DNA from: Bryobacterales bacterium
GTDB lineage: Bacteria; Acidobacteriota; Terriglobia; Bryobacterales; Bryobacteraceae
DNA length: 64,000 nt
Direction: 5' to 3'
NCBI GenBank assembly: GCA_003164035.1
Contig: PLRS01000077.1
Location: 1 to 64,000, forward strand
Part shown: positions 1 through 64,000 of the stretch, one piece after another
Numbering within the stretch: position 1 is the stretch's first letter
How the letters are laid out: every line of letters starts with the position of its first letter
Position numbers and translations under genes: made by a program
The notes under the pieces: model-generated
Databases searched by the model: none
What the model saw: only the letters and a program-made list of their open reading frames with translations
Told to the model about the DNA's origin: nothing

Positions 1-1744
1 AGCCGATGGTGCCGGTGGGCGCGATGACGGTGACCTGGGCATTGCGGTAGCCGAAGCGCCGGCCGGACTCGTAGGCCTCGTTCCACGACTGGCGCGCGCC
101 TTCATAGAGAGCGGCGGAGACGTTGTGCCGGTTGATGCGGTCCACCGAATCGCGATGCATGCGGACGACTTCGAGGAAGGGCTGCTGGTTGACGCCGTAA
201 CCGTCGAAAGTGCCGACCGATTCGGCCACGCGCGAGCTGGTGAGGTAAGCCTGGCCGCACATCACGGCGGTAATGGCGGCGGCGACGTCGCGGCCCTGGG
301 CGCTATCGTAAGGCACGCCCATGGACATGAGCAGCGCGCCGAGATTGGCGAAGCCCAGGCCAAGGGGACGGAAGGCGTGCGAGTTTTCGGCGATTTTTTC
401 GGTCGGGTAGCTGGCGTTATCGACGATGATTTCCTGCGCCAGGATCATGGTGTCGATGGCGCGGCGGAAGGCTTCCACGTCGAACTGGCCGTCCGGGCCG
501 ACGAATTTCATCAGGTTGAGGGAGGACAGGTTGCAGGCGGAATCGTCCAGGAACATGTATTCCGAACAGGGGTTGGAGGCGTTGATGCGGGCGGTGTTCT
601 TGCACGGGTGCCAGCGGTTGACGGTGGTATCGAACTGCATGCCGGGGTCGCCGCACTGGTGAGTGGCTTCGGCGATCTGGCGCATGAGGTCGCGCGCCTT
701 ATAGCGTTTCACGGGTTGGCCGGCGCCGACCGATTTGGTCCACCAGTCGCCATCGCCGACGGCGGCATCCATGAAGTCGTCGGTGGCGCGCACGGAATTA
801 TTGGCGTTCTGGAAGAAGATGGAACCGTAGGCTTCGCCGTCGAGAGAGGAATCGTAGCCGGCTTCGATCAGGGCGAAAGCCTTTTTCTCTTCCTTGGCTT
901 TCGACCAGATGAACTTTTCGACGTCGGGGTGGTCGGCGTTGAGGATCACCATTTTGGCGGCGCGTCGGGTTTTGCCGCCGCTCTTGATGACGCCGGCGAA
1001 GGCGTCGAAGCCCTTCATGAAAGACAGCGGCCCAGAGGCGCGCCCGCCGCTAGAGAGCATGGCGTCGTCTTCGCGCAGGGCGGAAAGGTTGGTGCCGGTG
1101 CCCGAGCCCCATTTGAAGAGCATGCCTTCGGTCTTGGCGAGGTCGAGGATGGATTCGAGCGAATCCTTGACCGAGACGATGAAGCAGGCCGAACATTGCG
1201 GGCGCACCACGCCGCGTTCGAGCTTGGAGACGCGGCCGGCGGCCTGATCGAAGATCCAGCCGTAGCCGCGGGCTTCCTTCACGCCAACGTTGAACCAGAC
1301 CGGCGAATTGAAGCAGGCCTTCTGGGTGAGCATGAGGTGGGCCAACTCGGCGCGAAAGTTCTCGCCGTCTTCGGGGGTTTTGAAGTAGCCGTCCTTATTC
1401 CCCCAGCCGGCGATGGTATCGACCACTCGTTCGACCAGTTGGGCCACGCTGGTCTCACGGTCGGGGCTGCCCAGCTTGCCGTAGAAGTACTTGCTGGCGA
1501 CGATGTTGGTGGCGGTTTGCGACCAATCGGCCGGAACCACCACGTCGCGCTGCTCGAAGATGACCGAGCCTTTGTCGTTGCCGATGGAAGCGGTGCGCGT
1601 CTCCCAACGGACATCGTCATAGGGGGTCCGATCGGGCTCCAGCCGGGCGGTAAAATAGCGGGGGAAAGAAATCCCCGGTTGAGACGGTGTTTGCGTATCC
1701 AAAACCGATTCTATTTTTGCAGATCGAACGGCAGGCTGGCCCAT
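1..1744 (-). CDS. nrdJ: Adenosylcobalamin-dependent ribonucleotide reductase (class II), 3' end outside window
   Basis: Class II ribonucleotide reductase, which makes deoxyribonucleotides with adenosylcobalamin as radical source. About 581 codons are present and the C-terminus lies beyond base 1. The reverse strand reads MGQPAVRSAK at the start. It later shows the redox-cysteine region ACFNSPVWFN, the GSGTGTNLSALR stretch, the NPCSE active-site motif followed by DDSACNLSSLNL, and VIAPTGTIG at the window edge, all typical of NrdJ. The ATG at 1744 follows a clear AGAGGAAAGGA ribosome-binding site about 5 bases upstream. No N-terminal ATP-cone is visible. The gene is preceded by a promoter with two NrdR-like boxes, so repression by NrdR is likely. 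It implies that the host makes or imports B12. Confidence 0.93.
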   Translation of the reverse strand, partial: MGQPAVRSAKIESVLDTQTPSQPGISFPRYFTARLEPDRTPYDDVRWETRTASIGNDKGSVIFEQRDVVVPADWSQTATNIVASKYFYGKLGSPDRETSVAQLVERVVDTIAGWGNKDGYFKTPEDGENFRAELAHLMLTQKACFNSPVWFNVGVKEARGYGWIFDQAAGRVSKLERGVVRPQCSACFIVSVKDSLESILDLAKTEGMLFKWGSGTGTNLSALREDDAMLSSGGRASGPLSFMKGFDAFAGVIKSGGKTRRAAKMVILNADHPDVEKFIWSKAKEEKKAFALIEAGYDSSLDGEAYGSIFFQNANNSVRATDDFMDAAVGDGDWWTKSVGAGQPVKRYKARDLMRQIAEATHQCGDPGMQFDTTVNRWHPCKNTARINASNPCSEYMFLDDSACNLSSLNLMKFVGPDGQFDVEAFRRAIDTMILAQEIIVDNASYPTEKIAENSHAFRPLGLGFANLGALLMSMGVPYDSAQGRDVAAAITAVMCGQAYLTSSRVAESVGTFDGYGVNQQPFLEVVRMHRDSVDRINRHNVSAALYEGARQSWNEAYESGRRFGYRNAQVTVIAPTGTIG

Positions 1745-1792
1745 CTAAAATCCTTTCCTCTTGGAGAAGTGCTCGACTCAGGCACATCCGTA

Positions 1793-1822
1793 ATAGTCCC
1801 CCAATATATAGTGCGAGGTCAA
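1793..1822 (-). promoter_or_regulatory. Putative promoter of nrdJ
   Basis: On the minus strand TTGACC (1822-1817) is a near-consensus -35. It is followed 18 bases later by GACTAT (1798-1793) as a weak -10. Transcription would begin near 1786 and give a leader of about 40 bases before the ATG at 1744. The first NrdR-like box lies between the two hexamers, where a bound repressor would block polymerase. Read by eye only. Confidence 0.45.
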
Positions 1823-1844
1823 GAATTATATCTATATGCAGTGT
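1799..1844. promoter_or_regulatory. Paired NrdR-like boxes upstream of nrdJ
   Basis: Two 16-base sites resemble the NrdR consensus acaCwATATATwGtgt. The first (1799-1814) has the core CAATATATAG, a perfect match to CwATATATwG. The second (1829-1844) has CTATATGCAG followed by TGT and matches 8 of 10 core positions. The cores start 30 bases apart, close to three helical turns, as expected for paired NrdR boxes. NrdR is the ATP-cone repressor of ribonucleotide reductase operons; its gene is not in this window. Confidence 0.7.
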
Positions 1845-2213
1845 GTTGGGGTTACAGTGGAACGAGGCCAAGCAGGGAAAATAGGGTCAGGCGGAGCGGT
1901 CGCCGATGGACGGCAAGACGGCCGTCGTTGGGTGCGTTTTCGGACACGGAATGGGCAGGTCAACCCGTCAACTGGCGGCGACCGCGCCGGCTACGCCCGG
2001 CCGGCTATTTCGGTGGCCGGTCGGGGTAGGTTTGCGTAGTGTCCGCGAAGCAGATGGGCAGGCGCGCGAAGGGAAGAGCCGCCTGGAAAGGCGGCTGCAG
2101 CCATGATTGGCCGCCCCACAGCGCGGCGTAGCCGGAACCAAGAGCGCCGGGATGAGCCCCGGCGTGGCAGACCGAGGGTCCGCTCCACGAAAAAGTCGCT
2201 GCGGCCGTGAAGA
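1845..2213. other. Non-coding stretch, nothing recognised
   Basis: Between the nrdJ control region and the end of the PEP-CTERM-like gene I see no convincing coding frame, RNA gene or strong terminator. The stretch is GC-rich and has a small hairpin, gccgcctggaaaggcggc (2078-2095). Short open frames here lack ribosome-binding sites and family resemblance. Confidence 0.4.
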
Positions 2214-2924
2214 TTACTTACTGGGCACTACGCTAGTGGCGGCTGTTTTGGCGGCCAGGCGGCCGGCCGGTGACAAACTCCGCTTGCGGCGGCGCAAGAG
2301 CACCAGAGCGGTCAGGCCCGAGATGCTGCCCAGGGTAAGCAGCGCGGACGGCGGCTCGGAATTGGCTACGACCTCGATTTCGTAGCCGGACGAATCGGGA
2401 TCGATGTAGAAAGCCGAAGCGGGCAGGTAAAGCCCTTTGGGGCGGACCACTTCAGCGTAGCCGATGTAGTCGAACCCATCGGCGCCGGCGATGGCGGCGG
2501 GATCGGCATACGCCCAGGCGATGTCGCCGGTGGGGGCGCTGAAAGACAGCCAATAGCTGCCGGCGGCGAGCACCGGCACATCGAAAAGGTCCACCGGCCC
2601 GTGGTACGAGGCGGGAAGGGTGACGGTGGTTTCGGCGATTTCGCTGGCGGCGGACACGCCCGGACCGATGCTGGTGGTGAGATAGGCGGTAGCCTCGCTG
2701 GGCGCCGAGGCACGGTTGTCCAGCAGGACCGAAATCGTCAGATCGGCGGTCTGGACGGGGGAGGACCAGCCGATCGCCAGGCCATCGGCGAAGGTCCAGG
2801 CGGAGACGTCGCCGGTAATGGAAAAGAGGTCGTCCGCGCGGGCGGCAAATCCGGAGCCAAGAAAAATGCCAGTGAGAAGAAACGGCCACGCGGCACGGTG
2901 CCACGAAAGCAAGCGACTTTGCAT
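2214..2924 (-). CDS. Secreted PEP-CTERM-like protein
   Basis: A 236-residue exported protein of unknown function. It has an N-terminal signal peptide (about residues 1-30, ending near FAARADD), a beta-rich middle, and a C-terminal sorting signal of PEP-CTERM type: SEPPSALLTLG, a hydrophobic segment (GSISGLTALVLL) and the basic run RRRKR at about residues 208-215. PEP-CTERM proteins are cleaved and anchored by exosortase, normally as part of envelope or exopolysaccharide matrices. Two features are unusual: the motif reads EPP rather than PEP, and about 20 residues follow the basic cluster, where the protein usually ends. No exosortase gene is in the window. The gene stands alone, with 143 bases separating it from the upstream Crp-family gene. 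Confidence 0.75.
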   Translation of the reverse strand: MQSRLLSWHRAAWPFLLTGIFLGSGFAARADDLFSITGDVSAWTFADGLAIGWSSPVQTADLTISVLLDNRASAPSEATAYLTTSIGPGVSAASEIAETTVTLPASYHGPVDLFDVPVLAAGSYWLSFSAPTGDIAWAYADPAAIAGADGFDYIGYAEVVRPKGLYLPASAFYIDPDSSGYEIEVVANSEPPSALLTLGSISGLTALVLLRRRKRSLSPAGRLAAKTAATSVVPSK

Positions 2925-3067
2925 ATATGAGTAGTGCCGCGACAGCCGGAAAATCGCAAAGAAGTTGGCTCAAAAGCGGGACGGGCGGAGCGAGTAATCG
3001 ATTGGAAACACACGGGTTCCGTGGCCCTAATTCCCGGGCGGCGTTGCGCGGCGGGTTGCCGCCGGGA

Positions 3068-3748
3068 TCAGGAGGCGGCGCCGGGAGACAGGCTTTTCGC
3101 GCCGCGCGCACCGCGAAGGGCGGTCTCCAGACCCTTGACGTCGATGTCGATGAACTGCCGCGAGTAGCGGATCAGACCCTGGCCGCGCAGGCGGGTCATC
3201 TGATAGGTGACGATCTCGCGCGAGGTGCCGACGTATTCCGAAACGGTGTGATGGGTGAGGCCGGGCATGCGCAGGAGGCCGTCCGGGCGCGCCTCGCCGA
3301 GGGACGCGCCCAACTGGAGCAGGGCGGCCACCACGCGCTCGGGAGTTTTGAGCACGGCCATGGTTTCAATGCGGTCCGCCAACTCGCGCCCGAGACGCAA
3401 CACGTATTGGGACAGCGCCACGCCGAAGCGCGGCTCGCGTTCGATCTGCTGCTCGATTTCGGCGCGGGTCCAGCTCATCAAGGCCGCGTCGTCGAGCGCC
3501 GTGGCGGATTCGCGCCGCGCAAGCGCACCCAGGAGACAGGCTTCGCCGAACAGGCCCTCGGGGGGCACGATGCGGCTGACGATCTGTTTTCCGTCCGGAG
3601 TCGAGATGCCGATTTTGACGCGGCCGGTTACTACCAGATACAGCCGCCCCACGGGTGCCTCCGGGGAATAGATCGCCCCCCCCTTGGGCACGGCTTCGGC
3701 TGGCTTGCGCGCCAAATAGGTCAACGGATCTTCCTGCGGTAGTGGCAT
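3068..3748 (-). CDS. Crp/Fnr family transcriptional regulator
   Basis: Cyclic-nucleotide-binding-fold regulator of about 226 residues. An N-terminal cupin-like sensor (GRLYLVVTGRVKIGIS, then GEACLLG) is joined by a long dimer helix to a C-terminal winged helix whose recognition region reads VSEYVGTSREIVTYQMTRL. There is no N-terminal cysteine cluster, so it is unlike oxygen-sensing FNR. Two starts are possible: ATG at 3748 after CAGGGGGAC (used here), or TTG at 3781 after AAGGAAGG, which adds 11 residues. It is transcribed away from the DUF507 gene across a short shared promoter region. The ligand and targets cannot be told from sequence. Confidence 0.88.
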   Translation of the reverse strand: MPLPQEDPLTYLARKPAEAVPKGGAIYSPEAPVGRLYLVVTGRVKIGISTPDGKQIVSRIVPPEGLFGEACLLGALARRESATALDDAALMSWTRAEIEQQIEREPRFGVALSQYVLRLGRELADRIETMAVLKTPERVVAALLQLGASLGEARPDGLLRMPGLTHHTVSEYVGTSREIVTYQMTRLRGQGLIRYSRQFIDIDVKGLETALRGARGAKSLSPGAAS

Positions 3749-3861
3749 TCGGTCCCCCTGTCCGCCTGGAGCGGCTTTCAAGCGGCCTTCCTTATCTTTG
3801 ATGATACCGGGTTCTGGCTGAGCCGGGTTTCACCCGTGATACACTACGATTTCGCCTCAGA

Positions 3862-4452
3862 ATGCTGCTTGCCAGAGAATTCGTCGCCTACATCTCGCGA
3901 CAACTCGTACAAAAGCTGATTCCGGCCACTATTGAGACTCCCAATCCGGCGGCGGTAGTCGAAAAAGTCGAGGCTGTCATCGCCGAGGAACTGGCGGTGG
4001 AAGACCGTCTGAACGACGAAGTGCGCGATCTTCTGAGCCAGTACAGCGAGTACATGCGCCGGGAGGGCGTCAGTTATCAGGAGATGTTTCGGCGGATCAA
4101 GAACACGCTGATTCAGCAGCGCAAGGTGATTCGCGCTTCCGGCCGGGACACCGGCGACGCCATGAAACTATCGCGCGACAAGGTCACCGACATTTCCCAC
4201 AAGCTGGTGGAGATGCTGCGCCGGAGCCACGATCTGCGCCTGCGGAATAAGGACTCCAACGCGGTGCGTCTCGAGATCGTACGATCGATCACCGATCTGC
4301 TGCTGGCCGAGGACAAGGTGGATCGCGCCGCGCGGCTGAAGATTCGCAGCCAGAAACGCGAAATCCCCGAAGGCAGCGAGGAATGGGACCTGCTCCACCG
4401 GCGCTACTACTCCGAAGAGCTGAAGAAACTCGGCATCGATCTGGGAAGGTAG
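3862..4452 (+). CDS. DUF507 family protein
   Basis: A 196-residue soluble, highly charged, helical protein. It appears to contain two related halves, with LLAREFVAYISRQLVQKL near the start and MKLSRDKVTDISHKLVEML near residue 100 as the corresponding openings. This matches the duplicated DUF507 layout that I recall from Acidobacteriota and Deltaproteobacteria. The function is unknown. The start ATG at 3862 lies in a short intergenic region shared with the divergent Crp/Fnr gene, so co-regulation is possible. The C-terminus ends KKLGIDLGR just before short tandem repeats. Confidence 0.85.
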   Translation: MLLAREFVAYISRQLVQKLIPATIETPNPAAVVEKVEAVIAEELAVEDRLNDEVRDLLSQYSEYMRREGVSYQEMFRRIKNTLIQQRKVIRASGRDTGDAMKLSRDKVTDISHKLVEMLRRSHDLRLRNKDSNAVRLEIVRSITDLLLAEDKVDRAARLKIRSQKREIPEGSEEWDLLHRRYYSEELKKLGIDLGR

Positions 4453-4456
4453 TTTT

Positions 4457-4484
4457 CAGTTTTCAGTTCACAGTTTTCAGTTCA
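4457..4484. repeat. 14-bp tandem repeat, two copies
   Basis: The unit cagttttcagttca occurs twice in a row between two convergent genes, followed by related cagcttcagctttcg and ctttcagccg. The motif belongs to the CAGCTTTCAG-like family of intergenic repeats seen again near 11000, 19910 and 54500. Confidence 0.7.
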
Positions 4485-4532
4485 CAGCTTCAGCTTTCGC
4501 CTTTCAGCCGCATAGGCACGTGCCCTGGGCTT

Positions 4533-6980
4533 TTATTGCAGCGGCAGCCAGACGCTGTTGCTGGCCTGGCCGTTCACGGTGACGGTCAGGGCGGCGTTCG
4601 AGGCGGCGGGTAAGCCGGCAGGCACCGCGAAGGCGACCGAATCGATACCGATGGAGCCCGCCACAACGGCGGCGCCGGTGGGCGAAACGGTCTGACCGTT
4701 CAACCCGACGGCGATCGGATCGGTAAGTTCGATTCCGGGGGGCGCCGGGACGCCGAAGGGGCGCGGTGTGCTGGCGGGGCCGAAGCCGGTGCCATAGACG
4801 GTTACGATTTCGCCCGCCACGGCCGGTGAAGCGGTAGTCACCTGGGTGCCGTCGGCGTGAAAAGCCACGGCGTAGGTCTGGCCGCTGGCGGACTGGCCGA
4901 ACAGGCCGGGCGCGTCCTGAACGATGGAGATGGGGGCGGTCGAGTTGGGCTGGCCGGCGATGCCGACCGTAAGGGTAGCGTTGCCGGTGGCGGTGCCGTC
5001 GGGCAGCAGGAAATTGATTTGCGTGGGGGAAACGAAGAAGAGCGGCAGCACGCTGTCGCCAAGACTTACCGTCAGGCCGCCCAGGGTCTGCACCATCGGG
5101 GACGAGGGACCGGAGGCAACCGCCGGCGCGAGATTGAGGCCGAAAAGGGAAACCACCGAACCGGGAGCCACTCCCGCCACCGGAGTGAGGCCGGCGCCAT
5201 TCGCCGCCCCCAACGGCGAGAGATAAGGCGCCTTCGAGAACACGGCTTGCACGCTGCGCGGCACGCTCATGGCCACCTGTCCGCTGGGTACGGAGCCGCC
5301 GAGGTCTCCGGCGAAGTTGAGAAACCGGTACCCGGGCAGGGCCGCGACGCTCACGTTGACGGTGACGGCGGAATCGTAGAACCCGTCGGGCGAGGCGGGC
5401 GCCAGCGTCCAGGAAGCTCCTCCGGCGGGCGCCGCGCTGGTTGCCAGAAGATTCATGAGGTGATAGTTGGCGGCGATGGTGGTGGGCGCGGCGGTGAGAG
5501 TGTAATTGAGGTCGCCGGTGGCGCCGTTCGACCACCCCAGAAAGTCCTGGCGCGACCCCGCGCTCACCGCGACCGAAGCGGGCGCGCTGAGGGTGACCAC
5601 GTTGCCCACGGCCTGAAGCACCTTGCAGGGCAGGCTGCAGGCGGTGCCATTCACCAGCACCGAGGACGCCGTCGCGCTGTTAATGGTCAACTGTCCGACC
5701 GGTGTGTAAGTGGCCGTCAACGAAATGCCGCCGGGCGCGTTACCGGGCGCCACCAGCGTCTGCGAAGCGGGCCCGCCGTTCGACCAGGAGGCGAACGACC
5801 AGATACGTCCCTCGGAATCGGTCTGTTGCGCCGGAGCGGAAAACGTATGCGTCTGGCCTACGCCCCAGAGAAAGTCGTAGTTGGGCCAGTTGCTGCGCCC
5901 GTCGACGGTCAGGCTGAGTCCGGTGGGAGAAGTGAAGAAGGAAACCGCGACGCCCGGGACGAACGTGGCTGTAAGCGTGACCGGCAAAGACGTGGAAGGC
6001 ACGGTATAAGCGTGCGTCTGGGTTCCGCCGTCGCTCCAGGAAGAGAAGACCCACATGTTGCCGGTATTGTCTTCTTGCGGCGAGATCGCGCCCAACGTAT
6101 GCACCGTATTCCAGCCCCAGAATTGCTGTGCCGGAGTGTTCATGGAATTGTGGTCGGCCAGGATGGCGAGGTTGGCCGGCACGGTGGCGAAATTCACGGT
6201 CGTGGCGGGGGCAAAGCCGGGATAGATGGACATGGGCCCGTTCATGGTGACGGTGAGCTGATAGCCCAGCGCGTTTTCTCCGGCGCCCACCGAGGACCAT
6301 CCCGTGAAGACATAGCCGGGATTGGGGAAGGCTTGCGCGGTCACCGTACTGCCGGCCGCAAAATAGATCTGTTGCGAGGAGGTTACCTCAACCGGAGTAA
6401 CCAGTTGCCAAACGCCGGACGAACTCGATGGAATATATCCGGTATTCCCACTGATGAGCGAGATATAGGACGCGCCGTCATAGACGACCGTATCGCCCGT
6501 TGCGTAGGTAGTGGTGCTCGACCACAGACCGCTCGGCAGGCCGCTGTTGACGGTGAGGTATCCGGGGCCCGCTCCGCAATTGGTGGTGCCGCAGGAGTAG
6601 AACGAGACGGTCAGCGCATAACCCACGGCGAAGTTCACGGTATAGTGGGTGATCGCGGGGTCGGCGGTAATGACAACGCTGGTGGTGCCGTAAGCTCCAT
6701 CCGCCCAACTGATACCCAGGAAAGTCAATTGAGTGTTCGGCAAGGCGCTGTTTTCGATAACCTCGGGGACCGCTACGGTATGCGCGCTGCCGGCCGGCCA
6801 GGTGAAGCTGGTCGCCTGGGAATAAGACTGTCCGTCCACGCTGAAAATGGCGCCGGCCGGCACCGGAGTAATCGTCGTCACGGAAGTGGATTGAGCCGAA
6901 GCCGAAGCCGCCAGCGCGGCCGCCAGAGCGGCGCGGAGTAACCACTGTGCCATCGGAGCGAAGCGGGTTTTCATGACCAC
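4533..6980 (-). CDS. Large secreted protein with InlB-type repeats and Solibacter C-terminal (TIGR03437) domain
   Basis: An 815-residue exported protein. A signal peptide (to about residue 30, ASASAQ) precedes several beta-rich repeats of the divergent InlB B-repeat kind, seen as recurring WSDGG, WSNGG and VTLTATF/YTP elements between about residues 60 and 540. The last 230 residues form the TIGR03437 domain, with hallmarks GAANGAGLTPVAGVAPGSVV, SLFGLNLAP, FVSPTQINFLLP and VYGTGFGP. This domain is common in Solibacter surface proteins and has no proven function. The first possible start is GTG at 6980, with ATG at 6974 two codons in; AAGGAAT upstream could serve either. It is divergent from another TIGR03437 protein at 7175, suggesting a shared control region. 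Confidence 0.85.
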   Translation of the reverse strand: MVMKTRFAPMAQWLLRAALAAALAASASAQSTSVTTITPVPAGAIFSVDGQSYSQATSFTWPAGSAHTVAVPEVIENSALPNTQLTFLGISWADGAYGTTSVVITADPAITHYTVNFAVGYALTVSFYSCGTTNCGAGPGYLTVNSGLPSGLWSSTTTYATGDTVVYDGASYISLISGNTGYIPSSSSGVWQLVTPVEVTSSQQIYFAAGSTVTAQAFPNPGYVFTGWSSVGAGENALGYQLTVTMNGPMSIYPGFAPATTVNFATVPANLAILADHNSMNTPAQQFWGWNTVHTLGAISPQEDNTGNMWVFSSWSDGGTQTHAYTVPSTSLPVTLTATFVPGVAVSFFTSPTGLSLTVDGRSNWPNYDFLWGVGQTHTFSAPAQQTDSEGRIWSFASWSNGGPASQTLVAPGNAPGGISLTATYTPVGQLTINSATASSVLVNGTACSLPCKVLQAVGNVVTLSAPASVAVSAGSRQDFLGWSNGATGDLNYTLTAAPTTIAANYHLMNLLATSAAPAGGASWTLAPASPDGFYDSAVTVNVSVAALPGYRFLNFAGDLGGSVPSGQVAMSVPRSVQAVFSKAPYLSPLGAANGAGLTPVAGVAPGSVVSLFGLNLAPAVASGPSSPMVQTLGGLTVSLGDSVLPLFFVSPTQINFLLPDGTATGNATLTVGIAGQPNSTAPISIVQDAPGLFGQSASGQTYAVAFHADGTQVTTASPAVAGEIVTVYGTGFGPASTPRPFGVPAPPGIELTDPIAVGLNGQTVSPTGAAVVAGSIGIDSVAFAVPAGLPAASNAALTVTVNGQASNSVWLPLQ

Positions 6981-7174
6981 CTTTATTCCTTCCGCGGCGA
7001 GCTGAGCGCCTAACGTCTTCCCCGGCGCGCGGAAGCTGCGTTTACGGCTGCAGTATACGTGTAAATCCCCGGAAATACACGACTAACTTTGGTAATGGCG
7101 GCATTACTAGCCATTTCGATCATTGATTTGCTCCGGCGGACCCTCTGTAATCGTAATGTTCGAAGACTCCGCTT

Positions 7175-10100
7175 ATGCGCTTCAACAGACTGTCCGTCAC
7201 GTTACTGCTCGCGGTTTCCATCCCGAGCGTATTGCCTTCGGCCGCCGCCAGCCTCGGGACGGTAGTTCCCATCGGCGGAACCGCTTCCGACATCGTGCTG
7301 GACGAATCGCGCGGTTACGTGTACATCGCCGATTTCGGATCCAATACGATCGACTTTCTGTCGCTTTCGGACCTGAAGATCCACACTTCGCTCAATGTGG
7401 CGGCCCAGCCCGGCTCGCTGGCGATGTCGCCCGACGGGTCGTATCTTGTGGTGACTCACTATAATGCGACGGCGGCGGGAGCGACGGCGGGAAACCTCGT
7501 CACCATTATTAACCTGTCCGACAACACGCAACAGACGCTGGCCACCGGAGAGCCGCCGCTGGGCGTTGCGTTTCTGAACGTGCCCGATGCGCGTTATCCT
7601 TCCGGCGTCGCGGTGATTGTCACTACGGCGAACATCTGGGAGATGGACCCGGTCAGCGGCAAACTGACGCTGCTGACGAGCCTGGCGAATGTGTCGAGCA
7701 GTCTGCCGATACAGGCGCCGGCTTCTCCGGGACAGATCACCGAAGCCGCCATGGCGTGGAATTCGGCGGGCGACGGGCTTTCGATCTGGGGTCTGGCGGG
7801 CGCCACCACGGGAACCAGCCAGGTCGTCTTCAAGATCGACGGCCACTCCTGGCCAAATGCGCCGAGTGTCTATCCCATTTCTTACACGTCCTCTCCGGCG
7901 CTGCTGCCGAGGGTGAGCGTTTCCGCCGACGGCTCGTACGCCATGGTGGGATACTCGCTGGTGAATTTGAACGGCATTGTCGGGCGTTATCCCAACATCC
8001 TGGCATCGAAGAACATCACCGGCCATACCATCGATTCCGCCGGTGGCATCCTTTACGGCCAACTCCCCGATTCGAGCCAGCCGACCGGTCCGGTGGCGGC
8101 GTCTTCGTCGGCGACGCCGCTGCCGAATCTGCTGATCATGTCGTCGAGCAGCATGGCGGTTCAGGACCGCATTGTCCTGCCGGAAAACCTGGTGGGACGA
8201 GCCCTGCTCAACGCCGCGGGCACGGTGATGTATGCCATCTCCGAAAGCGGGGTGACGGTGATTCCGGTCGGCAGCCTGAGCCAATACCATCGGCTGAGCG
8301 CGTCGGCCGAAGACGTATTGCTCGAGACCAATTTCTGCAACCGCAGCACGGTGACGGGCACCTTTACGCTCAGCGATCCGGGCGGCAATCACACGGACTT
8401 CTCCATCTTCTCGCCGGTGGCCGGAGTGAGCGTATCGCCGGCGGCGGGAACCACGCCGGCGACGATCACGGTCACCGCCAACCCGAGCGCGTTCGCGACC
8501 GCCACCGGGACTTCCCCGGTGGACCTGACGATCGGTTCGGTGAGCGCGGTCAATGCCGCCAAGACGGTGCGCGTGCTGGTCAGCAATCCGGACGTGGAAC
8601 AGCGCGGCACCATCGTCGATGTGCCGGGCGTTCTAGGCGATATTGTGCCGGACGCGGCGCGCAACCGTTTCTATATCGCCCGCGAGGATCGGGACGAAGT
8701 ATTGGTTTTCGACGGCTCGACCAACAGCCAGATCGCCACCCTCCCGACCCTTACGACGCCCATGTCGCTGGCCATCACCGGCGATTCGCAGTACCTGCTG
8801 GTGGGCCACAACGACTCGCAGTTCGTGACCATGTACGATCTGAATGCGCTGCAGATGGTGTCCGCCATCGTTTTGCCGGGCGGGCACTACGGGCGGTCGC
8901 TGGCGGTTTCCAACAGCGCCATCCTGGTCCTGGCTCGCGACGAAGGCACCGGACTCGGCGCCGTCGACAGTTTGGATCTCTCCACCGAACTGGGAACCAT
9001 GCTGAGCAGTCTGGGAGCCTATCTGAACAAGGTTTCGCCGCAATCCGCCCTGGCCGCGGCGCCCAACGGCGCCACCGTCATTCTGGCCGATCCGGGCGGC
9101 ACGGTGATGCTCTATTCGGCCGCGGCCAACACGTTCACCGCGGCGCGGCAGGACTTCACCGCGCTGGGGGGCGCCATCGCGGCCTCGTCTTACGACCAGT
9201 ACGTAGTGGGCAACTACGTGTTCAACTCCTCGCTGGTGCCGATTGGCACGCTGGCGGAATCGGGCGGGAGTTCTTCGGGATTCCTGTTCACCGGTCAGGG
9301 CGGGTATTTCGCCACGTCGGCCTCCAGTACCAGCCCGGGGGTGATTCAGGAGTTCACCACCAGCTTGACCGGCGGAGCGAGCCCGACCGCGATGGTGGAA
9401 GCGCCCCTGCTGCCGACCGCGACCGCGGCGACCAGCGGCGGCACCACCACCGGCACGAGTTCCTCTTCGTCGTCGACCTCGTCCACCACTACCACATCCG
9501 CCGCCATGACGTTCACCCGAACCGTGGCCGCGATGCCCGCCGACAACACGGTGGTGGCTCTGACCACGTCCGGGTTTACGGTGCTGGCTTCGAGTTATGG
9601 CGCCAGCGCGGCCACGCCGACGATTGCCAGCGTGGTAAACGCCGCCAACAACTCGACGGCCTTGGCCCCCGGCGCTCTGATCACCGTTTACGGTACTTCC
9701 ATGAGCCCGGTCAACGTGGCTACGGCGCAAATTCCGCTGCCGACGGCGCTGGGCCAGTCCTGCTTGAGCGTCAACGGTACGCCGGTGCCGCTGCTGTTTG
9801 TCTCCGGCACGCAGGTAAACGCGCAATTGCCCTACAACGTAGGGGGCAATGCCTCGGTCGCCATCCACACCCCGGGCGGCATCAGCAACAACTACAACTT
9901 CACCGTCGGCGTGGCCGCGCCCAGCGTATTCATGAACGGAACGGCCGGGCCGCTGACCGGACTGCCCACGATCGTCCGCGCTGCCAACAATCAACTGGTG
10001 ACACCCACCAACCCGGTCAATTACAACGACACGCTGTTGATTTACACCAACGGGCTGGGCTTGACCAGTCCGCAGGTGACCGCCGGATCGGCCGCGCCAT

Positions 10101-10315
10101 CCAGTCCGCTGGCGAACGCCGTGTTGCAGCCCACCGTGACTCTGGGGGGCGCCAATCTGAGTGTCAGTTACGCCGGTCTGGTGCCGGGCCAAGTCGGCGT
10201 ATACCAGATCAACGCCACCGTGCCGTTCGGTGTTCCCCAGGGGTTGTCGGTGCCCCTGGCGATCAACCAGGCCGGGGCCAGTTCCAGTGTGAACGTTCGC
10301 GTAGTGGGAAACTGA
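7175..10315 (+). CDS. Secreted beta-propeller protein with TIGR03437 C-terminal domain
   Basis: A 1046-residue exported protein. A signal peptide (residues 1-25, ending PSAAAS) is followed by YVTN-like beta-propeller blades, seen as repeated ARGYVYIADFGSNTI-like and NRFYIAREDRDEVLVFDG stretches up to about residue 720. A serine/threonine-rich linker lies at about residues 757-780 and the TIGR03437 domain covers the last 240 residues (SVVNAANNSTALAPGALIT, VYGTSMSP, QINATVPFGVPQGLSVP). It is likely a surface or secreted binding protein. It is divergent from the 4533-6980 gene, which shares only the C-terminal domain. A small beta-barrel protein gene follows 34 bases downstream and may be co-transcribed. 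Confidence 0.85.
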   Translation: MRFNRLSVTLLLAVSIPSVLPSAAASLGTVVPIGGTASDIVLDESRGYVYIADFGSNTIDFLSLSDLKIHTSLNVAAQPGSLAMSPDGSYLVVTHYNATAAGATAGNLVTIINLSDNTQQTLATGEPPLGVAFLNVPDARYPSGVAVIVTTANIWEMDPVSGKLTLLTSLANVSSSLPIQAPASPGQITEAAMAWNSAGDGLSIWGLAGATTGTSQVVFKIDGHSWPNAPSVYPISYTSSPALLPRVSVSADGSYAMVGYSLVNLNGIVGRYPNILASKNITGHTIDSAGGILYGQLPDSSQPTGPVAASSSATPLPNLLIMSSSSMAVQDRIVLPENLVGRALLNAAGTVMYAISESGVTVIPVGSLSQYHRLSASAEDVLLETNFCNRSTVTGTFTLSDPGGNHTDFSIFSPVAGVSVSPAAGTTPATITVTANPSAFATATGTSPVDLTIGSVSAVNAAKTVRVLVSNPDVEQRGTIVDVPGVLGDIVPDAARNRFYIAREDRDEVLVFDGSTNSQIATLPTLTTPMSLAITGDSQYLLVGHNDSQFVTMYDLNALQMVSAIVLPGGHYGRSLAVSNSAILVLARDEGTGLGAVDSLDLSTELGTMLSSLGAYLNKVSPQSALAAAPNGATVILADPGGTVMLYSAAANTFTAARQDFTALGGAIAASSYDQYVVGNYVFNSSLVPIGTLAESGGSSSGFLFTGQGGYFATSASSTSPGVIQEFTTSLTGGASPTAMVEAPLLPTATAATSGGTTTGTSSSSSSTSSTTTTSAAMTFTRTVAAMPADNTVVALTTSGFTVLASSYGASAATPTIASVVNAANNSTALAPGALITVYGTSMSPVNVATAQIPLPTALGQSCLSVNGTPVPLLFVSGTQVNAQLPYNVGGNASVAIHTPGGISNNYNFTVGVAAPSVFMNGTAGPLTGLPTIVRAANNQLVTPTNPVNYNDTLLIYTNGLGLTSPQVTAGSAAPSSPLANAVLQPTVTLGGANLSVSYAGLVPGQVGVYQINATVPFGVPQGLSVPLAINQAGASSSVNVRVVGN

Positions 10316-10349
10316 GCCGGAAACTAAACGGCGCTTGAAGGAGAAGGAA

Positions 10350-10997
10350 ATGAAGACATTCGTTTTGCGCGTTCTGGTCCCGGCTGCCTTTTGCGCGGCG
10401 GCCTGGGGGCAGCAGTGGGAGGTGGGCGCGGTGGGAGGCGCCGGTTTTCTGAATACCGTGCCGGTTTCGACCCCGGGCGCCTCGGCCACGGCCGGATTCT
10501 CCGCCGGCGCCGTTGGCGGCGTGTACTTTGGACAGAACCTCTACTCCAGCCTGAGTGGAGAGATCCGGTATGAGTTCTTCGACAGCAATCTAAAGCTTTC
10601 GAGTGGTGGGGCCTCGGCCAGTTTCACCGGCATTGCGCACGCCCTGCACTACGACCTGATCTGGCACACACGCCGCAAGAATTCCCCCGTCCAGTATTAC
10701 CTGGCGGTGGGCGGCGGCATGAAGCTCTTTCAGGGCCTCGGATCGCCGGAAGCCTACCAGCCGCTGATGCAATTCGGTTATTTCACCAGGGCCCACGCAA
10801 TCGAGCCCATGGGCACGGTTGCCGGCGGGATGACTTACAGGCTGGCGCCGCGCATGTTTCTGCGGCTCGAAGTGCGCGACTTCATCTCGCCGTTTCCCAC
10901 CGGCGTGTTGACGCCGGCCGTGGCTCCCGCCTCAGCCAAGTTCGGCAGCATTCTGAACAACTTGACGCCCATGGCGGGCATCAGCTACGTGTTTTGA
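10350..10997 (+). CDS. Small outer-membrane beta-barrel-like protein
   Basis: A 215-residue protein with a signal peptide (MKTFVLRVLVPAAFCAAAWG) and alternating amphipathic strands typical of OmpA/OmpW-like 8-strand barrels. It ends with the aromatic terminus GISYVF, a common outer-membrane sorting signal. The ATG at 10350 is chosen because GGAGAAGGAA lies directly upstream; a TTG at 10335 would disrupt this arrangement. It sits 34 bases after the propeller protein, so it may be part of the same transcript. It is followed by an inverted repeat that could terminate transcription. Confidence 0.75.
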   Translation: MKTFVLRVLVPAAFCAAAWGQQWEVGAVGGAGFLNTVPVSTPGASATAGFSAGAVGGVYFGQNLYSSLSGEIRYEFFDSNLKLSSGGASASFTGIAHALHYDLIWHTRRKNSPVQYYLAVGGGMKLFQGLGSPEAYQPLMQFGYFTRAHAIEPMGTVAGGMTYRLAPRMFLRLEVRDFISPFPTGVLTPAVAPASAKFGSILNNLTPMAGISYVF

Positions 10998-10999
10998 AG

Positions 11000-11114
11000 A
11001 GCGTTCAGCGGTCAGCTTTCAGCCGTCAGCTTCGGAACACCTTTGGACCGGCGGGCAGCGCCGATCCGGGCGCGGCCTAACTAGCTGACCGCTGAAAGCT
11101 GACCGCTGAACGCT
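11000..11114. repeat. Inverted repeat, perfect 23-bp arms
   Basis: Left arm 11000-11022 and right arm 11092-11114 are exact reverse complements over 23 bases, core CAGCGGTCAGCTTTCAG, separated by 69 bases. Each arm also holds tandem GCTGACCGCTGAA-like units. The core recurs imperfectly near 4490, 19910 and 54492-54610, always between genes. It may act as a transcription end or be a REP-like element. Confidence 0.85.
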
Positions 11115-11222
11115 CCATGCCGCCCCAATGTGCGCGCCCAGCCACTCCTGTATCGAAAGAACTACACTAGAGCGATTGACTTCGCCGAAAACAGTGGCAA
11201 GCTATATCTAGGTGGTCCGCAG

Positions 11223-12362
11223 ATGAAAATCGAAGGCGTAGCTGGAGTTGTAGCCGTGATCGGTCTGGGGGCGCTGGTAGCGTCGGCGCAACCGGTGATT
11301 TCGGCGAAATCGGGAGTGGTGGCCTATCAGGAAGGGCAGGTCGCGCTGGACGGGCAACCCCTGGAAGCGTCGCTCACGCACTTCGCCGACGTCAAAGAGA
11401 ACGGCGTTCTCGAAACCGAGCAGGGGCGCGCCGAAGTTCTGCTCAACCCGGGTGTGGTGCTGCGGCTGGGCGAGAACAGCTCGCTCAAGATGATCACCAA
11501 CCGGCTGATCGATACGCGCGTCGAGCTCGTGAAGGGATCGGCGGTGGTGGATGCCCTCGAAGTCGGCAAAGATACCAGCGTGACGGTGGTGACGGCAAAC
11601 GCCGCGGTTACGCTTCCCAAGGCCGGTATCTACCGCTTCGACACCCAACCTGCCGCGGTCAAGGTCTTCAAGGGAAGCGCGGACGTCGAGATAGGCGGCG
11701 AGTTTGTACCGGTGGCTACGGGCAGAATGTTGTCTCTCGACGACGCCTCGGCCAAGCCGGAAAAATTCGATACCGAGGATACCGATGCGCTGGACCGCTG
11801 GAGCCATCGGCGAAGCGAGTATATGGCGATGGCGAACGTGTCGTCGGCGCGCCAGTCGTTATTGTCGGGAAGCACATTCTATCCGACATTATCCGGAAGC
11901 GCTTTCTACCCGACGATGGGTGGCGTGGGGCAGGGCATGGGATGTATGCCGTCCTGGAGCTTCAACATGTGGTACGGCATGTCGACCTACGTGCCGTGCA
12001 GCGGGATGTTCATGGATCCCTACGGGTTTCCCTATTACAGCCCGTTTATGGCCGGTTACGCCGGTTGGATTCCGGGAGGCTACGGCTGGATACGGAACGG
12101 CGGCGGTGGCGGCGTACCGGGATCATCGGCACGGGGGGTCGTGAATCACCCCGGAAATCCGACCGGGACGCCCGCCAGAGGCCTGTCGGGAGCGGCTACG
12201 ACAGGCAATCGCGGGCTGGGCGTGGGCGGTTCCTCGGGTGCTGGCAGCGGCCGGTTTAGCGGAGGAACCAGCGTGGGCGGCGGGGCTTCTTCCATGGGCC
12301 ACGCGTCGGCCGGGATGGGCGGCGGCGGGCACGCCGGCGGCGGTGGTGGCGGGCACAGATAG
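11223..12362 (+). CDS. Secreted FecR-domain protein with glycine-rich tail
   Basis: A 379-residue exported protein. A signal peptide (MKIEGVAGVVAVIGLGAL, cleavage after ASAQ) is followed by a FecR-type domain at about residues 35-190, seen as ENGVLETEQGRAEVLLNPGVVLRLGENSS and TSVTVVTANAAVTLPKAGIYRFD broken into short pieces. A Tyr/Pro/Gly/Met-rich middle leads to a C-terminus rich in glycine, ending in HAGGGGGGHR. FecR domains usually sense or bind in the periplasm, but no sigma factor or TonB receptor partner is adjacent, so a signalling role is not supported here. The ATG at 11223 was chosen because it begins a complete signal peptide; an upstream in-frame start would bury it. Confidence 0.75.
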   Translation: MKIEGVAGVVAVIGLGALVASAQPVISAKSGVVAYQEGQVALDGQPLEASLTHFADVKENGVLETEQGRAEVLLNPGVVLRLGENSSLKMITNRLIDTRVELVKGSAVVDALEVGKDTSVTVVTANAAVTLPKAGIYRFDTQPAAVKVFKGSADVEIGGEFVPVATGRMLSLDDASAKPEKFDTEDTDALDRWSHRRSEYMAMANVSSARQSLLSGSTFYPTLSGSAFYPTMGGVGQGMGCMPSWSFNMWYGMSTYVPCSGMFMDPYGFPYYSPFMAGYAGWIPGGYGWIRNGGGGGVPGSSARGVVNHPGNPTGTPARGLSGAATTGNRGLGVGGSSGAGSGRFSGGTSVGGGASSMGHASAGMGGGGHAGGGGGGHR

Positions 12363-12371
12363 AGCGGTCCG

Positions 12372-12490
12372 GACGTGGCGCACGCACTTTTGCGTGCCGT
12401 GTCGAGACTTTCTCGACACCCGCTAGCGCGTGTTATGCCGAGCGTCGGCAAAAGTGCCGACGCGGCACGCACCAGTGCGTGCGCCGCGTC
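12372..12490. repeat. Inverted pair of two-hairpin units
   Basis: Four short hairpins follow one another between two convergent genes: 12380-12397 (7-bp stem), 12399-12419 (9-bp stem, loop ctt), 12442-12463 (9-bp stem, loop aaag) and 12465-12482 (7-8 bp stem). The right half (12442-12490), read in reverse complement, aligns with the left half (12372-12419) with about nine differences and one single-base gap in a loop. The differences inside the second and third stems are compensated on both sides, for example GTGTCGAGA/TCTCGACAC against GCGTCGGCA/TGCCGACGC. The element can fold from either strand and could work as a bidirectional terminator or be a REP/BIME-like element. Confidence 0.85.
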
Positions 12491-12584
12491 GAAATGGCAG
12501 GTTATTTCCTAACTGGGCCTTAGCTCCGGTAGATAGAGAACTCCCGAGCGCGGCTACTATTGCGGGGCTGAACGGTCGGCTTGC

Positions 12585-13031
12585 CTAAACTGCCTGGCGA
12601 AGAGGCCGGTAGCGGCGACTGGCCCGAAGGCCTATCAATTCCGCCACTTTTCCGAGCAACAAGGGGAGGTTTTCCGCATAGACGGAAAACTGCTGGCGGC
12701 TGTTCGACCGGGTGGGAAGGCGCCGGGCGGCAGTGATCACCGCCGTGGCCGGATGGTAATCCTTCACGCGGGCGTAGGCCAACACGTTGCGGCCGGCATG
12801 GTGCTCTCCGGGCTTGAGCTCGGCTTCGCTCAGAACCAGATCGTACCTGCCCTCATCCAATTTGGTGAGAGCCTCGGACGGAGTGGCCGCCGCATCCACG
12901 GCGTAACCACCGGCCTGCAAAATCGTCTGTAGCGCCAGCCGTGGAGCCAAGTCGCCATGCACCACCAGAACCCGAGCCAACTGGAGGTTTCGCGGTGCTG
13001 CGTAGCTTGAGCCGGCAACAAATTTTCTCAT
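12585..13031 (-). CDS. Degenerate response-regulator receiver protein
   Basis: A 148-residue single-domain protein resembling a CheY-like receiver: LARVLVVHGDLAPRLALQTI, then GGYAVDAAATPSEALTKL, then YDLVLSEAEL and ATAVITAARR. The normal phospho-acceptor aspartate in the DLVLxD position is replaced by glutamate (E69), and the usual acidic pair reads GD (residues 26-27). The Thr of the VIT-A motif is kept. Such proteins may be locked in an active-like state or work without phosphorylation. There is no output domain and no histidine kinase nearby. It is divergent from the DUF6624 gene across 246 bases containing two inverted repeats. Confidence 0.7.
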   Translation of the reverse strand: MRKFVAGSSYAAPRNLQLARVLVVHGDLAPRLALQTILQAGGYAVDAAATPSEALTKLDEGRYDLVLSEAELKPGEHHAGRNVLAYARVKDYHPATAVITAARRLPTRSNSRQQFSVYAENLPLLLGKVAELIGLRASRRYRPLRQAV

Positions 13032-13070
13032 TTGAAATCTAGCTCTACTTTAACCGAAATCCTGAATTTT

Positions 13071-13231
13071 GTACCAGTAAAGTTTTGTAAGTGGAAACCG
13101 GCAAAGGTCCGGTAACTCCTTGCGCGGCAACGTACTGGTACGAATTCGTCATTGACTTGCGCAGGCAATTCAGGGCCGGCGGCGCGGCGGCTACGGGTTT
13201 TGGGAGCGGTTCCAGAGAATTGTGACGAATT
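13071..13231. repeat. Two 9-bp inverted repeats in a divergent promoter region
   Basis: GTACCAGTA (13071-13079) pairs with TACTGGTAC (13133-13141), and AATTCGTCA (13143-13151) pairs with TGACGAATT (13223-13231). Both are perfect and lie between the divergent receiver-like and DUF6624 genes. They could be regulator-binding sites, but no regulator is adjacent. Confidence 0.5.
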
Positions 13232-13236
13232 GGTAT

Positions 13237-13264
13237 TTGCAACTTCCCACAGCAGGTGTATTCT
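13237..13264 (+). promoter_or_regulatory. Possible promoter of the DUF6624 gene
   Basis: TTGCAA (13237-13242) and TATTCT (13259-13264) are spaced 16 bases apart. This would start a transcript near 13271, only a few bases before the GGGGGCAGG ribosome-binding site and ATG at 13278. The short leader weakens the assignment. Confidence 0.3.
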
Positions 13265-13277
13265 TGGGGGCAGGCCT

Positions 13278-14225
13278 ATGCTGTCCAAATACGTGTTGGC
13301 GCTGGCGATGGGGCCGGCGGCTGGCTGGGCGGCCAGCGGGAGCGTTTTCGGCGATTATGCCGGCACCTGGCTGGTCAAGTTCGCCGGCGGGAACGCCATG
13401 ATCTACCAGTTGCGGGCGGAGGGGTCCGGGTTGGGCGGGTCCGTGCTGCAGCCGAAGGACCTGAGCTACGATTCCGAGGGCTATTTCACGCGCATCAGCG
13501 CGGAGCGGGAAGAAGTGCCCGTTGCGGACGCGGCGATGGCGGACAATTGCGCGGAGTTTACCTTCGACGGCGACCGGTACCGCATGAAGCTGTTGGACGC
13601 GGATCACGCCACGGTGGTCGACGTCGTGGTGGCGGGGCAAGTGCCCCCATGGAAGCTGGTGCGGGCCACGGCAGCGGACCAGTTGGTGCTGAGCGGGGCG
13701 TGGCCTCGACCGGGCGACCCGGCTCCGGCAACCGCCGAGCTGATCCGGGAAATTGAAGAAATGGCCTCCCGGAACGAAGCTGCGCGGGAGCCGGGCAAGT
13801 TCTCGGTGGAAGAAACGGAAGCGATGGACCGGGCTAATCTCGCCGGGTTGGAACAGATCCGCCGGCGCTTTGGCTGGCCGGCGGTTTCGCTGGTGGGCAA
13901 GCAGGCCGCGCACCAATTCTTCGTGCTGGTGGAGCAGCAGGACCTGGAACTGCAGCGGGCGGTTCTGGGCGATCTGGAGCGGGCCGCGCGGCAAGGCGAA
14001 GCGTCCGGCCGCGACTATGCTTATCTGGCCGACCTGGTCAGCGTGCGCGAGGGCAAGCCGCAGCACTGGGGCACGCAGGCACATTGCGTGAACGGCCAGG
14101 CCGTGCTGGACCCGGTGGACGATCCGGAAGGACTGGCCGAACGCCGGGCGGCGAATTTCCTCGGTCCGGTAGCGCAGCCAATCAAGGCGCTGGAGCCGTA
14201 CTGCAGCGCCGCGGCGGAGAAGTGA
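13278..14225 (+). CDS. Exported DUF6624 domain protein
   Basis: A 315-residue protein. It has a signal-like N-terminus (MLSKYVLALAMGPAAGWAA), a beta-rich N-terminal half of unknown type and a C-terminal DUF6624-like domain from about residue 190. The domain is recognised from IRRRFGWPAVSLVGKQAAHQ, then FFVLVEQQDLELQ, YLADLVSVREGKPQHWGTQ and NFLGPVAQPIKAL. DUF6624 has no established function that I know. The ATG at 13278 follows TTGGGGGCAGG, a good ribosome-binding site. Nothing downstream on the same strand is a clear partner: the next sequence is a galU remnant. Confidence 0.72.
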   Translation: MLSKYVLALAMGPAAGWAASGSVFGDYAGTWLVKFAGGNAMIYQLRAEGSGLGGSVLQPKDLSYDSEGYFTRISAEREEVPVADAAMADNCAEFTFDGDRYRMKLLDADHATVVDVVVAGQVPPWKLVRATAADQLVLSGAWPRPGDPAPATAELIREIEEMASRNEAAREPGKFSVEETEAMDRANLAGLEQIRRRFGWPAVSLVGKQAAHQFFVLVEQQDLELQRAVLGDLERAARQGEASGRDYAYLADLVSVREGKPQHWGTQAHCVNGQAVLDPVDDPEGLAERRAANFLGPVAQPIKALEPYCSAAAEK

Positions 14226-14240
14226 AGTTGTCAGTTCACG

Positions 14241-14423
14241 GATAGTGCCTCCGACTCGCTCACCAGCATCAAGCCCGGCTCGGGCGGCGAAATTCAGCTC
14301 ACCGACGCCCTCCGCCATCTGCTCCACAGCCGCCCCATCTACGCCTGCAAATTCCAAGGCACCCGCTACGACGCCGGCGACCGCCAGGGCTTTTTGAAAG
14401 CCACATTGTCTACCACTAGATGA
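14241..14423 (+). pseudogene. galU: 3' remnant of a UTP-glucose-1-phosphate uridylyltransferase gene
   Basis: An open frame of 60 codons without a start reads SIKPGSGGEIQLTDALRHLL, then RPIYACKFQGTRYDAGDRQG, then FLKAT, before TGA. This is the conserved C-terminal end of GalU (GNEIQLTDA, then RYDCG..LGYLKA). The rest of the gene is absent and the upstream sequence belongs to the preceding gene's end and a repeat-like cagttcac stretch. It is a scar of deletion or rearrangement, not a working gene. Confidence 0.85.
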
Positions 14424-14476
14424 TCTCTTGAATTATTTCGGAACAGAATTGACTATGACACGTATATTTATTGTGC

Positions 14477-14507
14477 TTGACAGGTAGATCATCGAGTGGA
14501 GTATACT
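14477..14507 (+). promoter_or_regulatory. Promoter of the PadR-permease pair
   Basis: TTGACA (14477-14482) is a perfect -35 and TATACT (14502-14507) a good -10, but spacing is 19 bases. The ATG of the PadR gene is at 14515, leaving almost no leader. AGATCATC (14486-14493) inside the promoter is the inverse of GATGATCT at 14419-14426. This could be a PadR operator, as these regulators usually repress themselves. Confidence 0.5.
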
Positions 14508-14514
14508 GCCGGAC

Positions 14515-14865
14515 ATGCCAAGGCGCGAATCCCCCCTTCAAAGCGAGATGGTCCAAGGAACTCTCGACATGTTGGTCCTTCAGACGCTGATTCTTGGCGC
14601 GGCCCACGGTCACACCATAGCGCATGCCATTGAGCGTGGTTCAGATGACGTCCTCCAGATTGAACACGGCTCCCTATACCCAGCCCTGCACCGGCTGGAG
14701 AATCGCGGCTGGATCGCGTCGTTCTGGGGGACTTCGGAGAACAATCGCAAGGCCAGGTATTACCGGCTGACGCCGGCGGGCCGAGAGCAGTTGATTACGC
14801 AGACCGCGCGTTGGGACCAAGTGGTTCGAGCCATAGGCCGCATCCTGAAACCGGCCTCGGAGTGA
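14515..14865 (+). CDS. PadR family transcriptional regulator
   Basis: A 116-residue winged-helix regulator: LQSEMVQGTLDMLVLQTLIL, then HGHTIAHAIER, LQIEHGSLYPALHRLE, GWIASFWG and ARYYRLTPAGREQL, which is the full PadR signature. In Acidobacteriota such PadR proteins sit directly before ADOP permeases, as here (6-base gap), and probably repress the pair. The ATG at 14515 leaves only 7 bases after the -10 hexamer, so the transcript may be nearly leaderless. Confidence 0.93.
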   Translation: MPRRESPLQSEMVQGTLDMLVLQTLILGAAHGHTIAHAIERGSDDVLQIEHGSLYPALHRLENRGWIASFWGTSENNRKARYYRLTPAGREQLITQTARWDQVVRAIGRILKPASE

Positions 14866-14870
14866 GAGCG

Positions 14871-17561
14871 ATGGGGTGGGGACGTTTCTTCAGACGGGCG
14901 AAGTGGGACCGGGAGCGGCTGGAAGAGATCGAGTCGTACGTCGAGATCGAGACGGATGAAAACATTGCCCGTGGCATGCCGGTTGGCGAGGCTCGCGCGG
15001 CAGCGCGCCGAAAGTTCGGGAACAGCACACGGATTCGAGAGGATATTTACAGAATGAACACCATTGCATACCTCGATACGCTCGGCCGCGATGTCCATTA
15101 CAGCCTGCGCACCCTGCGCCGCGCTCCGGGGTTCACGGTGATCGCGCTGCTGACAATCGCGATTGGAATCGGCGCCAATACGGCGGTCTTCAGCGTCATC
15201 AACAGCGTGCTGCTGAGGCCGCTGCACTATCCCCGGGCTGCGGAACTGGTGGCGCTCCGGCAGGTGGCTCCGGGCGCGGCCGGGCTGGCGAGTTTCTCAG
15301 ACGGCCTGCGCCTCTCGCCCTCCATGTATTTCACCTACAGCGAGCAGAACCGGTCGTTTCAATCGCTGGGCGTGTGGACCACCGGCACGGCGAACGTCAC
15401 GGGACTGGCGGAGCCGGAACAAGTTCGCACGGTTGGCATCAGCGATGGTGTGTTGCAAGCGCTCGGCGTGCCACCCGCAGCGGGGCGTTGGCTCTTGCGC
15501 GCCGACCAGGTTCCGGGCGGTCGGGAAACGGCGATGCTCAGCTACGGATATTGGCAGCGGCGCTTCGGGGGAGAACGGTCGGCGATAGGGCGCCGCATCC
15601 TTGTCGATTCGCGCCCTCGGGAAATCGTAGGCGTCATGCCACGGGGATTTCAGGTCGTCCAGGCGGAGGCAGACCTGATCGTGCCGCTCGGTTTCGAGCG
15701 TTCCAAGTTGCCCCTGGCCGGCTTCTATCTGCAAGGGATCGCCCGGCTCAGGCCGGGAGTGACAATTGCCCGAGCCGATGCGGACATTACGCGAATGCTC
15801 CCAATCTGGATGGACTCCTGGTCGAACGGGCCGGGCACCAATGGGCGATTCTTTGAGGCCTGGAGAATCGCGCCCGCCATTCGTCCTCTCAAACAGGAAG
15901 TGGTGGGGAGCGTCGGCAACGTGCTGTGGGTGGTGATGGGGACGATCGGCCTGGTGATGCTGATTGCCTGCGCCAATGTGACGAATTTGTTGCTGGTGAA
16001 GGCGGAATCGCGCCAGCAGGAACTGGCCGTTCGAGCCTCGCTTGGCGCCGGCTGGGTGCGAATCGTCCGCGTACTGCTGCTCGAAAGCATGTTGCTCGGA
16101 CTCATGGGTGGCGCACTCGGAATTGGAATCGCCGTCGGGGGACTGCGCCTTCTAGTGGCTATCGGCCCGGCGAATCTACCTCGCCTGGGCGAAATCTCCA
16201 TGGACGGGCGGACGCTCTTGTTCACGGTGCTTCTCTCGCTGCTCTCCGGCCTGTTCTTCGGGCTGATCCCGGCTCTGAAATACGCCGGTCCGAGGATCTC
16301 CGCGGTCCTCCGGAGTGCCGGGCGGACGCAAAGCGTGAGCCGGGAACGCCATCGCGCCCGCAATCTTCTGGTCGTCGCCCAAGTTGCGCTGGCCCTGGTA
16401 CTGATGGTGAGCGCCGGCTTGATGATTCGCACGTTCCAGGCATTGCAGGCCGTTGACCCGGGATTCACCGGCGCGGCGCATCTTCAAACCATGCGGCTCT
16501 CCGTTCCGGAGTCCCTGGTGGCGAGCCCGGAACAAGTGATTCGTATCCAGAACAGCATCGTGGATAAGCTGGCGGCGATTCCGGGCGTGACCTCCGCTGG
16601 ATTCGGCAGCGCAATGCCCATGGAAGGATTCGATTCAGGATGGAACGAGATTTTTGCCCAGGACAAGATTTATCCCGGCGGCGAATTCGCGCCACTTCGC
16701 CTCTTCAAGTATGTCTCACCCGGCTTCTTTCACACGGCCGGCACACGAATCGTGGCGGGCCGCGACCTGACATGGACCGAGGTCTACGGCCACAGGCCGG
16801 TCGCGATGGTGTCGGAGAATCTGGCACGCGAGTTGTGGGGTAGTCCATCCGCCGCGTTGGGGAAGCGAATCCGCGAATTTCCGCCAATGCCGTGGCGGGA
16901 AGTGATCGGCGTCATCGAGGACGTGCACGAGAACGGCGTCCACGAGAAGGCGCCCGGAATCGTGTACTGGCCGTCGATGATGGACAATATTTTTGGTCCG
17001 TCTCCGCTGAACGTCGTCCGCAAGATGACGTTCGTCGTCCGGAGCGATCGCACCGGAACGGAGGGTTTTCTCAACCAGGTGAGGCAAGCGGTTTGGTCGG
17101 TGAATTCCAGTTTGCCGGTGGCGTCGGTACGGACGATGCAGGAGGTTTATGGTCAATCTCTGGCGCGAACTTCCTTCACCCTGGTCATGCTGGGGATCGC
17201 GGGTGCGATGGCGCTGGTGCTCGGCGTCATCGGCATCTACGGTGTGATCTCGTATACCGTGTCGCAGCGGCGCCGCGAGATCGGCATTCGCCTGGCACTG
17301 GGTGCGCCGCAAGGCGAGCTAAGAAGGATGTTTGTGCAATACGCGCTGGTGTTGGCGGGCATCGGCGTGGCAATCGGGCTGGGCGCGGCATTAGGCCTGA
17401 CTCAGTTGATGAAGTCGCTGTTATTCGGGATTAGTCCCATGGATCCTCCGACCTATGCGGTAGTGCCGGTCGTTCTGATGGCAGCGGCGGCGCTCGCCGG
17501 ATATCTGCCAGCGCGGCGGGCGGCGTCCGTGGATCCGACGGAGGCGCTGAGGGCCGAGTAA
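14871..17561 (+). CDS. ADOP family ABC transporter permease (MacB/FtsX type)
   Basis: An 896-residue membrane protein of the acidobacterial duplicated orphan permease type. An N-terminal prefix domain (RERLEEIESYVEIET, GEARAAARRKFGN) is followed by RTLRRAPGFTVIALLTIAIG, a MacB-like periplasmic domain with NSVLLRPLHYP, a central FtsX domain (about residues 350-470) and a second FtsX domain at the C-terminus (LALGAPQGELRRMFV, YLPARRAASVDPTEALR). No ATPase gene is adjacent, which fits the orphan nature of this family. The likely role is export or envelope stress response, in partnership with a separately encoded ATPase. The ATG at 14871 lies 6 bases after the PadR stop. Confidence 0.92.
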   Translation: MGWGRFFRRAKWDRERLEEIESYVEIETDENIARGMPVGEARAAARRKFGNSTRIREDIYRMNTIAYLDTLGRDVHYSLRTLRRAPGFTVIALLTIAIGIGANTAVFSVINSVLLRPLHYPRAAELVALRQVAPGAAGLASFSDGLRLSPSMYFTYSEQNRSFQSLGVWTTGTANVTGLAEPEQVRTVGISDGVLQALGVPPAAGRWLLRADQVPGGRETAMLSYGYWQRRFGGERSAIGRRILVDSRPREIVGVMPRGFQVVQAEADLIVPLGFERSKLPLAGFYLQGIARLRPGVTIARADADITRMLPIWMDSWSNGPGTNGRFFEAWRIAPAIRPLKQEVVGSVGNVLWVVMGTIGLVMLIACANVTNLLLVKAESRQQELAVRASLGAGWVRIVRVLLLESMLLGLMGGALGIGIAVGGLRLLVAIGPANLPRLGEISMDGRTLLFTVLLSLLSGLFFGLIPALKYAGPRISAVLRSAGRTQSVSRERHRARNLLVVAQVALALVLMVSAGLMIRTFQALQAVDPGFTGAAHLQTMRLSVPESLVASPEQVIRIQNSIVDKLAAIPGVTSAGFGSAMPMEGFDSGWNEIFAQDKIYPGGEFAPLRLFKYVSPGFFHTAGTRIVAGRDLTWTEVYGHRPVAMVSENLARELWGSPSAALGKRIREFPPMPWREVIGVIEDVHENGVHEKAPGIVYWPSMMDNIFGPSPLNVVRKMTFVVRSDRTGTEGFLNQVRQAVWSVNSSLPVASVRTMQEVYGQSLARTSFTLVMLGIAGAMALVLGVIGIYGVISYTVSQRRREIGIRLALGAPQGELRRMFVQYALVLAGIGVAIGLGAALGLTQLMKSLLFGISPMDPPTYAVVPVVLMAAAALAGYLPARRAASVDPTEALRAE

Positions 17562-17595
17562 GGCGGCCGCCGTGGCCCCGCACCCGAACTGCAAC

Positions 17596-17654
17596 CTCGG
17601 GTTGACTCTTCTATTGGCCGCCGCCATGGCGTCGGCGCCGCCGCCGGCTTCCGG
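17596..17654 (+). pseudogene. Signal-peptide fragment duplicated from the amidohydrolase gene
   Basis: This 59-base segment aligns without gaps to 20002-20060, the signal-peptide part of the amidohydrolase gene at 19987, with about nine mismatches. It encodes LGLTLLLAAAMASAPPPASG against LGLTLLLVAGIASAQAPVSG. It has no convincing start and stops after a few codons more. It looks like the remains of a related gene or of a duplication whose body was lost. Confidence 0.6.
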
Positions 17655-17702
17655 CATTCCGCATCGCCCCGGCAAGTGACCCGACCCGGTCCCATCTCCA
17701 CG

Positions 17703-17722
17703 TTAATGTATACTTTAATGTA
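17703..17722 (+). promoter_or_regulatory. Operator-like direct repeats and -10 of the VapBC-type pair
   Basis: TTAATGTA occurs twice (17703-17710 and 17715-17722), 12 bases apart, and TATACT (17709-17714) between them looks like a -10 hexamer. The antitoxin ATG is at 17731. Antitoxins of this class repress their own operon, so the repeats are a plausible operator. No good -35 is seen. Confidence 0.45.
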
Positions 17723-17730
17723 GGCACTCC

Positions 17731-18036
17731 ATGAACGCCAGTATAGTGGATCTCCGGTATAACATGAAAGATGTGCTCCGGGCCATCGACCGCGGTGAGA
17801 CCGTTACGGTCCTCTATCGCGGGAAAGCGAAGGCGAAGCTGATGCCGATGACGCTCTCCGCGGAAGCCTCCGGCGGCGGACTGCCCAGAACCGAGGACCA
17901 GCCCTTCTTCGGTCTTTGGGGGGACCGTGAAGATCTGACGGATCCAGCGTCTTACCTCCGCAACCTGCGCCGAACTCGCTCAGTGGTTGCGCAAGCCAGA
18001 GTCAAGGGGCAGGCGTCCGCTAAGAAAACGAAATGA
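17731..18036 (+). CDS. Antitoxin of Phd/YefM-like type
   Basis: A 101-residue protein. The N-terminal 45 residues (MNASIVDLRYNMKDVLRAID, RGETVTVLYRGKAKAKLMP) follow the Phd/YefM pattern of a small DNA-binding dimer. The rest is polar and basic at the end, suited to wrapping a toxin. It overlaps the PIN-domain toxin by four bases (ATGA), the normal translational coupling of such pairs. It probably represses the pair through the TTAATGTA repeats just upstream. Confidence 0.8.
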   Translation: MNASIVDLRYNMKDVLRAIDRGETVTVLYRGKAKAKLMPMTLSAEASGGGLPRTEDQPFFGLWGDREDLTDPASYLRNLRRTRSVVAQARVKGQASAKKTK

Positions 18037-18410
18037 TGTTCGACACGGACGTTCTGATTTGGGCCTCTCGGGGCAATCTGCGCGCTGCTCGCACGATCGA
18101 CGCCGCCACGGATCGCGAACTCTCGATCGTCTCGCTTATGGAGTTACTGCAAGGAGCTCGCTCAAAGCTGGAGGTCCGCCAGATTCAACAGTCTCTTCGT
18201 CAGCTGCAATTCCGCATCCTGCCCCTGTCGGAACCTATCGGTGCCACTGCGGCCGCGCTCATCGAACAACACGCCATGGCCCATGGAATTCAACTTGCCG
18301 ACGCACTGATCGCTGCCACCGCGCTCGAATCAGCTCTACCGCTCTGCACGGGCAACGTCAAGCACTTCCGTCCAATCCGTGCCCTTTCGCGGGTGGTTTT
18401 CCGTCCGTAG
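18033..18410 (+). CDS. vapC: PIN-domain ribonuclease toxin, VapC-like
   Basis: A 125-residue PIN-domain protein with the expected acidic residues: D4/D6 in FDTDVLIWA, E37 in SLMELLQG and D90 in IQLADALIAATAL, followed by the conserved TGNVKHF (residues 106-112). VapC toxins cleave RNA, usually tRNA or rRNA, and are held inactive by the cognate antitoxin, here the gene overlapping by four bases. The gene is intact with no visible loss of key residues. Its setting between gene remnants suggests horizontal acquisition. Confidence 0.88.
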   Translation: MMFDTDVLIWASRGNLRAARTIDAATDRELSIVSLMELLQGARSKLEVRQIQQSLRQLQFRILPLSEPIGATAAALIEQHAMAHGIQLADALIAATALESALPLCTGNVKHFRPIRALSRVVFRP

Positions 18411-18722
18411 GCTGAGAAATTCAATCGAATGTCTGAGCGGGTGGCCTGAACCTCAGAAGCCCCAACAGCCCCGGTGCGGCATCGCGACGTCCGACTTCTT
18501 GCCGGAAACCGGGGGAAGGCGCCGTCCCCACGCCCCCTTCTTTATGGCTCTCGACCACTAGGCCTTCATGGCAAGAAACGGGGTGAGGCGCAGCGCCGAT
18601 GAATCACAGCCTTAGCCGAAATCGGGGAAAGCGCCGTCTGGAGCCACGCCGCCCTCTCAAGCGGCAACCATGCGAAAATTGGGGTTTGGCGCTGCACCGT
18701 TCCGGTTCACGTTACGCTATTC
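18411..18722. other. Non-coding stretch with imperfect short repeats
   Basis: No gene is recognised. Four imperfect copies of a pattern close to GCCGGAAACCGGGGGAAGGC occur at about 18499, 18569, 18614 and 18669, spaced 45 to 70 bases apart. They could be a decayed element or a chance of composition. The last copy runs into the truncated TIGR03437 frame. Confidence 0.4.
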
Positions 18723-19463
18723 GTGCCGGGAGAGCCTCAACCGCAGGTGCGTTCTTTGGTCAACTCCGCAAGTTCAGCCGTGGGCAATCTCGCGCCGGGA
18801 GAGTTGGTTACCGTCTATGGAACCGATCTTGGCCCGGCCACGCCCATCGGCCTCGCGCTCGACAGTTCAGGCAAGGTGGCTACGTCCAGCGGCGGAGTTG
18901 AGGTGCTGGTCAATGGAACGCCGGCGCCGCTACTCTATGTTAGCTCGACGCAGATCGACTGCGTTGTGCCCTATGAGGTAGCAAGCGCTGCAACCGCTAT
19001 CGTCGAGGTGCTCTATCCCATCCCATCGAACGGGTACTTAGCCCCTGTCGCAACAGTCGCGCCCGGCATTTTCACCTTGAGCGGATCTGGCAATGGCCCC
19101 GGAGCCATCCTTAACAGCACCGGCGGTGTTAACGGGCCAGGCAACCCAGCGGCTGGCTCAACGATAACGATATTCCTTACCGGCGGGGGCCAGACCAACC
19201 CATCCGGCGTCACCGGAGCTGTGACCGCCGTTAACAGTTCCTCGATTGGCCCTCTGACTCCGCAGCCTCTGAGTCCGCCCACCGTAACCATCGGCGGCGT
19301 CACGGCGCAGGTGAGTTTCTACGGCGAAGCCCCAGGGCCGGTTTTCGGCGTGACGCAGATCAACGCCATCGTTCCGTCCGGTCTGTCGAGCGGCAGCCTG
19401 CCACTGGTAGTGTCCTCCGGCGCCGTGAACACCCAGTCCGGCGTCACGGTATCCGGACGCTGA
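18723..19463 (+). CDS. TIGR03437 domain protein lacking its N-terminus, probable remnant
   Basis: A 246-residue frame made up almost only of the Solibacter C-terminal domain: VRSLVNSASSAVGNLAPGEL, VTVYGTDLGPA, YVSSTQIDCVVPYEV, TGGGQTNPSG and GVTQINAIVPSGL. Intact relatives at 4533-6980 and 7175-10315 carry it behind a signal peptide and long repeat regions; here there is no signal peptide, and the frame upstream of the nominal GTG start (TVPVHVTLF) already looks like the end of a preceding domain. It is therefore most likely the 3' part of a broken gene. The frame itself is undamaged, so recent truncation or expression from another start cannot be excluded. Confidence 0.6.
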   Translation: MPGEPQPQVRSLVNSASSAVGNLAPGELVTVYGTDLGPATPIGLALDSSGKVATSSGGVEVLVNGTPAPLLYVSSTQIDCVVPYEVASAATAIVEVLYPIPSNGYLAPVATVAPGIFTLSGSGNGPGAILNSTGGVNGPGNPAAGSTITIFLTGGGQTNPSGVTGAVTAVNSSSIGPLTPQPLSPPTVTIGGVTAQVSFYGEAPGPVFGVTQINAIVPSGLSSGSLPLVVSSGAVNTQSGVTVSGR

Positions 19464-19531
19464 AGCGCTCGCCGCGGGCGAAACCGGCCTGGAAACAACA
19501 CCCAACACACCAGACCCTTCTCGTTTTCCGC

Positions 19532-19882
19532 CTACTTCAGGAAATCTTCGCGAATGGGGGTGAAGTTATCCACCAGGCGGGCGCGGGGCGAGAGCAACTG
19601 AATGGCATGGGGGCGGCCGGAGGCGATGGCCACGACGTCGCCGGCGCGCAGGCGTTTCGGCTCCTCGCCTTCGGAAAGGAACAGCACCTCGCCTTCGGCC
19701 ACATAGGTGGTCTGCTCGTGCGGGTGGGAATGGAACGGGTCCGGCGCGGACCACGGGCCGTTATCGATATCCAGAACCACCGTCATGAGGCGGTCGGTGT
19801 GAAGCAGGCGGCGTTGCCAGCCGGGACGGAACGGGTCGCCGGGAATCCGGTCGAAATAGATCACTTTGGTGGGCGGGGTCAC
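19532..19882 (-). CDS. Cupin domain protein
   Basis: A 116-residue single-domain cupin. The metal-binding motif FHSHPHEQTTYVAEGEV (about residues 50-66) carries the histidine and glutamate ligands of cupin motif 1, and GRPHAIQLLS gives the histidine of motif 2. Small cupins of this kind are sugar isomerase-like enzymes, dioxygenases or sensors; the substrate is not evident. It is convergent with nothing and stands between the truncated TIGR03437 gene and the amidohydrolase gene, which is divergent from it. Confidence 0.85.
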   Translation of the reverse strand: MTPPTKVIYFDRIPGDPFRPGWQRRLLHTDRLMTVVLDIDNGPWSAPDPFHSHPHEQTTYVAEGEVLFLSEGEEPKRLRAGDVVAIASGRPHAIQLLSPRARLVDNFTPIREDFLK

Positions 19883-19986
19883 GAGATCCAGTGTAGCGAA
19901 GGGCGGGAAGCGGTCAGCAGTCGGCTTTCAGCTAACACCGGCGCTGGAGCTGACGGCCGAGGGCTGTTTTATGCCACAATTTCCCT

Positions 19987-21480
19987 ATGCTATCGCCCCA
20001 GCTCGGGTTGACTCTCCTATTGGTTGCCGGCATCGCGTCGGCGCAGGCGCCGGTTTCGGGAAGGCGGTACCACCGGCTGCTGATTCACAATGCCACGGTG
20101 GTGGACGGCAACGGAACGCCGGCGAGCGGGCCGAAGGATATCGTGGTCGAGGATAACCGCATCGCGGATGTGATCGCACTCGACCCGGTGTCGCTGGGAC
20201 GCGGCGCCCGCGAGGCCGCGCAGGCGGACGCGGTGATCGACGCCACCGGCAAATACGTGCTGCCGGGGCTGATCGACGCGCACGCCCATCTGCAGGAAGA
20301 GCGGGGCGGGAAACCACAGCCGATCGAATACGAGCTGGATATCTGGCTGGCCTGCGGCATCACCACCGTTCGCGACGTGGGCAGCGACACCAAACGCGCG
20401 TTGGAGCTGCGCCGGCTATCGGCGGAGGGCAAAATCGCCGCGCCGCGCCTGTTCATTTATCCCATGTTCGGGCGGCCGCGGGATGCCGCCGCCGCGCGGG
20501 CTCACGTTCGCGAGCTGAAACAGGCGGGGGCCGACGGCATCAAGATTCTGGGCATCGATCGCGACACCATGGCCGCCATGGAAGACGAAGCCCACAAGCT
20601 GGGGCTGCGCATTGCGCATCACGTGGGGGTGGAAGAGACCACCGCCTGGGACGATATCCGCTACGGCACGACCAGCATCGAACACTGGTACGGCATCCCG
20701 GACGCGGCCATACCGGAAGGTGTACAAAACTTCCCCTCGTCTTACAACTACAACAACGAAACCGACCGCTTCCGCTATGCCGGCCACTTGTGGCGCGAGG
20801 CCGATCCGGCGCGCCTGACCAAGGTGCTGCAGGCCATGGTGGATGCCCACGTGGCGTGGGTGCCGACGCTGGATATCTATGAAGCCAGCCGCGACCTGCA
20901 GCGGGCCCAGACGCAGCCCTGGTTTGCCGACTACCTGCATCCCGCGCTGGCCGAATACTTCCGGCCCAACCCGGCCAACCACGGTTCGTATTTCCTGGGC
21001 TGGACGTCCACCGATGAAACTTTCTGGAAGGAAAACTACCGGATCTGGATGGCCGGGTTGCGCGAATTCGACCGGCTGGGCGGGCTGATCGGCATGGGCG
21101 ACGACGCCGGGTTCATTTACCAGATGTACGGCTTCGGCCTGATTCGCAGCATGGAACTGCACCAGGAAGCCGGTTTCCATCCGATTCGGATCGTCGAGCA
21201 GGCCACCGGCAACAACGCCCGTATTCTGGGCGAGGAAGAGCGGCTGGGCCGGGTGCGCGCCGGCTGGATGGCGGACCTGATCGTGGTCAACGGCAACCCG
21301 CTCGAGAACCTGAAGGTGCTGTACCCGACCGGGGTGGAGGAGATTCGCGGCGGCCAGGCGGTGCATACCGGCGGAGTGGAATGGACGATCAAGGACGGGA
21401 TCGTTTATCATGCGCCGGAACTGCTGGCGCAGGTGAAAGAGATGGTGGCCAAGGCGCGCACCGCGAGCGCGACGAAATAG
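19987..21480 (+). CDS. Exported metal-dependent amidohydrolase
   Basis: A 497-residue enzyme with a signal peptide (MLSPQLGLTLLLVAGIASAQ) and the amidohydrolase fold. Metal ligands are visible: HAH in LPGLIDAHAHLQEE (about residue 98), a lysine in KILGID, HH in LRIAHHVGVEE, EH in TTSIEHWYG and the aspartate in IGMGDDAGF. The C-terminal part (GRVRAGWMADLIVVNGNPLE) returns to the small beta domain. It probably hydrolyses a cyclic amide or peptide-like substrate in the periplasm, resembling imidazolonepropionase- or prolidase-type members. Its signal-peptide coding region has a partial copy at 17596-17654. Confidence 0.9.
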   Translation: MLSPQLGLTLLLVAGIASAQAPVSGRRYHRLLIHNATVVDGNGTPASGPKDIVVEDNRIADVIALDPVSLGRGAREAAQADAVIDATGKYVLPGLIDAHAHLQEERGGKPQPIEYELDIWLACGITTVRDVGSDTKRALELRRLSAEGKIAAPRLFIYPMFGRPRDAAAARAHVRELKQAGADGIKILGIDRDTMAAMEDEAHKLGLRIAHHVGVEETTAWDDIRYGTTSIEHWYGIPDAAIPEGVQNFPSSYNYNNETDRFRYAGHLWREADPARLTKVLQAMVDAHVAWVPTLDIYEASRDLQRAQTQPWFADYLHPALAEYFRPNPANHGSYFLGWTSTDETFWKENYRIWMAGLREFDRLGGLIGMGDDAGFIYQMYGFGLIRSMELHQEAGFHPIRIVEQATGNNARILGEEERLGRVRAGWMADLIVVNGNPLENLKVLYPTGVEEIRGGQAVHTGGVEWTIKDGIVYHAPELLAQVKEMVAKARTASATK

Positions 21481-21498
21481 ACGGCGGGCTCACCGGCG

Positions 21499-23310
21499 CT
21501 ACTGGCCGCGAATGACCCACTCCAGCCCGCCGATCGCGGTTCGTCCCGGCATGGGCACGCCCTGGATTTCCTGGTAGCCGGTATTGGTCAGGTTCGAAAG
21601 CTGCAGGAAAGGATGAAGCCGTCCGCGGGTATACGCGGCCGAGACATCCCACAGCGCATACGGGTATTGACCGCGGCGGTTCACCACGCCCAGGCGCGTG
21701 CGCAGCGCCAGGCTTTTCACGCTGCCCTGCCACGCCACTACGGCCGAATCCGTGGGGTAGTTGAAGGTGTACTTGGTCTCGCCGATAGGCACCGTGTCTT
21801 CCATTCCCAAGAGCCAGTCGTAGCGTAAATCCAGCGTCTGGCCGCGGCCCAGGCCGATGTGCAGGGCGCTTTCCACCCCGGTGAAATTCAGACTGTCGAT
21901 ATTCAGCGCCTGCCACGGATCCGCCGGCGATGCGCGGTAGTAATCGATGCCGTCGCGGAGGCGGCGCTGGAATACCGTCAGATCGGCGCGCACGCGCGAT
22001 GCCGGGTTCCACTCCACTCCGCTCTCGTAGCTCCACGCCCGCTCCGGCCGCAGGTTCGGATTGCCCAGGTTGGCCGGATCTTCGTAGTAGAGATCGGTGT
22101 AAGTGGGCACGCGGAACGCCCGGCTCACCGAGGCGCGCAGCTTCCAGTGCGGGCTGAGCCAGTAGCCTCCCGCCACCGTCGGGGTGAACTCCGCCGACCA
22201 GGTGCGATATACCTCTTCGCGCGCCGCCAGGGACAGCGAAAAACGCCGCAGCGCGCGAAAATCGAGAGCCGCGTACGCCGAGCTCCGGCTGCGCGCATGA
22301 ATGCCCAGGTTGTTGCTGACGATGGATTCGTGCAGCCCTTCCACGCCGTAAGCGTACGTCACGTTGCGCTTGATTTGCTTGTGCCGCCGGAATGCGGCCT
22401 GCCAGCTCTGGTCCGCGTGATGGTTGGTGTAGATTTCGGGATCGTCGCGGTAGAGGACGAACAGATCGCTATGGCGCCGGTAGGCGAAGTCCACTTCCGT
22501 ATCGCTGCCGAACGTCTGGCGAAAACCTGCCAGCCAGGTCTTGGTATCTTCCCAGGAAGGGTAGGGGCCGTAGAACTGGTCGGCGCCGAAAGGGTGGTCC
22601 ATGTAGGCCAGAATCAGGTCGCTCGCGCCCCAGGCGCTGGCCAGATGGGTGGTAGAGGCAAAATCCAGGTTGCGGTAATCGCGGTCGGTGGTGAAACCGG
22701 TGGAAAAATCGCGCGCAAAGGTGAGTTGCTCGGACAGGCCGCCGAACGAATCGCCCAGCGAAACCCGCTGCTGATTGATGCCGTCGTTGCCCGCCGCGGT
22801 CCGCAGACGGATTTCCAGCCCTTCCGGAGGCGCCGTAATAATGTTGATGACGCCGCCCACCGCATCCGAACCGTATTGGGTGGAACCGGCGCCCTGCAGT
22901 ACTTCCACGCGGTCGATGGCATCGAGCGGGATGGGAATATCCATATCGTGGTGGCCGCTCTGCGCGTCGTCCATGCGCAGTCCGTCGACCAGCACCAGGG
23001 TCTGCTCGAAACTGCCGCCGCGGATGGAAACGTCGGTCTGGATGCCACCCGGCGCTCTTTCCTGCAGGTCCAGGGTGGGATCCAGCTTCAATACGTCGGC
23101 CAGCGTATTGAGCACCAGTTTTTCGGTGCGCACCGGCAACGTCACCAGGTCGCGGTCGATCTCGTCCAGCGATAACGGCTCAAACGTGCCCGTCACCACC
23201 ACCGTCTCATGCCGCGGTTCCGGCGCCGGTTGCGAAGGAGCCGGCGCCGCGGGTTGAGCCAGGCAGAGCGATGCCTGCAGGAAAAGGAAGATGGCGATGC
23301 GGGAGTGCAA
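21499..23310 (-). CDS. TonB-dependent outer-membrane receptor, BtuB-like size
   Basis: A 603-residue receptor. It has a signal peptide (to about residue 19, SLCLAQ), a TonB-box-like segment (HETVVVTGTFEP), a plug domain with DVSIRGGSFEQTLVLVDG and IDRVEVLQGAGSTQYGSDAV, then GGVINIIT, and a beta-barrel ending in the C-terminal motif TNTGYQEIQGVPMPGR and GLEWVIRGQ. The length matches BtuB/CirA-type receptors rather than the large SusC type. B12 import would suit a genome with a B12-dependent reductase, but no cobalamin riboswitch was found upstream, so the substrate is open. The only in-frame start upstream of the signal peptide is TTG at 23310; TACAAT lies 5 bases before it. Confidence 0.88.
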   Translation of the reverse strand: MHSRIAIFLFLQASLCLAQPAAPAPSQPAPEPRHETVVVTGTFEPLSLDEIDRDLVTLPVRTEKLVLNTLADVLKLDPTLDLQERAPGGIQTDVSIRGGSFEQTLVLVDGLRMDDAQSGHHDMDIPIPLDAIDRVEVLQGAGSTQYGSDAVGGVINIITAPPEGLEIRLRTAAGNDGINQQRVSLGDSFGGLSEQLTFARDFSTGFTTDRDYRNLDFASTTHLASAWGASDLILAYMDHPFGADQFYGPYPSWEDTKTWLAGFRQTFGSDTEVDFAYRRHSDLFVLYRDDPEIYTNHHADQSWQAAFRRHKQIKRNVTYAYGVEGLHESIVSNNLGIHARSRSSAYAALDFRALRRFSLSLAAREEVYRTWSAEFTPTVAGGYWLSPHWKLRASVSRAFRVPTYTDLYYEDPANLGNPNLRPERAWSYESGVEWNPASRVRADLTVFQRRLRDGIDYYRASPADPWQALNIDSLNFTGVESALHIGLGRGQTLDLRYDWLLGMEDTVPIGETKYTFNYPTDSAVVAWQGSVKSLALRTRLGVVNRRGQYPYALWDVSAAYTRGRLHPFLQLSNLTNTGYQEIQGVPMPGRTAIGGLEWVIRGQ

Positions 23311-23537
23311 ACATTATTGTAGCGATGATGCGGCATGGTTTCCCCGGCGTTTACCAAGCCCAGGCGCTGCGGAGGACCGCTGGCCATTAGAATCAACGAG
23401 TTAGGGCGTCACCAGAAGTGGTATCGGCGATCCGGCCGCCGGTTTATTGTTCGCCCGGATCGGTTTTCGACGACCGGCGGCGAAAATTCCCTCTAATCTT
23501 GAAGCGAATTCTGCCGATTAAATACCCGGAGTGTGTA

Positions 23538-24380
23538 ATGCCTGAACTTCTCGCCCGTCCGCAAGCACCATGGGCCCTCCGGCTGGTGCCTCCGTTTCCT
23601 CATATCGCCCAACGTCTCCTTGCCCTTGCCGGGAAAGAAAACGTGAGCGCTCGTGAACTCGGCAATATCGTCAAAATGGACCCGTCGTTCACGGCGGAGT
23701 TGCTTCGCTTTGCCAACTCCGCGCTCTTTAGCCTCAGCCGCGAGGTGACGAGCATCCCGCAGGCCATCATCATGGTCGGCACGGATCGCATCAAAACCAT
23801 GGCCACCCTGGTCGCGGTGAACCGCATGGTCCGCTCCTCGGTGCGGATCGCGGCACTGCGCAAAGTCTGGGTCCACAGCCTGTTTACCGCGATCATCGCG
23901 GAAGAAGCCGCCCGCGTCGCCGGGCTCGATCGCGACGCCGCTTACACCACCGGCTTGCTGCACAACCTGGGTACGCTGGGGATGATGTCGGCGTATCCCG
24001 ATGAATACTCGCGCATGCTGGAGGTCTCCGACGACTTCGGATTCGATCTGCTGCAGACCGAACGGGATCTGTTCGAGATCGACCACTGCACCGCCGGCGC
24101 CTACCTGGCTCAGGATTGGAACTTCCCGGACGAAACCGCCGCCGCCATCGCGACCCATCACGACGACCTGGTTCCCGGGGAAGTCAGCCTGGATAATCTC
24201 ATCAGGGTGAGTTGGCGCCTGGCCGACGCGCTCGGCTATGCCGCTTTCTCACCGGACAAGCGTTGGACCTGGGAGGAACTCATCCCATATCTTCCCAACG
24301 CCGGATCCTCATGGCTCGGCGAGTCTCCAGAAGCCGCCAAAGCCAAGCTCGACAGCCTTCTGGCCAACGCGCTCAAATAA
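23538..24380 (+). CDS. HDOD domain protein
   Basis: A 280-residue protein with an HDOD fold: VPPFPHIAQRLLALAGKEN, then ELGNIVKMDPSFTAELLRFA, NSALFSLSREVTSIPQAI, AAYTTGLLHNLGTLGM and ETAAAIATHHDD. HDOD proteins are non-catalytic relatives of HD phosphohydrolases, linked to signalling and stress responses. There is no attached output domain. The ATG at 23538 follows CCGGAG; upstream in-frame codons encode nothing domain-like. Confidence 0.88.
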   Translation: MPELLARPQAPWALRLVPPFPHIAQRLLALAGKENVSARELGNIVKMDPSFTAELLRFANSALFSLSREVTSIPQAIIMVGTDRIKTMATLVAVNRMVRSSVRIAALRKVWVHSLFTAIIAEEAARVAGLDRDAAYTTGLLHNLGTLGMMSAYPDEYSRMLEVSDDFGFDLLQTERDLFEIDHCTAGAYLAQDWNFPDETAAAIATHHDDLVPGEVSLDNLIRVSWRLADALGYAAFSPDKRWTWEELIPYLPNAGSSWLGESPEAAKAKLDSLLANALK

Positions 24381-24626
24381 GCGGACAGGGCGCAGGCGAC
24401 CCTGCCCCCCCCCCTGGCCGACGAACTTGTCAGCTGCGTGCTGCGAGAGACTGCCAGGCCCGTCGTGGACCTGGAATCGCCGCAAGGGCACGTAGTTTCG
24501 CTATACCCGCTCTTGGCTAGGTATCTTCGGGCGGTCACTCTGTACGGCGACGGCCGGTACGGAGACAGCAAGTTCGGGTCGTGGGTGCAGATTGAGCAGC
24601 GTGGCGGCTATTCTTAGGAGCGCCGC
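24381..24626 (+). other. Open frame without start, possible gene fragment
   Basis: Directly after the HDOD stop the same reading frame stays open to TAG at 24615-24617 and encodes a protein-like sequence: LADELVSCVLRETARPVVDL, then SPQGHVVSLYPLLARYLRAV and GDSKFGSWVQIEQRGGYS. A GTG at 24438 would give 59 residues. A run of ten C residues (24405-24414) precedes it. The stop overlaps the AGGAG ribosome-binding site of the next small frame, an operon-like arrangement. I recognise no family. Confidence 0.35.
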
Positions 24627-24977
24627 GTGATTCTCAAGCTCGCATCGTTGCTCTTGGCGCTCACGTGCCTGATCTCCCGCGCTGGTCGTTACAACCATCG
24701 CATGACACTCATGATGGAGCCATTCATGGGCAAGCCCATTACGCAGGTGGCAAAAGTGTGGGGTCCGCCGTAGTCCGTCGGAGACGGGATGATCTCAGGG
24801 GCATGGAGATGGCCTCGACTTGCCAGCATTCGGGGCCGCGGGAACGCCGGCTGCGCGGCCGACACTTTTACGTTGTATGTGGAGTGTGCGGGGCTATTCT
24901 GGAGCCGGTCAAGAAACCACCCGATACGCGGGATATGGATCGTTCAAGGCGGGCGCGAAGCTCCGCGCCGTCGCTAG
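24627..24977 (+). pseudogene. Small exported-protein gene with in-frame stop, probable remnant
   Basis: GTG at 24627 follows AGGAG by six bases and opens a 48-codon frame with a signal-peptide-like start (ILKLASLLLALTCLIS) and a typical motif MGKPITQVAKVWGPP before TAG at 24771. Beyond the stop the same frame stays open to 24977 and includes CAADTFTLYVECAGLFWS, which looks like the continuation of a small lipoprotein of the kind that reads GPPxxVxxDG then C-xx-TFYV. I think it is a decayed gene, but a true 48-residue peptide is possible. Confidence 0.4.
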
Positions 24978-25054
24978 CCGGTCCTCGCCCGGCGGCCACC
25001 AGCAGGCCTCGCCGCGTCCGAAAACGGCCGAGGTGACGCATTGCCAGCCCGCCG

Positions 25055-27538
25055 CTATTGCAGCACCGGCAGTGTCAGGTATCCGGCCGGCACAAACAAA
25101 CTGCCTTCGGTAGTCCCTCCGGGGGCAATGGAGCGCAGGAATTCGGCCAGAGCCCGCCCGCTACGCCGGCCGGCCAGGGTCTCGGCAAAAGCGCGCGCCA
25201 CCGCGGCGACCTGTTCGGCGGTTTCGTGTGCGAACTCCAGGCGAAAATCGCAAATGCCGGCCGCCCGCCATTCCTCCAGACGCAGGGCGGCCTGCTGCGC
25301 CTCGGCGCCGAATACGGTGTTGCGGCAGCCCACGTCGGCCAGCACCGGATGCTCGCGGCCCTGGGGATCGCGAAGGGCCACCTGGTGCCGCTCGCACGGC
25401 CGGCCGCAATCCCGGTAGCTGGTCCCCGTCGAAAGAAACCGGCAGAACACGCAATGTTCGGTGTGGAACACGGGCAGGTGCTGATAGGCGACGGCTTCTA
25501 TACGCCCCACCCCCGCGCGCCGCGCCAGGTCGGCCACCTGGGCGGCGTTCAGATCGTGGGTCGGAGTGAGCGCGTCGAGTCCCATCGCAAACAGTTCTTC
25601 CGCGGTCAGACTATTGGCCGCGTTCAAGCTGAAGTCGCCCACCAGACCTCGATGGGAGCGCTCCCGCAGCGCTTCGAGCAACCCGGCCGAGCGCACCAGG
25701 ATAGGGCAACCGCAGCTCAGCAGAAAGTCGACTATGCGCGCCTCGCCGGGCTTCAACACCCGCGGGCTGGCCACGCGCACGGCGACACCGGCGCCGCGCA
25801 CCCGATCGAGGGAAGGCTTCAGACCATACAGATCCAGGTAGTCGAGCGTGACGCTTGCCGGCCCGGCCGCGATAGCGGCTTCGAGCTGCTCCGGAGTGCG
25901 CACCAACAGGTGCAACAGGGCTTCTCCGGGCGGTTCGGCGACGGCCCGAACCGGCGCGCTGGAAAGCCGAACCGGCTGGATAGCGGCCGGGCGCGGCGCC
26001 GCTTGCGCCCTTTCCAACTCCTCCACGGCTTCCCGGCGGATTTGGTTCAAAAGCGAACTGGGGGCGAAAGGCCGGCCGTCAATCTCCAGTTCCAATTCCG
26101 CCAGTTCGTAAGCCGTGTTACCGAGGCGGCCGAACTGCGCCCGCAGAAAATCCCGGTCGAGCGCCTGGCTGCGGGCCTCGCCCAGCGCCTCGCGTGATTC
26201 CACCTTCACCCTAAGCGCGCCGACGCTCCATTCGGTGCGCAGCGGTTCGCCGGCGCGCGCCACGGCCCGCACGGTAACCCGCTGCCTGCGCAACGGCTGC
26301 GCGGGTTCCAGATAGGGCCGAGCGGCCTTGTCGATGTCCGGGTCGTGGGTGCGCCATAGCCAATCGCCGCGGCGGATACGGCTGGGGTCGATGGCGCCAT
26401 TGCCGAATCCCACCTCCAAGGCCGTTCCCGCCCCGCGCACCTCGAACACCCGCCCACCTTCTTCTTTCTCCTCCGGACTGCGCCAGCTTGCGGCGTCGAA
26501 CACCACCCCATCGCCCGGTTTGAGCGGCGCCACCCGGTGCGCCTCGGCCGGCTCGATCAGGATGCCCGACTCCGCCACCCGGACCACCTTGCCCATCAGC
26601 ACGCCGCGATGGCGCGGGGCGCGTCCGTTCACCACCGCCTGATGATTGGTGCCATTCAAAAAGAACGCACCGAGGCCGCGCGAGTAGACCTGCTCCAACT
26701 CCAGTTCGGCGGCGCGATCGATCGATGGCGCCATCCCCGCCACGGCATCGTCCACCGCCTTTCGATAGGCGCGCGTGGCCAGCGCCACGTAATCGGCATC
26801 CTTGTAGCGGCCTTCGATTTTGAGGGCCGAAACGCCGATCCCGACAATCTCGGGAATCTGGCGCAGGGCGTACAGATCGCCGGGGGAAAGAAGATAGCGG
26901 GCATCGCCGAGCGGCTCGAGCCTGCCGTCCACCATCATTTCGTAAGGCAAGCGGCAAGCCTGCGCGCACTGGCCCCGGTTGGCGCTGCGGCCGCCCCAGG
27001 CTTCCGACGAGAAGCACTGGCCGGAAAAGGCCACGCACAGCGCGCCATGCACGAAGATTTCCAGCTCGCAGGCGGTGGCCGCGCGGATGGCGCGGATCTC
27101 GTCGAGCGAAAGCTCGCGCGCCAGCGTCACCCTGGTGGCGCCCAGCCGCTCGGCCAGCCGCACCCCTTCGGCGTTGGTCACCGACATCTGCGTGCTGGCG
27201 TGAATCTGAAGATCGGGAGCGATCTCCCGCGCCAGCCTGGCAATGCCCAGATCCTGCACAATGATGGCGTCGGCGCCGGCCCGCGCAATGCATTCGAGAG
27301 CGCGGCCCGCCTCCTCGATTTCGTGCTCGAACACCAGCGTATTAAAGGTGACGTAGCCGCGTACCCCGCGCCGGTGCAGGGTCGCCATCGCCTCCGGCAG
27401 TTCGCTCGCCTCGAACCCCACTTTGGCGCGCGCCGTGAAGTGGCGCAGGCCGAAGTACACCGCGTCCGCCCCGGCCTCAATCGCCGCCCACAATTGTGGC
27501 CAATAACCTGCCGGACTCATGATTTCGGGTTTGCGCAC
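25055..27538 (-). CDS. Peptidase U32 family protein (RlhA/YhbU-like)
   Basis: An 827-residue cytoplasmic protein. The U32 signature is complete in EIFVHGALCVAFSGQCFSS, followed by NRGQCAQACRLPYE, and a cysteine set (CVFCRFLSTGTSYRDCGRPC) near residue 700 may hold a cluster. The C-terminal half corresponds to the DUF3656-type region found in long U32 proteins. Members such as RlhA and TrhP hydroxylate RNA (23S rRNA C2501 or tRNA) rather than cleave protein, so an RNA-modification role is as likely as peptidase activity. It starts at ATG 27538 (MRKPEIMSPAGYWPQL). The next gene on the same strand, a GNAT acetyltransferase, ends 30 bases upstream. Confidence 0.9.
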   Translation of the reverse strand: MRKPEIMSPAGYWPQLWAAIEAGADAVYFGLRHFTARAKVGFEASELPEAMATLHRRGVRGYVTFNTLVFEHEIEEAGRALECIARAGADAIIVQDLGIARLAREIAPDLQIHASTQMSVTNAEGVRLAERLGATRVTLARELSLDEIRAIRAATACELEIFVHGALCVAFSGQCFSSEAWGGRSANRGQCAQACRLPYEMMVDGRLEPLGDARYLLSPGDLYALRQIPEIVGIGVSALKIEGRYKDADYVALATRAYRKAVDDAVAGMAPSIDRAAELELEQVYSRGLGAFFLNGTNHQAVVNGRAPRHRGVLMGKVVRVAESGILIEPAEAHRVAPLKPGDGVVFDAASWRSPEEKEEGGRVFEVRGAGTALEVGFGNGAIDPSRIRRGDWLWRTHDPDIDKAARPYLEPAQPLRRQRVTVRAVARAGEPLRTEWSVGALRVKVESREALGEARSQALDRDFLRAQFGRLGNTAYELAELELEIDGRPFAPSSLLNQIRREAVEELERAQAAPRPAAIQPVRLSSAPVRAVAEPPGEALLHLLVRTPEQLEAAIAAGPASVTLDYLDLYGLKPSLDRVRGAGVAVRVASPRVLKPGEARIVDFLLSCGCPILVRSAGLLEALRERSHRGLVGDFSLNAANSLTAEELFAMGLDALTPTHDLNAAQVADLARRAGVGRIEAVAYQHLPVFHTEHCVFCRFLSTGTSYRDCGRPCERHQVALRDPQGREHPVLADVGCRNTVFGAEAQQAALRLEEWRAAGICDFRLEFAHETAEQVAAVARAFAETLAGRRSGRALAEFLRSIAPGGTTEGSLFVPAGYLTLPVLQ

Positions 27539-27568
27539 GGATAATTCCAGGAGAGAGCCGATCCACTC

Positions 27569-28126
27569 CTATGATACCTGGGCCGAACGCCGGGAACCCG
27601 CCGGGTGGCGGCCGATCTCCCGGTACCGCACCCGATCCATGGCGTACCGCACCAGGCGGACACCTTCGCTTTCGAATTCGCCATCGAAATCCAGTCCGAG
27701 CTTCTCCATGATCCGCGTCGACGCCCGGTTTTCAGGCATAGCAATAGAGACCACACGCTCCAGGCCTACCCGCTCGAAAGCGTCGTCGAGGGCCTCGGCG
27801 GCGGCTTCCGTTGCCAGGCCACGCCCCCAATACGCGCGTGCCAGCCACCAGCCGATCTCCGGTTCCAGTCCGTCGCGCCAGATACCCACGCCACAGAAGC
27901 CGATCAGGTTCCCGGCCGGCTTCCGCAGCAGCTTCCAGCGGCAGAACCCGCGAGTGCGATACGACTCTATCTGGCGGTCGACGAACGAGCGGATCCGCTC
28001 GTCGATCCAGGGCACGCCGCCGGTGATATAGCGCATCACCTCGACATCGGTCGCGATCGGGCGGAACCTAGTCCAGTCGTCGCTCCGCCAAATATCGAGG
28101 ATGAGGCGTTCCGTCTCCAGCGCCAT
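27569..28126 (-). CDS. GNAT family N-acetyltransferase (RimJ/RimL type)
   Basis: A 185-residue acetyltransferase: [19 protein letters not shown] at the start, [20 protein letters not shown] carrying the acetyl-CoA-binding loop (GRGLAT) and [13 protein letters not shown] at motif B. This pattern matches the RimJ/RimL/SpeG-like subgroup that acetylates N-terminal amines or small amines. The substrate is unknown. It lies between a LolD-like ATPase gene (18 bases upstream) and the U32 gene (30 bases downstream), all on the minus strand, so the three may be co-transcribed. Confidence 0.9.
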
Positions 28127-28144
28127 ACCGATATCATCGCTCGA

Positions 28145-28828
28145 CTATTCTTGCTCGATCGCGGCGACCCGCCCGTCGCGAAGGTGTACGCGGACGCCGG
28201 CGATGGCGGCGGCTTCGGCCGAGTGGGTGGCCATCAGCACGGCCGCGCCCAGTCGCGTGGCGCATTCTTTCAGCAGCGCAAGCACCTGCTCGCCGCTGGC
28301 CGTATCCAGGTTGCCGGTGGGCTCGTCGGCAATCACCACTCCCGGCGAATGCACCAGCGCTCGGGCGATGGCGACGCGCTGCAGTTGGCCGCCGGAAAGC
28401 TGGTACGGCAGGCTGGAGGCCTTCTCTTCCAGGCCCACCCAGCGCAGCCGCTCGCGGGCGGCGTCGCGGGCTTTCGGCACGCGCGCCAACAGCAGCGGCA
28501 GTTCCACGTTCTCCAGGACGGAAAGCGTCGGCAGCAGTTGAAAAAACTGAAAGACAAAGCCAATGTAATTGCGGCGCAATGCGGTTAATTCCCGTTCGCC
28601 CAGCGCGCTGGTGGAGCGGCCGTCGATCCGCACCTCGCCCGACGAGGGGAAATCCATGGCGCCGGCCAGGTTGAGCAGCGTGGTCTTGCCACAGCCGCTG
28701 CGGCCTACCAGCGCCGTCACCGTGGCCGGCATCAGTTCGAGGTCGATGCAGTGCAAAACCGGTACCGGCTGGCCGCCGTTGTCGTATGTTTTGGAGACGG
28801 CGCGGAGTTCCACGCGAGGGGCAGGCAT
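28145..28828 (-). CDS. ABC transporter ATP-binding protein, LolD/MacB type
   Basis: A 227-residue ATPase: Walker [11 protein letters not shown]-loop region [20 protein letters not shown], signature [15 protein letters not shown], Walker [13 protein letters not shown] and H-loop ATHSAEAA. The Q-loop and the DEPTGNLD stretch are typical of the LolD/MacB/FtsE group that works with FtsX-like permeases. No permease is adjacent; it could serve an orphan ADOP permease such as the one at 14871, but that is inference. The ATG at 28828 was preferred over longer frames because GGAG lies 8 bases upstream and the conserved start ([12 protein letters not shown]) follows at once. Confidence 0.9.
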
Positions 28829-28931
28829 CTCTCTCCATGTAAGCACGAAGCCGGGAGCCGGAAGACGCCTCGCGTGCTGTAAGCTGTATGCTGAGAGTCG
28901 TGGAGCTGACGGCTCCTCCGGTGCTTGCTCC

Positions 28932-30497
28932 ATGGAACCCATTGGCCAATACAACGCGCGCCCGCGGCTGCTGATCCTGGTGGTCGCTTACAACGCCGAG
29001 AAGACCATCGACGCCGTCATCGCCCGCATTCCGGGGAGCCTGGCCCGCGAGTACGACGCGGAAATCCTGATTCTCGACGACGCCTCCGCCGACGCCACTT
29101 TCTCGCACAGCCATGGGGTGGGGCGGCGCCAGGAAACGCCCTTTCCCGTTCGCGTCCTGTTCAACGCCCGGCGCGAGGGGTACGGCGCCATTCAGAAGCT
29201 GGGCTACCAATACGGCATTGAGAACGGGTTCGATCTGGTGGCGCTGCTGCACGGCGACGGCCAGTACCCGCCGGAATGCCTGCTCGACCTCTTGGAGCCG
29301 CTGCGGACCGGAGAAGCGGCGGCGGTGCTGGGTTCGCGCATGGCCACTCGCTGGGGCGCTCTGCGGGACGGAATGCCGCTTTACAAATTCGTCGGCAACC
29401 GCATCCTCACCTGGCTCGAAAACCGGCTTCTGCACACCGGTTTCAGCGAGCTCCACTGTGGCTACCGGGCGTACTCGCTGGACGCCCTGCGGGCGGTTCC
29501 TTTCGCCCGCAACAGCAACGATTTCGTGTTCGACACCGAGCTCGCGATTCAACTTCTGATCGCCGGCCGGAGGATTTCCGAAGCGCCCGTTCCGACCTAT
29601 TCCGGCGACGAGATCCGGAGCGTCAACGGGCTGGTTTACGCCGCCAAAGTGCTGGCGGCCGCGATCAAGGCCCGGCTGCAGGAATTGAGCCTCTTCTACG
29701 ATCGCCGCTTCGACTGCGCGCCTCCGGAAACCTATTCGCCCTACACCTTGAAACTGCACTACACCAGCCCGCATTCGATGACCCGCGACCGGGTTCGGCC
29801 CGGCTCCAGGGTGCTGGACCTCGGTTGCGCCGGAGGCTACATGGGCGCGGTGTTGAAAAGCCAGAAGAACTGCTTCGTCCGCGGGCTTGACGTTACTCCG
29901 GTTCGGGATGGGATACTCGACGAGTTCGCCATTCACAACCTGAACGATGGCGTGCCGCCGATCGGGCCCGGCCAGTACGACGTCGTCCTGTTGCTCGACG
30001 TGATCGAGCATCTCAACCGCCCGGAAGCGTTTCTGGAGGAAATGCATCGCGCGCTGGGCGCCAGTCCCTCGACCGAGGTGGTCCTGAGTACCGGCAACGT
30101 TGCCTGCCTGGTAACCCGCCTCATGCTCCTCACCGGACAGTTCAATTACGGCAAACGCGGCATTCTGGATGTTACTCACACCCGGTTATTCACCTTTGCA
30201 TCCATGCGGCGGGCGCTGGTGCAGGCGGGTTTCGATATGGTGGAAATCGAGGGCGTTCCCGCGCCGTTTCCCTTGGCGATTGGCGATCGCTTTCTGAGCC
30301 GGGCGCTGTTGGCCATGAACCGCCTGGCCATCCACCTTTCCCGCGGTCTTTTTGCCTACCAGATCTTCATCCGCGCGAAGGCGCAGCCCACCCTGGAGTC
30401 GCTGCTTCGCGACGCCGAGGGCCAGTCCAGAGAGAGGCTCGTTCGGCTCGAAGCCGCACCTTTGCCCGCCATCGACGGCCCCGCCAGCCGCGGCTAA
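28932..30497 (+). CDS. Glycosyltransferase 2 - SAM methyltransferase fusion
   Basis: A 521-residue two-domain protein. Residues 10-250 form a GT-A glycosyltransferase of family 2: RLLILVVAYNAEKTIDAVIA, EILILDDASAD, ALLHGDGQYPPE and HCGYRAYSLDAL, similar to dolichol-phosphate-mannose-synthase-like enzymes. Residues 290-440 form a class I methyltransferase with the SAM-binding loop VLDLGCAGGYMG and LLLDVIEHLNRPE. It is the first gene of a polysaccharide block on the plus strand, 78 bases before the ABC permease. It probably adds a sugar to a lipid carrier and methylates it or a related product. It is divergent from the LolD-like gene. Confidence 0.9.
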   Translation: MEPIGQYNARPRLLILVVAYNAEKTIDAVIARIPGSLAREYDAEILILDDASADATFSHSHGVGRRQETPFPVRVLFNARREGYGAIQKLGYQYGIENGFDLVALLHGDGQYPPECLLDLLEPLRTGEAAAVLGSRMATRWGALRDGMPLYKFVGNRILTWLENRLLHTGFSELHCGYRAYSLDALRAVPFARNSNDFVFDTELAIQLLIAGRRISEAPVPTYSGDEIRSVNGLVYAAKVLAAAIKARLQELSLFYDRRFDCAPPETYSPYTLKLHYTSPHSMTRDRVRPGSRVLDLGCAGGYMGAVLKSQKNCFVRGLDVTPVRDGILDEFAIHNLNDGVPPIGPGQYDVVLLLDVIEHLNRPEAFLEEMHRALGASPSTEVVLSTGNVACLVTRLMLLTGQFNYGKRGILDVTHTRLFTFASMRRALVQAGFDMVEIEGVPAPFPLAIGDRFLSRALLAMNRLAIHLSRGLFAYQIFIRAKAQPTLESLLRDAEGQSRERLVRLEAAPLPAIDGPASRG

Positions 30498-30575
30498 CGG
30501 CTGCGCCTTGGGGTACACTAAGGAACAGTATTTCCCACCGGCGATGTTTTTTGTGGTGCCGGCTCTTTCTAGACT

Positions 30576-31397
30576 ATGCGTCTGCCGTTTTCAACTAATG
30601 CCGACCGCTTCCCGGTACCGGTCCGCCCCGTGCGGAACTGGACCGGCGACTATTGGTATCTGATCGAAAATCTGGTGTTGAAGGATTTCAAGATCCGGTA
30701 CCGCAATATGTCGTTGGGGATGTTCTGGTCGCTGATCAATCCCCTGGTGATGATGTCGGTTTTGTGGTTTGTATTCACGCGGATTTTCCCCAACGCCAAC
30801 ATTCCCCATTACGCGCTGTTTGTCCTGTGCGGTCTGGTTCCATTTAACGTCTTCACCATGTGCTGGCTGAGCGGCACGATCTCTCTGATCGACAATGCGC
30901 ACTTGATCAAGCGGGTCCCGGTCCCGCGCGAAGCGATTCCGGTCGCGGCGGTGTTCGCTAACTGCCTGCAGCTTCTCGCCCAGGTTCTGCTCCTGCTTTT
31001 CCTGGCGGCGGCGGCGATTGGAATTCACCGCTCCTGGTTCTGGCTGCTGGCCATCTGGCCGCTCGAAGTTCTGTTCGTGACCGGTCTCGCGCTGATGTTT
31101 TCGGCCTTTAACGTCTACGTGCGGGACGTGCGCTATGTGGTGGAATCGACCAATGTAGTTCTATTCTGGTTAGTGCCGATCGTTTACGACTTCCGGTGGA
31201 TTCCGGCACAGTACCGGATCATCTATGCTTACAATCCGGTCGCGGCCATGGTGATGGCGCTGCGAAATATCCTTCTCGATCAGACCGCGCCAGCCGGCAC
31301 GCTGCTGGCGAAAGCGGCCATCAGTTCGGTGGCGATGTTTCTGCTGGGACTGGCTGTCTTTCGGCGGCTCCGGCCGAGGTTTTATAACTTCCTATGA
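30576..31397 (+). CDS. wzm: Polysaccharide export ABC permease (Wzm-like)
   Basis: A 273-residue ABC-2 type membrane protein with about six transmembrane helices. The N-terminal amphipathic segment (WYLIENLVLKDFKIRYRN) precedes MSLGMFWSLINPLVMMSVLW, and the C-terminal part has VLFWLVPIVYDFRWIPAQYR and YNPVAAMVMALRNILLD, the standard features of O-antigen or teichoic-acid exporters. It overlaps the ATPase gene by four bases (ATGA). It moves a lipid-linked glycan across the inner membrane. Confidence 0.92.
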   Translation: MRLPFSTNADRFPVPVRPVRNWTGDYWYLIENLVLKDFKIRYRNMSLGMFWSLINPLVMMSVLWFVFTRIFPNANIPHYALFVLCGLVPFNVFTMCWLSGTISLIDNAHLIKRVPVPREAIPVAAVFANCLQLLAQVLLLLFLAAAAIGIHRSWFWLLAIWPLEVLFVTGLALMFSAFNVYVRDVRYVVESTNVVLFWLVPIVYDFRWIPAQYRIIYAYNPVAAMVMALRNILLDQTAPAGTLLAKAAISSVAMFLLGLAVFRRLRPRFYNFL

Positions 31398-32140
31398 GCT
31401 CTCAGCCGGCAGTCGAATTCCGCGAGGTGTGGAAGACCTTCCACCGGCACACGGGACAGCTTCTGCTGCGCTCTCACTTCAAAAGGCTGCTGACCTGGAA
31501 GGACAGCGTGGAACGTTTTCACGCGCTGCGCGATGTTTCCTTCCAGGTGGAGCATGGCGAAAGCCTGGCGGTGATGGGGAAGAACGGGGCCGGCAAGAGT
31601 ACCCTGTTAAGCCTGGTGGCCGGGCTCGTACCGCCGGATCGGGGCGACGTTCTGGCCCGTGGACGGGTGGCGGCTTTGCTGGAGCTGGGCTCGGGTTTTC
31701 ATCCCGATCTGACCGGCCTCGAAAACATTCGCCTCAATGCCGCTCTGCTGGGCTTCAGCCGAAAGCAAACCGCGGCGCGCCTGGAGGAAATCGTGGATTT
31801 CGCGGAGATCTCGGATTTTATCCGGGAACCGCTGCGCACCTATTCGAGCGGCATGATCATGCGTCTGGCCTTCTCGGTGGCGGTGAACCTGGATCCCGAT
31901 ATCCTGCTCATCGACGAAGTGCTGACGGTCGGCGACGCCGGGTTTCAAGCCAAGTGTTTTGACAGGATTCTCGACTTCAGGCGGCGAGGCAAGACGATCC
32001 TTTGCGTTTCTCACGCCGCCGGCATGGCCGAGCGGTTCTGCGGGCGGGCGCTCTGGTTGGATCACGGCGAACTGATGCTGGACGGCGAGATCGGCGAAGT
32101 GGGTTGCGCCTATCAAGGCTACCTGAACGCCGGCGCGTGA
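31394..32140 (+). CDS. wzt: Polysaccharide export ABC ATPase (Wzt-like) without carbohydrate-binding domain
   Basis: A 248-residue ATPase partner of the preceding permease: Walker A GKNGAGKSTLL, LELGSGFHPDLTGLENI (the LELG region typical of Wzt/TagH), signature YSSGMIMRLAFSVA, Walker B ILLIDEVLTVGD. The chain ends soon after the nucleotide-binding domain (YQGYLNAGA), so the C-terminal glycan-binding domain found in O9a-type Wzt is missing. In such short forms chain length is not read by Wzt itself. The next gene starts 46 bases on. Confidence 0.92.
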   Translation: MSSQPAVEFREVWKTFHRHTGQLLLRSHFKRLLTWKDSVERFHALRDVSFQVEHGESLAVMGKNGAGKSTLLSLVAGLVPPDRGDVLARGRVAALLELGSGFHPDLTGLENIRLNAALLGFSRKQTAARLEEIVDFAEISDFIREPLRTYSSGMIMRLAFSVAVNLDPDILLIDEVLTVGDAGFQAKCFDRILDFRRRGKTILCVSHAAGMAERFCGRALWLDHGELMLDGEIGEVGCAYQGYLNAGA

Positions 32141-32186
32141 GCGGGCGGAGAGGAGCGGAATTGGTTGGCGAGGTGATATTCCGGCA

Positions 32187-35100
32187 ATGAGCGAATCGGC
32201 GGCCTGCTGGTGCGGCAATTCCACCCTTGCACCCTTTTCCGGCGATTACCTGCGCTGCGCCGACTGCGAAACCCTGGTGTTGCGCCGCATGCCCACGCCC
32301 GGGCAATTGCTGGTGGCCGACGACGAGCGGGATTTCTACGGAAAAGACTACTTCGATTATCAGGCGCGAACCCACGGCCATCCGGCGCTCGAGGAACGGT
32401 CGCGTATCGAGTTGCGCGAGCGCTGCCTGTATTGGCTGAAGACCCTCTTGCCCTACAGGCTGCCGCCAGCCAAAGTCCTGGAGATCGGTTGCGCGCACGG
32501 AGCGTTTGTGGCCTTGCTGCGGGCCGCCGGATTCGATGCCACGGGTTTGGAATTGAGCGCGGCAACGGCGGCCGGGGCCAGGCGCCGGTTCGACGTTCCC
32601 GTAGTGGCAGGTCCGATCGAAGCCCAGAACATCCCGGCCGAAAGTCTCGACGTCATTGTCTTGATGGATGTACTTGAGCACCTCCACGATCCGCTCGATA
32701 TGATGTGGAGGTGCTTGAAGCTGCTGAAACCCGATGGTCTGCTCTATCTGCAGACGCCGCGCTACCGGGAAGGCAAGACACTGGAGCTCATGCAGGCGGA
32801 TCAAGACCCGTTCCCCGCCATGCTCGTGGCGGACCAACATACTTATCTGTTCAGTGGGAAGTCGGTCCGGCTGCTGCTGGAGCGGTCGGGAGCGGACCAT
32901 ATCGGTTTCGAACCGGCGATTTTCGGCGCCTACGACATGTCGCTGGTGGCCGGGCGTCAACCGCTCTCGCGGTTTACCGAGGAGGAAATCGAGGTCAATT
33001 TGAAGCTGCGCCCTTCCGGGCGGCTGATACTGGCGATGCTCGACCTGGATCGCCATTGCCAGGCGGCACTCACCCGTTCCCGTGAAATGGAAGCGTCGCT
33101 GGCTCGCCAACTCCAAAACGGAGCCATCCTGGAGCGCGCCTACGCCGAATCGGAAGCCGACCGCGCCGACCGGCTCCAGAATATCTTGAAGCTGGAAGAA
33201 CTGGTGCGCGAGGCCCAGGCACAGGCGAGCGTAACGCTTGCCTCGCTCGAGCGGATTCGGGCGGAAAACGGCGAGATGGCCCGGCTGAACGAGCAAGAGC
33301 GGATCGAGATCGAGCGGGTCCGAGCCGAGAGCGGCGAGCTGGCTCGCCAGAGCGAGCAGGAGCGGATCGAGAACGAGCAAAAGCGGCGTGAGATCGAGCG
33401 GGTCCGAGCCGAGAGCGGCGAGCTGGCTCGCCAGAGCGAGCAAAAGCGGCGTGAACTGGAAAGCCGGCTGGCCGACGAAGAGCGAAGGTCCTTGATCGGC
33501 GAATCGCTCCTCGGGCGTATCCGGGGAAGCTACGTCTATCGGTTGATGCGGGCCTGCGGTCTTTGGGGGTGGTTGGACGACAGCCGGCGCGACGGCGCGG
33601 CGGGCCGGCGCCCGGTGGTTTTGCGCAAGGTGGCGGTAGATCTCACCCCGGTCCAGCCGGGCGGCGAGAACGGCGGAGCCAAGGTGATGACTCTGGAGCT
33701 GGTGCGCCATCTGGCCCTGATGGCTCCGGAGTGCCAGTTCATTCTCCTGACTTCGGAGTCGAGCCATGACGAGCTGGCCGCGCTGGCCGCCCCCAATGTC
33801 AAACGGCTCTGCGTTCACCGGCCGGGCGGCGCGCTTTCCGCCGCCGATAATTTCGCCGTCCGTTTGCGGCGCGTCCTGGGCCGCGTGCTCTCCGTCCCGC
33901 GGCTCAATCAACTGGCGGGTCTGTACCGCGAAGCCACCGGCCAGGTGGTGGTCGGCAGCGACCTGGTGCGGCGGCTCGATGCGGATCTGCTGTTCTGCCC
34001 CTTTACCGCGCCTTACTACTTCCACCCTTCCGTTCCCACGGTTTCGGTCATCTACGATTTGCAACACCGGGAATATCGCCAGTTTTTCAGCGAACTGCAG
34101 GTGTACGAGCGGGAGCGCTCATTCGATCAGGCCTGCCGGCTGGCCAACCGCCTGGTATGCATCTCCGAATACGTACGCAAAGCCGTGCTTGCATCCGGCG
34201 CGGTGCCGGCGGAACGGCTCGAAACCGTCCCCATTCAGTTGGGAGAGCGTCTGCCTCGGGTTGCTCCGGAATCGCGCGCGCCGGTGCTTCGGTCGCTGGG
34301 CCTGGAACCGGAACGCTTTCTGCTCTACCCCGCCAATTTCTGGCCGCACAAGAATCACGAAATGCTGCTGACGGCCTTCGGACTATACCGCTCCAGCCAC
34401 CCGGACTCGGATTTGAAACTGGTGCTGACCGGGGCGCCGGGCGCCCGCCAGGACTTTCTGGTGGATGCCGCCGCCCGGATGGGCATGAACGGATCGGTGG
34501 TCTTCCCCGGCTATGTTTCCGATGCCGATTTCAGCGCGCTCATGCAGAGTTCGATGGCGCTGATCTTCCCGTCGCTGTTCGAAGGGTTCGGCATGCCGTT
34601 GCTGGAGGCCATGGCCGCCGCCCGGCCCTTGCTGGTAAGCGATGCCACCAGCTTGCCGGAAGTGGCCGGGGACGCGGCGCTCCTGTTCGACCCGCGCCGG
34701 CCGATGGAGATCGTCGAGGCTATTACCCGAATCGCCGCCGACCCCGAGTTGCGCGCCGAACTGGCGGCGGCATCGGCGCACCGCTTGCAGGCGTATGGCG
34801 ATGCCCGCGAAATGGCGGCCCGTTATCTGAGGATTTTTCACGACGCCTGCAACCAGTCCGCCGGTCTGGAACCGGCCGTGCATGGTATTTTCGACGACGG
34901 CTGGCTCGGTGACCGGATGACGGTAGTTTATGGGCGCGGACACGATTGGCGCCGGCTGCGCGTCCGCCTGGCGGTTCCCGACTGGGCGCCGGTGGCCAAG
35001 CTCGACGTGCGCGTTTCTTCTCGCGGCGACGAAGGCGACCGGCTGCGGATGGGGGTGGCCGCCGGAACCTCGGCCACCGTCAATGTGGCCCTCAGCGGCG

Positions 35101-35261
35101 AGACCGAGTGGGCCGAAATGAAGTGCTCGCCCACGTTTCAGCCGGACATCTGCGGAGCCGGGCCGGATTCGCGCGCTCTGTCGTGCCGTGTGTTGTCGGT
35201 CGAAATCGTCGGTGCCGACGGCATGGTTCTGGATTTGGGCGGGAAGACCCATGTCCCATAA
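32187..35261 (+). CDS. Methyltransferase - coiled coil - glycosyltransferase (GT4) fusion
   Basis: A 1024-residue protein. Residues 1-30 carry four cysteines (CWC at 7-9, CADC at 24-27), probably a zinc site. Residues about 75-215 form a class I methyltransferase (VLEIGCAHGAFVALL, DVIVLMDVLEHLHDPLD). Residues about 298-434 are a long charged coiled coil with repeats of IERVRAESGELARQSEQ. Residues about 478-885 are a GT-B glycosyltransferase of family 4 (FLLYPANFWPHKNHEMLL, FPSLFEGFGMPLLEAMAA). The last 135 residues look beta-rich and are unassigned. It lies in an export operon after Wzm/Wzt, and its end overlaps the next gene by 11 bases. Joining a capping-type methyltransferase to a glycosyltransferase through a coiled coil suggests control of glycan length, as in WbdD-WbdA; that is inference. 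Confidence 0.88.
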   Translation: MSESAACWCGNSTLAPFSGDYLRCADCETLVLRRMPTPGQLLVADDERDFYGKDYFDYQARTHGHPALEERSRIELRERCLYWLKTLLPYRLPPAKVLEIGCAHGAFVALLRAAGFDATGLELSAATAAGARRRFDVPVVAGPIEAQNIPAESLDVIVLMDVLEHLHDPLDMMWRCLKLLKPDGLLYLQTPRYREGKTLELMQADQDPFPAMLVADQHTYLFSGKSVRLLLERSGADHIGFEPAIFGAYDMSLVAGRQPLSRFTEEEIEVNLKLRPSGRLILAMLDLDRHCQAALTRSREMEASLARQLQNGAILERAYAESEADRADRLQNILKLEELVREAQAQASVTLASLERIRAENGEMARLNEQERIEIERVRAESGELARQSEQERIENEQKRREIERVRAESGELARQSEQKRRELESRLADEERRSLIGESLLGRIRGSYVYRLMRACGLWGWLDDSRRDGAAGRRPVVLRKVAVDLTPVQPGGENGGAKVMTLELVRHLALMAPECQFILLTSESSHDELAALAAPNVKRLCVHRPGGALSAADNFAVRLRRVLGRVLSVPRLNQLAGLYREATGQVVVGSDLVRRLDADLLFCPFTAPYYFHPSVPTVSVIYDLQHREYRQFFSELQVYERERSFDQACRLANRLVCISEYVRKAVLASGAVPAERLETVPIQLGERLPRVAPESRAPVLRSLGLEPERFLLYPANFWPHKNHEMLLTAFGLYRSSHPDSDLKLVLTGAPGARQDFLVDAAARMGMNGSVVFPGYVSDADFSALMQSSMALIFPSLFEGFGMPLLEAMAAARPLLVSDATSLPEVAGDAALLFDPRRPMEIVEAITRIAADPELRAELAAASAHRLQAYGDAREMAARYLRIFHDACNQSAGLEPAVHGIFDDGWLGDRMTVVYGRGHDWRRLRVRLAVPDWAPVAKLDVRVSSRGDEGDRLRMGVAAGTSATVNVALSGETEWAEMKCSPTFQPDICGAGPDSRALSCRVLSVEIVGADGMVLDLGGKTHVP
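33307..33442 (+). repeat. In-frame direct repeat in the coiled-coil region
   Basis: A 52-base sequence beginning agatcgagcgggtccgagcc occurs identically at 33307-33358 and 33391-33442, 84 bases (28 codons, four heptads) apart. A diverged third copy lies upstream near 33250. Exact repeats inside a gene can expand or contract by slippage or recombination and here would change the coiled-coil length by whole heptads. Confidence 0.9.
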
Positions 35262-36150
35262 AGTCACCGTGGTGACGCCCTCCTTCAACCATGGGCGTTA
35301 CCTGTTGCGCACCATCCGCAGCGTGCTCGATCAGCAGTTCGACGGCGAACTGGAGTTCCTGGTTCGGGATGGCGGCAGCCGTGACGAAACCGTTTCCATC
35401 CTCCAAAGTTTCGGCGAGCGGATCGATTGGACGTCGGCACCCGACGGCGGACAGGGCGATGCCGTCAACCAGGGGCTCAGCCGCGCCGCCGGCGACATCA
35501 TCGGCTGGCTGAACTCCGACGACGTTTATTATCCCGGTGCGATCGCCGAGGTGTGCGCCGCCTTCGACGCCGATCCGGCCGCGGACCTGGTCTACGGCGA
35601 CGCCAACCACATCGACGAGCAGGACCAGGTGATCGAACCCTATCCGGTCGAGGACTGGAATCTGGATCGTTTCCTTTATACCTGCTACTTGTGCCAGCCG
35701 GCGGTCTTCTTTCGTAAGAGCGTAGTCGAACGGTTCGGCGGCCTGGACCCGAGCTTCTATTACGCCATGGATTATGAGTACTGGGTGCGATTGGCCTTGA
35801 AAGGAGCGAAGTTCCGGCGCGTGCCTGGAACCCTGGCGGGTTCGCGCTTCTACCCCACCAACAAAACGCTGCGCGGGCGCGGCGGCGCCCACGCGGAATA
35901 CAACCGGTTGATGCGCCGGCATTTGGGCCGCGTTCCGGACCGGTGGTTGGCCAACTATGCGCATGCCGTGCTGGACGGGCGCGGCATTCCGCGGACCGCT
36001 GTGCCGCGCTTTGCGCTCATGGCTTCGGCCTTATCGCTGGCGGCGTCGCTGCGCTGGAATCATCGCATCTCGCGCGAGTTGGCGCTCACCGTGGCCGGCT
36101 GGACCAGCGGAGCGTTACGGGCGTGGTACCGGGGAGCGTTTCGCCGATGA
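35251..36150 (+). CDS. Glycosyltransferase family 2
   Basis: A 299-residue GT-A enzyme: KVTVVTPSFNHGRYLLRTIR, FLVRDGGSRDETVSIL, GQGDAVNQGLSRAAGDIIGW, then LNSDDVYYPGA with the DD metal site, and AMDYEYWVRLALKGAKFRRV as the acceptor-side motif. It is similar to the WcaA/spsA-like group that builds surface polysaccharides. The ATG at 35251 overlaps the end of the big fusion gene by 11 bases and its own stop overlaps the next start (ATGA), so it is firmly inside the operon. Confidence 0.92.
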   Translation: MSHKVTVVTPSFNHGRYLLRTIRSVLDQQFDGELEFLVRDGGSRDETVSILQSFGERIDWTSAPDGGQGDAVNQGLSRAAGDIIGWLNSDDVYYPGAIAEVCAAFDADPAADLVYGDANHIDEQDQVIEPYPVEDWNLDRFLYTCYLCQPAVFFRKSVVERFGGLDPSFYYAMDYEYWVRLALKGAKFRRVPGTLAGSRFYPTNKTLRGRGGAHAEYNRLMRRHLGRVPDRWLANYAHAVLDGRGIPRTAVPRFALMASALSLAASLRWNHRISRELALTVAGWTSGALRAWYRGAFRR

Positions 36151-37313
36151 GAGTGGGCTTCGATATCAGCCAGACCGGGCGCGGCAAGGCCGGCTGCGGA
36201 TACTACGCCTTCGGATTGATTCAGGCTCTGGAGGCCGCCGACCGCCGCAACAGGTACATTCTCTACCCCGCCGTGGGCGATTTGTTCTGGGACCCGGAGT
36301 GCGCCCACGCCACTTTCGCTCCGTCAAAGGCCAACTTCGAACGCTTCCCCGCGCCCGTGGATTTCGATGCTTCGCGCCAGTTCTGGCTGGATTCCAGACC
36401 GGGATTTGAGGAGCGTATCGGCCGTCCGGACGTGTTTCACGCCAACAATTTCTTCTGCCCCTGGGGTTTCAAGAAGGCTCGGCTGGTCTATACCTTGCAC
36501 GATTTGAGCTTCTTGAAGGAACCGCGCTGGAGCACGGAAGCCAATCGGATCGGATGCCTGCAGGGGGTGTTTAAGGCGAGTGTGGGAGCGGATTGGATTA
36601 TGGCGAATTCCGAATACTCGCGCCTCGATTTCCTCAAAACCTTTCCCCACTATCCCAAGGAGCGAACATCCGTCGTCTACCCCGCCAGCCGCTACCGGAT
36701 GGGTGGGGCCTCGATCCGGCCGGCCATCGACGGTTTGGAGCCGGGCAGGTTCTGGCTTTCGGTGGGAACCATCGAGCCGCGCAAGAACCACGCCGCTCTG
36801 CTCGATGCCTACCGCATCCTGCGCCGCCAGCGCCCCGCCACCGGGCCCTTGGTTGTGTGCGGCGGGAAGGGCTGGCTGATGGAAGATTGGCAGCGCAATC
36901 TGGAGGGGTTCGTGCCCGGCAAGGACGTGATTGCGACCGGGTATGTGGCCGACGCCGAGTTAACCTGGCTGTTCGAGAACTGTTTTGCATTTGTCTATCC
37001 TTCCCTGTTCGAGGGTTTCGGCATGCCGGTGCTGGAAGCGCTGAGCCTGGGCGCGCCGGTACTCTGTTCGAACGCCACCTCTCTGCCGGAGGTGGCCGCG
37101 GATGCCGCCCTTTATTTCGATCCCCGTTCCCCCGAATCCATCGCCTCCACCATGGCCCTGGTGGTCGAGAACGCCGGCGAGCGCTCCCGCCTGCGGATGG
37201 CGGGCCCGCCCCGCGCCGCGCTTTTCTCGTGGGATACGTCGGCCGCCCAACTGATCGAATTGTACGCCCGCGTGGCGGCCCTGCCGCGCTACGGGGAATC
37301 GAACGGTGCCTAG
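36147..37313 (+). CDS. Glycosyltransferase family 4
   Basis: A 388-residue GT-B enzyme: VGFDISQTGRGKAGCGYYAF at the start, YTLHDLSFLKEP, SVGTIEPRKNHAALLDAYRI, and FVYPSLFEGFGMPVLEALSL with the EX7E-type motif, followed by SNATSLPEVAADAALYFDP. It closely resembles the C-terminal glycosyltransferase of the upstream fusion protein, possibly by duplication. Likely donor is a nucleotide sugar such as GDP-mannose. Start ATG overlaps the preceding stop by four bases and its end overlaps the GmhB-like gene. Confidence 0.92.
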   Translation: MRVGFDISQTGRGKAGCGYYAFGLIQALEAADRRNRYILYPAVGDLFWDPECAHATFAPSKANFERFPAPVDFDASRQFWLDSRPGFEERIGRPDVFHANNFFCPWGFKKARLVYTLHDLSFLKEPRWSTEANRIGCLQGVFKASVGADWIMANSEYSRLDFLKTFPHYPKERTSVVYPASRYRMGGASIRPAIDGLEPGRFWLSVGTIEPRKNHAALLDAYRILRRQRPATGPLVVCGGKGWLMEDWQRNLEGFVPGKDVIATGYVADAELTWLFENCFAFVYPSLFEGFGMPVLEALSLGAPVLCSNATSLPEVAADAALYFDPRSPESIASTMALVVENAGERSRLRMAGPPRAALFSWDTSAAQLIELYARVAALPRYGESNGA

Positions 37314-37875
37314 GCGATTCGTCCTGCTCGATCGCGATGGCACCCTCATCGTGGAGCGAAATTATCTGGCCGCTCCCGAAGGCGTGGAACTGCTCCCCGA
37401 TGCCGCCGCCGGTTTGCGGCGCTTTGCCGGCTCCGGGTGGGGCAGGCTGCTGCTGACCAATCAATCGGGAGTGGGACGGGGCTACTTCGATATGGCGGCT
37501 GTCGAGGCGGTTCATCGCCGGATGCTGGAGCTGCTTGCCCGGGAGGGTGCGTCTCTCGATGGCGTCTACGTTTGCCCGCACGCGCCCGAAGACGGCTGCG
37601 ATTGCCGCAAACCCCGCCCCGGCCTGGCGCTTCGAGCCGCCGCCGAATGGCACTTCGACCCTCGCGCCGCCGTGGTGATCGGCGATAAAGCCGGCGACAT
37701 CGATCTCGGCAAAGCGATCGGCGCCAAGACCATCCTGGTGCGTACCGGCTATGGCGAGGCCGAGTTGTCTCGCGGTGCCGTCCAGCCGGATTGGGTGGCT
37801 GGCGGCCTGGAGGAAGCCGCCGAGCTCGCCATCGCCGGGACGCGGAGCAATGTAGCCGCCGATGAACGCTGGTGA
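37306..37875 (+). CDS. gmhB: D-glycero-D-manno-heptose 1,7-bisphosphate 7-phosphatase-like (GmhB family)
   Basis: A 189-residue HAD-superfamily phosphatase of the histidinol-phosphatase/GmhB type: FVLLDRDGTLIVERNYL with the catalytic DxD, LLTNQSGVGRGYF, the zinc-binding CPHAPEDGCDCRKPRPG and VVIGDKAGDIDLGKAIGA. It would remove the 7-phosphate of a heptose bisphosphate on the way to an ADP- or GDP-heptose precursor. GTG at 37306 is used, with the start overlapping the previous gene by 8 bases. The last few residues (VAADERW) are encoded by a palindromic repeat that continues past the stop. Other heptose genes are not in the window. Confidence 0.88.
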   Translation: MPRRFVLLDRDGTLIVERNYLAAPEGVELLPDAAAGLRRFAGSGWGRLLLTNQSGVGRGYFDMAAVEAVHRRMLELLAREGASLDGVYVCPHAPEDGCDCRKPRPGLALRAAAEWHFDPRAAVVIGDKAGDIDLGKAIGAKTILVRTGYGEAELSRGAVQPDWVAGGLEEAAELAIAGTRSNVAADERW

Positions 37876-37920
37876 ACGCGGATTAAGAGAACAAATGACT
37901 TATCGGCGCTTATCTGCGGC
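37855..37920. repeat. Palindromic repeat spanning the end of the GmhB-like gene
   Basis: GCCGCCGATGAACGC (37855-37869) and GCGCTTATCTGCGGC (37906-37920) are imperfect inverse copies (12 of 15 pairs), enclosing gaacgcggattaagag. I recall the pattern GATGAACGCGGAT ... TATCTGCGGC as a common dispersed intergenic repeat in several phyla. The left arm lies inside the coding sequence. Confidence 0.55.
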
Positions 37921-37946
37921 TCGAATTTGTTTTTTCACGGCTCTTA

Positions 37947-37962
37947 AGGGAGCGGTTGCCGG
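37947..37962. repeat. Fragment of a repeat also found at 45853-46007
   Basis: agggagcggttgccgg is identical to 45965-45980, part of the large inverted repeat there. It lies between the GmhB-like and CPBP genes. Confidence 0.5.
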
Positions 37963-38006
37963 CAAGTGAGCGGTCGTTTCCTGACGGCCTCTCCATTAGC
38001 ATCTGT

Positions 38007-38624
38007 CTACGGCCGGAACCATCCTGGACCGACCCGCAGATGGTGGCTGACCGAGTCCGGCACCGTCACAAACAGCAGCAGCCCGATCATGCCGTGCGCG
38101 ATTCCCAGCAGGTACAAATTGCGCGTTCGCCGGTACAGCAAGGTCGCGCACCACCCCAGCGGGAGTGTCACGGCCATGAGAAACGGGTTGGGCGCGTGCA
38201 CCGCCGAAAACAGCAGCGCGGTGACGGAGGAAGAGGCGGCACGGCTGGAAAATACCGCGTCGAAACGATTCAGAAAATAGCCGTTCAGCGCGTATTGCTG
38301 CGTCAGCCCCCAAAGCAGATAGGCGGCCAGACCGGCCAGGCCGGCGTCGAAGGCAGTCTGTCGGAGCGTGCCCAGCAGCGTGCCCCCCGCCAGCATCAGC
38401 AGCGCAACCAGCGTCAGCAGCGGCGCCAGTTCGTTCAGCCCGTGGCGCAGCGTGCGCGGCTCGAAGCCGAGCGCGCGGGGGCCTTCGCGCCGCAGCAGGT
38501 GCGACAACAACATCAGGGCCGGAATCGCAATCCAGCACCTGGGGTGGGTGAACCGCAGCTCCCAAATGTACGCGACGATGAGGCCGAATACCAGCAGCGG
38601 TTCCAGAATAGCGAGCTTGCGCAT
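38007..38624 (-). CDS. CPBP family intramembrane protein
   Basis: A membrane protein of about 205 residues with five to six hydrophobic helices, resembling the CPBP/Abi (type II CAAX protease) family. Motifs 2 and 3 are present as LLFSAVHAPNPFL and YLLGIAHGMIG. Motif 1, normally EExxxR, reads QQYALNGYFLNRF, so the catalytic glutamates are replaced by glutamine and the member may be inactive or act differently. ATG at 38624 is chosen over GTG at 38663; neither has a strong ribosome-binding site. It is convergent with the polysaccharide operon and divergent from the GH127-like gene. Confidence 0.75.
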   Translation of the reverse strand: MRKLAILEPLLVFGLIVAYIWELRFTHPRCWIAIPALMLLSHLLRREGPRALGFEPRTLRHGLNELAPLLTLVALLMLAGGTLLGTLRQTAFDAGLAGLAAYLLWGLTQQYALNGYFLNRFDAVFSSRAASSSVTALLFSAVHAPNPFLMAVTLPLGWCATLLYRRTRNLYLLGIAHGMIGLLLFVTVPDSVSHHLRVGPGWFRP

Positions 38625-38730
38625 CCGAAATGGCGTTCCAGTAACAAGTCTAAGTCCGCGCACCGGTAGATGGTATGATTTCGGATGTTATTACCTCTTC
38701 ATCGCGAAATTGCGAAACGGGAGCGTGAAC

Positions 38731-41148
38731 ATGACTTCGAATCGGCGTGGATTTGTGAAAGCGGGAGTTGCCCTGGCCGTACTGCGGCCGTTCAGCGGCA
38801 AACCGGCATTTGCAATCGCCGGCGCCGAAGCGCCGGGTACGACGGATCGGGGCCGCATGGCCTTTTCGCCGGCCACCTGGTATCGCCCCTATGTCTCCAA
38901 ACCCGCCCGCGATCGCGCCGCCTCCACCTGGGTCCGGATCGACCTAGGCTCACCGCGCGCCATCGACGCCATCCGTCTCTACCCGGCCTTCGGACTCGGC
39001 CAAAAACACATGGCCGGATATGGCTTTCCCGTCCGCTTCAAGGTGGAAGGCTCGGGCGACGCTTCCTTTTCTAGTCCGCGGTTGCTTGTCGACCGCACCG
39101 CCGCCGATTGCGCCAACCCCGACGACCGCATCATGGAGTACGCCGCCACCCCAGCGACGGCGCGGTTCATCCGCCTCACCGCGACCGCCCTCCGCCCCGC
39201 GCCGGACGGCATCGGCTATTCCTTGGCGTTGTCCAAAATCGACGTGATCTCCGGCGGCAAGGATGTGGCGGAGCGTTGCGCCGTCGCCGGAGACCCTACT
39301 TACGCCAATGAGAAAGATCTCTCTCAACTCACCCGCCGGCCGCGCCCGATGGGCGAGGGCATCGTCACCGACAACCCCGCCAATGCGACCCCCGCCGGCC
39401 GCTGGAAGCCCGTTCCCTATCGGGCGCGCGCGCCGCTGGCCGGAGTCACCCTCACCGGCGAAACCTTCCGCCGGGCCATGGAACACAACGCCGGCTATCT
39501 GCTCGCCTCCTTCTCGGTGGAGGAAATGCTTCGTCCCTTCCGCGAACGCGCCGGCAAGCCCGTGCGAGCGGATCTGCGCCCGCCCATCGCTTTCTGGGAC
39601 ACGGAGCTCCCCGGCTCCAGCGCCGGCCGCTTCCTGATGGGCGCGGCCAACACGCTTCGCTGGATGGATCATGCCGAGCTGCGCCGATGGATGAACGAGA
39701 TCGTGGATGGCATCGAGGAGTGCCGCGCCCCCAATGGCTACATCATGGCCTACCCCGAAGACACCATCTTCGAATCCGAGCGCGGCGCCTACACCCGCGC
39801 CTGGCTCACCCACGGGCTGATCGAGGCCGGCTACGCCGGTAACTCCAAAGCTTTCGAATTACTCAGGGGTTACTACGACTGGTTCGACAATTGCCCGTAC
39901 TTACCCGAGCTGCTTCGCGGCGGAGCACAGGGCGTTCAGGGGATGATCGCCAACACTCGCATGTACTTTACGCCCGTCGGCAAGCCCGAGGATATGCAGG
40001 TGGTGCAGCGCTACTTCCAGGAAAACTACTGGCTCGATGGCCTGGCGCGGCGCGACACCGAGCTCGTCTGGCAGTATCCTTACGACCGCCCGCATAACTA
40101 CCTCATCACCGATTTCGAAGCGTATCTGGACTTATACCGCGCCACCGGCGACCGCCGCTATCTCGACGCCGTCGAGGGCGCCTGGCACCTATACCGCGAT
40201 AACTGGGAGCACGTCGGAGGCTCCATCGCCATCACCGAGCTCGGTCAATTCCCGCCCAAGTCCTACCGCCTGGCAGCCCAGCAGCCTTTCTGCGAGACCG
40301 GCGAGACCTGCGGCAGCGTCTTCTGGATTCGCTTCAATCAGCGTTTCCACCTGCTCGATCCGGAGCGGGAACAATACGTCGCCGAGATCGAAAAGTCCAT
40401 TTACAACGTCGGGCTCGCCAATCAGATCCAGTCGTACGGCATCATTTATCACACCCGCCTGGTCGGCCAGAAGGGCGACTTGAGCGTGCCTTTGTGTACC
40501 AACTCCTGCTGCGAGGGCCAGGGCACGCGCCTGCTCGGTTCTCTGCCCGAATACATCTACTCGCTCGCGCCCGACGGCATTTACGTCAACTTATTCGAAC
40601 CCTCCACCGTTCGCTGGCCCCGTGCCGGGGGCGAGGTGGCGCTCACCCTGTCGGGCAAGTTCCCCTTCCACCCCGATGTCACCCTCCGGGTCGAGTCGGC
40701 CACGCCCGCGGCGGCGAAAATCCGCATTCGCGTTCCCTCCTGGGCCGCCGCACCCATGTCCATCCGCATCAATGGCGCCCAAGCCGCCACCGGGCAGCCC
40801 GGCAGCTATGTCACCCTGGACCGCGCCTGGGCTGACGGCGATACCCTCGCCTTTACCCTTCCCATGGAGTTCCGGCTGACCCGCTATACGGGTCTCGATA
40901 AGATTGAGGGCCACGAGCGTTTCGCCCTGGAATACGGGCCCGTGCTGCTGGCACTCACCGGCTCGGACAGCGCCGCACTCAAGGTCGCCGGCGGAACCGA
41001 ACACGCCGGCATTTTGAAGCAGTTGAAGGCCGACCCGGACCGTCCGCTCCACTTCCATATCGACGGCCATCCGGAGTACGCCTACATCCCCTATTGGCAG
41101 GTAGTGAATGAGCCGTTTACCTGCTACCCGGTGATTGACCTGGGTTAG
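38731..41148 (+). CDS. Exported beta-L-arabinofuranosidase-like glycosidase (GH127 type)
   Basis: An 805-residue enzyme. It starts with a TAT-like signal (SNRRGFVKAGVALAVL). An F5/8-type discoidin-like region (residues about 50-190, TWVRIDLGSPRAIDAIRLYP) is followed by the catalytic (alpha/alpha)6 domain: FWDTELPGSSAGRFLMGAAN, GYIMAYPEDTIFESERGAYT and TNSCCEGQGTRLLGSLPEYI near residue 590, where the paired cysteines are the nucleophile region of GH127. The end is a beta-sandwich. It should release arabinofuranose from plant polysaccharide or glycoprotein side chains. ATG at 38731 follows GGGAGCG. Next gene is 12 bases on. Confidence 0.85.
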   Translation: MTSNRRGFVKAGVALAVLRPFSGKPAFAIAGAEAPGTTDRGRMAFSPATWYRPYVSKPARDRAASTWVRIDLGSPRAIDAIRLYPAFGLGQKHMAGYGFPVRFKVEGSGDASFSSPRLLVDRTAADCANPDDRIMEYAATPATARFIRLTATALRPAPDGIGYSLALSKIDVISGGKDVAERCAVAGDPTYANEKDLSQLTRRPRPMGEGIVTDNPANATPAGRWKPVPYRARAPLAGVTLTGETFRRAMEHNAGYLLASFSVEEMLRPFRERAGKPVRADLRPPIAFWDTELPGSSAGRFLMGAANTLRWMDHAELRRWMNEIVDGIEECRAPNGYIMAYPEDTIFESERGAYTRAWLTHGLIEAGYAGNSKAFELLRGYYDWFDNCPYLPELLRGGAQGVQGMIANTRMYFTPVGKPEDMQVVQRYFQENYWLDGLARRDTELVWQYPYDRPHNYLITDFEAYLDLYRATGDRRYLDAVEGAWHLYRDNWEHVGGSIAITELGQFPPKSYRLAAQQPFCETGETCGSVFWIRFNQRFHLLDPEREQYVAEIEKSIYNVGLANQIQSYGIIYHTRLVGQKGDLSVPLCTNSCCEGQGTRLLGSLPEYIYSLAPDGIYVNLFEPSTVRWPRAGGEVALTLSGKFPFHPDVTLRVESATPAAAKIRIRVPSWAAAPMSIRINGAQAATGQPGSYVTLDRAWADGDTLAFTLPMEFRLTRYTGLDKIEGHERFALEYGPVLLALTGSDSAALKVAGGTEHAGILKQLKADPDRPLHFHIDGHPEYAYIPYWQVVNEPFTCYPVIDLG

Positions 41149-41160
41149 TACTGGAGACAA

Positions 41161-42771
41161 ATGAAACTCGCGCTGGGATTGATCCTTGCCGCCGGCGCCG
41201 CCCTGGCCGCGCCCGGGCCTATCGTGTTTTCGCAATCGGCTCCCACCGTGGAAGCCTGGGATTTCGTGGAGGTGACCATCCGCGTGGACGCGCCCGACGT
41301 GGGGAACCCGTTCGTCGACGCCTCCGTCGCCGGGTCTTTCGGCGCCTCCGGCCAGCGGCTGAACGTCGAGGGTTTCTGCGACTCGCCCGACGGCTCCCTG
41401 TTCCGCATCCGCTTCCTGCCGTCCTCGCCGGGCGAATACGCCTACTCGGTGACCTACCGTCAGGCGGGCTTCGAGAAGAACCACGACGGCGCTTTCCACG
41501 TCACCGGCGGCCACCGCCGCGGGCCCATTGGCGTCGATCCGGACCATCCGTGGCACTTTGTCTGGCAGGGAACCGGTGAGCACTACTTCTTCAACGGCAC
41601 CACCGCGTTCTGGCTGATGGGCTGGCGCGACGAACGCATCATCCGCACCAGCCTCGATCGGCTGCACCGGCTCCAGGTCAATCGCGTTCGCGTCCTGCTG
41701 GGCGGACGAAGCGGGACCGTGTACGGCGAGCCAGTGATGAACAGCGAAGCCTTCAGCATTTTTCTGAGCCCATGGCCCGCGGTCAAAGCCGACGATTTCG
41801 AACGCCCCGGCTTCGACTACACCCGCTTCAACCTCCCTCACTGGCAACGATACGAACGCATGCTGCGCTTCGCGCGGGACCGGGACATGATCGTCTCGGT
41901 GATCCTCGACATCGCCGACGGCAAAATACACTTGGTTGCCGCCAGCGAGGACGAACGGCGCTACATCCGCTATGCCGCCGCGCGCCTGTCGGCCTTTTCC
42001 AATATCACCTGGGACCTCGGCGACGATCTGGACAGCTTCCGCGACGACAAATGGGCGCACGAGACCGGAACACTGCTCGTCGGCGGCTGGGACCCTTACC
42101 GCCATCTCGCCAGCAGCCATCCCGTCCACACCGAACACCAGGACCGCGCTTCCGCCTGGTTCGGTTTCGCCTCGCTGCAGGACTGGTCCCGCACCCAGCA
42201 CGCCTTGATGCTGGAATCCCGTCAGCTCCAGCAGAAGACCGGCCGCATCGTTCCGCAAACCAACGAAGAGTACGGATACGAGGATCACTATCCGGTCTGG
42301 GCGCCTCCGCCTCCCGGCGATTCAACCGAAACGCTGCGCCGGACCGCCTGGGACATCGCCATGGCCGGAGCCTATGGCACCGCCGGCGAATCCGCCCGCC
42401 GCGGCACCAACATCTGGCCCGATACCGGAGGCGGCTGGGTGAACGGCCGCGGCGACGATACCATGACCATGCTGAACGGCTACGCGCACATGGTGGATTT
42501 CTTCACCAGCTTCGAATGGTGGAGGACCGAGCCGCACGACGAACTGGTGTCGAGCGGCGCCTGGTGTCTGGCTGAACCGGGCCGAATCTACGCCGTGTAT
42601 CTGCCGAAAGGCGGCACGGTCACAGTGAAGCTGGAGCCGGGCCAGTACCGCGCCGAGTGGTTCAGCGCCTTCACCGGCGAGGTGGTCCCCATCGGCGTCG
42701 TCGACGGCCCCACCTGGACTTCACCCAAAGCCCCGGACACCAACGACTGGGCTTTGTTGTTGCAGCGGTGA
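41161..42771 (+). CDS. Exported DUF5060/DUF4038-type glycoside hydrolase-like protein
   Basis: A 536-residue protein with a signal peptide (MKLALGLILAAGAALA). An N-terminal beta-sandwich of DUF5060 type (EAWDFVEVTIRVDAP, RFLPSSPGEYAYSVTY) is followed by a TIM-barrel-like domain (YFFNGTTAFWLMGWRDERI, NRVRVLLGGR, ITWDLGDDLDSFRDDKW) that matches DUF4038/apiosidase-like enzymes. A small C-terminal domain closes the chain. The substrate is probably a plant cell-wall side chain. It follows the GH127-like gene by 12 bases with GGAG before the ATG, so they share an operon. Confidence 0.8.
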   Translation: MKLALGLILAAGAALAAPGPIVFSQSAPTVEAWDFVEVTIRVDAPDVGNPFVDASVAGSFGASGQRLNVEGFCDSPDGSLFRIRFLPSSPGEYAYSVTYRQAGFEKNHDGAFHVTGGHRRGPIGVDPDHPWHFVWQGTGEHYFFNGTTAFWLMGWRDERIIRTSLDRLHRLQVNRVRVLLGGRSGTVYGEPVMNSEAFSIFLSPWPAVKADDFERPGFDYTRFNLPHWQRYERMLRFARDRDMIVSVILDIADGKIHLVAASEDERRYIRYAAARLSAFSNITWDLGDDLDSFRDDKWAHETGTLLVGGWDPYRHLASSHPVHTEHQDRASAWFGFASLQDWSRTQHALMLESRQLQQKTGRIVPQTNEEYGYEDHYPVWAPPPPGDSTETLRRTAWDIAMAGAYGTAGESARRGTNIWPDTGGGWVNGRGDDTMTMLNGYAHMVDFFTSFEWWRTEPHDELVSSGAWCLAEPGRIYAVYLPKGGTVTVKLEPGQYRAEWFSAFTGEVVPIGVVDGPTWTSPKAPDTNDWALLLQR

Positions 42772-42784
42772 GGGCCGGCTCCTC

Positions 42785-43807
42785 CTACCAGCTCGCCGCC
42801 GCCCGCACCATCGCCCGGATGTTCTCCCGTGGCGCTGTCGCCGGTATCGCACAACCCGCGTTGAGAATGAACCGCCCCGTGTCGGCGAACAGCCGTATCA
42901 GCGCCCGCGCCTCGCGTTCCACCCGCTCCGGCGTTCCCAACGCCACCACCCCGCTCGGGTCCAGGTTGCCGATGAACGTGGCCCTATCCTTCAATAGGTC
43001 GTGGGCAAGCCGCACGTCGGTCTTGTAATCCAGTTCCAGGGCATCGGCGCCGCAGCCGGCCAACTCGGCCAGAATCGCCCGCGTGTTGCCGCACACGTGC
43101 AGCGCGTAGGGCCGCCCCAGGGAGTGGGCGTACGCGGCGAACCGCCGCTCATAGGGCAGCGCCCAGCGCCGGTACATCCGCGGCGAGATCACGCTTGGCC
43201 CGGCCGCGCTGTCGCCGTTCGATAACATGTGCGCGCCGGTTTCGCTCATCAGCTTCAGAAACTGCTGACCGGCCTCGGCGCAGTGCTCTAACAGCCTCTC
43301 GGCCGCTGGCCCCAGCTCCGGATCCATCAGGTCCATCAGCCAGCCTTCCATCGAGCGCACCAGCGCCGCCAGCGCGAACGGGCACTGGTCGCAATTGCCG
43401 CGCACATACACCGCGTCTCCGAAGTGCCGGCAGATCAGCCGCACTCCCTCCAGCCACACCTGCACACCTTCGTGCCGCGCCACGTCCGGCGGATCCAGAC
43501 TTTCCACTTCCTGAAGGCTCTGAAGCCGCGCCCCGCGCGCCACCGCCGGCTCGTCCTCGGGATACTCCACCGGCACCCCCAGCGCGCCGGCAAGCGTGGC
43601 CGTGTCGACGTCGATCATCACCCCATCCAGCCTGTACCGCTCCACGCTCTCGATAAAGGTGCGCGCCAGCGCCGCCGGGTCGCGCCGGAAATCGCGCATC
43701 GTTACCCCCGCCTCCCGCGCCGCGTGCATGAAATTGTGCAGCATTACCGGCGGCCGGTCGGGCCGCTCGCCCGCCAGCACTGATTCGATCCGTTGGCGTC
43801 CGTTCAA
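42785..43807 (-). CDS. Uroporphyrinogen decarboxylase family protein (MtaA/CmuA-like)
   Basis: A 340-residue TIM-barrel protein: MNGRQRIESVLAGERPDRPP at the start, VYVRGNCDQCPFALA, YALHVCGNTRAILAEL and ILNAGCAIPATAPRENI near the end. The HxCG(N) and the later Cys are the zinc-binding pattern of MtaA-type corrinoid methyltransferases rather than of HemE, so it may move a methyl group between a corrinoid protein and a thiol. No corrinoid protein gene is adjacent. It ends 13 bases from the convergent DUF5060 gene; the GH51-like gene lies directly upstream on the same strand with a 13-base gap. Confidence 0.85.
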   Translation of the reverse strand: MNGRQRIESVLAGERPDRPPVMLHNFMHAAREAGVTMRDFRRDPAALARTFIESVERYRLDGVMIDVDTATLAGALGVPVEYPEDEPAVARGARLQSLQEVESLDPPDVARHEGVQVWLEGVRLICRHFGDAVYVRGNCDQCPFALAALVRSMEGWLMDLMDPELGPAAERLLEHCAEAGQQFLKLMSETGAHMLSNGDSAAGPSVISPRMYRRWALPYERRFAAYAHSLGRPYALHVCGNTRAILAELAGCGADALELDYKTDVRLAHDLLKDRATFIGNLDPSGVVALGTPERVEREARALIRLFADTGRFILNAGCAIPATAPRENIRAMVRAAASW

Positions 43808-43820
43808 AGGTCTGTCTCCC

Positions 43821-45818
43821 TTACCGGCTCAGCTCGATCACCGTAACGCTCTCAGGCGGAAACGCGTGCCGAAACTCCCCCGCTGTCACGTTCACCTGCG
43901 CCGCCACCGGAATAATCGCCTCCGGTTCGGCATCGTCGTTGACGCTATATAGATCCCGGGCCGTAAGCTGCTGCCCGCGCGCCGACGCCGGCGTGAATCC
44001 GGAAAGCCGTACCGTCGCCCGGATCTCCTCGGTCAGGGAGCGGTTCACGCAAAACAGCGTTAGCTTCGTTCCGGCATCGTTCAGGGCCGCAACCACGTCC
44101 AGATACGGCACGGCTCGAATCGCCGGGATGCGGCGCACTCCCTCGTCGACGTCGTATTGCCCCGTCCGCACCTTTGTCTCCACAAGCTTCGTGGCATCGG
44201 CGGTCGAGTACATCCGAAATGCCCAGTACGCCGGCACTCCGTAGACGCGCCCCTTGTTCTGCCAGATTCCGCCGAATTCGATCAGCCCCGTCATATCCGA
44301 TACCGGCGTAAAATCGGCCACTCGCATCAATGTGTTCAGGAACCCCGCCGTGCAGAGCGCCCCGCCCAGGTTGTTGTACATCGGCGCCTTCGCCACCGGG
44401 CCGCTAAAAAGCCATTCGGTGAACGCGATATTCACATGGCCGCGCGATTTCGCGTCGCCCTCGATCTGCGCCTTCATGGCGCGCAACTGCCGCTCCAGGC
44501 CAACCGGCAGCGCCAGCGCCGCCTGCGCGACGAATTCCGGCGATGCGTCGGCCTTCTCCACATCCGCCGTCCGCACCACGAAGTGGGTGGAAAGATAGTT
44601 GAACGCCGCGGGCGCGTTCCGCAATTGGGCCGCGTTCCACGATTCGAAATGGTCGGGGTCCTGGCCCGTGCCAATCAGACGGGACCGCGGGTCCACTTTG
44701 CGCACGGCGTCGCTGAACTCCTTGGTGCGTTCGGCCACACGCGCCTCGGTGGGGTAGCCGATCTGGAAATTGCCCCAAAGCTCGTTGCCCAGTTCCCACA
44801 ACAACCCGCCGGCGCCGCCGTTCCACTTCTGATTCACGTACTTCACCCAAGCGGCGGCTTCGGCCGGCGTACCGCTGCCCAGATTGAGGGCGATCTGCGG
44901 CTCGGCGCCGATCAGCCGGCAAAAGCGCAAAAACTCGTCCGTCCCGAAATGGTTGTATTCGGGTATGCCCCACGACTGGTTGAGCATGCTCTGCCGCTTA
45001 TCCATCGGCCCCACACCGTCCCGCCAGTGATACCCGGAAGTGTAATTGCCGCCAAACCGGACGATCGGAGTTCGCAGGGCCTTGGCCATTGCGACCATCT
45101 CGGGATTCATGCCATCCACGTTGTCGGCCGGAAACAGGAACGCCTGGTCCACCAGCACGCGCGCTTCGTCCGCTACGGCAATGACGAAATCCACGGCCTC
45201 CCGGCTGGCGACCGCGCCGTTAGGGATCTCGAGCGTGAATTCCAACCGCGACCAGCCACCCGCCTCTGGCCGGAGGGTCTGTTTCGCCACGATCTCCTCC
45301 GGTCGATTGTGTTTCCGCAGCGAGATCTCGATTTCGCCTGGCCCGCTCACCGGTTTCGCATAAATGCTCCCCGTATACCGAAGCACCCGGTGCACCGGCA
45401 GATAAACCTGCTGCCGCACACCCGTCTGCTTCCCCGGAAGCGCCATGATCAGCAACGACCGGGCCGAGTTGGCGGCATCGCCCCAACGCGGTTCGTAGCG
45501 CCATCCCTGCGCCGCATCGAGAGGCTGCCACGGGAGCGGCAACCCCAAACCGGAGCTCTCCGCCAGCTCGGGGCGCTCGGTCAGCATCTGGCGGATGCGG
45601 CCCGCGCTCCACAAGTTGTCCTCGAAGCTCGGATTTTCGAGTACCTGCGCCCACAGGCCGCCGTAAGTGCTGTGGCCGATCGGTTCCAGAAAGGTGCCGT
45701 AAATCGTCCGCGGAATCGCGTGTTGCACCTTGGCGGCGTCGATTTCAATGACTGCCTCAGATTGGCACCAGGCCGCCGGCCAACCGAGCAGGCACAGAAA
45801 AATCGTGGCTTTTCGCAT
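43821..45818 (-). CDS. Alpha-L-arabinofuranosidase (GH51 type)
   Basis: A 665-residue exported glycosidase. It has a signal peptide (MRKATIFLCLLGWPAAWC), an N-terminal region with TIYGTFLEPIGHSTYGGLWA, a carbohydrate-binding-like insert, and the GH51 barrel: VRFGGNYTSGYHWRDGVGP, LLWELGNELWGNFQIG with the acid/base glutamate (near residue 347) and NIAFTEWLFSGP with the nucleophile (near residue 467). The C-terminal beta domain ends SVTVIELSR. It releases arabinose from arabinan or arabinoxylan and fits with the GH127-like and DUF5060 genes nearby. The downstream UroD-family gene is 13 bases away and probably co-transcribed. Confidence 0.9.
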   Translation of the reverse strand: MRKATIFLCLLGWPAAWCQSEAVIEIDAAKVQHAIPRTIYGTFLEPIGHSTYGGLWAQVLENPSFEDNLWSAGRIRQMLTERPELAESSGLGLPLPWQPLDAAQGWRYEPRWGDAANSARSLLIMALPGKQTGVRQQVYLPVHRVLRYTGSIYAKPVSGPGEIEISLRKHNRPEEIVAKQTLRPEAGGWSRLEFTLEIPNGAVASREAVDFVIAVADEARVLVDQAFLFPADNVDGMNPEMVAMAKALRTPIVRFGGNYTSGYHWRDGVGPMDKRQSMLNQSWGIPEYNHFGTDEFLRFCRLIGAEPQIALNLGSGTPAEAAAWVKYVNQKWNGGAGGLLWELGNELWGNFQIGYPTEARVAERTKEFSDAVRKVDPRSRLIGTGQDPDHFESWNAAQLRNAPAAFNYLSTHFVVRTADVEKADASPEFVAQAALALPVGLERQLRAMKAQIEGDAKSRGHVNIAFTEWLFSGPVAKAPMYNNLGGALCTAGFLNTLMRVADFTPVSDMTGLIEFGGIWQNKGRVYGVPAYWAFRMYSTADATKLVETKVRTGQYDVDEGVRRIPAIRAVPYLDVVAALNDAGTKLTLFCVNRSLTEEIRATVRLSGFTPASARGQQLTARDLYSVNDDAEPEAIIPVAAQVNVTAGEFRHAFPPESVTVIELSR

Positions 45819-45852
45819 AGTGATATCTTAAAGCGAATTTCGAACCGAGGGC

Positions 45853-46007
45853 GCTTAACCGTTTTGGGGGTTTTCGCAGTTTCGGCGCGGCAACCGCTCC
45901 CTGACGGTCGCGGCTCGGATACGGACGCCGCGTGTTTGCAGTCACTTACCGAGCCGCGACCGCTAGGGAGCGGTTGCCGGGAACTAACTCCCCCAAACCG
46001 GTTAAGC
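45853..46007. repeat. Large two-part inverted repeat
   Basis: Outer arms gcttaaccgttttggggg (45853-45870) and its inverse at 45990-46007 differ at one base of 18. Inner arms 45888-45918 and 45949-45979, beginning cggcaaccgctccc, differ at two of 31. The centre is 30 bases. Parts recur exactly at 37947-37962 (16 bases) and 48602-48615 (14 bases). It lies between divergent genes and resembles a palindromic mobile repeat. Confidence 0.85.
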
Positions 46008-46086
46008 ACCCCTGCTTGGTCGTACAAGCCGCTTGGTCGTACAATAAGTGTTCCGGATCGTAAACACTCATATTGGAGGTCCAGCT

Positions 46087-47256
46087 TTGAATTCATCATC
46101 TCGTCGCAGCTTCCTTGGAGCAGGTTTGGCGCTTCCGGCGCTTGCTTCCGCGCCGCTTGAAACCGGCTCTCCCACTCAGGCGCCCGCCGCTTCGCATTCC
46201 ACCCCGAAGTTCACTTATGGAACCCTGGGGAAGACGGGCTTGAAAGTCACCCGGGTGTCTTTCGGTTGCATGACCACTTCCGATCAGAGCGTGATCGAAA
46301 GAGCCGCCGATATGGGTATCCGGTATTTCGACACCGCCCGCGTCTACCAGGGCGGCAACAACGAGCGTATGGTCGGAGCAGCGCTCAAGAGACACCGCAA
46401 CGACGTCTACATTTCCAGCAAGACGGTGGGCAAGGACCGGCAGGCCGCCCTGGCGGACCTCGATACCAGTCTGAAAGAGTTGCAGACCGACCATCTCGAC
46501 ATCTGGTACCTGCATAGCCGCAGCACCCCGGACATGGTCAACGACGAAGTTCTGGAAGCGCAGCGCATCGCCAAGAAGGACGGAAAGGTGCGCTTTGCCG
46601 GCGTCAGTTTCCACGGCGGCCACGCCGAAATGATTCCCGCCATGCTCAAGCTGAATCATTTCGACGTGTTCCTGATGAGCTACAACTTCACCATGGATCC
46701 GGCCACCGAGCCGCTGATGGCGGCGGCTAGAAAAGCGAACGTCGGCATTGTCGCCATGAAGGCTCTGGCCGGCGGCGTGAGGCCGACTCCGTTTTACAAA
46801 GTCCCCTCCGAGAAGCTCAATAAGCTGACCCGCCAGGGGGCGCCGGTGGCGGCGTTGAAATGGGTGCTGCGGAACCCCAACGTCGATACCGTGATTCCCA
46901 CCATGACGGATGAAGACCAACTGGCGGAGAACATCGCCGCCATGACCGCCCCCTTCACCGATGCCGACAGCCAACTGCTGGCCATGCGCCTGGAGGAGAT
47001 CAAGCCGTTCTATTGCCGCATGTGCGGCCGATGCGACGGCAAGTGTCCGAAAGGCTTGCCGGTGGCCGACATGCTGCGATTCATGACCTACGCCGAGGGT
47101 TACGGCCAGTTCGCCATGGCGCGCGAGCAATTCCTGGCGCTGCCGGCGGAGGTCACCCGGGTCCGTTGCGGCGAGTGCTCCAGTTGCGCGATTCAGTGCC
47201 CCAACGGAGTGCAGGTAGCCAGCCGTCTCCAGCGCGCCCAGGAATTATTCGCCTGA
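46087..47256 (+). CDS. Exported aldo/keto reductase with C-terminal 4Fe-4S cluster domain
   Basis: A 389-residue protein. A TAT signal (NSSSRRSFLGAGLALPALAS) is followed by the aldo/keto reductase barrel with the catalytic set D, Y (RYFDTARVYQGGNNER), K (VYISSKTV) and H (IWYLHSRS). The C-terminal 80 residues hold two cysteine groups, CRMCGRCDGKCPKG and CGECSSCAIQCPNG, typical of two 4Fe-4S clusters. TTG at 46087 is used because GGAGGT lies 7 bases upstream and an intact signal peptide follows. It may be a redox step for sugars or quinones outside the cytoplasm. A terminator follows at 47297. Confidence 0.9.
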   Translation: MNSSSRRSFLGAGLALPALASAPLETGSPTQAPAASHSTPKFTYGTLGKTGLKVTRVSFGCMTTSDQSVIERAADMGIRYFDTARVYQGGNNERMVGAALKRHRNDVYISSKTVGKDRQAALADLDTSLKELQTDHLDIWYLHSRSTPDMVNDEVLEAQRIAKKDGKVRFAGVSFHGGHAEMIPAMLKLNHFDVFLMSYNFTMDPATEPLMAAARKANVGIVAMKALAGGVRPTPFYKVPSEKLNKLTRQGAPVAALKWVLRNPNVDTVIPTMTDEDQLAENIAAMTAPFTDADSQLLAMRLEEIKPFYCRMCGRCDGKCPKGLPVADMLRFMTYAEGYGQFAMAREQFLALPAEVTRVRCGECSSCAIQCPNGVQVASRLQRAQELFA

Positions 47257-47296
47257 CCCGTGGCACGGGCTGTCAAGTCGGCTGTCAAGCCTGCAC

Positions 47297-47319
47297 AGCC
47301 GAGAGTCCTTTCGGCTTTT
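47297..47319 (+). terminator. Intrinsic terminator after the aldo/keto reductase gene
   Basis: agccga (47297-47302), an eight-base loop and tcggct (47311-47316) form a perfect six-pair stem whose last T begins a run of four T residues. The position 40 bases after the stop is suitable. The stem is short, so efficiency is uncertain. Confidence 0.55.
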
Positions 47320-47651
47320 GTTCTGGGACATGCTGGTAATTGTCGGTAACCTGCGGACGGATCGCGGGGCAGAGGGTCATTTTCTACGAATCGGGTGTGG
47401 GAGATCGGCGATATCGTGAGGATGAAGCCACCCTGGAGCGCGAGACGGAAGGGATCGAACGGGCGAATTGGAATGGCCCAACTCGTTGAAATGCGAGGCG
47501 ATGATGGTAGGGAACGGGTGCACCACAGGTAGTGGATGCCCGCTGAAGTGCTACAAATAGTGGGCACAGCGCACCATACTACCTATAGACACAGTGGCAC
47601 GTATTGTGGCAAAATCAGTGTATTGATTTTCGGAGGCAGGAGTGTGTGCGC
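47320..47651. other. Non-coding stretch
   Basis: No gene is recognised between the terminator and the small partner gene of Fic. ggtaacctgcgg near 47345 resembles one arm of the hairpin at 57742-57760. Stop codons occur in all frames at normal density. Confidence 0.4.
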
Positions 47652-47858
47652 ATGGCTCACCGCAAACAGTTTCAGCATATTCCCGTGGTAGACCAGGAAC
47701 TGGTACGCTTGTTGAGCGAATCGCGGAATCGGCCTGTAACGGAAGAGGAACTTCGGGAGCAAAGGGTGAGCTTTGCTTTTGGAAACGCTCCCGCTGCCTC
47801 TGAGCGAATCACGAAAGACAGTGTCCGCGCTGCATCAAGACACATCAGAATGCTGTAA
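47652..47858 (+). CDS. Small protein upstream of Fic, possible partner or antitoxin
   Basis: A 68-residue charged protein, MAHRKQFQHIPVVDQELVRL, then RPVTEEELREQRVSFAFGNA and ERITKDSVR. I recall similar short proteins with a TEEELREQRVSFAYGNAP stretch beside Fic genes, but cannot name a family. It does not clearly show the (S/T)xxxE(G/N) inhibitory motif of class I Fic antitoxins. The ATG at 47652 follows AGGAG by 9 bases. The Fic gene begins 21 bases after its stop, on the same strand, so both are probably on one transcript. Confidence 0.65.
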   Translation: MAHRKQFQHIPVVDQELVRLLSESRNRPVTEEELREQRVSFAFGNAPAASERITKDSVRAASRHIRML

Positions 47859-47879
47859 GGGTCTACACTAGCCCCGAAA

Positions 47880-48475
47880 ATGTCCGTTCGAGAAAAAGAC
47901 GATCCGGATCTTTATGCCAGGATTCAAGAGCGGAACCTTTTGCGGCAGTACGACCTTTTAACAAATTGCATTGAGATAGGCCTAAAGAAGGGCATTGAGT
48001 CGTTCGACAAGTATACGCTTTGGGCCCTAAATTACGCTGCCGTCGCGAACATCTCGCAATTTGGCGGTCGCTATCGTGAAGAGCCCATCTGCGTTGGCAA
48101 TCACTGTCCGCCGCACTTCAAAGAGGTCCCAAACCTCATGGACAGATTTTTCTCGCTGACTCATGAAAACTGGGGGATACCTGATCACCCAACGTGGTTG
48201 GCTGCCTTCGCTTTATGGAGGCTTAACTGGATTCACCCGTTCGTTGAGGGCAACGGGCGGACCGCGAGGGCGTCGTGCTACTACCTGCTCTGCCTTAAAA
48301 ACGGTCAGTTGCTGCCGGGAAGCAGGATCGTTCCGGAGCGGATCAGGGAGAATCGGGCTCCTACTACGCAGCTCTGCGAGCGGCGGATGTCGCATGGGAA
48401 CAGGGGCATTTCGGCCTTGAGCCCCTAGCGGACTACCTGAGCGGCCTTCTCAAGCAGCAACTCACGGAAGTGTAA
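47880..48475 (+). pseudogene. fic: Fic domain protein gene with apparent frameshift near its 3' end
   Basis: The first frame encodes a Fic fold: the flap GGRYREEPI (residues 62-70) and the full catalytic motif HPFVEGNGRTAR (residues 119-130), where His119 would be the general base for transferring AMP or another phosphate-linked group to target hydroxyls. After ENRAP (near base 48355) this frame turns to unlikely sequence and stops at 48428. Another frame from the same point reads SYYAALRAADVAWEQGHFGL, then EPLADYLSGLLKQQ, to TAA at 48475. This is what Fic C-termini look like. A one- or two-base indel is therefore likely, either real or a sequencing error. The catalytic core lies before it, so activity might persist. 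Confidence 0.75.
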
Positions 48476-48621
48476 TCGGCCACACAGGCGATCGCGAAGG
48501 GCTGCCAGGTATTTTTCTGTGGAAATTTGAATATGACCCACTACCGATCGCGGGAAGCATGGCTATTTCCTGGCAGGCTCTCAGCTTGCCACGCCGCGAG
48601 TCCGAGCCGCGACCGGAATGG

Positions 48622-50904
48622 TCATTTCCCGATAGACTCGGAACCCTCGATCATGACCATCGCCGCCGGCGCCAGGCTCACCATCGCCGACAATATCGCT
48701 GTCTTCAGAAAGCCGAATATCGGCACAAACCAGGCGCTGAACAAAACCGCGCCCAGGCACGAACCCGCCAGGTCCAGTGCATAGAGCGCACCGGCGCGCC
48801 GGGAGACGGGGCTTTCACCGAAAAAGATCCGGCTGGCAACCGGAAACTGGTATCCGCCCAGCGCGCCGCTGGCTACCGCCAAAGCCGGAAACGCAATCCG
48901 GCTGGCACCCAGGTTCAGCGTGCCGTTGGCTCGCCCGATCGCCTCGAACAGCCCCAGCAGAACCAGCGGCGCCGCCGCGGCCAGCACCTGCGTGGTCGCC
49001 AGGGCGCGCATCCCAGCCGACGCCACCCGCCGCAGCCCGAGCCAGCTCCCTAGCGCCATGCCCGCCATGAAGGCCGCAATTACCAGGGCGAGCTGTTGGT
49101 ATACGTAGCCGTAGAGCGCCTGGAACCCCAGTAGCAGCAGCATCTCGAGCCCGATCATGGTGAACCCCATGGCAGCCGTCGAGAAGCCGGCCGCAAACGG
49201 AAGCCGGCTTCGCCCGTCGACCACCAAGCGCCCTCCCACCACCAGCGCCGCCAGCACTACCCCGAGCGCCGCCGCCGCCGTTGGGAAATCGATACCGGCC
49301 AAGGTATGAAAAAGCCGGCTATAGCCGGTTTTGAATTGGCTGCTCCACAACGCCACGTCGAAGTAATAAGCGATGGGCGCAAAATCGCGGTTGAGGGGAG
49401 TCGAATCGAGTGGCCGGATCTGCGCTTCCAATTCGGCCACGCGGTCCGGCGCCATCCGAAACGGGATGAAGAATTCGCTCACATAGCTGGTCTCAATATG
49501 GCGCGCCCGCAGTCGCTCCAGCAGTTCGTCCGCGCCCGAAGCCAGCACACCCGCCTGCCGCGCCGCGCAGAAGTGGACCGTCTCGCCCGGAATGGCCGTG
49601 ACTTCCGGAAATACCGCCCGCAGGCTCTTATCGATGGAGCGCAGGAATTGGCTGAGCTCCGCGCTCATGTAGTTTTCCGACGACCTCAACTGGAAGGAGA
49701 CCAGACCCGCGGGGGTGAGCTTTCGCGCCGCTTCGCGGAAGAATTCCACCGTATAGAACCGGTTCAGTTGGGCATTCTGCGGCTCCGGCAGATTGACAAT
49801 CACGACGTCAAAGGTGGACGAGGTGGTTCTCAGAAACAGGCGCCCGTCGGTGATGTGCACGCGCACGCGGGGATCCGTCCGCAGTGCCGACCACTGGTTG
49901 GGAAAGTACTCTCGCGCCAGGTCCGGAATGGCGGGGTCGAGCTCCACGTAATCCACCCGTTCCAGGGTAGGGTGCCGCAGAGCCTGGGCGACGCTCCCGT
50001 TAAGCCCCCCGCCAATCAGCAGCAGGCTTCGCGGCGACGGGTGCTCCAGCAAGGCGTAGTGAACCGCCTCCTCGGCGGCGGCCGCGTCGGGCACATTGAA
50101 CAGAACCACGCCGTTTTCGTAAACGCTCCAGCTTCCTTCCGTGCCGACCACTGCCAGGCTTCCGTAAACCGAGTTGCGCGTCGCCACCAGGTGCGGGCCG
50201 CGCCAGAAACCCGCCTGGGAGATCGCTTCCAGGTGTTGAGGCCAGCCGAAGAACCCGGCCACGGCGGCGATGCCGGCCACCCCGCCCATGGCCGCATAGC
50301 GCAGCGGCCGCGACGCGACGGTAAGGCCGGATGCAGCCATCAGATTCAGCGCCGCCAGCACCCCGGCAATTTCAACCGAGCTCAGATACCGGATCAGCAC
50401 CAATCCCGCTACCGCGCCGCCCACCGACGACCCTACGGCTTCCCACAGGTAGACCGCACCGGTAATCTCGTCCGCCGGTGTGCTGGCCGTGGTCGGGTAA
50501 ACCCTGCTGCCAACCGGAAACAGAGCGCCGGAAAGAAGCGAGAGCGGGCACAGGGTCACAAACGAAGTGAGCAGCATGGCGCCGGGCCCCAGTACCTCGC
50601 CCGGCACCGTCTGCAGAAGGCCTTTTGCCGCGCGCACGGCCAGAATCGTGCAAGGCAGGATGGCGGCGATCGACACCTCAATCGCTGCCATCAGGTGGCC
50701 CGGTTTTCGCGCCCGTGCGGCCAGGCGCCCGCCCAGGCCGCTGCCCGCACCTGTCCAGAACAGCCAGCTTGCCAGCATCAGCCCGATGGAGATCTCATTG
50801 CCATAGAAAACCACCATCAGCTCGCGCAAAAGTACGATCTGGGCCACGGCGGCCGTGACGCCAATCAAGGCAAAAACCGCCCGAACTCCGAATCCGGCCT
50901 TCAC
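48622..50904 (-). CDS. Polytopic membrane protein with central spermidine-synthase-like domain
   Basis: A 760-residue protein. N-terminal transmembrane helices (about residues 1-230, MVVFYGNEISIGLMLASWLF) precede a soluble spermidine-synthase-like domain (LLLIGGGLNGSVAQALRHP, VDYVELDPAIPDLAREYFP, VHITDGRLFLRTTSSTFDVV) and then more helices to the end. This matches fused MFS/spermidine-synthase-like proteins, whose substrate is unproven. The nucleotide-binding motif GGGLNG departs from the usual GGGDG, so normal aminopropyl transfer is doubtful. The only start at the conserved beginning is GTG at 50904; a GGAGG is unusually close to it. It is divergent from the DUF362 gene. Confidence 0.85.
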   Translation of the reverse strand: MKAGFGVRAVFALIGVTAAVAQIVLLRELMVVFYGNEISIGLMLASWLFWTGAGSGLGGRLAARARKPGHLMAAIEVSIAAILPCTILAVRAAKGLLQTVPGEVLGPGAMLLTSFVTLCPLSLLSGALFPVGSRVYPTTASTPADEITGAVYLWEAVGSSVGGAVAGLVLIRYLSSVEIAGVLAALNLMAASGLTVASRPLRYAAMGGVAGIAAVAGFFGWPQHLEAISQAGFWRGPHLVATRNSVYGSLAVVGTEGSWSVYENGVVLFNVPDAAAAEEAVHYALLEHPSPRSLLLIGGGLNGSVAQALRHPTLERVDYVELDPAIPDLAREYFPNQWSALRTDPRVRVHITDGRLFLRTTSSTFDVVIVNLPEPQNAQLNRFYTVEFFREAARKLTPAGLVSFQLRSSENYMSAELSQFLRSIDKSLRAVFPEVTAIPGETVHFCAARQAGVLASGADELLERLRARHIETSYVSEFFIPFRMAPDRVAELEAQIRPLDSTPLNRDFAPIAYYFDVALWSSQFKTGYSRLFHTLAGIDFPTAAAALGVVLAALVVGGRLVVDGRSRLPFAAGFSTAAMGFTMIGLEMLLLLGFQALYGYVYQQLALVIAAFMAGMALGSWLGLRRVASAGMRALATTQVLAAAAPLVLLGLFEAIGRANGTLNLGASRIAFPALAVASGALGGYQFPVASRIFFGESPVSRRAGALYALDLAGSCLGAVLFSAWFVPIFGFLKTAILSAMVSLAPAAMVMIEGSESIGK

Positions 50905-50954
50905 ACCTCCAGAATTAGACGTAAACTGGTGCTGAAGTCAAAGGCACCCCAGCC

Positions 50955-51938
50955 ATGCATCCCGACACCATACCGGAGGGACGGCGCGAAGCGATGATCC
51001 GGCTCCTTCGTCTGGGTGGAGTGAGCTGCGCCGCGGCCGGGCTCGGCGTGTGGCTGAACGGACGCGGTGGGCGCCCCGCGTCACCGGCCGCGCCCACCGT
51101 GCGCTCGAATTTTCAGGTTCCCGCGGACCCGGTTCTACCCGAAATGGTGGTCGTCCAGGGCGACGACCCCGCCCGCATCGCGCGGCGCGCGATCGAGGAA
51201 CTGGGCGGCATCCATCGCTTCATCTCGCGCGGCGACGTGGTGGTCATCAAGCCCAACGCCGCCTGGGACCGCACCGTCGAACAAGCCGCCAACACCAATC
51301 CGCTGGTGGTCGCCGAAGTCGTCCGGCTTTGCCTGGGGGCCGGCGCCGGGCGGGCAATTGTGACCGATGTGAGCATCCACGACCCGCGGCGCTCGTTCGC
51401 CCGCAGCGGCATTGCCGCCGCCGCCCGCGCGGCCGGGGCCGAAGTGGTTCTCCCCGAGGATCGCCTCTTCCGCGAGGTCGATCTGCGCGGGCGGGTACTC
51501 AGCTCCTGGCCCGTGCTGGAACCCTTTTTGAGCGCCGACAAGATGATCAACGTCCCGATTGCCAAGCACCACAGCCTGACCGGCGCCACCCTGGGCATGA
51601 AGAACTGGTACGGCATCCTGGGCGGCCCGCGTCAGCGGCTCCATCAGCGCATTCACGAAAGCCTGGTCGACCTCGCCGATTTCGTCCGCCCCACCTTGAC
51701 CCTCATCGATGCCTTTCGGGTGCTCTTGCGGAACGGCCCAAGCGGAGGGAATCCGGCCGACGTGATTTTGAAAAGGACCCTGATTGCCGGCACCGATCCG
51801 GTCGCGCTCGACGCGTACGCCGCTAAAGCCTACTGGGACCTGGACTGGCATACCCTCGGATACTTGAAGCTGGCCAGCGAGCGACATTTGGGCACCCTGA
51901 GTTTTGAGGCGGTTCGGACCCGCTTTGTCACGCTATAA
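50955..51938 (+). CDS. DUF362 domain protein
   Basis: A 327-residue protein. A possible membrane or export segment (IRLLRLGGVSCAAAGLGVWL) is followed by the DUF362 domain: GDVVVIKPNAAWDRTVEQAA, NPLVVAEVVRLCLGAGAGRA, IVTDVSIHDP, INVPIAKHHSLTGATLGMKN and a late AGTDPVALDAYAAK. DUF362 proteins are often linked to iron-sulfur and redox enzymes, but the cysteine-rich ferredoxin part found in many is absent. Function unknown. It lies 50 bases from the divergent membrane protein gene; the two often occur near one another in Acidobacteriota as far as I recall. Confidence 0.82.
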   Translation: MHPDTIPEGRREAMIRLLRLGGVSCAAAGLGVWLNGRGGRPASPAAPTVRSNFQVPADPVLPEMVVVQGDDPARIARRAIEELGGIHRFISRGDVVVIKPNAAWDRTVEQAANTNPLVVAEVVRLCLGAGAGRAIVTDVSIHDPRRSFARSGIAAAARAAGAEVVLPEDRLFREVDLRGRVLSSWPVLEPFLSADKMINVPIAKHHSLTGATLGMKNWYGILGGPRQRLHQRIHESLVDLADFVRPTLTLIDAFRVLLRNGPSGGNPADVILKRTLIAGTDPVALDAYAAKAYWDLDWHTLGYLKLASERHLGTLSFEAVRTRFVTL

Positions 51939-51979
51939 AAGCGGCTTCCTCGATTTCTCAATTTTCGCTCCGTCACCTG

Positions 51980-52008
51980 TTGCCAAGCTTCGCGCGCCAT
52001 CATACAAT
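51980..52008 (+). promoter_or_regulatory. Promoter of the Rrf2-cysK pair
   Basis: TTGCCA (51980-51985) and TACAAT (52003-52008) are each one base from consensus and 17 bases apart, ideal spacing. Transcription would start near 52015, leaving a 27-base leader to ATG 52042. Confidence 0.65.
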
Positions 52009-52041
52009 CTCTAGTAGTGTAAAGGTGATTATCCGGCAGCC

Positions 52042-52467
52042 ATGACAATATCCGTTAAAGCCGAGTATGCCCTGCAGGCGATCTTGGATCTGGCAATGCA
52101 ACCGCCCGGCACTCCGGTGAAGATCGCCGACATTGCCCGGCGGCAGAAGATTCCGCAGAAGTTCCTGGAGCTGATTTTAGTGGGACTGAAGCAGGCTGGC
52201 TTTGTCGAGTCGCGGCGCGGGGCCGAGGGAGGGTACCTCCTGGCTCGCCAGCCCGAACAGCTCACCACCGGAGAAGTGCTGCGCTTCGTGGAAGGCCCGC
52301 AACAAGGCAAGGGACGCACCCGCCGCAGGGTGGAAACACCGTTTTCCGACATGTGGAAGAGAGTGGACAGCGCGGTCGCCGAGATTCTGGAAAAAACAAC
52401 CTTTGCCGAACTGGTGCGCGCCTGGAACGAAAAACAACGCCAATATGTCCAGGATTGGGAGATCTGA
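52042..52467 (+). CDS. Rrf2 family regulator, CymR-like
   Basis: A 141-residue winged-helix regulator: [39 protein letters not shown], and [19 protein letters not shown], the classic Rrf2 pattern. The three cysteines that hold the cluster in IscR and NsrR are absent, so it is more like CymR, which represses cysteine genes in complex with CysK. The gene for cysteine synthase follows after two bases, which supports that reading. The complex formation is inference. Confidence 0.88.
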
Positions 52468-52469
52468 CT

Positions 52470-53429
52470 GTGAGAGTATACGACGACAATTCTCTGAGTA
52501 TCGGCAACACACCTCTGGTTCGCCTGAATCGCGTCACGGGGGACGCCAAGGCCACGGTGATAGCCAAAATCGAGGGCCGCAACCCGGCCTATTCGGTCAA
52601 GTGCCGCATCGGCGCGGCCATGGTGTGGGACGCCGAAAAGCGAGGCATCCTCAAGCCCGGCAAGGAACTGATCGAGCCCACCAGCGGTAATACCGGCATC
52701 GCCCTGGCATTTGTGGGCGCCGCGCGCGGCTATCCGGTGACTCTCACCATGCCGGCGACCATGTCGACGGAACGGCGTAAGGTGCTCAAGGTCCTGGGAG
52801 CCCAGCTGGTCCTGACCGAAGGTACGCAGGGAATGGCCGGTGCCATCGCCAAGGCCGAAGAGATCCAGGCTTCCGATCCCGATCGCTACGTCATGCTGCA
52901 GCAGTTCAAGAACCCTGCCAATCCCGAAATTCACTTCCGTACCACTGGCCCGGAGATCTGGGATGACACCGACGGCGCCGTGGACGTGCTGGTTTCCGGC
53001 ATTGGCACCGGCGGCACCATCAGCGGCGCCGCCCGCTATATCAAACAGGTGAAGGGCAAGCCCATTCTGGCCGTCGGCATCGAACCCCTCAATAGCCCCG
53101 TAATTACCCAGAGGCTTGCCGGACAGCCGCTCCGCCCCGGTCCGCACAAGATTCAGGGCCTGGGCGCCGGTTTCATTCCCGATACCCTGGACCTCTCCCA
53201 GGTCGATCGAGTGGAACTGATCGGCAACGAGGAATCCATCGAGATGGCGCGCCGCCTGGGCAAAGAGGAAGGTATTCTGGCGGGCATTTCGTGCGGCGCC
53301 GCGGCCGCCGTGGCCGTTCGCCTCGCGCGTCTGCCCGAGTTCAAAGGCAAGACCATCGTCGCCATTCTCCCCGACGCCGCCGAGCGCTACCTCACCAGCA
53401 TCCTTTTCGAGGGTATGTTCGACGAATAA
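52470..53429 (+). CDS. cysK: Cysteine synthase A
   Basis: A 319-residue PLP enzyme that forms cysteine from O-acetylserine and sulfide. Visible motifs: [20 protein letters not shown] with the PLP lysine, [38 protein letters not shown], and [15 protein letters not shown] near the end, in line with E. coli CysK. GTG at 52470 is used, after TTGGGAG and only two bases after the Rrf2 stop. A hairpin at 53454 ends the operon. Confidence 0.95.
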
Positions 53430-53453
53430 AGTTGAAAAATATTGGAACTAAGT

Positions 53454-53493
53454 TGCGGGCGCGTCTTGGGTGATAGGGGTGAGCGCGCCCGCA
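53454..53493 (+). terminator. Hairpin after cysK
   Basis: tgcgggcgcg (53454-53463) and cgcgcccgca (53484-53493) form a perfect ten-pair stem with a 20-base loop, 25 bases after the cysK stop. No T run follows, so it may be a weak or factor-assisted terminator or a stabilising stem. Confidence 0.5.
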
Positions 53494-53569
53494 GTCGTAA
53501 CGGGGATTTAATTCAGTAGACGGCGCGCACTGCACCGGATGTTACAGATTAGTCTTGGTTTCTCGCGTT

Positions 53570-53626
53570 CCCCTTAGAGCTATTCCGACTTAGCCCCTTA
53601 GAGCTATCACGCCGCTGAGCTACAAT
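53570..53626 (+). promoter_or_regulatory. Repeat-bearing promoter of the Asp-box protein gene
   Basis: ccccttagagctat occurs at 53570-53583 and 53594-53607, 24 bases apart. TTAGAG of the second copy (53598-53603) is a poor -35 placed 17 bases before TACAAT (53621-53626), a good -10. Transcription would begin near 53633, so the message starting at ATG 53637 would be almost leaderless. The repeats may bind a regulator. Confidence 0.4.
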
Positions 53627-53636
53627 TGTGACAAGC

Positions 53637-54488
53637 ATGCGGGCCAGTTCGCGTTCGGCGTTATGGAGTGTGGCTGTGGGACTTTGCGCGTTCCTGTCCC
53701 GCGCCTCCGCGCAGGCCGTCGTTCAGCCGCCGGAAGCGCCTCTGCCTCTGGAAAACAAGGGCCAGCCCATCACCGTCCCTTTCCGTTGCAGCGACGAAGA
53801 CATTCGATGGGGCGGGCTTAGTTGCTCCCAGGACGACCCGTGCCCGATCTTCTTGGAACTTTCTTCCGCCGGATCGGTCGGAACTCGCCTCATCGCCACT
53901 GGAAATATCCATGCCGAAGCGGTGACTCTCGATTCCGTGTTGCTGGCGAGCGACGATGCCGGTAAGACGTGGGCCGAGTCCTTCGAACGAATCCGCGGCG
54001 CCGGCCTGGATCGTATCGACCAGCTTGACACTTCCACTGTCTGGATCTCGGGACAGGAACTGTTCCCCATTCCACAAAATCCGTTTCTGCTGGCCAGCTC
54101 CGATGGCGGCAAGACCTGGGAGCGAAAACCGGTCCTCAACGAAGCGGCGGAAAACCGTTTCGGCAGCGTGCAGCAATTCCACTTTACCGGCAAGAACGAC
54201 GGCAGCTTGATTGTCGACCGGGGCGCCGCCAATGGCGGAGATGCCGCTTTTGTCCTTTACGAGACGCGCGACGGCGGTGAGAGCTGGCAACTGAAACAGG
54301 AAAGCGACAAGCCGCTGCACATCCGCCAACCCTCTCCTCCGGCGGAGTGGCGCATCCGCGTGGAAAGTGCCTCGCGCGCCTACCACATCGAACGGCGCCA
54401 GGGGGAAAAGTGGATCGGCGTAGCGGCTTTCTCGGTCAACCTCGACAAGTGCGTACCGCCTCCCGTGGAAGCCGGCGAGGGTCACTGA
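53637..54488 (+). CDS. Exported protein with BNR/Asp-box repeats
   Basis: A 283-residue secreted protein. The signal peptide (SSRSALWSVAVGLCAFLSRA, ending ASAQ) is followed by a WD40/sialidase-like beta region with at least three Asp-box motifs: LLASDDAGKTWAES, LLASSDGGKTWERK and LYETRDGGESWQLK. Asp-boxes are structural and occur in sialidases and in many binding proteins; no catalytic sialidase residues are seen. GTG at 53628 is an alternative start. Four cysteines in the mature part may form disulfides. It is flanked by repeats on both sides. Confidence 0.75.
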   Translation: MRASSRSALWSVAVGLCAFLSRASAQAVVQPPEAPLPLENKGQPITVPFRCSDEDIRWGGLSCSQDDPCPIFLELSSAGSVGTRLIATGNIHAEAVTLDSVLLASDDAGKTWAESFERIRGAGLDRIDQLDTSTVWISGQELFPIPQNPFLLASSDGGKTWERKPVLNEAAENRFGSVQQFHFTGKNDGSLIVDRGAANGGDAAFVLYETRDGGESWQLKQESDKPLHIRQPSPPAEWRIRVESASRAYHIERRQGEKWIGVAAFSVNLDKCVPPPVEAGEGH

Positions 54489-54491
54489 AAG

Positions 54492-54610
54492 AGCTGTCAG
54501 CGATCAGCAATCAGCTTTCAGCCCAGGCATAGCCCGTGAGTTCTTTCAGCGGCCGTCGCTGGCCCCGGAGCGGGCCAAGGCTGATCGCTGAAAGCTGACC
54601 GCTGAAAGCT
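54492..54610. repeat. Imperfect inverted repeat of the CAGCTTTCAG family
   Basis: 54492-54521 (beginning agctgtcagcgatcagc) and 54581-54610 (ctgatcgctgaaagctgacc...) are imperfect inverse copies flanking about 60 bases. They share the GCTGACCGCTGAAAGCT core with the repeat at 11000-11114. The element lies between convergent genes. Confidence 0.65.
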
Positions 54611-54614
54611 TCGC

Positions 54615-55706
54615 TCAATCGCCTGCCGCGGCGCCAGGCTTGGGGCCGAATCCCCATCCCATGTCGCCAAGCGCGGCCGCGACTTTCTCCCAGTTGCTTC
54701 GAACCACGGAGATGGCCAGCATCACCAGGATCAGGCACACCGCCGCAATCAGCGTCTGGCTTACCGTAAGGCTGCTCTTGAGGAACCAGAACCAACGGCC
54801 ATAGACCAGCTCGATATGCACCCAGTAAACCACCAGCGAGGTGGTTCCGAACTGGCGCACCCAGCTCCAACCGTCCTTGGCGCCGTAGCGGGTCCACAAG
54901 AACGCGAAGGCCATCATGATCAGCAGCGCCCCCAGCTTCGTCAGTACCTGGGCCGGGCTGCTGAGCCAGTAGTCGCACTTGGGATAAATGGAATACGGCA
55001 GGCCGGCCGCGTACTGGCAGGTCAGAATCAGCGCGCCCCCCAACAAAGCGCCCCACTGCATGGCGCGTTCCATGGCGTCGGGCGGGATGGCGCGAATCAG
55101 GCTGCCGGCGCTCATGCCGAAGGCCAGGTACGCGCCCCACGGAAACAAAGCAAAACGCTGCAGGTCGGGCACCACGTAGTTCCGCAGCAGCCACGGCACG
55201 TGCACCAGGTTCAACTGCGCCACCAGCGGCGAGGCCAGCGCGATTCCCAGGCCCAGCGCGGCACAGAGCCGCACCCGGTCCACGGTGCGAAACAACGCCA
55301 TCACCGAAAACACGGCGATGGCAAAACCCATCGCGTTCAGAATGTCGACTTTGAACAGGTCGGTCCAGGGAGCCGGAAACCCGAACAGCCACATCTGCAG
55401 CCGAAAGGCGAATGCCAGGCCAAACAGATAACCCGAGCGCCGGAACGCGGTGACGACCCGTTCCACGGGAGAAAGCCCCTTGCGCACCGAACTGTCCATC
55501 AAAAACGCCAGCGTCACGCCCGTCAGAAACAGGAAAATGGCCGGGGGCATGCCGCCCAGAAATTGGGAAAAGATGAACGCGCCGCCAGGATGCAACTCCG
55601 GCTTCAGAAACGAGTCGAACGCGTGGCCCTGCAGCATAATAATCGCTCCAAGTCCACGCACCCAATCGAGGTACTGCAAACGAACGGCGCTGGCGCGAGG
55701 TTTCAT
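54615..55706 (-). CDS. Membrane acyltransferase, heparan-glucosaminide N-acetyltransferase-like (HGSNAT/DUF1624 type)
   Basis: A 363-residue protein with about ten transmembrane helices. The N-terminal motif RLQYLDWVRGLGAIIMLQGH (conserved Asp, Arg and the catalytic-type His) and PAIFLFLTGVTLAF are the signature of HGSNAT-like acyltransferases; YWVHIELVYGRWF near the end gives the second conserved histidine. It may acetylate an amino sugar of an envelope glycan. It follows the LolA-like gene by 9 bases and is the last gene of the truB operon. Confidence 0.8.
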   Translation of the reverse strand: MKPRASAVRLQYLDWVRGLGAIIMLQGHAFDSFLKPELHPGGAFIFSQFLGGMPPAIFLFLTGVTLAFLMDSSVRKGLSPVERVVTAFRRSGYLFGLAFAFRLQMWLFGFPAPWTDLFKVDILNAMGFAIAVFSVMALFRTVDRVRLCAALGLGIALASPLVAQLNLVHVPWLLRNYVVPDLQRFALFPWGAYLAFGMSAGSLIRAIPPDAMERAMQWGALLGGALILTCQYAAGLPYSIYPKCDYWLSSPAQVLTKLGALLIMMAFAFLWTRYGAKDGWSWVRQFGTTSLVVYWVHIELVYGRWFWFLKSSLTVSQTLIAAVCLILVMLAISVVRSNWEKVAAALGDMGWGFGPKPGAAAGD

Positions 55707-55715
55707 AGCGGGGTA

Positions 55716-56420
55716 TTAGCGGACTTGCGGATACGATTTGGCTGCATCTTTTGGCACCCCGAGCTTCACTGCATTTTCCGATAAATTGGGGTCGAGCTTG
55801 ATGTTGGAATACGCGTCGAGGATGTAATCGCCGCCCTCCTCGTGTAATTTCTGCTGCACGGCAACCCCCGAGACGTCGCCGCTCTCAGCTACCCAAATCT
55901 CGATCCGCTGGAACAATTTGGCAACGTCCGACGACTTCGGAGTCAGTTCCAGGCGCACGGTTTTCCGCCCGCCGACGGTTTCTTCGCCACCCAGCTTCAC
56001 CGTGTATCCGCTTTGTACATCCTGCGAGCTGCTGCCGAGGCCGATCAAGAGGAATTGCTGCACCAGGTTGTTCTTCTTGCCCAGTTCGTATATCTGCGCG
56101 CTATTCGACTTGGGAATGTAGATCTCCGCCTGCCTCTCCTTAAAATGGACGATCTTTTCGTCGGGTTGCTTGAAGTGCATCAGCAGTTCCATGGAGTGCG
56201 GTTTCGTACGCCGTATCGCGATGGTGCCGGAGTCGGTCTCGTCATCATTTATGGCGGCGGTATGGGAGACCTGGGTTACATCCGCGGTCATGCCTTTGAA
56301 CGTGCCGGCCGCCTGGTCCATTCTCGTGAACGTAGAACGGAGCAAATCGTCCGCCGCAAATCCGATGGACCCGGACAAGAGCGTGACCGACAGCACGAGA
56401 ATGGTTCGAAACGGCGGCAT
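55716..56420 (-). CDS. LolA-like outer-membrane lipoprotein-sorting protein
   Basis: A 234-residue periplasmic protein with a signal peptide (PPFRTILVLSVTLLSGSIG, then FAADD). The rest is a LolA/LolB-type half barrel: FTRMDQAAGTFKGMTADVTQ, HSMELLMHFKQPDEKIVHFK, AEIYIPKSNSAQIYELGKK and VRLELTPKSSDVAKLFQRIE. Such proteins carry lipoproteins or lipids between membranes. It lies between a small membrane protein and an acyltransferase gene, so envelope biogenesis is the likely theme. Confidence 0.85.
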   Translation of the reverse strand: MPPFRTILVLSVTLLSGSIGFAADDLLRSTFTRMDQAAGTFKGMTADVTQVSHTAAINDDETDSGTIAIRRTKPHSMELLMHFKQPDEKIVHFKERQAEIYIPKSNSAQIYELGKKNNLVQQFLLIGLGSSSQDVQSGYTVKLGGEETVGGRKTVRLELTPKSSDVAKLFQRIEIWVAESGDVSGVAVQQKLHEEGGDYILDAYSNIKLDPNLSENAVKLGVPKDAAKSYPQVR

Positions 56421-56441
56421 GACAGTCCTAACGGGGCTGGC

Positions 56442-56783
56442 TCACGGCCGCGCGAAAGCCATGTATCCTTCCAGTTCGCCTTCCGCGTTCAAAATGGGCT
56501 CCACGCGAACGATATTCACACGGTGGCTGCCGCTCCGCCTCTGCAACAGTTCCGTCAGCCTTGAAATCTGCCGCTCCCGCGGCACGCCGGAAAGAAGCTC
56601 GCTATCGATAAAAAAAGAGGAACCGCCGTTGCCGGACGGCAGCATGGCGATGTTGCTCGGCTTGGGCTGATCGCGAAACCAGGCGCGCGGCGTCAGGAAA
56701 ATGAATGCGACGATAATCCCCACCATGACGTCATATTGCCAACTGGCACGGGGGAAATCCCACAAGATGAAGCGTTTGAACAT
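56442..56783 (-). CDS. Small single-helix membrane protein of unknown function
   Basis: A 113-residue protein with one transmembrane helix (DVMVGIIVAFIFLTPRAWF, about residues 18-36) and a soluble tail: NGGSSFFIDSELLSGVPRER, VNIVRVEPILNAEGELEGYM. I recognise no family with certainty, though short proteins of this type occur before LolA-like genes in Acidobacteriota. The gap to the LolA-like gene is 21 bases, and truB ends 53 bases upstream, so all four minus-strand genes here are probably co-transcribed. Confidence 0.7.
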   Translation of the reverse strand: MFKRFILWDFPRASWQYDVMVGIIVAFIFLTPRAWFRDQPKPSNIAMLPSGNGGSSFFIDSELLSGVPRERQISRLTELLQRRSGSHRVNIVRVEPILNAEGELEGYMAFARP

Positions 56784-56836
56784 CGAGACACTTTCATTTT
56801 ATCAGGCTACCGGGCGGGCGGCACGCGGCGGATGGC

Positions 56837-57718
56837 TCATAAAACCACCGCCGGATGATAGAGATTCGGCAGCACGCACTCGCCGATGGCAACCAGTTCG
56901 CCGTCGCGGGTGACGGCTTTCACATAACGCGAGGCCGCCGGCGAACGAAACGGAGAGGCCGGAAAGTTGCGCCCGTGGCGAATCTGCGCGGTTACCGAAT
57001 CGTCCACGTACACGCTGGGAAAGCCGGGAAGCAGTTGGCCCGCCGGCACCAGCGCGTCCACCAGGCGCTCATCGGCCGCCAGGGCTTCCAGTTGCGCCAG
57101 GGTCCGCGCCTGTTCGATGCCGAACTCCCCGCTGGAGAGGCGCCGCAATCGCTCGATGTGCGCGCCGCAGCCCATCGCACAGCCCAGTTCGTGGGCGATC
57201 GAGCGGATATAGGTGCCTCCCGAGCAGTGCGCGCGCAGCGTCACCAAGGACCCTTCGATCCCCAGCACCGTCAGCTCGTAGACGTGTACCGGCACGGGTT
57301 CCAGCTCCACCGCGACCGACCGCCGGGCCAGCTCATAGGCGCGCTGGCCGTTCACCTTCTTGGCGGAAACCGGCGGCGGCGCCTGGCGAAACTCGCCGCG
57401 GAATCTCTCCACTTCCGCCTCCAGCGCGGCAGCGTCGATTCTCGGCTCGGTCCGTTCGCTGGTGGGCACGCCGGCGCGATCGTAGCTATCCGTGGACCAT
57501 CCGAATCGCACCACGCCTTCATAAACCTTATCGCTGCGAGTGTAGAACTGCGCGAGGCGCGTGGCGCGCTCGATCACCAGCGGCAACACCCCCGTGGCGA
57601 TCGGGTCGAGCGTGCCCAGGTGCCCGATTCGCTTCGTTTTGAGAATGCGCCGCGCCCGGGCGACTACGTCGTGCGAGGTCCATCCCTCGGGTTTGTCGAT
57701 TACGATGACTCCGTCCAT
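56837..57718 (-). CDS. truB: tRNA pseudouridine(55) synthase
   Basis: A 293-residue enzyme that makes pseudouridine 55 in the T-loop of tRNA. The family start DGVIVIDKPEGWTSHDVVAR and catalytic Asp38 in KRIGHLGTLDPIATGVLPL are clear, as are YEGVVRFGWSTDSYDRAG, PPPVSAKKVNGQRAYELAR and CSGGTYIRSIAHELG. ATG at 57718 follows GACGGAGACA. A 19-base hairpin (57742-57760) lies in its leader. The usual neighbours rbfA or rpsO are not adjacent in this window; the downstream genes are envelope-related. Confidence 0.96.
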   Translation of the reverse strand: MDGVIVIDKPEGWTSHDVVARARRILKTKRIGHLGTLDPIATGVLPLVIERATRLAQFYTRSDKVYEGVVRFGWSTDSYDRAGVPTSERTEPRIDAAALEAEVERFRGEFRQAPPPVSAKKVNGQRAYELARRSVAVELEPVPVHVYELTVLGIEGSLVTLRAHCSGGTYIRSIAHELGCAMGCGAHIERLRRLSSGEFGIEQARTLAQLEALAADERLVDALVPAGQLLPGFPSVYVDDSVTAQIRHGRNFPASPFRSPAASRYVKAVTRDGELVAIGECVLPNLYHPAVVL

Positions 57719-58023
57719 TGTCTCCGTCGGCGGCGGTGTGGGGCAGGTTGGTAACCTGCCGAACGATTGTCCAATCGGTCCCGGCCGAGCGCAGGCGAGA
57801 GAAAACTCGCCTCAACCCAAATTCCACCATAGCAGGAGTTCGGCGATTCATCTCGGCCTCCTTGCCGCGCCAGACCAACACCTCGTGGTTCTGACATCGC
57901 AGCTTGCGAGGTCAAAACCGGGCCGCTCACCGGCTGCACGCCGGCTTGACAACCCCGAGCGTCTGCTATGCTAACGGCGGCAAGGCAAGGATCCCGACGT
58001 CCTGAAATTGACCGGTAGATTCC
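57719..58023. other. Divergent intergenic region with a hairpin and a possible promoter
   Basis: ggcaggtt (57742-57749), loop ggt, aacctgcc (57753-57760) is a perfect eight-pair hairpin just upstream of truB. Toward the antitoxin, TTGACA (57946-57951) is a perfect -35; TATGCT (57967-57972) is 15 and TGCTAA (57969-57974) 17 bases away as possible -10. No other gene is recognised in the 305 bases. Confidence 0.5.
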
Positions 58024-58371
58024 ATGAACACCACGGGCAGAATCCAAAGCAGAGGCCAGGTAACCATCCCGACCGCCGTCCGGCGGCGGGCTGGCCTCGC
58101 CAAGGGTGACCTGGTGAACTTCACCTTCCTTCGTGGCAAGATCGTGATGACTCCGAAGTTAGCGCTCGACGATACCGCAGTTCCCACCTCCGACGACGAG
58201 TACACGCCCGCGCAGCGCCGGGTCATCGATGCCAGGCTGGCCAAGGCTGACGCCGACATCAAAGCCGGGCGCGTATCGAAAGCGTTTTCAGACCACGGCG
58301 AATTCATCGCCGCCCTCGATAGAGAAGCCGCCAGGCTATCCGCCGGGAAAACAAAACGCCGGGCCAAATGA
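58024..58371 (+). CDS. AbrB/MazE-type antitoxin
   Basis: A 115-residue protein. The first 45 residues (TGRIQSRGQVTIPTAVRRRA, GLAKGDLVNFTFLRGKIVMT) are the swapped-hairpin AbrB DNA-binding domain. The C-terminal half is charged and helical, ending GKTKRRAK, suited to toxin binding. It overlaps the RelE-like gene by four bases (ATGA), the coupling expected for a toxin-antitoxin pair. It likely represses its own promoter. Confidence 0.88.
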   Translation: MNTTGRIQSRGQVTIPTAVRRRAGLAKGDLVNFTFLRGKIVMTPKLALDDTAVPTSDDEYTPAQRRVIDARLAKADADIKAGRVSKAFSDHGEFIAALDREAARLSAGKTKRRAK

Positions 58372-58655
58372 GGCTCCGCTGGACCTCCCATTTCGCGCGG
58401 GCTTACAGCAAAGCGCCCAAAAATATCCAGACGTCGTTTGGCAAACAGTCGTTGCTCCTGCTCCAGAACCTCCGCCATCCTTCACTTCGCGCCAAGAAAT
58501 ACGATGAAAGTAAGGATCGGTGGCAGGCGCGGGTGACGAAGGACTGGCGTTTCTACTTCCTCATTCAAGACAACACCTACAGCAAGACATCACTCGCCAC
58601 CCGAAATAGGGCATTTATGTACTTGGGGCAACCACGCTACCCGGTGAGTCGGTAG
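58368..58655 (+). CDS. RelE/ParE-superfamily toxin, apparent frameshift at the C-terminus
   Basis: A 95-residue protein with a RelE-like core: RLRWTSHFARAYSKAPKNIQ, LRAKKYDESKDRWQARVTKD and WRFYFLIQDNTY. Such toxins cleave mRNA on the ribosome or inhibit gyrase. After DNTY the frame reads an unlikely tail (SKTSLATRNRAFMYLG). Another frame from the same place reads QDITRHPK then TAG at 58607, and a D-I-x-x-H-P-K ending is typical of the family. So a single base seems to have been lost near 58582. The present frame also overlaps the convergent gene by 19 bases, which the corrected frame would avoid. The toxin may be inactive. Confidence 0.75.
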   Translation: MRLRWTSHFARAYSKAPKNIQTSFGKQSLLLLQNLRHPSLRAKKYDESKDRWQARVTKDWRFYFLIQDNTYSKTSLATRNRAFMYLGQPRYPVSR

Positions 58656-58891
58656 CGCATCGGCCCACCGACATGCTCTTGATTCTTGATTAACTTCCCA
58701 GCACGTTCCAGTTCGTCTAGCAACGAGGCAGTGACGTAGTTCCGCTGCCCTCCTTTGTACTCGGATTCAAGGCCAAGCTCCTCGACAAGAGCCTTGTGCC
58801 AAACCCAGTTGGGGGACTCCCGCCCCAGCAGGTCCAGCATCGCCTCAATTATCGCCATCTTTCCTTGTTGCGCCTTCTCAAACGGCGTCAT
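58637..58891 (-). CDS. Small uncharacterised protein, possible winged-helix
   Basis: An 84-residue protein, MTPFEKAQQGKMAIIEAMLD, NWVWHKALVEELGLESEY, YVTASLLDELERAGKLIKNQ and GGPMRYRLTG. The arrangement of helices and the final GGPMRYRL strand suggest a winged-helix or wHTH-like fold, but I recognise no family. It is convergent with the RelE-like toxin gene and may be unrelated to it. Confidence 0.6.
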   Translation of the reverse strand: MTPFEKAQQGKMAIIEAMLDLLGRESPNWVWHKALVEELGLESEYKGGQRNYVTASLLDELERAGKLIKNQEHVGGPMRYRLTG

Positions 58892-58973
58892 GGCCAGAGC
58901 TTACACCTTTTCCGATCCCAATGCTTCCTCTGTGGTTGTGTCAGGTATATAGATGCCCGAAATAAACAACCCC

Positions 58974-59675
58974 TCACCGCCCCTTTCTCGCCATGCAGAT
59001 ATACCCCAGCGTGAAGTTGCGGTCCGGGTCCAGAAAATCGAGCAACGGCAGAACCAGCGCCGGCGGCACCAGCAGCAGGGCGGCGGGTAGAAAGCCGAGC
59101 CAGCGCACGCCGCCGGTGAAGAATTGCAGTCCGTTAAGCAGCCGCCGCGCCAGCAGCCGGAAATAGCCGCCGGCGGGTTCGAGCGCGACGATTTCAAGAC
59201 CCGCGGTTTCGAGCAGGTAGGTCAACCCATGCCGCGTGTAGCGGAAGTAATCGTGCGGCGCCTGGTGAACCTCCCAATCCTGGGGAGCGGCAATTAACAG
59301 AGTCGCGCCGGGTTGAAGCGTGCGAGCGATCTCCCGCAGCGCCAGGCCGGGCTCGGGCAGGTGCTCAATGGTGACAATATGCAGGGCCGCGTCGAAGACG
59401 CCCGCGCGGAAAGGCAGCGCCGTGAGGTCGGCCACCACGTCCAGCCGGCTGTAATCCCAACCTGCGTCGCCCACCGCCAGGTCCACGCCCACATAGCGCT
59501 GGCGGTGGAACCGGCTCGCGTATTGGCCCTCGCCGGCGCCGGCATCGAGCACGCGCGCGTTTTCGGGCAGCTCCGCGGCGAAGCTCGACACCGATTCTTC
59601 GATCAGCGCTTCGAAATAAAGCACGTGGCGGCGCAACCACTTTGGAAGGCGATAGGCCAGGCTGGTGTAGCTCAC
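58974..59675 (-). CDS. Class I SAM methyltransferase with C-terminal membrane segment
   Basis: A 233-residue protein. The SAM loop VLDAGAGEGQYASRF, acidic VGVDLAVGD and LHIVTIEHLPEPGLALREIA identify a class I methyltransferase; FLPAALLLVPPALVLPLLDF near the end is strongly hydrophobic. The start is GTG at 59675, overlapping the stop of the preceding methyltransferase gene by four bases (GTGA). It is the last gene of a three-gene operon with another methyltransferase and a glycosyltransferase, so sugar methylation of a surface glycan is likely. Confidence 0.85.
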   Translation of the reverse strand: MSYTSLAYRLPKWLRRHVLYFEALIEESVSSFAAELPENARVLDAGAGEGQYASRFHRQRYVGVDLAVGDAGWDYSRLDVVADLTALPFRAGVFDAALHIVTIEHLPEPGLALREIARTLQPGATLLIAAPQDWEVHQAPHDYFRYTRHGLTYLLETAGLEIVALEPAGGYFRLLARRLLNGLQFFTGGVRWLGFLPAALLLVPPALVLPLLDFLDPDRNFTLGYICMARKGR

Positions 59676-60616
59676 TGCTTTCGCGCCTCGATCGTCACCG
59701 TCGATCCGGCCCCGCATGCCGCTTCGGCGATGGCAAACGGCACCGACGCCGCCATCAGAGCGAAGTAAGCCAGATCCTTGGCCAGCCGCATCCCGCCGCT
59801 TTCGCGCACGCCACGCACGCGCCGCGCCATCGGATCGAGCCCCGGCGCGACGCTGCTGGCCAGCCCGGCGGGATTGTCGCGCAGCGAAAAGAACTTGCGC
59901 CGCACTACCGCGAATCCGCGGGATTCGATCAATCGCAGAATATCCCGCGCGCGGAAATCCACCAGGTGCCGCGGTATATCCACGCCATTCCACCGTTTCC
60001 CCAGCAGCCGGAACTGCCAGCAGGCGCTGTTGGGAACCTGCACCACCAGCCGGCCTTCGGCTTCGAGCAACTCGCGCGCCGCGGTGAGATACGCGCCCGG
60101 ATCGTAAAGATGTTCCAGCACGTGGAACATGGTGACGCAACCGAAATGGCCGGCCCGCAGCGGCGCATTCTCCAAGAGCCCGCAGACTGAAGGTACCTGC
60201 TGGCGCTTCCAGGCGACGGCCGCGGCTTGGGCCGAGTTATCGAGCGCGGCCACGCGAAAACCCCGCTGCCGCATCATGCCCAAGAACAAGCCTCCGCCAG
60301 CGCCCACGTCCAGCAGCGGACCGCGGGAGCGGCTTTCGGCCATCGCCCTCGACACGAAGTTCACGTGATCGCGCAGCACCGTGCGCCGGTAGAACTCTTC
60401 CAGGCGGCTGGCGGCGGTCCGGTCGGGCGCGAACCAGTAGTTGCCGGGATAATAGCGCCCCAACTCCGCGAGCGCCGGTTGCGGATCGAGCCGCGGCAGG
60501 CCGCAACCGGCGCAGCGCACCACCGCAAACTCTTCTTCGGTGGTCCGGTAGAGCCGGTCCGACGACCGAAACAGTTCGGAAGCTTCGGGCGAGCCGCACA
60601 GAATGCAGGTGCTCAT
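59672..60616 (-). CDS. SAM methyltransferase with N-terminal zinc-ribbon-like motif
   Basis: A 314-residue protein. Cys4, Cys7, Cys35 and Cys38 (CILC and CAGC) form a zinc-ribbon-like pair, followed by GRYYPGNYWFAPD, the SAM loop PLLDVGAGGGLFLGMM, and VTMFHVLEHLYDPGAYL. The layout is that of sugar C-methyltransferase-like or related glycan methyltransferases. It overlaps the upstream glycosyltransferase stop by four bases and the downstream methyltransferase start by four, so translation is coupled. The N-terminal part of the 1024-residue fusion at 32187 has the same Cys-plus-methyltransferase layout. Confidence 0.88.
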   Translation of the reverse strand: MSTCILCGSPEASELFRSSDRLYRTTEEEFAVVRCAGCGLPRLDPQPALAELGRYYPGNYWFAPDRTAASRLEEFYRRTVLRDHVNFVSRAMAESRSRGPLLDVGAGGGLFLGMMRQRGFRVAALDNSAQAAAVAWKRQQVPSVCGLLENAPLRAGHFGCVTMFHVLEHLYDPGAYLTAARELLEAEGRLVVQVPNSACWQFRLLGKRWNGVDIPRHLVDFRARDILRLIESRGFAVVRRKFFSLRDNPAGLASSVAPGLDPMARRVRGVRESGGMRLAKDLAYFALMAASVPFAIAEAACGAGSTVTIEARKQ

Positions 60617-61611
60617 GCCACTTCCCTCAAAGGGAGGCGGTGGGCCCACAGCAAGCCGCGCAATTGCGCCGGACTGAGCCGGCGGATGCGCCCGATGGCG
60701 GCGCGTTTTCGCAACATGCGGGGCGCGAGGAGCATCGCCGCCACGTCGCCGCGCACGAGGGCGCATGCCATGGTCCACTTGCCGCGCCAGCCGGGAAAGT
60801 GCGCCGTGTCGCCCGAGCCGCGGCGAGCCGCCGCCATGCCGGCCCCCAGGCGTACCAGGAAAAATACCGGGTTGAGCCACAGCAGGCTCCAGGGAAACAG
60901 CTTTATCGCCAGCAGCAGACGGTTGCGCTCGATCAGCTCCAGCCGCCGGGCCGAACCCTTGCCGAGCGTCGCGCTGCGATGGTGCCGCACCACTGCTTCG
61001 GGCGTGTATAAGCAGCGCCACCCGGCGATGCGCGCGCGCAGCCCCAGTTCGGCGTCGTCTCCGTAGGCGAAGAAATCCTCGTCGAAGCCGCCGATCTGCT
61101 CCAGCATTTCCTTGCGGTAGAGGGCCGCGCAGCCGTCGGGCCACAGCACTTCTTCTTCCCGGTCGAACTGCCCGCGGTCCAGCGCGCCGGCGCCGCGCCC
61201 CCGGTTCTGTCCGTCGGGGAAGATCAGGTGCCCGGCTTTATCGATGCGCCGCGGCTCCTCCCACACCAGAATCTTGCTGGCCGCCATGCCGATCTCCCGG
61301 CGTTTGGAACAGGCGCGCTCGAGCGCGGCCAGCCATCCCGGCCCCGCTTCGGCGTCGTTATTGAGAAGGGCGATGAATTCGCCGCGGGCCAGCGCTATGC
61401 CCTGGTTGTTGGCGGCGCAGTAGCCGCGGTTGTCCGGGTTGCGGATCACGCGCGCCCCGAATTCGGCTTCCGCCAGTTCCGCCGAGCCGTCAGCCGATCC
61501 GTTGTCCACCACAATGGTCTCGAAATCCACGCCGGCCTGTCCGGCCAGGGACCGCAGGCAGGCCCGCAACAGCTCCTTCCGGTTCCAGTTCACGATGATG
61601 ACGGAGATCAA
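60613..61611 (-). CDS. Glycosyltransferase family 2 (rhamnosyltransferase-like)
   Basis: A 332-residue GT-A enzyme: ISVIIVNWNRKELLRACLRS, TIVVDNGSADGSAELAE, NRGYCAANNQGIALARGEF, IALLNNDAEAGPGW with the metal site, and FFAYGDDAELGLRARIAGWR. This matches the WbbL/rhamnosyltransferase type. The C-terminal hydrophobic stretch (LLLAIKLFPWSLLWLNPVFF) may bind the membrane. It is the first gene of the three-gene operon. Confidence 0.92.
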   Translation of the reverse strand: MISVIIVNWNRKELLRACLRSLAGQAGVDFETIVVDNGSADGSAELAEAEFGARVIRNPDNRGYCAANNQGIALARGEFIALLNNDAEAGPGWLAALERACSKRREIGMAASKILVWEEPRRIDKAGHLIFPDGQNRGRGAGALDRGQFDREEEVLWPDGCAALYRKEMLEQIGGFDEDFFAYGDDAELGLRARIAGWRCLYTPEAVVRHHRSATLGKGSARRLELIERNRLLLAIKLFPWSLLWLNPVFFLVRLGAGMAAARRGSGDTAHFPGWRGKWTMACALVRGDVAAMLLAPRMLRKRAAIGRIRRLSPAQLRGLLWAHRLPLREVA

Positions 61612-61663
61612 CAGACTATGCTAGCAGTCCCCTGGTCGACCCACCCAGCCCTGCAGGCGATCG

Positions 61664-62530
61664 TCACGGTTCCACTTCGGTGACGGTTACGGTGACGTCC
61701 ATCCCGAGGAAAGCTGCCGCGGAACCTTCGTAGGTGCCCCACAAGGGCAGCACATGCTCGGGCGCCCACGCAACGGCGACGCGAATAAGATTGCGGTTGC
61801 CGACGATGCTGTTGGTAGGGTCGAAGTCGATCCAGCCGGCGCCGGGCAGATACGCCTGCACCCATGCATGTGTGTTTCCGCCGCCCGCGAGGCCCGAACT
61901 GCTGGGTACGAAGATATATCCGCTGACAAACCGCGCGGCGATGCCCAGCGACCTGGCCGCTTCCATCATCATGACCGCGAAATCCCGGCAACTGCCCCGC
62001 CGTGTCCGCAGCGTCTCCTCGGGAGTCTGCACGCCTTTCGCCAGGCGGCGGGTGTAGGTGAACTCTTTGCGAATGCCGCGGGTCATGGCCCGCAGTATTT
62101 TCATCGTATCGGTAGTATCCGCTGGATCCAGAAACTGCAATGCCCACGTGGATACGCTCTCGTCCGAGAGGTGGTGAGTCAGGGCGAGCGAGAGATTGGG
62201 AAAGTCCTCATCGGCATAGCGAAAAGGATACGTCCGCGCATACTCTTCGAGCGGATAGTCCGGCATGGAGTTCTCGAAATGTTCCAGCGTCACGGTGCTT
62301 TCGAAGCGGAGCTCGGACGTGGTCCCCTCAAAAGTGGCAACCGCGACGGAGTTATCGAACGGATCGTGCAGCCAGCGCAACCTGGCGGGTTGCGGCGTGA
62401 TGGCAAGGTTGGTTCGGATCAACCGCAGGTCGTGACTCTCCCTAGGGCGGAACATCATCCGATGCTCGCCCAGGCCGACGGGCTCCCGGTAGCGATAGAC
62501 GGTAGAGTGGTAAACCGTGAGCAAAGACAT
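61664..62530 (-). CDS. Transglutaminase-like family protein (1)
   Basis: A 288-residue protein with the N-terminal beta domain of bacterial transglutaminases (LLTVYHSTVYRYREPVGLGE) and the C-H-D triad: Cys in TRRGSCRDFAVMMMEAARS, His in NTHAWVQAYLPGAGWIDF, and Asp in the following DPTN. No signal peptide is seen. Such proteins are cysteine proteases or amidases rather than true cross-linkers. Its start ATG at 62530 overlaps the stop of the neighbouring paralogue by one base (TGATG). Confidence 0.9.
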   Translation of the reverse strand: MSLLTVYHSTVYRYREPVGLGEHRMMFRPRESHDLRLIRTNLAITPQPARLRWLHDPFDNSVAVATFEGTTSELRFESTVTLEHFENSMPDYPLEEYARTYPFRYADEDFPNLSLALTHHLSDESVSTWALQFLDPADTTDTMKILRAMTRGIRKEFTYTRRLAKGVQTPEETLRTRRGSCRDFAVMMMEAARSLGIAARFVSGYIFVPSSSGLAGGGNTHAWVQAYLPGAGWIDFDPTNSIVGNRNLIRVAVAWAPEHVLPLWGTYEGSAAAFLGMDVTVTVTEVEP

Positions 62531-63354
62531 CAGTCGGCTGTTCCGGGTATCTCATCGGTCCAGACCCTGAAACTCTCGAGCGTGTTGGGTCCGAACGTAG
62601 TGGCGATGGCGACGTCGGACGCATCGCGTCCTCGCGCCATCAGGATGCGGCTCGCGCGCGGCACATTGTTCCGAGGGTCGAATATGTGCCAACGGCCGCC
62701 GATCCAGGCCTCGAACCACGCCGCGAAATCGCCCGGCGGGTAAGGAGGCGCCGTTCCGACGTCGCCCAGGTAGCCGGTGCAGTATCGCGCCGGAATGTTC
62801 ATGCATCGGCAGAAGGCGATCGCCAGATGTGCATAGTCGCGGCAAACGCCGGTTCGTTCGTCGAAAGCCTGCGCGGCAGTGCGGGTCGAGCGGGCGTTCT
62901 GGTAGTCGAAGGCAATATGGTTATGAACGCAATCGCAGATGGCCTGTACGCGCGGGTACCCTGGAGCCATGCCGCCGAACAGTTGCCATGCCGTCTGAGA
63001 CAGCAGATCGGTCTCGCAATAGCGGCTGCCCAACAGGAACACGAGGGTTTCTTCGGGCAAATCCTGCACGGAGTCCTGCCCGGCGGCGGCCGCAACCCGA
63101 TCCGGTTGGCCGCTATCTCTAATTACCCCATCGGCGGCAAGGCGGAGGCGGCCGGCGGGCGCGAGGACGCGGTGGCACTGGTTTCCGAAGCCATCGCGAT
63201 AGCCGCTAATCGGGATGGATGGCTCGGTGGTGAGCCGATCAGGGACGACGAGATCCGAAGCGCGTGAATCGTGGACGTTCACAACAAGGATAATCGGCGT
63301 GGGTTGTAGAAAACTGTATATCAGCTCGTAACCGATCCGGAGCTGCATTCGCAA
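62530..63354 (-). CDS. Transglutaminase-like family protein (2)
   Basis: A 274-residue paralogue of the following gene, with LRIGYELIYSFLQPTPIILV at the start, and the triad Cys in ERTGVCRDYAHLAIAFCRCM, His in WHIFDPRNNVP together with the family Asp in the same stretch. Compared with the partner, the histidine motif is AWFEAWIGGRWHIFDPR, so the triad histidine seen as HAW elsewhere is FEAW here; the active site may differ or be defective. ATG at 63354 or two codons on. Coupled to the next gene by a TGATG overlap. Confidence 0.85.
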   Translation of the reverse strand: MRMQLRIGYELIYSFLQPTPIILVVNVHDSRASDLVVPDRLTTEPSIPISGYRDGFGNQCHRVLAPAGRLRLAADGVIRDSGQPDRVAAAAGQDSVQDLPEETLVFLLGSRYCETDLLSQTAWQLFGGMAPGYPRVQAICDCVHNHIAFDYQNARSTRTAAQAFDERTGVCRDYAHLAIAFCRCMNIPARYCTGYLGDVGTAPPYPPGDFAAWFEAWIGGRWHIFDPRNNVPRASRILMARGRDASDVAIATTFGPNTLESFRVWTDEIPGTAD

Positions 63355-63508
63355 ACACCTTAATCCGCGGCACGACTGCCGCTAGTTCAGTCGAATCGAT
63401 CATTATGGAGCACGTGTAGGGCCCTTTTCATCTTCGTGGCGCCCGGCCAGGCAAATTGTCCCCCTAGCGGGAGTTTACTGTGAGTTCGGTCGGGACCGCA
63501 AGGTAAAG

Positions 63509-64000
63509 TTACTGCTTGATCACCGTGCCATCGCGCCTTCGGACCTCGCCCCATCCTCCGTTCAGGTTGTTGCGGCTCTGGGTGAACGGCGCTTTCGCCG
63601 CGGCTTTCTCGTCCACCTCGATGCCCCAACCCGGCTTCTCGTTGGCCCAAAGGTAGCCGTCTTTCATCACCGGACAGCCCTGGAAAATCTCCTGCGTGCG
63701 CTGGTTGAAAGCGGAGTATTCCTGAATTCCGAAGTTGTAGCTCACCAGGTCGAGGGTCACGTTCGCCATATGGCCGATGGGAGAAACGTCGCCGGGGCCG
63801 TGCCAGGCCGTCTTGACACCGAAATTTTCGGCCAGAATCGCGATCTTGCGGGACGGCGTGAACCCGCCCGCCTGGGTAACGTGTACGCGGATGTAATCGA
63901 TCAACCGTTCGGCGATCAACGGCTGCCACTCGTGCGGGTTGTTGAACAGCTCGCCCATGGCGATCGGCGTGGCGCATTGGGAGCGGATCTGCCGGAAATA
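63509..64000 (-). CDS. Mandelate racemase/enolase-superfamily dehydratase, 5' end outside window
   Basis: The C-terminal 163 residues are present and the start lies beyond base 64000. Visible parts: YFRQIRSQCATPIAMGELFN, DYIRVHVTQAGG, KTAWHGPGDVSPIGHMANVT, NFGIQEYSAF and KPGWGIEVDEKAAAKAPF. The WHGPGDVSPIGHMAN stretch with its histidine is like D-mannonate dehydratase and RspA-type members, which dehydrate sugar acids. This would suit the sugar-utilisation theme of the region. No terminator of note follows. Confidence 0.88.
   Translation of the reverse strand, partial: YFRQIRSQCATPIAMGELFNNPHEWQPLIAERLIDYIRVHVTQAGGFTPSRKIAILAENFGVKTAWHGPGDVSPIGHMANVTLDLVSYNFGIQEYSAFNQRTQEIFQGCPVMKDGYLWANEKPGWGIEVDEKAAAKAPFTQSRNNLNGGWGEVRRRDGTVIKQ

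Follow-up and report, generated by a model that had tools for sequence, protein, structure and literature searches.

What is the block of inverted hairpins that separates two convergent genes in the genome of a soil bacterium of the Bryobacterales, and why are its stems kept? The window analysed here, a stretch of 64,000 nucleotides from contig PLRS01000077.1, compares with itself at this point as two inverted arms (12372-12411 and 12451-12490) that are 85% complementary over 40 nt. The original prediction read the block as four hairpins arranged as an inverted pair of two-hairpin units, and we find exactly this at 12375-12487. With high confidence we interpret the feature as a REPIN made of two-hairpin REP units, spread by a RAYT transposase encoded in trans, with the second hairpin as an additional recognition element and with arrival of this copy on a carrier. 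Here we address the layout and copies of the element, the evidence that its folded form is selected, the RAYT genes beside its relatives, and the explanations that compete with ours.

The element and its dispersed copies

The pair spans 113 bp with its feet facing outward, which is the inverted doublet arrangement of a REPIN. Each unit begins with a four-base foot; hairpin A, with 7 bp, comes after a single spacer base, and hairpin B, with 9 bp, after one more base. On the forward strand, the left unit has the foot GTGG at 12375-12378 (placed by unit scan and alignment), hairpin A at 12380-12397, and hairpin B, with an arm of the GTGTCGAGA type, at 12399-12419 (both placed by the scan and the covariation alignment). 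The right unit lies on the reverse strand, with hairpin B, arm of the GCGTCGGCA type, at 12442-12463 and hairpin A at 12465-12482 (alignment and covariation); its foot at 12484-12487, placed by alignment, is GCGG, in contrast to the GTGG of nearly all aligned copies. Gene calls and a domain search place a FecR-domain gene upstream (11130-12362, forward strand), with its stop 12 bases before the left foot, and the convergent gene (12585-13031, reverse strand) resembles a response-regulator receiver domain, at 27.4 bits against a Pfam cut-off of 30.2. The interval 12488-12523, which ends in CTTAG (12519-12523), probably forms the right-hand end of a carrier that resembles a MITE, as judged by eye.

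The folding z-score of the element is -8.5 on the forward and -9.3 on the reverse strand, and none of 200 shuffles was equally stable on either. The two-hairpin pattern at a score of at least 13 was absent from 20 shuffles of the whole window, in which 12 hits reached 11 and 3 of these reached 12; the left unit scores 15. No Rfam family matched within the window at its gathering score, which ruled out an Rfam RNA family as the identity of the hairpins. Single two-hairpin units of three other families occur elsewhere in the window, at 2077-2119 and 2145-2188 on the reverse strand and at 57738-57780 on the forward strand; they resemble units found at L055, L054:1245, and L054:220 or L039:530.

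The window element is one copy of a dispersed repeat. A blast search with it gave 84 matches in its own genome (8.0 Mb, 169 contigs), which resolve to 48 places (the fetched loci plus the window). The original prediction had proposed a covariance-model search of the genome and its relatives, and had named a lack of further copies and of conservation as what would speak against it; the search instead returned at least 150 matches in the 8.0-Mb genome and matches in 16 of the 41 family genomes searched, its own included, with counts per genome running from 1 to at least 150. We took the host family to be Bryobacteraceae from the nine closest named RAYT relatives (L058-L066; 53-84% identity), which are Acidobacteriota and in several cases labelled Bryobacteraceae or Bryobacterales. 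By a crude gene caller, 13 of 78 units fall inside open reading frames, compared with 6103 of 7600 random points; the window-type unit is in this respect a REP of many, mostly extragenic copies. One further genome, G034, carries 25 matches to the unit model beside a single weak RAYT match (2.3e-6), and perhaps holds an orphan population. Another small element sits within hairpin B at L032, L033, L036, and perhaps L013:2034, with an apparent GAGACT duplication flanking it.

Both neighbouring genes are kept in 6 of the 11 relatives fetched, where they overlap by 4 bp at the closest and stand 259 bp apart at the widest, with no unit between them in any of the six. These relatives with an empty slot belong to other genera (FecR 45-53% identical), which leaves the insertion undated. 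By eye, three of the six gaps (L172, L173, and L182) hold a long terminator-like hairpin, and the window element may have replaced a terminator; the gap of L175 holds other hairpin repeats.

Covariation and the unlike B hairpins

To follow pairing among copies we used an alignment (A1) of 74 half-units, 48 of them distinct, that was gathered by sequence similarity, with ends trimmed by a base or two; four of 78 half-units (the interrupted left units of L032, L033, and L036, and the deleted right unit of L037) stand outside it. In this alignment 97.0% of cells pair, compared with 89.1% in shuffles and at most 51.4% with slid partners. Double changes occur in 7 pairs, and 64 cells are changed on both sides, against 21.8 in shuffles—many rows are related by descent via the carrier, so these cells are not independent events. 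With the loop gap shifted, helix B is 98.0% paired, and the alternatives seen are CG/TA, AT/GC/CG, GC/CG, and AT/TA. Nearly all rows carry the foot GTGG, within the GT[AG]G of REPs; however, REPs have one hairpin per unit, and we file the window element as a REP variant because its units have two.

The three B-stem changes named in the original prediction (T-A to C-G, A-T to G-C, and G-C to C-G, with pairing kept) are all present, and the alignment supports its claim of selection on a folded form. Its account of their origin, a duplication within this locus followed by compensation, is rejected, since the carrier copies have the unlike pair too: all 16 carrier-labelled pairs, the window's included, have unlike B hairpins, nearly always of the same two types. 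Most carrier-labelled pairs inherited their B covariation, and that of the window is largely inherited; other copies and other families show further base changes beyond the inherited ones. The prediction left the folded molecule as RNA or DNA. The folded form stands, and we read single-stranded DNA bound by a transposase as the most likely molecule because units flank RAYT genes.

Folded as DNA, B is local in 8 of 11 short pairs, including the window's, and B is joined to B in 14 longer pairs, only partly so in L189. The A hairpins pair with each other, rather than locally, in 25 of 25 pairs folded. We gave up the idea that B always stays local when the two B hairpins are unlike, as L039, L042, and L194 pair B with B. 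For REPINs, a clover form, not a long hairpin, has been proposed as the form recognised by the RAYT (Fig. S11 legend, PMC3116915).

RAYT genes and the two-hairpin format

The genome has 12 Y1_Tnp matches. One gene for an IS200-like REP transposase, or RAYT (L052, on contig C123), carries the window-type unit, inverted, on both sides and with no carrier—the arrangement of a cognate RAYT gene flanked by its own REP sequence. Different units in the same two-hairpin format adjoin three others (L053, L054, and L055), and L057 has one of each. In a shuffled control of 378 kb, one unit reached a score of 11 and none reached 12. At genes whose start could be placed, the 5' foot often precedes that start by 70-106 bp, with the 3' foot near the stop.

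These proteins have the HUH motif, the catalytic tyrosine region, and the fold of a RAYT (TnpAREP). H94, V95, H96, and Y153 are invariant in the RAYT alignment (A2), the best solved match by sequence is the TnpAREP structure 4er8 (5.9e-9), and a predicted fold of L058 (mean pLDDT 85.8) also matches 4er8 best (1.3e-8, TM 0.51 by query). Six proteins score 67.4-78.8 bits with the NCBIfam RAYT model NF047646, below its cut-off of 80.

We pooled 75 RAYT matches, and a tree of 74 rows, built without L056 and with one RAYT fragment shorter than 120 aa set aside, contains a clade of 54 with support 100/99. Within 300 bp of the gene, a two-hairpin unit is found for 49 of the 54 clade members at scores of 11-12.5, for 48 at 13, and for 43 at 14; these units came from a structure scan into which pairing is partly built, and A1 is the set gathered by sequence. 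Outside the clade the corresponding numbers are 2 of 20 at score 11, 1 at 12, and 0 at 12.5, and units on both sides of the gene occur in 35 of 54 clade members compared with 0 of 20 outside (score 11). No two-hairpin unit was found near the remaining five clade members, one of which (L140) shows a single hairpin. Mapped onto the tree, the two-hairpin label requires 8 changes, 6 of them forced by starred branches; the changes arise from the misses within the clade and from the two outside RAYTs that score at 11. The tree is rooted at its midpoint, and the direction of the format change would follow from that root. An earlier tree of 39 rows, restricted to proteins of up to 260 aa, placed the label on one side of a weakly supported branch (47/84). 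Among 96 units near clade RAYTs the feet are GTGG in 82 and GTAG in 14, the two feet to which the scan was restricted. Unit sequences differ among RAYT subclades, with the two-hairpin format kept. At the level of the sequences compared, the format is concordant with one RAYT clade.

Outside the clade, an ordinary single hairpin, mostly of 8 bp and directly at the foot, was found at 11 of 19 loci, and none at the threshold used at the other 8. Elsewhere in the phylum, 14 loci of other families yielded a single-hairpin unit only at L238 and L245, the latter also with one two-hairpin score. About 110 bp downstream of a Verrucomicrobia RAYT lies a two-hairpin-like unit with GTAG (L070:1474, reverse strand), possibly of independent origin. 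In the proteins, 22 alignment columns differ between the clade and the outside rows by the threshold chosen, and one separates them fully: position 170 of L052 is Y or F in 52 of 52 clade rows scored and W in 20 of 20 outside rows. At position 60 the outside rows have W throughout (19 of 19), and the clade has mostly Y, F, or H, with W in three rows.

The two hairpins of a unit also agree with each other at their tips, taken as the closing base and the first two loop bases. In 45 distinct units, the A and B tips share 2.40 of 3 letters compared with 1.355 when permuted (0 of 20,000 permutations), and 1.95 compared with 1.23 when counted by 20 tip classes; RAYTs nearest to L050 or L051 were set aside for this test. 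The stem base letters, as a control, show no excess of matches (1.09 compared with 1.25), and the tips are not identical in 16 of the 45 units. Loop bases were critical, by SELEX and mutation, for two group 3 RAYTs and not for the E. coli RAYT, according to the portion of PMC8266576 consulted. Because the tips match, we infer that one RAYT may read both hairpins; the main alternative account of the match is descent, in that B could be a duplicate of A.

What carried the element here

From the sequences we take as shown that the unit has a foot and two hairpins, that units pair in inverted orientation and are dispersed, mostly outside genes, and that the same unit lies next to a RAYT gene; that a small single-strand DNA transposase spread the repeat is probable. 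A RAYT supplied in trans, the nearest being L052, would bind the unit as single-stranded DNA, use the foot as a guide, and cut and move the inverted pair. Hairpin B, on the strength of its tip, would serve as a second recognition element for the same RAYT. A MITE-like carrier with outer inverted repeats and CTWAG at both ends, moved by some further transposase, probably brought the window copy to this site. Going further, we raise as a tentative idea, somewhat against the balance of probability, that the RAYT clade switched from one- to two-hairpin REPs, that a unit docks two protomers of the same RAYT, one on each tip-matched hairpin, and that substrate and enzyme changed together; the W of outside proteins gave way, at one position, to Y or F in every clade row scored.

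The carrier itself offers another account, in which the element is only a MITE whose outer inverted repeats are moved by another transposase while the hairpins ride as passive cargo. A carrier end lies on at least one side at 30 of 48 places and on both sides at 16, compared with 1 of 186 control stretches. A pattern for the end repeat matched 54 times and its control once, and in at least seven places the two ends carry, by eye, an identical CTWAG word. These other copies show the marks of a MITE, terminal inverted repeats and target duplication; in the window copy just the right end with its CTTAG seems to remain (both by eye), the end repeat there is one base short and fails a substitution-only pattern, and no left end was seen. 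However, seven inverted pairs have, by eye, unrelated flanks right up to the foot, other pairs have long spacers, the RAYT at L052 is flanked by units without a carrier, and the same carrier ends surround other units of this format at several loci, all of which makes passive cargo distinctly unlikely. At L223, L224, L225, L226, L229, and L233 the outer carrier repeat adjoins units of the GTGGCGCGGCCA family, and at L223, L224, and L229 the other end holds a GTGGCGCA unit. Fifteen further stretches around the end repeat, inspected for the repeat alone, revealed no recognisable autonomous parent of the carrier. Carrier ends around REPINs suggest REPINs riding on a second mobile element. A bidirectional terminator or 3' mRNA stabiliser for convergent genes would suit the site itself, the terminator-like hairpins of three relatives, and the 15 convergent sites among 40 classed (19 are tandem and 6 divergent); against it, no stem followed by a T run was found in the region 12200-12800, on which we rejected an intrinsic terminator, and the terminator activity in both directions that the original prediction proposed to test is unsupported by sequence. 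As dispersal and the RAYT link would still require another cause, we hold this role, except as a secondary use, to be highly improbable.

Hairpin B might alternatively be kept to prevent a long perfect palindrome in inverted pairs, and not for recognition by the RAYT. Short-span pairs (110-113 bp) not labelled as MITE have unlike B hairpins in 9 of 9 cases—8 of 8 without L010, a probable remnant of the carrier, and common descent of the short pairs is possible—whereas long-span pairs do so in 3 of 11, with the stem of L191 among them perhaps drawn wrongly (Fisher 0.0014; L036 and L032, in which B was not measurable, stand outside the comparison). A 2013 survey also suggests that heterodimers escape hairpin removal (PMC3733652). 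Yet 3 of the 11 short pairs folded still join B with B, lone units beside RAYTs keep B too, and the matching of tips is left unexplained; we regard avoidance of palindromes as an unlikely reason for hairpin B, if the least unlikely of these alternatives.

We return to a two-hairpin REPIN moved by its RAYT, and to its place among known systems. RAYT recognition and the spread of REPs are still being worked out, and here one well-supported branch divides two-hairpin RAYTs from one-hairpin relatives within one family, and even within one genome—a natural experiment on hairpin recognition, in which RAYT and REP partners could be swapped in vitro and the residues that differ between groups tested. 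As described in the parts consulted of PMC3116915 and PMC6006769, the REPs and REPINs of E. coli and Pseudomonas share with our element a GT[AG]G foot, a palindrome, extragenic siting, high copy number, inverted doublets, and a cognate RAYT. In contrast to those REPs, hairpin A is immediately followed in each unit here by another hairpin with a matching tip, and it usually begins one base past the foot. The proteins resemble TnpAREP subclass 2.4 (Bertels group 4) in NHVH, WQ, and similar length (median 194), with a near-match in the Y motif (YIExNP here, YIxNNP there); the likeness is one of motifs, and the REPs listed for that subclass are, in contrast, single long hairpins or double-foot REPs (PMC6006769, in part). 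The class 3 repeats of the same source, about 600 in Solibacter usitatus, are likewise acidobacterial, of high copy, and beside Y1 transposases, but have the foot CnGA and a YV..EQ motif, and we rejected them as the identity of our element on both counts. The genome's own L056 Y1 transposase, with YVVEEQ, resembles that class, and no two-hairpin unit was found beside it at score 11.

The open literature that we searched, which included PMC2817692, PMC12306157, and PMC3174227 and covered the 2017 Bertels survey of RAYTs through PMC6006769 (itself in part), yielded no link between a RAYT clade and a two-hairpin REP. The closest parallel lies in the double inverted repeats of P. putida (607) and P. 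fluorescens (4255), which occur beside a tyrosine transposase gene in hundreds of genomic copies and combine a degenerate GTAG-1 unit with an adjoining second stem-loop. Compared by description, that second stem-loop is called unrelated, in contrast to the tip-matched hairpin here, and the sections consulted of that account mention neither tip matching nor a link to a transposase clade (PMC3733652). Pseudomonas is a precedent for two-stem units, and we regard the paired hairpins as a variant of REP/RAYT that is new as far as that literature goes.
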